Shown: piece after piece, positions 1 through 22,562 of the stretch
Layout of the letters: the number at the start of each line of letters is the position of its first letter
Position numbering within the stretch: the stretch's first letter is position 1
Source: a virus
Length of the DNA: 22,562 nucleotides
Strand: one strand, 5' to 3'
IMG/VR virus record: IMGVR_UViG_3300037502_002084
Location: 1-22,562 of that record
Notes under the pieces: model-generated
What the model saw: the letters and a program-made list of their open reading frames with translations, nothing else
What the model was told of the DNA's origin: nothing
The model's database searches: none
Position numbers and translations under genes: made by a program

Positions 1-1
1 A

Positions 2-229
2 GTTATCAATCCAGATGAATGTATTGATTGTGCAGTTTGTATTCCCGAATGCCCAGTAAATGCTATTGTTCCTGATACAGACCTTTCGGAACAAGAAAAA
101 ATATTCTGGACTGATTTAAATCAACGGTTGAGTATCAAGTGGCCAAATATTAAAGAGAAAAAACTTCCGCTACCTGACGCAGAATCATGGAACGGCAAAC
201 CAGGAAAATTAGATCTCTTAGAAGAATGA
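2..229 (+). CDS. fdxA: Ferredoxin FdxA-type (7Fe/4Fe-4S), C-terminal part; 5' end outside window
   Basis: Small soluble electron carrier. The visible 75 residues begin inside the protein and contain a full 4Fe-4S ligand set, CIDCAVCIPECP (CxxCxxCxxxCP). The tail ends in a DAESWNGKPGKLDLLEE-like stretch, which is the characteristic C-terminus of proteobacterial FdxA ferredoxins (about 107 residues). The first cluster would lie upstream of the window. This differs from the plant-type 2Fe-2S ferredoxin usually carried by cyanophages. The stop codon overlaps the next start as ATGA, so the two genes are translationally coupled. The electron partner is unknown. Family assignment is strong; the role in infection is inferred. 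Confidence 0.88.
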   Translation, partial: VINPDECIDCAVCIPECPVNAIVPDTDLSEQEKIFWTDLNQRLSIKWPNIKEKKLPLPDAESWNGKPGKLDLLEE

Positions 230-717
230 CAAAGAAAAAGTCCAACGTTGCCAAAGGACGTGAAAGCTATGATTCGGAGTTAGGCACTGGCTTAGTAGCA
301 TTTTTTAATAAGAATGTTACTCCCTATCCTACTGATGTGGGAGCACCTAGTTTTGATTTGATCCCAGTGTCTAAACAAAAAGACATTATGATCAATCATG
401 CTAGAATGTATGCACAACAGGAATACAATAGGATAATGGAGTTAGTTGCTGTTCTGCAAAAACAAGCTGACAGTATCAAAAGAAGATTAGATGTTACTGA
501 TGCTGTTCATGCTGCCGAGTATCAGTTTCAAATAGTGATGGGCCACTACTATTGGTTAGTTTGGGACACTAGACACGAAAAAACACTGTTAGTTCACCAT
601 GGGCCCGATGAGTGGACTACCGGTGCTCCGGAAAATTATGCATATCAAACTCGCGTCAAATACATGGGTGATCATACTTGGCTAGAGGTTGATAAAGAAG
701 GCAAACCTGTAGAATGA
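226..717 (+). CDS. DUF2452-like conserved phage protein
   Basis: A 163-residue soluble protein of unknown function. I place the start at 226 because ATGA overlaps the ferredoxin stop; an in-frame ATG at 187 would lie inside the ferredoxin gene. The pattern matches what I recall of DUF2452: a short basic N-terminus (NVAKGRE), a PYPTDVGAPSFDLIPV-like segment, a central helix (about residues 60-95), then a GHYYWLVWD strand, a GPDEW motif and a DHTWLEV ending. Lone copies occur in bacteria and T4-like phages. There is no signal peptide or membrane segment. It lies between ferredoxin and dCMP deaminase with overlaps on both sides, so it belongs to the same transcript. The name is from memory; the function is unknown. 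Confidence 0.7.
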   Translation: MTKKKSNVAKGRESYDSELGTGLVAFFNKNVTPYPTDVGAPSFDLIPVSKQKDIMINHARMYAQQEYNRIMELVAVLQKQADSIKRRLDVTDAVHAAEYQFQIVMGHYYWLVWDTRHEKTLLVHHGPDEWTTGAPENYAYQTRVKYMGDHTWLEVDKEGKPVE

Positions 718-1184
718 AAGAAAAATTTAAACAAGCATACATGAAGACTGCTGAAACTTTTGCAGAACTCAGTCATGCACGTAGATTACATGTCGGTGCT
801 ATTATTGTAAAAGATGATAGGATTATTTCTATCGGCTACAATGGTATGCCTGCTGGTTGGGATAACAACTGCGAATATGAAGATATAGGATTCTCTGATG
901 CAGTATTTGGGGAACCACAAACATTAGTTAACAGAGGTCTAAAAACTCGACCGGAGGTCTTACATGCTGAAACGAATGCCATCGCTAAACTGGCTAGAAG
1001 CACTGAGTCTGGTGTTAATGCTACTATGTTCATTACTCATAGTCCTTGCCTTGATTGTGCCAAACTCATTTATCAAAGCGGGATTGGTACTGTGTTTTAT
1101 CGCGACTCTTATCGTAGCGAAGATGGAATACAATTTCTCCAAAAATCAGGAGTAAAGGTAGAACAAATTGAAAAGGGCTCCTAA
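714..1184 (+). CDS. cd: dCMP deaminase (ComEB/T4 Cd family)
   Basis: Zinc-dependent deaminase converting dCMP to dUMP, feeding dTMP synthesis for phage DNA replication. In the 156-residue protein the active-site motif HAETNAIA begins at residue 84 (His84 zinc ligand, Glu86 proton shuttle). The PCLDC motif supplies Cys112 and Cys115. The upstream GYNGMPAG segment (41-48) is typical of the dCMP branch rather than cytidine or tRNA deaminases. Length is normal for the family. It overlaps the previous gene by ATGA. Its stop codon lies in the loop of a terminator hairpin, so it is the last gene of its operon. Confidence 0.93.
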   Translation: MKEKFKQAYMKTAETFAELSHARRLHVGAIIVKDDRIISIGYNGMPAGWDNNCEYEDIGFSDAVFGEPQTLVNRGLKTRPEVLHAETNAIAKLARSTESGVNATMFITHSPCLDCAKLIYQSGIGTVFYRDSYRSEDGIQFLQKSGVKVEQIEKGS

Positions 1185-1198
1185 GAGCCCCTTCTTTT
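1171..1198. terminator. Intrinsic terminator between convergent cd and phoH
   Basis: GGGCTC (1175-1180) pairs with GAGCCC (1185-1190) across a 4-base loop, CTAA, that contains the TAA stop of the deaminase gene. The stem is preceded by AAAA and followed by a T-rich run (CTTCTTTTAT). It can therefore act in both directions and also end the phoH transcript arriving from the other side. Confidence 0.8.
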
Positions 1199-1207
1199 AT
1201 TGACTCA

Positions 1208-1921
1208 TTAGTCGCCGTATATTTCTAACACCTCCTTGACGGCCTCATGTCTTTCAATGTCCTGCATATCAAATTGAACTATGTCAATATGTTTTGTCTG
1301 TTTATCTGCGAGTAGGTTGCAAAAATTTATCAATCCGTTATCGCTCCTTCTGTCTGCCTGTGCCAGATCTCCTGTCACCACCATTTTGGATCCTTCTCCC
1401 AAGCGTGTCAGTAGCATCTTCATTTGATTTACTGTAGCATTTTGCATTTCATCTGCTACAATGTATGCGTTTTTGAATGTGCGTCCACGCATATACGCAA
1501 GCGGGCTTATTTCGATAATACCTTCCTTTAGCATCTCTGCTATATCTGATTGTTTATAATACTCTCCCATGACATCAAAAATAGGTCTTGTCCATGGTGC
1601 CATTTTTTCATTTAAATCACCTGGTAAAAAACCTAAATCTTCATCCACGGAAACGGCGGGTCTTGTAACAATGATTTTGTCAATCAAACCTTCTTGAAAC
1701 ATTTTAATACCATGCATAACTGCTAACATTGTTTTGCCCGTGCCAGCCGGCCCAATAGCAAATACTATGCTTGTTTCTTCATTTTGCAGTTTCTGGAGGT
1801 ATGTTTTTTGATTGGGCGAACGTGCTGACATTACTACACGTTGCTTCTTCTGCGGAAGATATGGTTGAAAATCTATTACTTTAACTTCTGATGTAAAGCG
1901 TTTCTTCACTCGTTTGCTCAT
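1208..1921 (-). CDS. phoH: PhoH-like P-loop ATPase
   Basis: A 237-residue PhoH-family ATPase. The P-loop is GPAGTGKT (residues 57-64) and the Walker B segment is YIVADEMQNAT, with Asp157/Glu158. A TRPAVSVDEDLGFLPGD stretch and an MRGRTF segment, both typical of the PhoH core, lie between them. PhoH proteins are common in marine and freshwater phages. They resemble the ATPase half of the PhoH2 RNA helicase/nuclease, but no PIN domain is present here. The N-terminus (1-35) is basic. This is the only gene on the minus strand; it is convergent with the deaminase and divergent from 2081. Its ribosome site AGGAG (1932-1936) sits in a hairpin (see the leader entry). The biochemical role in infection is not established. 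Confidence 0.93.
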   Translation of the reverse strand: MSKRVKKRFTSEVKVIDFQPYLPQKKQRVVMSARSPNQKTYLQKLQNEETSIVFAIGPAGTGKTMLAVMHGIKMFQEGLIDKIIVTRPAVSVDEDLGFLPGDLNEKMAPWTRPIFDVMGEYYKQSDIAEMLKEGIIEISPLAYMRGRTFKNAYIVADEMQNATVNQMKMLLTRLGEGSKMVVTGDLAQADRRSDNGLINFCNLLADKQTKHIDIVQFDMQDIERHEAVKEVLEIYGD

Positions 1922-1932
1922 CTAAGTTGTTC

Positions 1933-1990
1933 TCCTACTCGTAAAAGTAGGACTTGTAGCGACCGCCCTTGATAACTACAGAGGTCCTAC
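1933..1990 (-). promoter_or_regulatory. Switch-like structured 5' leader of phoH
   Basis: Read on the minus strand, three segments compete. Segment a is GTAGGAC (1990-1984), b is GTCCTACT (1953-1946) and c is AGTAGGA (1939-1933). Pairing b-c makes a 7-bp hairpin with loop TTTACG that buries the phoH Shine-Dalgarno (AGGAG, 1936-1932). Pairing a-b makes a longer hairpin, extended by TGTAG (1980-1976) with CTACA (1959-1955), and frees the Shine-Dalgarno. This is the geometry of a translational switch or attenuator. I did not recognise it as a known riboswitch class; no ligand is implied. Confidence 0.5.
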
Positions 1991-2036
1991 AAAGATATTT
2001 AACATCTTCGGGAGAAAGTAAACACATAACACAATG

Positions 2037-2064
2037 ATTCTAACCAGATAAATAATTTAGTAAA
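2037..2064 (-). promoter_or_regulatory. Possible sigma70-like promoter for phoH
   Basis: On the minus strand TTTACT (2064-2059) and TAGAAT (2042-2037) are spaced by 16 bases. They match the -35 and -10 consensus at 4/6 and 5/6 positions. Transcription would start near 2030 and read through the structured leader. The site overlaps the plus-strand late motif at 2047-2054. It is a weak call resting only on spacing and similarity. Confidence 0.3.
2047..2054 (+). promoter_or_regulatory. T4-type late promoter motif GATAAATA
   Basis: GATAAATA differs by one base from the T4 late -10 box TATAAATA. It lies 26 bases before the start at 2081. The same octamer precedes three other late-type genes in the window (8771, 13050, 13946). 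Confidence 0.6.
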
Positions 2065-2080
2065 AATTTAGGATGCCTAT

Positions 2081-2611
2081 ATGCGCGATATTTTAGACGT
2101 AATCAAGAACGTTGAATCTATATATAATAACAACTCTAGCCTAGCAGTGCTTAAAGACTTTGAGCGAGTACTAGATGAACTAGATATCTACGTATATAAA
2201 AACTGGTCGGACGGGGAACTAGCATCCGGACCCAAAATTGATCGCCATTGGGTTACATGTGAATTCATGTGGCCACATAAACAGATGCCAGATCCTATTG
2301 CAGGTAAAAGATTATCAGGAATAGGGTGTAAAGTCAAATATATTAAGAGTAACGTTATAGAGCCAAGAAAAATACGTTCACCAGATGATTTTCGCCCAGG
2401 CACCAAAAAAGGTAAATTAGATACCAAACCTATTTGGCTAGTAGAAATTGCAATGCCTAAAAAAGTAGTGTTTGATATTTTTAACAGCTACATGGATCGA
2501 ATTAGAGAAGAACGTAAAGGCGACCCAGAACAACAAATTAAAAAATCAGAAACATCAGCTGCACCAACCCCAGCGGCACCGGCGGCACCACCAGCAGGAG
2601 CACCAGCATAA
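2081..2611 (+). CDS. Unrecognised phage protein, Pro/Ala-rich tail
   Basis: A 176-residue protein that I cannot assign. Residues 1-140 look like a folded domain with an aromatic patch, EFMWPHKQMPDP, a GIGCKVKY strand and a KPIWLVEIAMPKK segment. The last 25 residues are a low-complexity Ala/Pro tail (PAAPAAPPAGAPA), probably a flexible linker or tether. There is no signal peptide or membrane segment. The start is supported by a GGA-containing ribosome site about 8 bases upstream and by the late motif at 2047. It is followed directly (TAATG) by the next gene, so they are coupled. The context suggests a late, perhaps virion-associated, product. Confidence 0.75.
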   Translation: MRDILDVIKNVESIYNNNSSLAVLKDFERVLDELDIYVYKNWSDGELASGPKIDRHWVTCEFMWPHKQMPDPIAGKRLSGIGCKVKYIKSNVIEPRKIRSPDDFRPGTKKGKLDTKPIWLVEIAMPKKVVFDIFNSYMDRIREERKGDPEQQIKKSETSAAPTPAAPAAPPAGAPA

Positions 2612-3342
2612 TGAGATTAGATGAAACATTATTAGCTGGTGATCTTCAAGGTCTAGTCAGTCACGTTTTTGAGATCGACAGTTATAAAAGTAAAATAGGT
2701 AAAGACGGTGAAATGGTCGTACTTAGCTTTACTGTTGATGAAAAGTCCCCAGCAGATGATCTAGCACGTTTTTTAGAAATGGGTTACGATTATATAATTG
2801 ATGCCGACCCAACAAATGGCCCAACTGACAACGGAAAATATAAAGTATTTGTAGAGCTAAAACGTACTAGATACATTGCAAAAGAAATTTTTGATATTTT
2901 AGATGGAGTAGAACGATTAACTGGTATCAAAAATTTTAAATTTAGATATTATAAAAGTTTTAAAAGTATCCCAGCTACTATGGAAAATCTAGAAGATCTA
3001 GTTCCAAAAGATCAGGGCACATACGAAGAAAGAATTTCAAATAATAGACTTAATAATTTTAGTAATTTTTTTAATAAAAGTTATCTAGAGAGTATCAATG
3101 TAACTGACGACAATATATCTTTCAAAAAAATGTTTGCAGAATCTATAAACATGAAAATTAAAGATTTTGGTCCAAAAAAATATATCTATGAAAATTTAGA
3201 AGGAAAAATAGATATCGAACCAAAAGCAATGTCTGAAATAATGTTTTTGACTAAAGCATTAGGAAACTATAATATCACAAAAATAAACAACAACTATATT
3301 TTTGAAAATGAAGATTATGCTGCGGTCATGGAGAAAATTTAA
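2611..3342 (+). CDS. Unrecognised conserved-looking phage protein
   Basis: A 243-residue soluble protein with no assigned function. The N-terminal half (about 1-120) alternates strands and helices: a VVLSFTVDEKSPADDLARFL segment, a GYDYIIDADP segment, then a YKVFVELKRTRYIAKEIFDIL segment ending in GIKNFKFRYYKSF. It resembles hypothetical proteins I recall from T4-like cyanophages, but I cannot name a family. The C-terminal half is Asn/Lys-rich and ends in a compact KINNNYIFENEDYAAVMEKI-like segment. It is joined by TAATG to both neighbours, within the late unit that leads into the spanin pair. Confidence 0.75.
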   Translation: MRLDETLLAGDLQGLVSHVFEIDSYKSKIGKDGEMVVLSFTVDEKSPADDLARFLEMGYDYIIDADPTNGPTDNGKYKVFVELKRTRYIAKEIFDILDGVERLTGIKNFKFRYYKSFKSIPATMENLEDLVPKDQGTYEERISNNRLNNFSNFFNKSYLESINVTDDNISFKKMFAESINMKIKDFGPKKYIYENLEGKIDIEPKAMSEIMFLTKALGNYNITKINNNYIFENEDYAAVMEKI

Positions 3343-3803
3343 TGTGGCAACTTAGTTATCTATTTGGATTCATTCCGGATAGTTTGTTTATATGGATAAC
3401 CTATGCTTTATTTGGTGCAGGCTTTATACTGTATGTGGTTAGTAAGTTAGTAGCGTGGCTTCCATTCATTAGCAGATATAAATTTCCTGTAGAAATTATT
3501 GGCGTAATATTTCTAGTAGTAGGTTCATATTTCTATGGCGGGTATGCTACGGAAAAAGTATGGCGCGAACGTGTTGCAGAGTTAGAAGCTAAAGTAGCTA
3601 GAGCCGAAGAAGAAAGTAAAAAAGTAAATGTAGTAATTAAAGAAAAAATTGTTACAAAAATAAAAGAAATAAAAATATTTCAGGATAGAATCAAAGAAGT
3701 AATTGTGGAAAAAGAAAAAATAATTGATGCACAATGCGAAGTACCACAAGAGGCTTTAGACATACTGAACGAAAGTGCTAAGGGCGTAGGTGAGCAAAAA
3801 TGA
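3342..3803 (+). CDS. Putative inner-membrane spanin (i-spanin)
   Basis: A 153-residue membrane protein with two hydrophobic segments, about 15-33 (IWITYALFGAGFILYVV) and 50-68 (EIIGVIFLVVGSYFYGGYA). They are separated by a positively charged loop. A long charged Lys/Glu coiled coil (about 71-131) follows. The predicted topology is N-out, loop in the cytoplasm, coiled coil in the periplasm. It overlaps a small lipoprotein gene by 4 bases, which is the usual arrangement of an Rz/Rz1-type pair joining the two membranes in the last step of lysis. Classical i-spanins have one membrane segment, so the second is unusual. The assignment comes from architecture and position, not motif identity. Confidence 0.68.
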   Translation: MWQLSYLFGFIPDSLFIWITYALFGAGFILYVVSKLVAWLPFISRYKFPVEIIGVIFLVVGSYFYGGYATEKVWRERVAELEAKVARAEEESKKVNVVIKEKIVTKIKEIKIFQDRIKEVIVEKEKIIDAQCEVPQEALDILNESAKGVGEQK

Positions 3804-4066
3804 AAACAATAGTTCTAATTCTCTTAACATCAGTTTTAGTTGGCTGTTCTAGCACTGCTCCGGTAAAGAGGAATTTTCCAGAAGTTCCTCAAGAACTTAT
3901 GGCTGCTTGCCCTGAATTAAAACAAGTAGAAAAGACTGAAAAACTCAGTAAAGTAATCACAACTGTTACTGAAAATTATGCCTTATATCATGAATGTAGA
4001 GCTAAAGTCGATACATGGATACTTTGGTATAATACTCAAAAGAAAATTTTCGATAGTGTACAATAA
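3800..4066 (+). CDS. Putative outer-membrane lipoprotein spanin (o-spanin)
   Basis: An 88-residue lipoprotein. The N-terminus is a signal peptide with lipobox LVGC; Cys16 would be lipidated and cleavage would leave about 73 periplasmic residues. The mature part begins with a Pro-containing stretch (KRNFPEVPQELM) and has paired cysteines and an amphipathic helix. It partners the preceding coiled-coil membrane protein, overlapping it as ATGA, as o-spanins do. There is no Asp at +2 (Ser17), consistent with sorting to the outer membrane. Another small phage lipoprotein is possible, but the neighbour makes a spanin most likely. It implies a Gram-negative host. Confidence 0.75.
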   Translation: MKTIVLILLTSVLVGCSSTAPVKRNFPEVPQELMAACPELKQVEKTEKLSKVITTVTENYALYHECRAKVDTWILWYNTQKKIFDSVQ

Positions 4067-4090
4067 AAATAAGAAAATTAGGACAGTATT

Positions 4091-4471
4091 ATGATTCAAA
4101 AAAAACTTTGCGCAGATTCTAGATACAATAAGTATGATGCTGATTTCGATGGTACCGTTGATGACGAAGAAATCGATAACGCTCAAGAAATGTTAGAACT
4201 AGAATTACGTGAAGAAAAAGCAGATGCTCATCGTCGTATGGCATGGGTCGCTATGATTTCAATGATACTGTTTACTGTTGCACTATTTTTACCTATGGTT
4301 TCAGAAACCAGAGTCGCAGCCCTTGCCGACTTATTGGGCTTATTTTATATTGCCCAAGCAGGAATTGTTGGTGCATATATGGGAGTTACTGCTTGGATGA
4401 GTAAAACACAGTCGAGCTCGCCAACTTCTCCATCTTTGCCACCAATAAGGCGCCCAGCATCTAATACATAA
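4091..4471 (+). CDS. EF-hand membrane protein, possible holin
   Basis: A 126-residue protein. Residues 16-27 (DADFDGTVDDEE) form a textbook 12-residue EF-hand loop, with Asp at 1, 3 and 5, Gly at 6 and Glu at 12, predicting calcium binding. A charged helix follows, then two hydrophobic segments (about 49-69 and 75-101) and a Ser/Pro-rich tail. Size, two membrane spans and position just after the spanin pair fit a class II holin, but there is no direct evidence for this. It lies 24 bases after the spanin gene, with an AGGA-type ribosome site. Similar EF-hand membrane proteins occur in T4-like marine phages, to my recollection. Confidence 0.75.
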   Translation: MIQKKLCADSRYNKYDADFDGTVDDEEIDNAQEMLELELREEKADAHRRMAWVAMISMILFTVALFLPMVSETRVAALADLLGLFYIAQAGIVGAYMGVTAWMSKTQSSSPTSPSLPPIRRPASNT

Positions 4472-4490
4472 CTGTATTTGATTATCAGTT

Positions 4491-4514
4491 TTTTGACCTG
4501 TCGGTCAAAATTTT
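4491..4514 (+). promoter_or_regulatory. Inverted repeat overlapping the dnaJ -35 (operator or terminator)
   Basis: TTTTGACC (4491-4498) pairs perfectly with GGTCAAAA (4503-4510) around TGTC, and TTTT follows. It includes the whole -35 hexamer of the dnaJ promoter. It could be a protein-binding operator, a weak terminator for the late genes upstream, or both. Confidence 0.5.
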
Positions 4515-4521
4515 GTATAAT
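4493..4521 (+). promoter_or_regulatory. Sigma70 promoter of the dnaJ-def-clpA operon
   Basis: TTGACC (4493-4498) and a perfect TATAAT (4516-4521) are spaced by exactly 17 bases. Transcription is predicted to begin near 4528, which is the A of the dnaJ ATG, so the message may be leaderless. Confidence 0.78.
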
Positions 4522-4527
4522 TAAGTG

Positions 4528-5382
4528 ATGACCTATTATGATATTTTAGGTGTTTCCAACACTGCAAATCCAGATGAAATCAAAAAAGCCTATAGAAAAT
4601 TGGCTAATCAACATCACCCTGACAAAGGTGGTGATGAACACAAGTTCAAAGAAATATCAGTGGCTTACGATGTATTAAGTGATTCAAATAAACGTGCCGA
4701 ATATGATCAATCTCTAATGGGCGGTGGCGGATTTAGATTCCAAAATATGGATGGTGGTTTCTCGGACATGAGTGATTTATTTGGTGGAATGTTTGGTGCT
4801 CATTTTGGTTCGGGATTTGCAGGGTTTCAACACCCTAGACAGAGAAGAAATCGAGATCTAAACATACGATGCACTATAACTTTTAAAGACAGTTACACTG
4901 GCAAAGAACTCGAAGCAACATATCCATTACCAAACGGTAAAAAAGAAACTGTAGTAATTTCTGTGCCTCCCGGAATTGAAACTGGGCAAACTATTCAATA
5001 TCGAGGATTAGGTGATAATTCATTCCCTGATTTACCAAGAGGCAATTTAAACGTAACAATAATCGTTGCATTAGATCCGAAATTCACTAGAAGGGGTGAC
5101 GACATCTGCACTGTGTTAGAACTTGATTCTATAGAAGCAATGACTGGGTGTAGTAAAGATGTTGAAACTGTAGATGGTAAAACTGTACAAATTAAAATAC
5201 GACCCGGTGTTGAACACGGTGGTGAATACAGTGCATCTGGAATGGGCTTCAAAAATGCTAGGATGCGTAGGACTGGAAATTTTGTAATCATAGTTGCTAT
5301 TCGATCTCTTGCTATCACTGACGAAATCCTAAAGAAAAAACTTCTAGAAATTAGAGATGAAATTAATCGAATTCCCAAATGA
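4528..5382 (+). CDS. dnaJ: DnaJ-like co-chaperone without zinc finger (CbpA/type II)
   Basis: A J-domain protein expected to stimulate ATP hydrolysis by host DnaK. The 284-residue protein has the J domain at about 1-65, with the HPD motif at residues 30-32. A Gly/Phe-rich linker follows (about 67-105), then two beta-rich C-terminal substrate-binding domains to the end. The CxxCxGxG zinc repeats of true DnaJ are absent, making it CbpA-like in layout. ATG 4528 is preferred over the GTG at 4525, which adds only one residue; either start leaves no room for a leader or ribosome site downstream of the predicted TSS. It overlaps the deformylase gene by 26 bases. It opens a proteostasis operon. Confidence 0.93.
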
Positions 5383-5860
5383 AATTTTAAAACAAAAAAT
5401 GCCAGACTTTGATTTTTACAGCGAAACTGATCCAGTAAAGCTAGAAAAAGAAATGATAGATATCATGCATCAAAGTAACGGTATAGGTCTAAGTGCGAAT
5501 CAAGTTGGATTTAGGGGTCGAGTGTTTGTAATGCAGCCTCAAATACTAGACAACAAAACACCTTTCGCATTATTCAATCCAATTTTATTAGAACAAAGTA
5601 AAGAGGAATCACTAAATGAAGAGGGCTGTTTAAGTTTTCCAAATCTTTTTTTAGAAGTTAAACGATCAAAAAAAATTAAAGTACAATATGTTGACAAGCA
5701 TCAAAATACCTGTATAATAGAACTTACAGACATAGATGCTCGATGTTTTCTTCATGAATTAGATCATCTAAACGGTATATGTTTTACAGATAAAATCAGC
5801 CAACTTAGATTAGCATTAGCATTAAAGAAACAGAGGAAAAAGAATGGTAGAACCAAGTGA
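5357..5860 (+). CDS. def: Peptide deformylase
   Basis: Metalloenzyme removing the formyl group from N-terminal Met of nascent proteins. The 167-residue protein has all three signature motifs: GIGLSANQ (42-49), EGCLS (89-93, Cys91 metal ligand) and HELDH (133-137, two His ligands and the catalytic Glu). All catalytic residues are intact, and the length is normal for the compact bacterial enzyme with a C-terminal helix. The basic tail ([11 protein letters not shown]) runs into the next gene. It overlaps dnaJ by 26 bases and clpA by 17, indicating translational coupling. Phage deformylases are known from cyanophages, where they favour photosystem protein turnover; no such target is seen here. 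Confidence 0.95.
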
Positions 5861-8120
5861 GAGCCTGAAGTTAGTTTTTGAAAAGGCTATTGATGTAGCA
5901 AGAAAATTGAAGCATGAGTATCTTACCATAGAACATTTATTGTTTGCTATGCTCTGCGAAGATTCATTTTTTAACAATGTACAGGGATACGGGGCGGACC
6001 CAGATTATATTAAAAAGAATTTAGAACACTATCTTAAAACCAAACTTAATGATATTATTAATGAAAATGTTGATAAGCCTAAGAAAACACAAGCCGTAGA
6101 AAGGGTTTTGAATCGTGCCTTTACTCAAGCACTGTTTAACGGTCGCCAATTGATGGAATTGACTGACGTGTTTTTAAGTATAATGAGTGAAAAGCGCAGT
6201 TGGAGTTTGTATTACATTCAACAAGCAGGCATCGATAAAGACAAATTTGCAGATTATCTCAGTAATGAAATTGGCGGAGAAGAGGAAGAAGTGCAAGACG
6301 GACAAACTGAACGTGCTCTTAGGGCATTTACAACAAATCTAAATGAGCAGGTTAAGAAAAATAAAATCGATCCTGTGATTGGACGGATAACAGAGCTTGA
6401 AAACGTGGCGTTAGCCATGGGACGTAGAAATAAAAATAATGTCATGCTTGTAGGAGATCCAGGTGTAGGTAAAACTGCTATAGCAGAAGGGCTTGCTTTT
6501 AATATTGTAAAGGGTGCTGTTCCAGATTTTCTAAAAGAATATACTGTATATAACTTAGATGTCAGTGCCATGCTTGCTGGAAGTAAGTATAGAGGTGATT
6601 TTGAAGAAAGATTTAAGTTTGTTTTGAAGGGTCTACAAACTAAAGGAAAAACTATCCTGTTCATCGACGAAGCACACATGATTAGCGGAGCAGGCAGTGC
6701 TGGTAACAGTGCCAACGATCTCAGCAATATGATGAAGCCAGCATTGAGTAAGGGCAATATTAAGGTAGTTGCAAGCACAACTTGGGAAGAATATCGAAAA
6801 TACTTTGAAAAAGATCGTGCGTTAATGCGCAGATTCCAAAGAATCACTGTTGAGGAACCCACTTCAGAAGTGTCAGTGCAAATTTTAAAAGGTCTTAAAA
6901 AATATTACGAACAACATCATAATGTTAAAATTACTGATGATGCCATACAAGCCGCGGTCAAACTCAGTGTAAAATATCAAAGCGACAAAAAGTTGCCAGA
7001 CAAAGCCATTGATTTGATCGACTGCGCATGTTCTAGATTTAATATCAAGTTGGCCGCTGACAGGATTATTAACGAGTCAGAGATTCAGTATGAACTAGCA
7101 CAAATGGTTCAAATTCCCGAAGAGCAGATAGCTGAAACAGAAAGTAATAATCTTTCTAATTTAGAAGATCAACTTAAGACTGAAGTTTACGGTCAAGACA
7201 CTGCAATTAATGAAGTTGTTGATAAAATACTTGTTGCTCGTGCAGGTCTAAAATCAGATAATAAACCTATCGGAAGTTTTGTATTCATGGGTCCTACTGG
7301 CACTGGCAAAACTGAAACTGCTAAATCACTCGCAAAGAATCTCGGAGTTAAACTTTTAAGATTTGATATGAGTGAATATCAAGAAAAGCATAGTGTAAGT
7401 AAATTAATCGGTAGTCCTCCAGGATATGTGGGATTCGAAGAAAACGCCGGATTGTTGATTACACAAATTCAAGAAAATCCCTATTGTGTTTTACTATTTG
7501 ATGAAGTAGAAAAAAGTCATCCAGATGTCAGTACAATTCTTTTACAACTTATGGATAATGGATTCATTACCGGAAGCAACGGTAAAAAAGCAGATTGTAG
7601 AAATGTAATATTAATACTGACCACAAATGCAGGCGCTCAGGAATCAGAAAAACTAAAAATTGGTTTTGGGGCTCAGGAAAAGGATTACGAAGATAAAGAA
7701 CTTAAAAAATTCTTCAGTCCAGAATTCCGTAATCGTTTAGATGCTGTAGTTTCCTTTAAGAAGCTTGGTAAAGAAACTATGGTTAAAATTGTTGGCAAAT
7801 TTATCGACGAGCTACGTGAGCAGGTCAAAGACAAAGGTGTTAAGATTAAGATCAACGACGCTGCTATCAACTTACTCATTGACAAGGGTTTCGATGCTAA
7901 GATGGGTGCAAGACCACTACAACGTACTATTGACCAAATGATCAAACGACCTTTAAGTAAGATGATATTATTTGGAGAATTGAAGGACGGTGGACAACTA
8001 AATATCGGCGTCGAAAACGATAATTTAGTGTTAACTAAAAAAATAAAGATACCAAAGATCACTGTTGAAAATGAAACTGAATCCGAACATTCAAATCAAA
8101 AGAACCAAGAAACTATTTGA
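5844..8120 (+). CDS. clpA: ClpA-like AAA+ unfoldase (Hsp100)
   Basis: Double-ring AAA+ unfoldase, 758 residues, the length of the E. coli ClpA I remember. An N-terminal Clp_N repeat domain occupies about 1-140. D1 has Walker A GDPGVGKT near residue 204 and Walker B ILFIDEAH near 270. D2 has Walker A GPTGTGKT near 482 and LLFDEVEKSH as Walker B. There is no ClpB-type middle coiled-coil domain, so it is a ClpA-type unfoldase rather than a disaggregase. A KIGFGAQ loop near 605 sits where ClpA carries its IGL/IGF ClpP-docking tripeptide. No clpP is in the window, so a host ClpP may be recruited. It overlaps neighbours at both ends. Confidence 0.93.
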   Translation: MVEPSESLKLVFEKAIDVARKLKHEYLTIEHLLFAMLCEDSFFNNVQGYGADPDYIKKNLEHYLKTKLNDIINENVDKPKKTQAVERVLNRAFTQALFNGRQLMELTDVFLSIMSEKRSWSLYYIQQAGIDKDKFADYLSNEIGGEEEEVQDGQTERALRAFTTNLNEQVKKNKIDPVIGRITELENVALAMGRRNKNNVMLVGDPGVGKTAIAEGLAFNIVKGAVPDFLKEYTVYNLDVSAMLAGSKYRGDFEERFKFVLKGLQTKGKTILFIDEAHMISGAGSAGNSANDLSNMMKPALSKGNIKVVASTTWEEYRKYFEKDRALMRRFQRITVEEPTSEVSVQILKGLKKYYEQHHNVKITDDAIQAAVKLSVKYQSDKKLPDKAIDLIDCACSRFNIKLAADRIINESEIQYELAQMVQIPEEQIAETESNNLSNLEDQLKTEVYGQDTAINEVVDKILVARAGLKSDNKPIGSFVFMGPTGTGKTETAKSLAKNLGVKLLRFDMSEYQEKHSVSKLIGSPPGYVGFEENAGLLITQIQENPYCVLLFDEVEKSHPDVSTILLQLMDNGFITGSNGKKADCRNVILILTTNAGAQESEKLKIGFGAQEKDYEDKELKKFFSPEFRNRLDAVVSFKKLGKETMVKIVGKFIDELREQVKDKGVKIKINDAAINLLIDKGFDAKMGARPLQRTIDQMIKRPLSKMILFGELKDGGQLNIGVENDNLVLTKKIKIPKITVENETESEHSNQKNQETI

Positions 8121-8721
8121 TAACACTTATAGATTCAAGGTTGTAATACTTTGTATTTTTGCCGGATATTTTAGAGGCAATGCAGTTCATTTTGCCCAAC
8201 AGAAACTAAAAGAAGCTAAAAAGACCGGATCATACCCTCTCTGGGCTAAAAAAGCCACCCTTCAAGATGTTGAATTTGGTTTGACACTTTGTAAAGAACT
8301 TCTAAAATTAGAAAATTATTCTCTTAGAATTGAAAGCCCGATAATATCATTTTACACTAACAACGAAAATGATATTAAATCAATAGTTAATATCGACAGT
8401 GATGCTGTAAAGTATGTGTCTATGCCTGAACATTATCAGAACATGGAGAGAGACACTGTTTATGTTAAAAAATTAGACTATGGATTTAAAGTAACAATGG
8501 GTAGAACAACCCAAGCCCAAACAAATTTTATACAATGGGCAGGTTCAAATACGCACAAGATTCGTATGCCTAAACGCTGCCTAGATGACCTTGCTCACAA
8601 TCACAGCTGGGGCGGGGGCCATTTTTACGTCAAAGATGATAAAACTCTTACTATGGTCAAAATGTTTCTAGGAAACAGCATTGCCAGGGTTGATTCTGTA
8701 GTAAAACTCCCTAAAAACTAA
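8071..8721 (+). CDS. Unrecognised protein at the end of the proteostasis operon
   Basis: A 216-residue protein with no confident family. The first ATG is at 8071 (a TTG at 8065 is also in frame). It overlaps clpA by 50 bases, unusually long, yet the encoded stretch IKRTKKLFDNTYRFKVVIL reads like a real basic, beta-forming N-terminus. Other features: a FAGYFRGN segment, an SLRIESPIISFYTN segment, then DTVYVKKLDYGFKVT and a C-terminal SWGGGHFYVKD segment. The YVKKL-type pattern recalls hypothetical proteins of other T4-like phages. No membrane segment is clear. It shares the dnaJ promoter and is the last gene before a late promoter. Confidence 0.7.
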   Translation: MKLNPNIQIKRTKKLFDNTYRFKVVILCIFAGYFRGNAVHFAQQKLKEAKKTGSYPLWAKKATLQDVEFGLTLCKELLKLENYSLRIESPIISFYTNNENDIKSIVNIDSDAVKYVSMPEHYQNMERDTVYVKKLDYGFKVTMGRTTQAQTNFIQWAGSNTHKIRMPKRCLDDLAHNHSWGGGHFYVKDDKTLTMVKMFLGNSIARVDSVVKLPKN

Positions 8722-8734
8722 AAAGTCTGCTAGT

Positions 8735-8758
8735 TTGTGATATTGATAAATATCACAA
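8735..8758 (+). repeat. Perfect 9-bp inverted repeat containing a late promoter motif
   Basis: TTGTGATAT (8735-8743) and ATATCACAA (8750-8758) flank the six bases TGATAA. The GATAAATA late motif (8745-8752) spans the loop and part of the right arm. It may be a repressor or anti-late-activator site, an RNA hairpin at the end of the clpA operon, or chance in AT-rich DNA. No T-tract follows, so it is not a typical terminator. Confidence 0.5.
8745..8752 (+). promoter_or_regulatory. T4-type late promoter motif GATAAATA
   Basis: One mismatch from TATAAATA. It is 18 bases upstream of the start at 8771, with an AGGGGA ribosome site in between. It marks the switch from the early proteostasis operon to the late block. 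Confidence 0.62.
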
Positions 8759-8770
8759 TAGGGGATTGAC

Positions 8771-9232
8771 ATGACTGAAAAGGGACTTTCACATTACATG
8801 GAATTAGTCGAATCCGATGGGACTGACATATATCAGGGAGATGGGTTCTATTTCATGCTGGACGAAGATACTGGCGTAGAAACAGAAGTACTAACTGCCT
8901 GGGATGACGCTATCTTAGTTGAACTAGATCAAACAGCACTGGCTCTACTTCAGGACATTGGCGCAAAATTTATAGATTCCGATGATCTAAATGAAGCAAA
9001 ATATCAAGGTAGAACCGTACCTTTGGGCAAGCCTATGAAAGGTGATGTAGCCAAAAGCAAAGTTTATGTTCGCAAACCGAATGGTAAAATTGTTAAAGTA
9101 AATTTTGGCGACAAAAAACTCAGTATTAAAAAACACATTCCTGGCCGTAGAAAAAGTTTCCGTGCCAGACACAACTGTGCCAATCCGGGCCCACGTTGGA
9201 AAGCACGTTATTGGAGTTGTAGGGCTTGGTAA
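8771..9232 (+). CDS. Two-part late protein: acidic N-terminus, basic Cys/Trp C-terminal domain
   Basis: A 153-residue protein. Residues 1-75 are acidic. Residues 97-153 form a basic domain beginning KVYVRKPNGKIVKVNFGDKK and ending with an RRKSFRARHNC element, then ARYWSCRAW. This C-terminal domain is familiar from tailed phages and some large DNA viruses; I recall it as DUF5872, unverified. Its two cysteines (136 and 150) and many Arg/Trp suggest nucleic-acid or metal binding, but no function is known. A candidate T4 prohead-protease site, LNE|A (73-76), lies between the halves. It is the first gene behind the late motif at 8745, and the next gene starts one base after its stop. Confidence 0.75.
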   Translation: MTEKGLSHYMELVESDGTDIYQGDGFYFMLDEDTGVETEVLTAWDDAILVELDQTALALLQDIGAKFIDSDDLNEAKYQGRTVPLGKPMKGDVAKSKVYVRKPNGKIVKVNFGDKKLSIKKHIPGRRKSFRARHNCANPGPRWKARYWSCRAW

Positions 9233-9233
9233 T

Positions 9234-9614
9234 ATGAAAATCACAGAACTTTTTAATAATCCAAAAAAACCAATAGATCAACTATTAGGTAAAGAAAAAG
9301 ATCACGATATTGACAGTGACGAATTTAAATTTGATCTCGGTGAAGATTTAATTTATTTTATGCACAATAATGATGATTTCTACAGAAGGAACCTTTTCCC
9401 AGTACTAAAAGTATGCAAAAGAAAATTTGATCTTGGGCAAGGTTTCAGTCACCGTATGTTCAAGCCAATCATAGCTAAAGCATACGAAGCTTACAAAAAA
9501 GAATTTCCATTGAGAGAATTACAAGACAGGTTAGAAGAAGAAAAATGTGATGCTATAGCCAAAGAAATTTATAATACTGAGCTAGGTCACATGAAAGATG
9601 GAAAATACGAATAA
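9234..9614 (+). CDS. Unrecognised small acidic phage protein
   Basis: A 126-residue soluble protein with no known family. I use ATG 9234, one base after the preceding stop; earlier in-frame starts would run far into the upstream gene. The N-terminus MKITELFNNPKKPIDQLL resembles the M-x-[IL]-x-ELF openings of the proteins at 9614 and 13682. The middle is acidic (KDHDIDSDEFKFDLGEDL); the rest is helical with basic and acidic faces (FPVLKVCKRKFD, LRELQDRLEEEK). Similar small proteins precede structural genes in T4-like phages. It is joined by TAATG to the large protein that follows, suggesting a shared role. Confidence 0.7.
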   Translation: MKITELFNNPKKPIDQLLGKEKDHDIDSDEFKFDLGEDLIYFMHNNDDFYRRNLFPVLKVCKRKFDLGQGFSHRMFKPIIAKAYEAYKKEFPLRELQDRLEEEKCDAIAKEIYNTELGHMKDGKYE

Positions 9615-12600
9615 TGTTTTTAAGAGAACTTTTTTCGCCTTTGGCAAAGTTTCTACTTTATGAAGGCGGCAACTTAGTTATAGGTGATGTCGAAGCAAAC
9701 AAAATCGACACTAGTCAAAGAGCCAGTGTCGTGCCTATACTTGACAACGCACTTACAGCAATCAACAAGGCCTATGCCGCACAACACGGCAATAAAGGCA
9801 TATGGAATCCTAAATTATTGGCTAGTAAAAAATTCTTAGCAGGTTCCAGTTTTCATTTCTTTGATCGTACAGGCATATCTGATGAAATTTTTACACAGGT
9901 AAAAAGAACTGTTGGCGACATTGACACAATGATCGATAAGGACAAAAGAGATGACGTACTTACTTGGTTATCATCTCTTTCACAAGGAGCTGTAGTAGGA
10001 CCTGCACGTTTTGTTGGGTTTGATGATAAAGATCCTGTGCAAATATTAACTATGTGGCAATTCCCTGATATTGTTATCCAAAACAATGAAGGGAAACAAT
10101 TTCCAATCAATATTCAAATAGATTTGGAAATGAAAGAATATGAAAACGACGAACCAACTACTTGGAGTCAATTTAGTACTAGTAGCAGTTGGGAAGATAT
10201 CAGTGTTGGAGTCAAAGGTGTATTTCATAAATTTTTAATACAAAGTATGACTGGATTAACTGCCAAAGACTTTATGCTTAGAAAACTTGTGGGTCGAGGT
10301 AAAGCTCGTGCACCACAAGACATACCTACTAGAGATAATATGTACAGTTTTGCCATTAAATCAAAAGAAGGTGGCGGACTTAGACCCAAGTATGATCCAG
10401 TAATAGATCCGACTACTGGCAAACAAGAAATAGTAGATGGATTGCCTGTATTTGAACCACGTGCAACTACTGGCTACGAAAAAGATTTAGGTAAGATATT
10501 TCAAACTATTTTTGGCTCTAGAATGAAGCCAAAAGATTTAAATGCACAAAAAGAGAAATTTTGGAGTTTTGTTGGTGTAGCAAGTTTGATGAAACAGTAT
10601 TTGACTCCCGAAGAGCAAAACGAAGTTGTTGATAGTTTTTTAGAAAAACTTTTTGCTCCCGGTGCACAAGGTCTTTATGCTAATGATAAAGAAAAAGATC
10701 AGCAAGAAAAATCAGCTGCTGTAGATAAACTATTTGACATATTAGAAACTAATCCTCCAAAAGGATTGGATCAAATGAAACAGCAATACTATGCTGCCTA
10801 TAAATTAAGAGAAAGTATTTTTGAAGCAGAAGAAAAACCAGAAGTAGTACAAAGCAAACGTAAAAGCATAGTTCATTTAGAAAAAATGAAAGATATTGAC
10901 TTTTTAGATTTACTTGATGAATTACGTGATGAAACTAACGATAAAATAACATTGGATAATATTCCAATGACTGTTAAAATTGACGGCTTTGGGTCACGTT
11001 TTGGAAAAAGCGAAGACGGTAGGGCATTTTACGAAACCAGTAGAACTGGGCCTAAATTTGGTCCTGGTAAATTCTTAAAATATCATCTAGAAAAAGGCAC
11101 ACAGGACGAAGAAATTTTACGCAGAGCTGGATTATTTGATCAACTGCAAGATAAAATTATGGGTGTGATTGAACGTATTGATAAGCAATTAGGTAAAAAC
11201 TTTTTAACTGATGTTAAAGTACACGTGGAAGTACTATATCTCCCGTTTGCCAGCGAACAAGAAGACGGTAGATTAAAATTTGTTGGTATAAGCTACGACA
11301 AATTACCTGAAGGTGTTGATCTAGCACTAATTCCTTTATTTGCCGAAATTGGCAGCAGTGGTGCAAAACATCCTAAAAGTAATCTAATAATCAAACAATT
11401 AAAAAATATTGGCAACATGGGTGATACAATGTTCATAGATAATAATCTAACTACTGATGGTAGTATAGATGTTACTGGGCTTATACCCCCTATGGAAAAT
11501 TTAGAAACATTAAGAAACATGATTCTAAGTAACAAACGTGATGCTAAAAAAGAAGCAGCCGAAGCTTTACAACCATTAAAAGATAAACTAGCAAATTACA
11601 TCATTGAACACCCAGGTATATTAGGTAAAGATATATTAGGTAGAGACTACGAAGGTATTATTTTAAACAGCAAGCAGGGTCCTGTAAAAATTACCAGTAA
11701 GCAACAAAAAGATATAATCAAAGCTAAAAATGATGCTATTAAGGCTGCAAAGCCCCCACAAGCAGATCCTAACAAACCCAAGTCAGGCAAAACTGCTGTA
11801 GTGACTATCGGTAGTTTCATTGGTCACATTGGACATCAACAACTAGTCAATATGGTTTTAGATAAGGCACAAGCGTTAGGTGCTGATCCGTTTGTTTATA
11901 TCAGTAGTATGACCGGACCTGATGATCCAATCCCTCCAGAAGTTAAATTTGAAACTTGGCAGAGATTGTACCCAGAACAACGTGAAATATTTTCACTAAT
12001 ACAACCAGGCGGAACTCCAGTTAAAAAAATTGAAAAAGAATTAGTAACTGTAAGTAACCCACCGCCTTACGATAAAATTATAGTAATGGTAGGCGATGAT
12101 CGTTTTGAAGGTATGCGTAAATGGATGCAACACCTAAGTAAGCGTATGAAAAATCCGCAGTATCCAGGTTTTGAACATGTGGAATTTGATGTAGAAAATA
12201 CACCAAGAAATCCAGATGAAGGCGGCACTGGTATGAGCTTTACCGAATTACGTAATGTATTAAAAGACACAAGCAAAACAGCACAAGAACAATTTATTGC
12301 TTGGCGTAAAGCGTTTGATCCAATATTAGATGATAAATGGATCAAATATCTAATGACTGTGGCGAGAAAAGGAATGGGCATACAAGTTAAAAAAGATTTA
12401 AAAGAAAGTGTAATGAGTGAGATTGATTATCAAATTGGTAATAAATTGGACAGAGCCATTGCACTTTACAAAAAGAAAAGAATCAATGACGAAACTTTAG
12501 GCGACTTCACTATTAAGTTAGCCGGCAACGTGGCTAGAAAATTAGACCTAGATCAAGATGCAGTACAAGGTGTTATTAATGACTATGTGGATAACGCATT

Positions 12601-12715
12601 GTCAGATTTAGATGAAGAAGCCGCTGGTGTTGGAATTGTTACAAAACAAAATACAACTGCTGACGTTGGTCCTAGTACGTTAGGTAAAATGTTAAGAAGT
12701 TTGAAACTAGCATGA
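9614..12715 (+). CDS. Large multidomain protein: ligase-type and HIGH-type nucleotidyltransferases, possible third N-terminal NTase
   Basis: 1033 residues. Residues 1-17 (ending FLLYE, then GGN) look like a removable targeting peptide. Residues about 70-210 hold a GSS (77-79), DID (102-104) and IQID (Asp170) pattern resembling a pol-beta-type NTase signature; this is tentative. About 415-700 is a DNA/RNA-ligase-like core: KIDG with candidate adenylated Lys455, Glu539 in VHVEVLY as motif III, YEGIIL at 679-684 as motif IV, and Lys692 in VKI as motif V. About 727-900 is a cytidylyltransferase-like fold with GSFIGHIGH (HIGH at 738-741) and a late TGMSFTELR (872-880) in place of ISxTxxR. The 900-1033 tail is helical. 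Substrates are unknown; RNA or DNA end repair, or cofactor salvage, are possible. It is coupled to both neighbours. Confidence 0.8.
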   Translation: MFLRELFSPLAKFLLYEGGNLVIGDVEANKIDTSQRASVVPILDNALTAINKAYAAQHGNKGIWNPKLLASKKFLAGSSFHFFDRTGISDEIFTQVKRTVGDIDTMIDKDKRDDVLTWLSSLSQGAVVGPARFVGFDDKDPVQILTMWQFPDIVIQNNEGKQFPINIQIDLEMKEYENDEPTTWSQFSTSSSWEDISVGVKGVFHKFLIQSMTGLTAKDFMLRKLVGRGKARAPQDIPTRDNMYSFAIKSKEGGGLRPKYDPVIDPTTGKQEIVDGLPVFEPRATTGYEKDLGKIFQTIFGSRMKPKDLNAQKEKFWSFVGVASLMKQYLTPEEQNEVVDSFLEKLFAPGAQGLYANDKEKDQQEKSAAVDKLFDILETNPPKGLDQMKQQYYAAYKLRESIFEAEEKPEVVQSKRKSIVHLEKMKDIDFLDLLDELRDETNDKITLDNIPMTVKIDGFGSRFGKSEDGRAFYETSRTGPKFGPGKFLKYHLEKGTQDEEILRRAGLFDQLQDKIMGVIERIDKQLGKNFLTDVKVHVEVLYLPFASEQEDGRLKFVGISYDKLPEGVDLALIPLFAEIGSSGAKHPKSNLIIKQLKNIGNMGDTMFIDNNLTTDGSIDVTGLIPPMENLETLRNMILSNKRDAKKEAAEALQPLKDKLANYIIEHPGILGKDILGRDYEGIILNSKQGPVKITSKQQKDIIKAKNDAIKAAKPPQADPNKPKSGKTAVVTIGSFIGHIGHQQLVNMVLDKAQALGADPFVYISSMTGPDDPIPPEVKFETWQRLYPEQREIFSLIQPGGTPVKKIEKELVTVSNPPPYDKIIVMVGDDRFEGMRKWMQHLSKRMKNPQYPGFEHVEFDVENTPRNPDEGGTGMSFTELRNVLKDTSKTAQEQFIAWRKAFDPILDDKWIKYLMTVARKGMGIQVKKDLKESVMSEIDYQIGNKLDRAIALYKKKRINDETLGDFTIKLAGNVARKLDLDQDAVQGVINDYVDNALSDLDEEAAGVGIVTKQNTTADVGPSTLGKMLRSLKLA

Positions 12716-13026
12716 AGCAATACAAAATAACTTCTGATAATATTAGTAAAGATAGCCCAGATGACTGCTATCTAGATCCTAACGATCCTATACAAGAAAT
12801 AAAAGTTCTACAATATTTAGGCGGCATTAATGCCCAAGGCAGATTATATGAATATCGTCTGCAGAATCAAAAGGCAGCACAAGGCAGTAATATCAGTGTA
12901 ACAGGTAATGAAAAAGGCGAGCTTATGAAAAAACATAATATCAAACCTGGAACACCAGAATGGTTTAAGCTATGGTTCAGTTTACCATATCTTACTGGCG
13001 AAGGGCCTGTCGACAAAAGTCGATAA
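12712..13026 (+). CDS. Unrecognised 104-residue phage protein
   Basis: A soluble protein of unknown function, overlapping the preceding gene as ATGA. It has an acidic start (SPDDCYLDPNDPIQEIKVL) and a central LGGINAQGRLYEYRL segment. It ends in a GTPEWFKLWFSLPYLTGE-like aromatic segment that resembles a short structured domain in other T4-like phage proteins. Its stop codon lies inside the late promoter motif for the endolysin gene. Confidence 0.68.
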   Translation: MKQYKITSDNISKDSPDDCYLDPNDPIQEIKVLQYLGGINAQGRLYEYRLQNQKAAQGSNISVTGNEKGELMKKHNIKPGTPEWFKLWFSLPYLTGEGPVDKSR

Positions 13027-13029
13027 ATA
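13022..13029 (+). promoter_or_regulatory. T4-type late promoter motif GATAAATA
   Basis: The motif contains the TAA stop (13024-13026) of the upstream gene and lies 20 bases before the endolysin start. A GGAG ribosome site is at 13039-13042. Confidence 0.62.
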
Positions 13030-13049
13030 TTGAATAATGGAGAAAACCA

Positions 13050-13682
13050 ATGAGTTTTGAATTTGATTTCACTAGAGAAAAACTAGCAGCTTGCATCTAC
13101 AAAAACAAGAATCCCGATCCTTGGTATGATGCACTATATGAAAATTTACCAACATTTGAAATTGTAACCCCAGCACGTGTCGCTGGGTTTATTGCACAAT
13201 GTCAGCACGAAAGTTTAGACTTTACTTTATTACAAGAAAACTTGAATTACAGTGCTAAAGGTCTAAATGGAACATTTAAAAAATATTTTCCTACGACAGA
13301 TTTAGCCGAATCATATCAACGCCAACCAGAAAAGATTGCTAATAGAGTTTATGCTAGCCGAATGGGCAACGGTGATGAAAGGTCTGGCGACGGATTTAAA
13401 TTCCGTGGGCGTGGGTTGATTCAACTTACTGGGCGTGATAACTACACAGCATTTAGTCGTGATTTCTTTGGTGATGATCACGTTGTTCAAGATCCTGACT
13501 TAGTACGCACACCGCCATATGCTGTGTTAAGTGCCTGCTGGTTCTGGAACAAAAACAAATTAAATCAGTGGTGTGATGCAGGTGATGTAGTTACACTAAG
13601 CAAACGTATTAATGGCGGTACCATTGGACTCGATGATCGCATCAGCCATTGGAACCATTGCTTAGATATTTTGGAATCCTGA
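13050..13682 (+). CDS. GH19 chitinase-like endolysin
   Basis: Peptidoglycan-cleaving lysozyme-like enzyme of glycoside hydrolase family 19, 210 residues, a single catalytic domain. The catalytic acid is Glu54 in the QCQHESLDF segment; Glu110 in NGDERSGDG is the likely second acid. The family signature KFRGRGLIQLTGRDNY (117-132) is intact, and a CWFW segment and an RINGG segment (187-191) complete the fold. There is no signal peptide, so export depends on a holin; the EF-hand protein at 4091 is a candidate. There is also no separate wall-binding domain. It has its own late motif and ribosome site, and its stop overlaps the next start (TGATG). Confidence 0.92.
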   Translation: MSFEFDFTREKLAACIYKNKNPDPWYDALYENLPTFEIVTPARVAGFIAQCQHESLDFTLLQENLNYSAKGLNGTFKKYFPTTDLAESYQRQPEKIANRVYASRMGNGDERSGDGFKFRGRGLIQLTGRDNYTAFSRDFFGDDHVVQDPDLVRTPPYAVLSACWFWNKNKLNQWCDAGDVVTLSKRINGGTIGLDDRISHWNHCLDILES

Positions 13683-13918
13683 TGAGATTAAGGGAACTAT
13701 TTGAGGAAGCATCTGCTGGTGCAACCAGTGCCAGCAGTATCGCTGCGGTTCCTAATCCTAATTTAGCAATTGGTGACTCACGTGCCAGAAAATCCTATGG
13801 AAACAGTGCAAATCCCAAGCCTCCACAAACAAAACAGCGTAAAAACAGCAACGGAACAGCGAAAAATGCACTAGACATGACTACAAACATATTTGGTGGA
13901 GAAACCATCAAACGATAA
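13682..13918 (+). CDS. Small conserved phage protein, possible head internal peptide
   Basis: A 78-residue basic protein. ATG 13682 overlaps the endolysin stop by one base; an upstream in-frame ATG lies inside the endolysin gene. It opens MRLRELFEEASAGATSASS, then AVPNPNLAIGDSRARKSYG, PKPPQTK and a tail NIFGGETIKR. I recall close relatives in T4-like cyanophages, annotated only as hypothetical. The opening resembles the capsid-targeting peptide of T4 internal proteins (recalled as MKTYQEFIAEA): both have E-[LF]-[FI]-x-E-A. Packaging in the head is an inference. The stop codon is embedded in the next late motif. Confidence 0.72.
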   Translation: MRLRELFEEASAGATSASSIAAVPNPNLAIGDSRARKSYGNSANPKPPQTKQRKNSNGTAKNALDMTTNIFGGETIKR

Positions 13919-13921
13919 ATA
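13914..13921 (+). promoter_or_regulatory. T4-type late promoter motif GATAAATA
   Basis: It contains the TAA stop (13916-13918) of the preceding gene and lies 24 bases before the start at 13946. GGAG at 13934-13937 is the ribosome site. The same stop-in-promoter arrangement occurs at 13022. Confidence 0.62.
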
Positions 13922-13945
13922 TCTTATAGAAACGGAGTTTTTAAC

Positions 13946-14965
13946 ATGCACATCGAAATGGAACCAATGAGAGGCCCAGAACACGACGACGAAGGTCGTA
14001 TGGCCAAAGCGGACCTATACAAATTAGCCAATTATAGCCTTAAATTATTCAAGCAATTAGACAATAGTCAACAACTTGAAGGTTGGGTACAGGCTAAAAT
14101 TACCAAGGCCGCTGACTACATTGCCAGCGTATATCACTATATGGAATATGAGATGAAGTTTAGTGAGTATGGTCAGGCTATTGAAGACAGCGATGTGTAT
14201 ACAGAGAGCCAAAAGCGCGAGCTAAAGAACAAGCTATTTGAAGCTAAAGAAAAAATCAAAGATCTTAAGAAAGCACAAGCTGAAAAACTTAAGAAAAAAG
14301 AAAAGAAAGACATTGAAGAAGCAAGTGGATTCCGTGCAACAGATAAGAAAAAAGGCAAAGTAGAAAAGAGTGAAAAGAAACAATACTTTGTTAAGTTAGA
14401 AAAAGAAGGCAAAACCAAAGGCATGACTATGGTCGCTGACGAAGGCGAAACTGAAGGCGATATCCGTGATCGTGCCAAGAGAGACAATCAAGGTTGGAGT
14501 GTTGCCAGTGTTCGTGTTAAAGACAGCGGTAGTGGAGAAGAAGTCAGCGAAGGCAAGCGTATGAAGGACAAGAAGTCCGCAGAAGGTAACAGATTCACAC
14601 ATAATCTTAAAAAAGCTCGTGACGCAGGTAAAAAACAAGCTGACCTAGATGGTGACGGTGACATGGAAAAGGTTCAGAAAGAGAATCAAGATGCGGCGGC
14701 TGCAAGAACAGCAAGAAATAAAGTAGCTAATGATTTGGCTGCTCAAGACGCTCCTAAAGAAGGAAGAAAAACTAAAGAAAATATGATGAGTGCTCTTGGC
14801 AAGGCTGCTGGCGCGGCAGGTGCCGCAGTTGCTGGTGCTCCACAAAAGTCAGGCATTCCTGCTACAGCAAAAACTACTGTACCAGGAATGAGAGCTACAC
14901 AACAAGATTTAAAAAATGTTAATGCCGGTGCAGCTCTTGGTGAGAAAAGAAAAGGTAAAAAATAA
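13946..14965 (+). CDS. Lys-rich late protein with DxDxDG motif, probable virion/head-associated
   Basis: A 339-residue highly charged protein. Residues 20-80 are a helical domain (ADLYKLANYSLKLFKQL, then AADYIASVYHYMEYE) of a type I recall in cyanophage hypothetical proteins. A Lys/Glu coiled helix (90-125) follows, then a small beta-like domain (144-194) and an RFTHNLKKARDAGKKQ element. A DLDGDGD loop at 234-239, with Asp233, 235, 237 and 239, has the pattern of calcium-binding dockerin/EF loops. The tail is Ala/Gly-rich (284-300) and basic. Candidate T4 prohead-protease sites are LFE99|A and IEE125|A. It has its own late motif and ribosome site and heads a three-gene unit. Function unknown. 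Confidence 0.72.
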   Translation: MHIEMEPMRGPEHDDEGRMAKADLYKLANYSLKLFKQLDNSQQLEGWVQAKITKAADYIASVYHYMEYEMKFSEYGQAIEDSDVYTESQKRELKNKLFEAKEKIKDLKKAQAEKLKKKEKKDIEEASGFRATDKKKGKVEKSEKKQYFVKLEKEGKTKGMTMVADEGETEGDIRDRAKRDNQGWSVASVRVKDSGSGEEVSEGKRMKDKKSAEGNRFTHNLKKARDAGKKQADLDGDGDMEKVQKENQDAAAARTARNKVANDLAAQDAPKEGRKTKENMMSALGKAAGAAGAAVAGAPQKSGIPATAKTTVPGMRATQQDLKNVNAGAALGEKRKGKK

Positions 14966-14967
14966 TC

Positions 14968-16362
14968 ATGGATGTCAAACAAGTACTTGCGCTAATTGAT
15001 TCTGCAGAACAGAAAAAAGAAACGTTGACTGAAGGTAAAAACATGGCCAAAGACATGGTCATGCAACATTATACCAAAAAAGAAATTAGTACACCTGTTA
15101 GAAAACCAGTTAGCAAACTCAACGAGTATTTTAAAGTAGTAGACAACGAAATGCTAAACGTAATCAAAGAAGAGCGTGAAGCAAAACGTGTTGAAGTTAA
15201 ATCCATTGTTAATCGTGTTTTAGAACGTTTAGATGAAGGCAAAAAAGTAGAAGCACCTAAGCCACGTAACTTTGTTGCTAAAAATGCTAAGACTGCTGGT
15301 GCTGGCGCACACAAAGATAAAAAGAAAGCTGAAAAACAAGGTGACTTAAAACATAAAAAAGAAAAAGTACCTATGGATGAAAACGAACAGCTAAGTGAAA
15401 AAGCTGTTAGCAAAGCACAACAGAAATTTATGGGCATGGTACATGCCGCCAAGAAAGGTGAAAAGCCGGCCAGCAAGGAAGTTGCTACGGCTGCTAAAGG
15501 AATGAGTGCTAAGGCAGCTAAGGATTATGCTAGTACCAAGCACAAAGGTCTTCCAAATAAAAAAGTAGACGAAGAGAAGAAAAAAGGTACACACGGAAAA
15601 GCCTGCTGGGACGGATATCGTAGAGTAGGACAAAACGATTGTGTTAAAGTAAGTGAAGCTATCGAAGTCGGTTCACCAGTTCGTGTTTACAGCAACGTAT
15701 TAAAAAAATCAGTGTTAGGCACTGTAGTTGCTATTAACGAAAACAAAGTATACATAAACTATAACAACACAAAAATTGTTATGGGTCATCCAATTAGTAA
15801 AATTGAATTAAACGAAGCGGCAGCAGCAACGGCAGCTAAGGTTGCTGGCCAGGCAGCACCAGGTATGTTAGCAAAAGCAGCAAGATTTATCCCAGGTGTC
15901 GGTTTAGTAGCAGGTGGGTATGACGCTTACAAACGTGCTCAAGCAGGTGACTATACTGGTGCGGCGCTTAGTGCTGGTGCAGGTCTTGCAGGTCTAGTTC
16001 CAGGCTTAGGTACTACCGTAGCAACTGGTTTAATTGGGGCGCAAATGGGTCGTGATTACGCTAAAACAGGCAGTGTACTTCCAGACTATGATGAAATGGG
16101 TAAGGCTGCGCAAAAAGGTCAAGCCCCAACACCAACACCAACACCACAACCAAATAGGAAAACTGGTGCTATAATAAATGGTTCACCCGAATCGATCAAA
16201 ATAATGCAGAAAAAGTTATCTGATGCTGGTGCAAAGAACACCGATGGAACACCTTTAGTAGCAGATGGTAAAATAGGTTCAAACACTCAGGCAGCTATGA
16301 AACAGTTCCCTGATATTGCTAAAACATACAATTATGGACGACCTGGCACAGTAGGTGCATAA
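14968..16362 (+). CDS. Late protein with DUF3008-like segment, glycine-rich membrane region and peptidoglycan-binding domain
   Basis: 464 residues. The opening MDVKQVLALIDSAEQ resembles that of the next gene and is followed by LTE22|G. Residues 40-140 are charged helix and basic linker. Residues 144-203 (AVSKAQQKFMGMVHAAKKG, later TKHKGLPNK) match my memory of DUF3008. KACWDGYRRVGQNDC (211-225) follows, then a small beta domain (228-282). Residues 284-362 are an Ala/Gly zipper with hydrophobic stretches near 308-318 and 333-360. After a TP-repeat linker (387-393), 405-451 reads as a PG_binding_1-like repeat (SPESIKIMQKKLSDAG with DGKIGSNTQAAM). Candidate processing sites are LTE22|G, LDE90|G and LNE283|A. 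Architecture suggests an ejected or envelope-acting virion protein; this is inference. Confidence 0.75.
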   Translation: MDVKQVLALIDSAEQKKETLTEGKNMAKDMVMQHYTKKEISTPVRKPVSKLNEYFKVVDNEMLNVIKEEREAKRVEVKSIVNRVLERLDEGKKVEAPKPRNFVAKNAKTAGAGAHKDKKKAEKQGDLKHKKEKVPMDENEQLSEKAVSKAQQKFMGMVHAAKKGEKPASKEVATAAKGMSAKAAKDYASTKHKGLPNKKVDEEKKKGTHGKACWDGYRRVGQNDCVKVSEAIEVGSPVRVYSNVLKKSVLGTVVAINENKVYINYNNTKIVMGHPISKIELNEAAAATAAKVAGQAAPGMLAKAARFIPGVGLVAGGYDAYKRAQAGDYTGAALSAGAGLAGLVPGLGTTVATGLIGAQMGRDYAKTGSVLPDYDEMGKAAQKGQAPTPTPTPQPNRKTGAIINGSPESIKIMQKKLSDAGAKNTDGTPLVADGKIGSNTQAAMKQFPDIAKTYNYGRPGTVGA

Positions 16363-16382
16363 AAAATTCAGAGGAACAAGAA

Positions 16383-18122
16383 ATGGATATTAGATCACTA
16401 ATTTCAAAATTAGATAGTATACAAGCACTTAACGAAGCATTAACTTTAGATCAAGTTACTGCCGCAGTTGGTCAAGAAAAAAGCGAACAAAAACGTGCAA
16501 AAATACTTATGGGCTTGGCTCAAAAAGAAAATTTGCCAGGTTTATATGATCCTGTAAGTGGATATTTTGTCAGTGCAACACCTGATAAAAACTACATGAC
16601 ACAACAGGAAACTCCAAGGATCAGTGCCACAGCTAGTAAAAGTTCAGATCAAAAGTTAGCACAGTTGGGTCTAGTTCCTCAAAATGCAAGTACATCAACA
16701 TTTTTAGGTCGCATGTTTAGAGGTGATCAAAAAGGTCAATACGATCTTGATACCAAACAAACTTCTAGAGATGCAAGATTGCAACAGTTAATTGCAGACT
16801 TAGTAGGCAAAGCTGGTCCATTATTAGACAAACTAGAAAAGAAATATGCTGCACCAACAACTGAAGGTATAAGGTATACCAGTGGTATTGCTAGAGCACT
16901 AGCAGAAAGTATTGGCTACGATTTATTTGAAGCTGAAGCACCTGCTAGTAGTAGCTATACAGGGCAAGCGGCTACACCAGCTGCACCTGCTGAAGAAGAT
17001 CCAGATCTAAAAGCACTAGAAGCCATTATGATGCAGTTAAGTGATATTTCTGATCCTAAAGTAGAACCAATTAAAGATCGTTATGCGGCATTATTACAGA
17101 TGATGGATACTGCTAAAAAGGCAGCAGCCGATAAAGAAAAACAAGCCGCTGACACTAAGAACGCACAAGCAGAAGCAGATGCACTTACAAGAGAAGGTCT
17201 AAAGAAAAAAATCGCAAGATTAAAAGAATTATTAGACAAACAAAAAGCTAAAAAAGGTGGTATAACACCTGGACAGAATGCTAGAGATGATTTATTAGCA
17301 AGACAGGGATCCACTACAGACCCATTAGCTAGAGATGATGCAACTAAAAATGCACTCCCTAAGGGAATGACTATAGAAAATTTAAGCGAAAGTGAAATCA
17401 TTGCGAGACTACGTAAGCAGTTAGAGGATATTGAAAATCGTATTGATGAAGGCGATGACATAGATGAAAACGTGTTCCAGGCTATCGGTCAAGGAGTTAA
17501 GGGCGCAGTTAACGTTGGTAGAAACTTTATTGGCGGTATAGGCGGTAGAGCAGCCACAGGCACAGTTAGAAGTGCTGACGAACTAGCTGCGGCACAAAAA
17601 GCTACCAACGCCGCAAGAAAGGCTGCTGGTAAGAAACCATTAACCAAAGCACAACAAGCTCAACAAGCTAAAGCAGGTATTGGTACTGTTAACCCAGCAA
17701 GCAAAGCAGCCAGAGTAGCTAATACAGCTGGACAAGTAGTTAGAGCTAATCCAGTTAGAACAGCATTGGCAACTGCTGCCGGTGGCGCAGCCATAGGTTA
17801 TGGATTAAACAAAGACGATCCAAAACAAGACGTTACTCCAGTACCAACTCCAGGACCAGTAGGACCCGTACCAGCACCTGATCCAACTCCAGCACCAGCA
17901 CCAGCACCTGATCCAACTCCAGCACCAGCAACTGATCCGACTCCAGCAACACCGGTTGATGATCCAGATATGAAAGAGATTGGGCAATTAATGAGTGATA
18001 TTGGTCAATACACAAATCCTCAAGAAGCACCTGCTGATGTAGTTGACATGGCTACTAAAGAATTGGATGCTGCGAGAAAGGCATTGAAAGAGCTAGGACT
18101 AGATGCCCCTGCAGAAGAATAA
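16383..18122 (+). CDS. Ala/Gly/Pro-rich late protein with repeated helical module, probable processed head protein
   Basis: 579 residues, low complexity. The opening MDIRSLISKLDSIQALNE|A parallels the neighbour upstream and ends in a candidate prohead-protease site (E18|A19). Further sites are LFE183|A, LSE336|S and IDE356|G. Residues 206-250 (DPDLKALEAIMMQLSDI...) reappear in weaker form at 527-572 (DPDMKEIGQLMSDIGQY...). Coiled-coil helices span 232-290 and 338-356. An Ala/Gly-rich region (365-475) has glycine-zipper segments. Residues 485-525 are a Pro/Ala/Thr linker with DPTPAP repeats. It has no enzyme motif. It follows the previous gene by 20 bases with an AGAGGA ribosome site and is ended by a strong terminator. 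Confidence 0.72.
   Translation: MDIRSLISKLDSIQALNEALTLDQVTAAVGQEKSEQKRAKILMGLAQKENLPGLYDPVSGYFVSATPDKNYMTQQETPRISATASKSSDQKLAQLGLVPQNASTSTFLGRMFRGDQKGQYDLDTKQTSRDARLQQLIADLVGKAGPLLDKLEKKYAAPTTEGIRYTSGIARALAESIGYDLFEAEAPASSSYTGQAATPAAPAEEDPDLKALEAIMMQLSDISDPKVEPIKDRYAALLQMMDTAKKAAADKEKQAADTKNAQAEADALTREGLKKKIARLKELLDKQKAKKGGITPGQNARDDLLARQGSTTDPLARDDATKNALPKGMTIENLSESEIIARLRKQLEDIENRIDEGDDIDENVFQAIGQGVKGAVNVGRNFIGGIGGRAATGTVRSADELAAAQKATNAARKAAGKKPLTKAQQAQQAKAGIGTVNPASKAARVANTAGQVVRANPVRTALATAAGGAAIGYGLNKDDPKQDVTPVPTPGPVGPVPAPDPTPAPAPAPDPTPAPATDPTPATPVDDPDMKEIGQLMSDIGQYTNPQEAPADVVDMATKELDAARKALKELGLDAPAEE
17880..17957 (+). repeat. Short tandem repeat encoding DPTPAP units
   Basis: Three in-frame copies of 30, 24 and 24 bases start at 17880, 17910 and 17934. 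Each begins GATCC(A/G)ACTCCAGCA and encodes DPTPA plus a variable tail. Unit length differs by two residues between copies, consistent with slippage or unequal recombination in a flexible linker. Confidence 0.85.
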
Positions 18123-18137
18123 AATCTTTATTCAAAT

Positions 18138-18167
18138 AAAACGGCAAATTTAATTTGCCGTTTTTTT
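18138..18167 (+). terminator. Strong intrinsic terminator after the late block
   Basis: ACGGCAAAT (18141-18149) pairs perfectly with ATTTGCCGT (18153-18161) around TTA. Flanking AAA/TTT extends the stem, and seven T residues run from 18161 to 18167. It separates the late unit from the early promoter that follows. Confidence 0.93.
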
Positions 18168-18175
18168 ACCTTTGC

Positions 18176-18204
18176 TTGACTTAGAAATATAAGTAATGTA
18201 CAAT
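18176..18204 (+). promoter_or_regulatory. Sigma70 promoter of the dsbA-gp43 unit
   Basis: TTGACT (18176-18181) and TACAAT (18199-18204) are spaced 17 bases apart, each 5/6 to consensus. The start is predicted near 18211. A GGAG ribosome site (18217-18220) and ATG at 18228 follow. Confidence 0.8.
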
Positions 18205-18227
18205 AAGGCTTATTTAGGAGTAACAAC

Positions 18228-18482
18228 ATGTCAAGAATGTACGGACCAGAAGAAAAGGCTAAATTGGAACGTTTGATTAATGAAGGCTCAACTGTATTAC
18301 GTGAAGTTGAAGATTTACAAGAAGGCTTAAAAGAAACTGTTAAGGCCGTTGCAGAAGAACTTAATATTAAACCCAGCGTTATTCAACGTGCTATCAAAAT
18401 AGCACACAAGGGTGACTGGAGTGCGTACAATGAAGATTGGGCTGAAATTGAAAGCATTTTAGAAGTTACCAAAAAGATTTAA
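18228..18482 (+). CDS. dsbA: DsbA-like double-stranded DNA-binding protein
   Basis: An 84-residue acidic/basic helical protein. In T4, DsbA (89 residues) binds double-stranded DNA and assists late transcription. The C-terminal half here (AEELNIKPSVIQRAIKIAHK, then ...YNEDWAEIESILE) aligns in pattern with T4 DsbA (KDELGVDGKMFNRLLALYHK, then an acidic helix), including the central helix and His-Lys. A helical N-terminal half (LERLINEGSTVLREVEDLQE) matches the T4 layout. It is first behind a clear sigma70 promoter with a GGAG site. Identification is by remembered similarity of a short protein, so moderately sure. Confidence 0.72.
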   Translation: MSRMYGPEEKAKLERLINEGSTVLREVEDLQEGLKETVKAVAEELNIKPSVIQRAIKIAHKGDWSAYNEDWAEIESILEVTKKI

Positions 18483-18494
18483 TGTTGGAAGTTC

Positions 18495-18797
18495 ATGGAT
18501 CATATAAGTAACGCAGTAATCGATGTCTATAAATGGGCTGAGAAAGATTTTAAAGAGTGGCCTCTTAGATTTGTTTTAGAAATCACAGCTTGGATTCTAA
18601 GTATTGTATGTGCAATCTGGATGGGTGCAACGTTACCAAACCCTCCATTTTTAATTCTGTATCCGTTGTTTATAGCTCAGTGTACCATATTTACTTGGGC
18701 TGCGTGGACTAGAAAAAGCACAGGTATGGTGGCGAATTATCTACTGCTAGTCACTATCGATGTGATTGCATTGATAAGACTGATAACTATACAATAA
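18495..18797 (+). CDS. Small three-span membrane protein, conserved in T4-like phages
   Basis: A 100-residue integral membrane protein. A charged N-terminus with Trp (YKWAEKDFKEWPLRF) is followed by three hydrophobic segments, about 26-45, 50-70 and 80-98. Between them lie the motifs TLPNPPFLILYP and WTRKSTGMVANYLLL. I recall close relatives annotated as hypothetical in cyanophages, often near early genes; no function is known. It lies 12 bases after the dsbA-like gene and shares its transcript. It is unlikely to be the holin because it is expressed with replication genes. Confidence 0.75.
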   Translation: MDHISNAVIDVYKWAEKDFKEWPLRFVLEITAWILSIVCAIWMGATLPNPPFLILYPLFIAQCTIFTWAAWTRKSTGMVANYLLLVTIDVIALIRLITIQ

Positions 18798-18807
18798 GAG
18801 TAAGGTA

Positions 18808-18861
18808 TGATCAGCCACAAATGATCACTATGGTATTTGCGGGCCTTAAATCGCAAAGGAG
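18808..18861 (+). promoter_or_regulatory. Candidate translational operator of gp43 (two hairpins ending at the Shine-Dalgarno)
   Basis: TGATCA (18808-18813) and TGATCA (18822-18827) form a 6-bp stem with an 8-base loop. TTTGCG (18836-18841) and CGCAAA (18852-18857) form a second 6-bp stem with loop GGCCTTAAAT. The second stem abuts the GGAG ribosome site (18858-18861) of the polymerase gene. T4 and RB69 gp43 repress their own translation by binding a hairpin just before the ribosome site, so this may be the equivalent. The loop sequence is not the T4 one. Confidence 0.45.
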
Positions 18862-18866
18862 AAAAA

Positions 18867-21533
18867 ATGAGCTATGTAGACGCATGGTTCGACCGTGACA
18901 ATGACGTTGTCAAAGTGGTTGAACGCAACAAAGACGGTAAAAGAGAATATAGAGATATTCCTGCCCGTTACACATTTTATTACGAAGACCCCAAAGGCAA
19001 ACACCAATCAATATATGGTACACCGGTAACAAGGGTTGTTTGTAAGTCACAAAAAGATTTTCACAAAGAACTAAAAATCAACAGCCATAAAAAGATTTAT
19101 GAGGCTGATATCAATCAAATATTTGTCTGTCTAAGTGACAATTACCTAAACAGTGAACCACCAAAACTGCACGTAGCATTTTTTGACATCGAGGTCGACT
19201 TTGATCCGGAAAGAGGATATGCAAGTCCAGATGATGCATTTATGCCCATTACTTCTATTGCAGTACACTTACAATGGTTGAACACTTTAATTTGTTTTGC
19301 GGTCCCGCCAAAAACACTGACCAAAGATCAAGCACAAAAAACTATAGAGGGTATTCCAGATACTATACTTTTTGATACTGAAGCAGAAATGCTAGATGCA
19401 TTTCTAGATCTTATTCAGGATGCAGACATTATCAGTGGCTGGAACAGTGAAGGATATGACGTACCTTATACTGTAAATCGTGTAACAAAAGTTCTAAGCA
19501 AAGAAGATACAAGACGTTTTTGTTTGTTTGATCAATTTCCTAAACGCCGAGAATATGAAAAGTATGGTAAAACTGCTGTAACTTATGACTTTGTAGGTCG
19601 TGTACACTTGGATAGTTTGGAGCTATATCGCAGGTATACATACGAAGAACGTCACACATATCGATTAGACGCTATTGGTGAAATGGAAGTTGGCGAGAAA
19701 AAAGTTGCCTATGAAGGTACATTGGATCAATTATATAACAATGATTTTCGTAAGTTTATTGAATATAACAGACAAGATACTGCACTACTAGACAAGTTAG
19801 ATAAAAAACTAAAATTCCTAGATCTAGCCAACACATTGGCACATGAAAACACCGTGCTATTACAGACTACAATGGGGGCTGTAGCAGTTACAGAACAGGC
19901 CATTATTAATGAGGCTCATCGCAGAGGTTTCGTTGTTCCTAGCAGAACTAAAATGAGTGAACGTGAAGATACTGCGGCGGCAGGTGCTTATGTTGCGCAT
20001 CCTAAAGAAGGACTACAAGACTGGGTTGGCTCGTTAGATATTAACAGTCTATATCCCAGTGCCATTCGTGCGTTAAACATGGGTCCAGAAACTATTGTAG
20101 GACAACTGCGTCAAACAATGACTGAAGAATACTTACAAAGTCAACAAGCTAAGGGAAAGAGTTTTGCTGCCAGTTGGGAAGGTAAATTTGGCAGTGATGA
20201 ATACACTGCTGTGATGAATCGAGAAGTTGGCACAGAAATTATTATTGACTGGGAAGAAGGCGGTTATGATGTTCTCAGTGCCGCAGAGGTGTACAAATTA
20301 ATTTTTGACAGTAATCAACCATGGATGATCAGTGCCAATGGCACTATCTTTACATATGAAAAAGAAGGTGTAATACCTGGACTTCTTAAACGTTGGTATG
20401 CTGAACGTAAAGAGATGCAGGCCAAACTAAAAGATGCTATTAAAGCGGAGAATAAAGTTGAAGAAGAATATTGGGACAAAAGACAGTTGGTTAAAAAGAT
20501 TAACCTTAACAGTCTTTACGGTGCTATCCTTAATCCTGGTTGCAGGTTTTTTGATAAGCGCATTGGACAGTCAACTACACTCACAGGACGTCAAATTGCC
20601 AAGCACATGGCTGGTAAGGTAAACGAAATTGTAACTGGTGACTATGACCATATAGGCAAAGCAATTATATACGGTGACACAGATAGTTGTTACTTTAGTG
20701 CTTATAAAACACTGAAAAAAGATATTGACAGTGGAGCACTACCTTGGAATAAAGAAACTGTAGTATCATTGTACGATCAAATTGGTAATGAAGTTAACAA
20801 TACTTTTCCACAATTTATGTTAGATGCTTTCCACTGTCCAAAAACACGTGGTGAAGTTATTAAAGCTGGACGTGAAATTGTCGGTAGTAAAAGTTTGTTC
20901 ATTACTAAAAAACGGTATGCAGTATTGTATTATGACAAGGAAGGCAAACGTACAGATGTAGATGGAAAAGCTGGTAAGATTAAAGCTATGGGACTAGACC
21001 TTAAGCGTAGCGATACTCCAGAATTCATTCAAAACTTTTTAAGTGATGTACTTGAGATGGTTCTTACTGGTAAAAACGAAAAAGAAGTATTAGACTTTAT
21101 TACAAAATTTAGAACAGAATTTAAAAGCAGGCCTGGCTGGGAAAAGGGTAGTCCAAGACGTGCCAACAATATCACTGAGTATGATGCTAAAGAAAAAAAG
21201 CAAGGCAAAGCAAATATGCCTGGCCATGTTCGTGCCAGTATTAATTGGAATACTTTAAAACGTATGCACGGCGACAAATACTCAATGAATATTACTGATG
21301 GTGCCAAAGTTATTGTTTGTAAATTAAAGCAAAATCCACTTGGATTCACTAGCGTGGCGTATCCTGTAGATGAATTACGTTTACCACAATGGTTTAAAGA
21401 TTTACCATTTGATCACGACGAAATGGAGTCTACTATCATCGACAATAAACTAGAAAATTTAATTGGTGTCCTTAAATGGGATATTGCCAGCACAGAGGAG
21501 AAGAACACGTTTAATAAACTGTTCGAATTTTAA
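18867..21533 (+). CDS. 43: T4-type family B DNA polymerase (gp43)
   Basis: Replicative polymerase with 3'-5' proofreading, 888 residues (T4 gp43 is 898). I place the start at 18867 because GGAG precedes it by 5 bases and the opening MSYVDAWFDRDNDVVKVVER fits the family; an in-frame TTG at 18837 lies inside a predicted hairpin. Exonuclease motifs are FFDIEVDFD (about 105), ISGWNSEGYD and YNRQDTALLDK. Polymerase motifs are DINSLYPSAI (about 390), KKINLNSLYG (about 543) and YGDTDS (about 601). All catalytic Asp residues are present. The extreme C-terminus NTFNKLFEF is hydrophobic, like the gp43 tail that binds the sliding clamp. No intein or split is seen. Confidence 0.97.
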   Translation: MSYVDAWFDRDNDVVKVVERNKDGKREYRDIPARYTFYYEDPKGKHQSIYGTPVTRVVCKSQKDFHKELKINSHKKIYEADINQIFVCLSDNYLNSEPPKLHVAFFDIEVDFDPERGYASPDDAFMPITSIAVHLQWLNTLICFAVPPKTLTKDQAQKTIEGIPDTILFDTEAEMLDAFLDLIQDADIISGWNSEGYDVPYTVNRVTKVLSKEDTRRFCLFDQFPKRREYEKYGKTAVTYDFVGRVHLDSLELYRRYTYEERHTYRLDAIGEMEVGEKKVAYEGTLDQLYNNDFRKFIEYNRQDTALLDKLDKKLKFLDLANTLAHENTVLLQTTMGAVAVTEQAIINEAHRRGFVVPSRTKMSEREDTAAAGAYVAHPKEGLQDWVGSLDINSLYPSAIRALNMGPETIVGQLRQTMTEEYLQSQQAKGKSFAASWEGKFGSDEYTAVMNREVGTEIIIDWEEGGYDVLSAAEVYKLIFDSNQPWMISANGTIFTYEKEGVIPGLLKRWYAERKEMQAKLKDAIKAENKVEEEYWDKRQLVKKINLNSLYGAILNPGCRFFDKRIGQSTTLTGRQIAKHMAGKVNEIVTGDYDHIGKAIIYGDTDSCYFSAYKTLKKDIDSGALPWNKETVVSLYDQIGNEVNNTFPQFMLDAFHCPKTRGEVIKAGREIVGSKSLFITKKRYAVLYYDKEGKRTDVDGKAGKIKAMGLDLKRSDTPEFIQNFLSDVLEMVLTGKNEKEVLDFITKFRTEFKSRPGWEKGSPRRANNITEYDAKEKKQGKANMPGHVRASINWNTLKRMHGDKYSMNITDGAKVIVCKLKQNPLGFTSVAYPVDELRLPQWFKDLPFDHDEMESTIIDNKLENLIGVLKWDIASTEEKNTFNKLFEF

Positions 21534-21534
21534 T

Positions 21535-22329
21535 ATGAAAATAATTTTAGCAGGATACGGATTTGTTGGCAAGGCTGTTAAAAATGCTTTTAAAAATAAA
21601 CATCAGATTGACATTGTTGATCCTAAATACAGTAGTAATAAAATAAAAGATTTTATGGATGCTGATGGATTAATGATTTGTGTCAATACACCTTCAAATA
21701 AAGATGGTAGCTGTGATATATCTAATGTTTTAGACGTTTTGGATCAAACACCGATTCATATCCCTATTATGATAAAAAGCACTCTTACACCGGATAATGC
21801 AGAAAAAATATTAAATCGATACCCAGATCATAGTATTGTTTTTTGTCCAGAATTTTTAAGAGAAATAAGCGCGAACGATGATTTCATAAATCAAAAATAT
21901 ATAATAATCGGCGGTGATGATCCTTTAGATTTTTGGCAACTGCTGTTTAAAGAAACTTTACCTAATTTAAAAATCGTTCATACGTGCAGCGAACAAGAAG
22001 CTTGTTTGGTAAAATATGCTATAAACAGTTTTTTAGCAACTAAGGTAAGTTTTTTTAATCACATTTACGACATTTGTCAAACAGCAAATTTAGATTTCAG
22101 TTCTGTTAGACAGTTAATTTGTCAAGATCAGAGAATCGGTACTGGACACAGTATGGTTCCCGGTCTAGATGGAGAACGTGGCTGGGGAGGTCATTGCTTT
22201 CCGAAAGACACACAAGCGTTAGTTCAATATGCAAGATCATTAGGTCAAAATTTTGATTTACTCGAAACTGCTATCGAATACAACAATAAGGTAAAAAAAG
22301 TTGTTGACAGCAACACATTTTCTAAATAA
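21535..22329 (+). CDS. Short UDP-glucose/GDP-mannose dehydrogenase-like protein
   Basis: 264 residues; one base after the gp43 stop. A Rossmann NAD-binding start GYGFVG (7-12), KSTLTP (81-86) and PEFLRE (105-110) are followed by the central helix with KYAINSFLATK (160-170). The catalytic motif GGHCFPKD has Cys221. These match the UDP-glucose 6-dehydrogenase family, which oxidises UDP-sugars to uronic acids for capsule or lipopolysaccharide. Typical enzymes are 390-450 residues; here only 43 residues follow the catalytic Cys, so the C-terminal nucleotide-sugar-binding domain is missing. Its stop is normal with no sign of frameshift, and similar short forms occur in phages, to my recollection. 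Substrate uncertain. Confidence 0.85.
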   Translation: MKIILAGYGFVGKAVKNAFKNKHQIDIVDPKYSSNKIKDFMDADGLMICVNTPSNKDGSCDISNVLDVLDQTPIHIPIMIKSTLTPDNAEKILNRYPDHSIVFCPEFLREISANDDFINQKYIIIGGDDPLDFWQLLFKETLPNLKIVHTCSEQEACLVKYAINSFLATKVSFFNHIYDICQTANLDFSSVRQLICQDQRIGTGHSMVPGLDGERGWGGHCFPKDTQALVQYARSLGQNFDLLETAIEYNNKVKKVVDSNTFSK

Positions 22330-22332
22330 AAT
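22304..22332 (+). promoter_or_regulatory. Sigma70 promoter of the sliding clamp gene
   Basis: Perfect TTGACA (22304-22309), 17-base spacer, TAAAAT (22327-22332), inside the end of the dehydrogenase gene. The start is predicted near 22339; GGAG (22343-22346) and ATG 22353 follow. TCTAAATA (22321-22328), a poorer late-type motif, overlaps it. Confidence 0.75.
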
Positions 22333-22352
22333 CATATAACTTGGAGACTAAT

Positions 22353-22562
22353 ATGAAAGACATTTTACAAGACATTGTAGCACATACACACAGCCTGGGG
22401 TTTTTACCCCTAGTAAAAGTAACTGGTGAAGATACCGCTACTACAATTGAATCTATGGCCGAAGATCGAAGCGTTATTGTGAACGCAAAGACACATGCAC
22501 CTGTATCAGAGTTTAGTGGCGTATTTGGAATGCCAAATTTAGATAAGCTAAATTTACATCTT
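22353..22562 (+). CDS. 45: Sliding clamp gp45-like, N-terminal 70 residues; 3' end outside window
   Basis: The first 70 residues are visible. They open MKDILQDIVAHTHSLGFLPL, followed by a charged strand-rich region and an EFSGVFGMPNLDKLNLHL segment. The last part matches the end of clamp domain 1 (T4: FLGILSLVN region) and resembles clamp proteins I recall from marine T4-like phages. T4 gp45 is 228 residues, a trimeric processivity factor for gp43 and an activator of late transcription. Position downstream of gp43 under its own sigma70 promoter with a GGAG site supports this. The classical T4 opening is not conserved, so the call is moderate. Confidence 0.68.
   Translation, partial: MKDILQDIVAHTHSLGFLPLVKVTGEDTATTIESMAEDRSVIVNAKTHAPVSEFSGVFGMPNLDKLNLHL

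Follow-up and report, generated by a model that had tools for sequence, protein, structure and literature searches.

Architecture of the three-domain open reading frame

The window, by which we mean the whole 22,562-nucleotide stretch of viral DNA analysed, carries a long open reading frame (ORF) at positions 9614-12715. Its product joins a Pol-beta-type nucleotidyltransferase (NTase; residues 18 to about 400), a KxDG ligase-type domain (about 410-710) and a HIGH domain (about 725-925), in that order. The features of the locus are as follows:

9614..12715, plus strand: predicted three-domain precursor; ATG start, 1033 aa, 115.8 kDa; 83% identical homolog L002
9614..9664, plus strand: putative N-terminal propeptide; residues 1-17, MFLRELFSPLAKFLLYE, resembling a capsid-targeting sequence and ending L-Y-E|GGN
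9665..10813, plus strand: domain 1, Pol-beta-type nucleotidyltransferase; residues 18-400; GSS 77, DID 102/104, D170/E172
10814..10837, plus strand: linker 1, predicted prohead-protease site IFE404|A; E404 codon at 10823-10825; LRE400|S just upstream
10838..11743, plus strand: domain 2, covalent nucleotidyltransferase (ligase-type); residues 409-710; K455xDG, E539, E680G, K692
11774..12388, plus strand: domain 3, HIGH-superfamily nucleotidylyltransferase; residues 721-925
12389..12712, plus strand: C-terminal helical extension; possible additional site LKE931|S

The protein was recovered in two viral contigs, with 100% (best segment) and 83% identity, and synonymous codon differences from the latter exceed nonsynonymous ones in all regions of the 1033 residues. 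Each domain matched a phage protein family profile, namely phrog_19290 for domain 1 (3.3e-18), phrog_12709 for domain 2 (1.7e-5) and phrog_3041 for domain 3 (4.5e-16). The DNA polymerase encoded in the window is closest to those of the jumbo phages Phosso and Atu_ph07.

All motifs cited in the original prediction, which had proposed two clear and possibly three nucleotidyltransferase folds, were found at the residues it gave, and the catalytic ones are conserved in dozens of viral homologs; the predicted structures bear the assignments out clearly for the HIGH and ligase-type domains and weakly for domain 1. In a set of 41 three-domain homologs, the positions that do not or hardly vary include E17, G18, G19, N20, G77, S78, D102, D104, D170, E172 and K201 on the domain 1 side, followed by E404, K455, D457, G458, E539, E680, G681 and K692, and by H738, G740, H741, D829, S875 and R880 in domain 3. 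The core catalytic residues are also kept in broader sets of sequences. Judged by these residues, all three domains look catalytically active. As the homologs share ancestry, such site and motif counts measure conservation and not independent events. The full-length model reached a mean pLDDT of 85, with residues 1-18 and 398-409 among the few segments below 50. In a viral structure library, the best TM-score for the whole architecture was 0.31 (by query length), and no entry aligned well throughout.

Domain 1 carries GSS (77-79), GDIDTMID (D102, D104) and IQIDLE (D170, E172), with G77, S78, D102, D104 and D170 invariant in 46 sequences. Modelled alone, it reached a pLDDT of 95, and the first eight fold matches in the PDB were all Pol-beta superfamily members, including Pol lambda, FAM46A, TdT and an alarmone synthetase; these matches were weak, with E-values of 7e-3 or worse and low TM-scores. 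The proposed Pol-beta signature was thus borne out by its motifs and only weakly by structure comparison, and a Pol-beta fold is supported but not proven. A search of Pfam-A at E-values up to 10 gave no match to an NTase family, RlaP included, and a PDB sequence search with this domain gave no meaningful match. In cellular genomes, two matches were obtained, both in metagenome-assembled genomes (L111 and L112); L111 was rejected as a cellular homolog, as its gene set is identical to that of viral contigs L085 and L086 and it looks like a phage contig.

In domain 2, the motifs KIDG (K455), E539, YEGIIL (E680-G681) and VKI (K692) follow one another in the order expected of a ligase, as originally proposed, and K455, D457, G458, E539, E680, G681 and K692 are invariant in 40 sequences. 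The top PDB fold was an archaeal ATP-dependent RNA ligase (5d1o, probability 1.00, E-value 6.4e-3), and a fungal tRNA ligase and human Lig1 (DNA ligase I) came next. By sequence, no meaningful PDB match and no RNA-ligase Pfam match were found. Motifs and predicted fold together point to a covalent nucleotidyltransferase of ligase type.

Domain 3 contains GSFIGHIGH, with H738 and H741, and TGMSFTELR (S875 to R880). Its G-x-F..HxGH, GxDR and SxTxxR motifs and its fold are those of the HIGH superfamily, its profile matches were to RibF (1.5e-5) and NaMN adenylyltransferase (4e-4), and its PDB fold matches were FAD synthetase, phosphopantetheine adenylyltransferase (PPAT) and NaMN adenylyltransferase (NadD). 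Motifs, profiles and folds agree with the nucleotidyltransferase assignment made from the letters.

Fused and split homologs

A scan with domain 1 yielded 80 viral loci. In the majority, a single chain of 913-2135 residues contains all three domains in an unchanged order, and the remaining loci have the domains spread over two or three genes, or domain 1 alone on the available stretch. For instance, Xanthomonas phage X1 and Stenotrophomonas phage Yut2 encode the NTase, one more gene, the ligase and the HIGH protein consecutively, and Vibrio phage phiKT1024 and Campylobacter phage CP21 have an NTase gene together with a KxDG-HIGH fusion gene elsewhere. As separate NTase and ligase-type/HIGH genes co-occur in these isolates, the three activities tend to go together, fused or not. 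One exception is contig L055, which carries the window's neighbour genes and shows domain 1 alone on its 54.6 kb. In addition, some homologs carry lysozyme, amidoligase, GP88 or second NTase domains; L060, L016 and L036 contain more than three domains, and a weak M78-like domain was seen in L038 only.

Candidate prohead-protease sites and head context

The protein begins MFLRELFSPLAKFLLYE17|GGN, an N-terminal propeptide of the kind found in T4-type head proteins, ending in L/I-x-E before a small residue; T4 gp21 cleaves after L/I-x-E (PMC9026906). Ahead of domain 1, neither the length nor the sequence of the prefix is constant except at this end: E|G(G/S)N closes it in 39/39 fused homologs that include the prefix and in 34/34 additional fused homologs. 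It is also kept behind an extra upstream domain, as PISE|GGN in L038, KLME|GGN in L032 and KITE|GGN in L046. Relatives that have no prefix (X1, Yut2 and phiKT1024) begin MGGN, exactly at the predicted cut point, and the separate NTase of CP21 starts MKLSELILILE|GGN. For the removable N-terminal peptide that had been proposed, the gp21-type end is thus firmly conserved, and removal itself is what these patterns suggest.

The second site that had been predicted, IFE404|AEE in the linker between domains 1 and 2, proved to be a conserved gp21-type match. The E404 column is Glu in 38/41 homologs, with L (19), I (13) or V (6) at P3 and Ala (33) at P1', and linker 1 in 45 more non-redundant fused proteins gave 35 strict and 10 relaxed matches (45/45). 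The motif [LI]xE[AGS] is concentrated in linker 1, at 3.05 matches per 100 residues; the cores of the three domains have 19 in 35,012 residues, or 0.054 per 100. The linker differs in length by up to about 40 residues among homologs, and the gp21-type site is its sole conserved element. Split homologs break at the same position; split ligase genes with a targeting-like N-terminus place a Glu 6-7 residues before a conserved Arg (mode 7), as in the fused proteins, and the split ligases of L035 and L077 have no targeting peptide. Furthermore, split HIGH genes start with targeting-like peptides such as MGQLKSFKTFTE|S, MLLSELFE|AS and, in S-SM2, MKSFFQFLSE|A.

The linker between the ligase-type and HIGH domains contained a gp21-type site in 0/41 and 0/45 proteins, and a cut there was rejected. 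Because only the NTase/ligase junction has a site, two products would be expected, an NTase and a ligase-HIGH enzyme; the original idea of separately delivered enzymes would hold at that junction and not for three enzymes. A relaxed LxE-type site lies in the 60 residues from residue 915 onward in 24/41 homologs, at a position that is not conserved, and some homologs may be cut after the HIGH domain. The match LPE566|GVD inside domain 2, raised at the outset as a caveat, is present; it falls in a confidently modelled part of the ligase, is found in few homologs and is very likely unused.

The window is a fragment without head genes, and the protease counts come from its relatives. Peptidase_S77 (gp21) was found in 9/14 searched related contigs of at least 140 kb; the other five gave no S77 match, the protease being divergent there or lying off the contig. 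A gp21-family protease was present in 7/7 isolate genomes tested (X1, Yut2, phiKT1024, CP21, S-SM2, S-CREM2 and Atu_ph07), and the major capsid proteins (gp23) of five related contigs contain L-[AM]-E|(S/T/N)ATxGAT. Outside the cassette, 75 ORFs in the loci carry [LI]xE[AGS] at residues 6-25, versus 23 expected (maximum 36 in 200 shuffles); the N-terminal matches of the window all lie within 8771-18482.

Virion evidence comes from cyanophage S-CREM2, whose gp154 is a homolog of domain 3 (E-value 1.6e-34) and starts MKNFSSFLTE|ADEK. It was detected in CsCl-purified virions with three peptides and 11.2% coverage (PMC10665884), a detection that concerns a homolog of domain 3 only and not the window protein. 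Its authors noted that cytidyltransferases are often met in cyanophage virions and that carry-over is still possible, and they read gp154 as a relative of NMN adenylyltransferase that could affect NAD (PMC10665884).

A possible delivery pathway and its relation to known systems

Together, these sequence features suggest that the ORF belongs to a large T4-type phage and encodes a polyprotein of enzymes. The 17-residue N-terminal peptide would act as a capsid targeting sequence that pulls the precursor into the prohead core. A gp21-type prohead protease would then cleave after E17 and after E404, at the sites observed, releasing a 43-kDa Pol-beta-type NTase that begins GGN and a 59-70-kDa ligase-HIGH enzyme. 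Both enzymes would be kept in the mature head and ejected with the DNA, like T4 Alt and the internal proteins. We place the probability of this reading at roughly 0.55, a joint figure for targeting, cutting and ejection; the enzymatic role is graded apart. In that last and least certain step, which we put forward tentatively, the enzymes would restore and seal broken nucleic-acid ends in the new host, most likely in RNA that defence nucleases of the host have cut; the HIGH domain would add a further nucleotidylation of a phosphorylated end or a small molecule. In phage RNA repair, RNA ligases are known to be partnered by Pol-beta NTases (PMC7824862), and RNA-end repair is therefore the first hypothesis. 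Nucleic-acid end repair is the likeliest role, though unproven, and RNA as the substrate is suggested by resemblance in fold and partner only.

Three alternatives to this pathway were weighed. The precursor might be packaged and lose its N-terminal peptide with the linker left uncut, so that a single three-domain enzyme is injected, as would suit domains that mostly stay in one chain and fixed order and the trimming of T4 internal proteins mostly at their ends only. However, the one element held constant in an otherwise variable linker is the gp21-type site, and split homologs divide at that same place, which makes an uncut linker unlikely. It is likewise improbable that the enzyme is never packaged, its prefix and linker glutamates being structural, and that its activity follows ordinary expression during infection. 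The prefix-free homologs of X1, Yut2 and phiKT1024 speak for such a role; the untagged copies in X1 and Yut2 adjoin replication (helicase) genes, so these enzymes can work without packaging. The label of a late protein given in the original prediction also finds no echo here, as a T4-type late promoter (TATAAATA), sought across the 22.6-kb window, was not found. Nevertheless, the prefix is modelled with low confidence and, E|GGN apart, is variable; split ligase and HIGH genes, like neighbouring ORFs, repeatedly have targeting-like N-termini, and the cyanophage HIGH homolog was detected in virions.

A serious rival concerns the chemistry. Other HIGH enzymes produce NAD, FAD or CoA precursors, and the packaged and cut products could possibly act on cofactors or nucleotide signals, for instance in rebuilding NAD, and not on nucleic-acid ends. 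The likeness of the HIGH domain to NaMN adenylyltransferase and FAD synthetase, along with the published reading of the S-CREM2 homolog, favours this possibility, whereas the constant company of a Pol-beta-type NTase and a ligase-type domain whose best fold match is an RNA ligase argues against it.

The packaging and cutting proposed here have their closest parallel in T4 Alt and IPI-III, which share the short N-terminal peptide ending in L/I-x-E before a small residue and the T4-type head module found in relatives of the window protein; Alt, too, is an enzyme for the new host and is also cut near its C-terminus, being trimmed by gp21 at both ends (PMC5694885). In these proteins gp21 takes off terminal peptides, whereas the window protein has a conserved site between two enzyme parts, and its domains and chemistry are different. 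Polyvalent proteins (Iyer et al., 2017; PMC5512222) likewise carry several effector domains on a single phage chain, as the window protein does with its three, and are thought to be delivered with the DNA, and the extra domains of the homologs vary. For many of them release by an embedded metallopeptidase was proposed (PMC5512222); a search of the window protein for a peptidase domain gave no match, and it has instead sites for a prohead protease acting in trans. Phage RNA repair by an RNA ligase with RlaP (PMC7824862) similarly couples a ligase-type enzyme to a Pol-beta-type NTase; the window protein differs in matching neither the RlaP nor the RNA-ligase Pfam family and in adding a HIGH domain and head targeting. 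The cyanophage cytidyltransferases (T4-GC 190, phrog_395/3041) and DUF6267-HIGH proteins (phrog_455) have a homologous HIGH domain, an upstream KxDG fusion in some, a targeting-like N-terminus and the S-CREM2 virion detection in common with it, but no homologous N-terminal NTase is fused to them. DUF6267 resembles the window ligase only near the KxDG motif (hhalign P 5.7e-4, probability 29), and membership of the same family was rejected.

No published gp21-cut enzyme polyprotein with prohead-protease sites between its domains was found in the literature searched, which was largely free of subscription papers. There is perhaps an even chance that the homologs represent a widespread class of head-packaged enzyme polyproteins, joined by conserved prohead-protease sites and freed at capsid maturation for delivery, with two enzymes released from the window protein and perhaps more from the homologs with lysozyme, amidoligase or second NTase domains. 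The conserved sites make cutting directly testable by mass spectrometry in any cultured relative. Three nucleotidyl-transfer chemistries are linked here in one conserved phage system. If the proposed pathway is true, the role of the prohead protease would widen from the trimming of head proteins to the processing of enzyme polyproteins, an approach more familiar from animal viruses. The phage head would then serve as a polyprotein-processing and delivery chamber, which would account for the ability of large phages to deliver several enzymes just as their DNA enters the cell.

Domain architectures among homologs of the window protein

Several loci carry longer homologs of the 1033-aa protein (9614-12715, +), in which further domains have been added:
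L060 5998-12405: second Pol-beta NTase, Amidoligase_2 and DUF6934
L016 6001-10809: lysozyme and LysM
L036 5962-10671: GP88
L038 5593-8850: M78-like peptidase (weak match) placed in front

The Pol-beta-type NTase (domain 1) also occurs alone, in a 377-aa protein starting MRVRELYE/GGN (L055 5986-7119; slashes mark predicted prohead-protease cuts). The gene neighbours on this contig are those of the window, and a search for the ligase-type and HIGH nucleotidylyltransferase domains found neither within its 54.6 kb.

Split cassettes and a putative partner gene

Where the domains lie on separate genes, a putative recurrent partner gene lies near the cassette:
L077 5417-6907
L008 4435-5754
L004 7008-8012
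L111 7039-8355

The copies from L077 and cyanophage S-SM2 belong to phrog_3060. These two, together with those of Xanthomonas phage X1 and Stenotrophomonas phage Yut2, share a D...S-x-K pattern reminiscent of PD-(D/E)XK nucleases. L111 (CAKZJX010000007.1), a contig in a bacterial MAG (Anaerolineae), probably derives from a phage and ended up there through binning; the starts and spacing of its NTase and ligase genes are identical to those of viral contigs L085 and L086.

Other window genes and candidate head-targeted proteins

Elsewhere in the window, the following genes were noted:
4525-8120, +: consecutive DnaJ-like, peptide deformylase-like and Clp-type ATPase genes
13682-13918, +: 78-aa protein, N-terminus MRLRELFEE/ASAGATSASS
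14968-16362, +: candidate packaged protein, LTE/G at residue 22
16383-18122, +: candidate packaged protein, LNE/A at residue 18

The last two also contain internal sites, e.g. LFE183/A. The N-terminal peptide of the 78-aa protein appears targeting-like, and the residues following MRLRELFEE resemble ATAGATAAS, the sequence past the gp23 cut site in related contigs.

In cyanophage S-CREM2, the Pol-beta-type NTase-like protein gp156 (GGNANYNYTPYSDIDLH; L104 5812-6525) is encoded two genes away from the virion cytidylyltransferase and is included in the virion proteome list (PMC10665884). At L043 (5099-12249), many genes surrounding the NTase encode a short N-terminal peptide with an x-x-E site, as if the entire operon were head-targeted.

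What the first reader, a model, noticed from the sequence alone, without database searches (positions are those of the whole stretch)
14968..18122. Two adjacent unlike proteins share an N-terminal signal ending in an L-x-E|G/A site: candidate capsid-targeting peptides
Seen: MDVKQVLALIDSAEQ... then LTE22|G, and MDIRSLISKLDSIQA then LNE18|A. Their starts match as M-D-[VI]-[KR]-x-[VL]-[LI]-x-x-[IL]-D-S, though the rest of the proteins differs. With LYE17|G in the 9614 protein, three late proteins have a site 17-22 residues from the start. Known: T4 gp21 cuts [LI]-x-E|[AGS] and removes short targeting peptides from internal proteins. I counted about 10 such sites in 1535 residues over the 8771, 13946, 14968 and 16383 genes, against about one per 400-550 residues in ClpA and gp43 here. 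The enrichment is modest, so position is the stronger argument.
Basis: partly seen in the sequence, partly recalled or inferred. Interest (0 to 1): 0.8.

Follow-up and report, generated by a model that had tools for sequence, protein, structure and literature searches.

The report
Phage head-packing tags on unlike proteins
A freshwater T4-like phage puts short, removable address tags on the front of several unrelated proteins, most likely so that they are packed inside the virus head and injected into the next host, and the same kind of tag may explain why enzymes turn up in the particles of related ocean phages.

Summary
Window proteins 14968 and 16383 begin with the same kind of amphipathic N-terminal helix, which ends in LTE22|G and LNE18|A. 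In 10 aligned 16383 homologues the site glutamate is invariant, with L/I at P3 and A/G/T at P1', although the spacer before it varies by up to 6 residues. The same signal, and a second type (M[RK]LRELFxE), sits on unrelated bodies in this late-gene cluster across dozens of related contigs: nucleotidyltransferase, DUF6267, DUF6321, peptidoglycan-binding and others. It is almost absent at internal methionines. Relatives with long contigs carry a gp21 protease (Peptidase_S77) and gp23, and gp23 has the same kind of site (L[SA]E41|S). T4-type late promoters precede the operons. An outside check fits: in cyanophage S-CREM2 a pattern fixed on T4 IPIII and other cyanophage enzymes matches 3 proteins (SAM hydrolase, kinase, cytidylyltransferase), all detected in virions, and none of 172 non-virion genes. 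Best reading: T4-type capsid-targeting propeptides removed by a gp21-type protease, on a broader set of cargo than T4's internal proteins. Cleavage has not been shown, and the window itself contains no gp21.

The parts
8745..8752 (+). late promoter element GATAAATA, 18 bases before gene 8771
   Evidence: all four ATAAATA in the window are GATAAATA on the + strand just before a gene
8771..9232 (+). 153-aa protein; LVE14|S near the N-terminus, LNE75|A before a basic C-terminal module; relatives start MRDLISKLDAIISE|T
9234..9614 (+). 126-aa protein starting MKITELF; no cleavage site in this copy; homologues MRINELLE|G, MRIRELLE|G
9614..9664 (+). putative capsid-targeting propeptide MFLRELFSPLAKFLLYE|GG
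   Evidence: E17 G18 G19 N20 invariant in 8 homologues
9665..12712 (+). cargo: rest of a 1033-aa multidomain protein with a nucleotidyltransferase-fold domain (residues 724-923)
   Evidence: best Z 13.3 to PPAT; NMNAT/NadD near 12
13022..13029 (+). late promoter element GATAAATA before gene 13050
13682..13708 (+). putative propeptide MRLRELFEE| of a 78-aa protein; the following ASAGATSASSIAAV resembles gp23 just after its site
13709..13915 (+). mature part of the 78-aa protein
13914..13921 (+). late promoter element GATAAATA, 24 bases before gene 13946, which heads the operon with 14968 and 16383
13946..14965 (+). 339-aa basic helical protein without an N-terminal site; internal sites at 99 and 125
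14968..15033 (+). putative capsid-targeting propeptide MDVKQVLALIDSAEQKKETLTE|G
15034..16359 (+). cargo: mosaic protein with DUF7230-like, DUF3008-like, ACWDGY, beta-rich, Gly/Ala hydrophobic and PG_binding_1 segments
15229..15237 (+). internal site LDE90|G just before the DUF7230-like segment, kept in 4 of 4 homologues
16383..16436 (+). putative capsid-targeting propeptide MDIRSLISKLDSIQALNE|A
   Evidence: E18 invariant in 10 of 10 with P3 L/I and P1' A/G/T
16437..18119 (+). cargo: rest of the 579-aa Ala/Pro-rich protein, starting ALTLDQVTAAVGQE

Best explanation
The N-termini of 14968 and 16383, and those of 9614 and 13682, are capsid-targeting propeptides of the T4 kind. Each is a short amphipathic helix of 9-22 residues that would bind the prohead core during late assembly and so bring an otherwise unrelated protein into the head. 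It would then be cut after a glutamate ([LIV]xE|[AGST]) by the phage's gp21-type protease, leaving the mature protein inside the head to be injected with the DNA. The bodies are interchangeable cargo: a nucleotidyltransferase-fold multidomain enzyme, a mosaic protein with a peptidoglycan-binding domain, and small basic proteins. Shown by computation: the signal is shared, terminal, conserved and modular; the operons carry late promoters; close relatives have gp21 and gp23. Inferred: core binding, cutting by gp21, presence in this virion, and injection.
For: (1) E18 of 16383 is invariant in 10 homologues with P3 L/I and P1' A/G/T, despite spacer length changes just before it; internal sites are less conserved (7, 4, 5 and 2 of 10). 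(2) The signal sits on unlike bodies: bodies 16383, 14968, 8771, 9614 and 13682 share no general homology, yet the N-termini of 16383 and of the 8771 relatives match (MDIRSLISKLDSI / MRDLISKLDAI); cargo Pfam families behind such signals are DUF6267, CTP_transf_like, DUF6321 and PG_binding_1. (3) Terminal: pattern A in 47/327 cluster N-termini vs 0/1745 internal Met, pattern C in 67/327 vs 2/1745. (4) Site placement: among 114 proteins chosen by the ELF pattern alone, 56 have a site at 7-22 but 0-12 in each of five later windows; cluster proteins have 17.1 sites per 1000 positions at 5-14 vs 2.9 beyond 60. (5) gp21 and gp23 in G013, G014, G015, and gp23 has L[SA]E41|SATAGATSAGN, close to the 13682 family. 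(6) Late promoters. (7) T4 IPII/IPIII MKTYQEFIAE10|A and IPI ITE19|A give similar lengths. (8) Cyanophage NMNAT-like enzymes, found in virions where tested, start MKxFxxFLxE|A; in S-CREM2, 3 of 50 virion and 0 of 172 other genes match that pattern, p=0.011.
Against: No cleavage or virion data exist for this phage, and the window lacks gp21. P1' is relaxed: in the MDFKSL subfamily the first candidate site is LNE|D, and 13682 would need FEE|A. The 9234 copy in the window and some nucleotidyltransferase homologues (MFLREFLNRTGEG) have the helix but no site. The bare motif is not specific (DsbA). A plain-site test on S-SCSM1 virion proteins was not significant (7/45 vs 17/234, p=0.08), nor was the equivalent plain-site count in S-CREM2 (4/25 vs 3/53, p=0.20). 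The broader S-CREM2 pattern (5 vs 0) was set after seeing the data, and one of the three strict hits is the enzyme family on which the pattern was built.
Confidence: 0.78

Rival explanations
1. The N-terminal helix is a docking element that joins these proteins to the prohead core or to one another, but it is not removed; the LxE motif reflects helix composition.
For: Some members keep the helix and lack a good site (9234; MFLREFLNRTGEG homologues). P1' is variable.
Against: The site glutamate is among the best conserved positions of the 16383 N-terminus and keeps P3 L/I while the spacer length changes. Sites are far more frequent at 7-22 than in later windows of the same proteins.
Confidence: 0.1
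2. These are prohead core or scaffold proteins that gp21 chops to pieces, as it does gp22, gp67 and gp68, not cargo that stays in the mature head.
For: 14968 and 16383 have several sites each, in excess of shuffles (P 0.02 and 0.005); LDE90|G of 14968 lies before a module and is kept in 4 of 4. gp22 of the relatives has 10-14 sites.
Against: Bodies carry enzyme or peptidoglycan-binding domains, which make little sense in a core that is thrown away. Most internal sites are poorly conserved. NMNAT-like enzymes survive in mature cyanophage virions.
Confidence: 0.25
3. The shared N-termini come only from common ancestry of neighbouring genes and have no targeting role.
For: 14968 and 16383 are neighbours and their N-termini are similar.
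Against: The signal recurs on non-homologous bodies at several places outside this cluster (G013 101753, G014 136214, G015 71635), and a similar layout marks T4 internal proteins and virion enzymes of cyanophages.
Confidence: 0.06
4. Chance: [LI]xE[AGS] is short and appears in any Glu-rich protein.
For: DsbA in this window has two conserved matches; bare counts in S-SCSM1 and in S-CREM2 are not significant.
Against: 12 sites against 2.7 expected, positional excess and conservation.
Confidence: 0.03

Closest known systems
Capsid targeting sequences of T4 internal proteins IPI, IPII, IPIII and Alt, removed by gp21
   Same: Short N-terminal propeptide (6-19 residues in T4, 9-22 here), hydrophobic helix face, glutamate at P1 with L/I at P3, carried by unlike proteins, gp21 protease in relatives (PMC9026906, PMC5694885).
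   Different: Sequence differs: MD-x-[KR]-x-[LI][LI]-x-x-[LI]-D and M[RK]LRELF types instead of MKTYQEF; some are tandem (MDMKKILQALDG..VE|G..DMKKFLSIVxE|G); the cargo is broader.
Virion-associated enzymes of cyanophages S-SCSM1 and S-CREM2 (NMNAT/cytidylyltransferase, SAM hydrolase, APH/ChoK kinase)
   Same: A short MKxFxxFLxE N-terminus on unrelated enzymes; nucleotidyltransferase as cargo in both.
   Different: Another phage family (Kyanoviridae) with a signal closer to T4's; the authors of both papers left open whether the enzymes are packaged or contaminants (PMC9602691, PMC10665884).
Propeptides of inner-head proteins of giant phages phiKZ and SPN3US
   Same: Unlike head proteins with N-terminal propeptides cut after glutamate by a gp21-related protease.
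   Different: Several of those propeptides exceed 100 residues and the protease is a more distant relative (PMC5694885).

Membership tests
T4-type capsid targeting sequence | short N-terminal propeptide (6-19 residues in T4) | tested here: met
   9-22 residues in the window; T4 IPs re-read as 10 and 19
T4-type capsid targeting sequence | ends in the gp21 motif [LI]xE| before a small residue | tested here: met
   14968, 16383 and 9614 meet it; conserved in 10/10 16383 homologues with A/G/T. 13682 (FEE|A) meets it only loosely
T4-type capsid targeting sequence | one signal shared by proteins with unrelated mature parts | tested here: met
T4-type capsid targeting sequence | hydrophobic residues at positions 4 and 7 (targeting) and P3/P1 at 8 and 10, as mapped in IPIII | tested here: inconclusive
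   The hydrophobic periodicity is similar but positions are shifted in the MD and ELF types; cyanophage MKxFxxFLxE matches exactly
T4-type capsid targeting sequence | gp21-type prohead protease encoded by the same phage | tested here: inconclusive
   Not in the 22.6-kb window; present in all three long relatives of the gp43 search, G013-G015
T4-type capsid targeting sequence | late expression | tested here: met
   GATAAATA 18-26 bases before operon-leading genes; promoter-like sequence only, no transcript data
T4-type capsid targeting sequence | signal removed in the mature virion, cargo inside the head | not testable with these tools
   needs N-terminal proteomics
Prohead core/scaffold proteins (gp22, gp67, gp68) | degraded to small pieces by gp21 | not testable with these tools
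   several internal sites exist but most are poorly conserved

The most novel reading that the evidence does not exclude
T4-superfamily phages of fresh and sea water use a common, fast-evolving set of head-entry tags to pack a large interchangeable payload of enzymes and host-interaction proteins. This would include tandem tags and a mosaic protein (14968) that the head protease cuts into separate modules after packaging, as a polyprotein payload.
Probability: 0.35. Interest if true: 0.8.

Novelty: new variant of a known kind. Interest (0 to 1): 0.62.

Why it matters
In T4, capsid targeting sequences are known on a handful of proteins. If this reading is right, the same mechanism serves a much larger set of unrelated proteins in aquatic phages, and short N-terminal patterns could predict which phage proteins enter the head and probably the next host. 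It also offers a testable answer to a question that two cyanophage papers left open: whether enzymes such as NMNAT, SAM hydrolase and kinases in virion preparations are packaged or are contaminants.

Tried and rejected
Bare-motif counting over whole genomes is weak (17 of 212 proteins observed vs 9.2 expected in G013). A virion versus non-virion test with the bare motif in S-SCSM1 was not significant, nor was the bare motif in S-CREM2 (4/25 vs 3/53). tblastn of 16383 found nothing in isolated phages, and DNA search of the whole window found no close isolate. Atu_ph07 and Phosso have the closest gp43 among isolates, but of the selected neighbouring N-termini that I read only one Phosso gene looked similar (MKTTKDIIFETLLLE|A). 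The AlphaFold model of 14968 was poor (mean pLDDT 43; only residues of about 410-450 near 75) and was not searched. No PDB sequence matched the 9614 profile; the fold comparison covered only its residues 724-923. The T4 late promoter TATAAATA is absent from the window; the local form is GATAAATA.

Full report
What was checked. The window is a 22,562-base virus record of a T4-like phage with ClpA, DsbA, gp43, PhoH and a glycoside-hydrolase-like endolysin.

Homologues. Relatives came from IMG/VR by protein search with 14968, 16383 and gp43. In the 16383 family the spacer between helix and site varies by up to six residues, yet the glutamate is the same alignment column in all 10 sequences (some of them close relatives of each other), P3 is L or I in all and P1' is A, G or T (LNE|A, INE|A, LLE|G, LLE|A, LAE|A, LSE|G, LSE|T). 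It is one of two fully invariant glutamate columns. The internal sites of the window protein are kept in 7, 4, 5 and 2 of 10. In the 14968 family the site is LTE|G, LTE|S, ITE|S, VTE|G, VNE|G or INE|G at residue 12 to 34, and several members carry two signals in tandem (MDMKKILQALDG...VE|G..DMKKFLSIVxE|G). In the 9614 family E17-G18-G19-N20 is invariant in eight homologues, though here GGN could also be kept for other reasons.

One signal, many bodies. Relatives of 8771 start MRDLISKLDAIISE|T or MRDLLSKLDAIINE|A, which matches the 16383 signal, while the bodies do not match. A second type, M[RK][LI]RELFxE, begins nucleotidyltransferases, DUF6267 and DUF6321 proteins, DUF7230-like proteins and small proteins. 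A matrix trained on 16383 N-termini scores at least 6 in 88 of 1824 N-termini but in 2 of 10,201 internal Met 12-mers (this count includes the training family). The N-terminal patterns, which were written after seeing the families, are common at true starts and nearly absent at internal methionines. Proteins picked by the ELF pattern alone, which does not look at the site, have a site at residues 7-22 in 56 of 114 cases and in 0-12 cases in each of five later windows of equal width. In the ClpA-to-DsbA cluster, site density is 17.1 per 1000 at positions 5-14 against 2.9 beyond residue 60. The control genes show 6.2 against 1.6; that set still contains some cluster genes from contigs without a DsbA anchor.

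Protease and standard substrates. The three long relatives reached through gp43, of 223, 238 and 139 kb, all encode Peptidase_S77 (gp21) and gp23; shorter contigs did not show it, and the window itself has none. Two further long contigs reached through the 14968 search also carry gp21. gp23 of G013 and G014 has LLE18|G and L[AS]E41|SATAGATSAGNVATL, and gp22 of the three relatives has 10-14 relaxed sites. The small protein 13682 (MRLRELFEE|ASAGATSASSIAAV) and its relatives (MKIQELLE|SATSGGTSSGNVATA, MKIRDITE|TATAGSTSAGNIGTV) repeat the gp23 string after the site. T4 controls read from its record: IPII and IPIII MKTYQEFIAE10|A, IPI ITE19|A, gp22 IAE9|A, gp24 LRE10|S, gp67 LIE6|A, gp68 IPE21|A.

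Late expression. All four ATAAATA in the window are GATAAATA on the plus strand, each 18-26 bases before a gene that could start an operon (2081, 8771, 13050, 13946). In the window and three long relatives, [AGT]ATAAATA lies 8-45 bases before a start in 51 of 95 cases; four scrambled motifs do so in 4 of 195. 14968 and 16383 follow 13946 in one such transcription unit.

Independent test in phages with virion data. In S-SCSM1 the NMNAT-like protein is in the virion by mass spectrometry (PMC9602691) and begins MKSFLQFLKE10|A. Homologues begin MKSFSQFLTE|T (P-SSM2), MKKFSAFLKE|A (P-SSM3), MKKFSAFLTE|A (S-CAM22, S-RIM8) and MKKFSTFISE|A (S-ShM2), the layout of T4 IPIII, whose residues 4 and 7 matter for targeting and 8 and 10 for processing (PMC9026906). 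I then took S-CREM2, whose virion proteome is published and whose authors could not tell packaging from contamination (PMC10665884). The pattern MK.[FY]..F[LI].E, which follows T4 IPIII and the other cyanophage enzymes, hits three of 50 virion proteins (SAM hydrolase, APH/ChoK-like kinase, cytidylyltransferase) and none of 172 others (p=0.011). A broader pattern, set after seeing the data, hits five and none. A Cas9-like virion nuclease has RFASFMAE25|A near its start. The bare site motif does not separate virion from non-virion proteins: 7/45 vs 17/234, p=0.08 in S-SCSM1 and 4/25 vs 3/53, p=0.20 in S-CREM2. The N-terminal pattern carries the information, not the tetrapeptide.

Cargo. 9614 residues 724-923 model as a nucleotidyltransferase (best Z 13.3 to phosphopantetheine adenylyltransferase, 154 residues, rmsd 3.0; NMNAT and NadD near 12), so the substrate cannot be named from the fold. 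14968 is a mosaic of DUF7230-like and DUF3008-like pieces (both below Pfam cut-offs), an ACWDGY motif, a Gly/Ala-rich hydrophobic stretch and a PG_binding_1-like end; its structure model is poor.

Conclusion. Shown: a shared, terminal, conserved, modular N-terminal signal ending in a gp21-type site, in late operons of phages whose longer relatives have gp21. Inferred: binding to the core, cleavage, packaging and injection. It works like the T4 capsid targeting system and meets most of the features testable here, with different signal sequences and wider cargo. I found no earlier description of it in this clade in the papers searched, which is not proof of absence.

Noticed in passing
window 18228-18482: The DsbA homologue carries INE19|G and LQE32|G, widely conserved, though T4 DsbA is a DNA-binding regulator; a natural false positive for the bare gp21 motif.
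   Followed up: partly
window 3342-4066: Two overlapping ORFs, a membrane protein with a coiled-coil-like stretch and a lipoprotein-like ORF (MKTIVLILLTSVLVGCSS), look like an Rz/Rz1-type spanin pair.
   Followed up: no
window 8771-9232 C-terminus: Cys/aromatic basic module RKSFRARHNCANPGPRWKARYWSCRAW (phrog_7595) is attached to N-terminal parts of many different lengths in relatives.
   Followed up: partly
L227 7080-9347, L227 4205-6814 and L228 30609-31469 (S-CREM2): Virion-detected kinase and cytidylyltransferase of cyanophage S-CREM2 start with T4-IPIII-like targeting sequences, and a virion-detected Cas9-like nuclease has RFASFMAE|A near its annotated start, which may be set too early.
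   Followed up: yes
L012 163-798, L091 5410-6027, L088 922-1518, L138 7473-8153: Tandem duplicated N-terminal signals (MDMKKILQALDG...DMKKFLSIVxE|G).
   Followed up: partly
L021 7842, L031 5220, L072 7845: In some relatives the gp23-like string [VT]LE|[STD]A[ST]SG[GA]TSAG sits after a different leader of about 17-19 residues (such as MNNEFKAKQFKDTTVYTLE) fused to the DUF7230-like module.
   Followed up: no
window 13914-13921 and 8745-8752: Late promoters of this clade read [AGT]ATAAATA, with GATAAATA in the window and no TATAAATA.
   Followed up: yes
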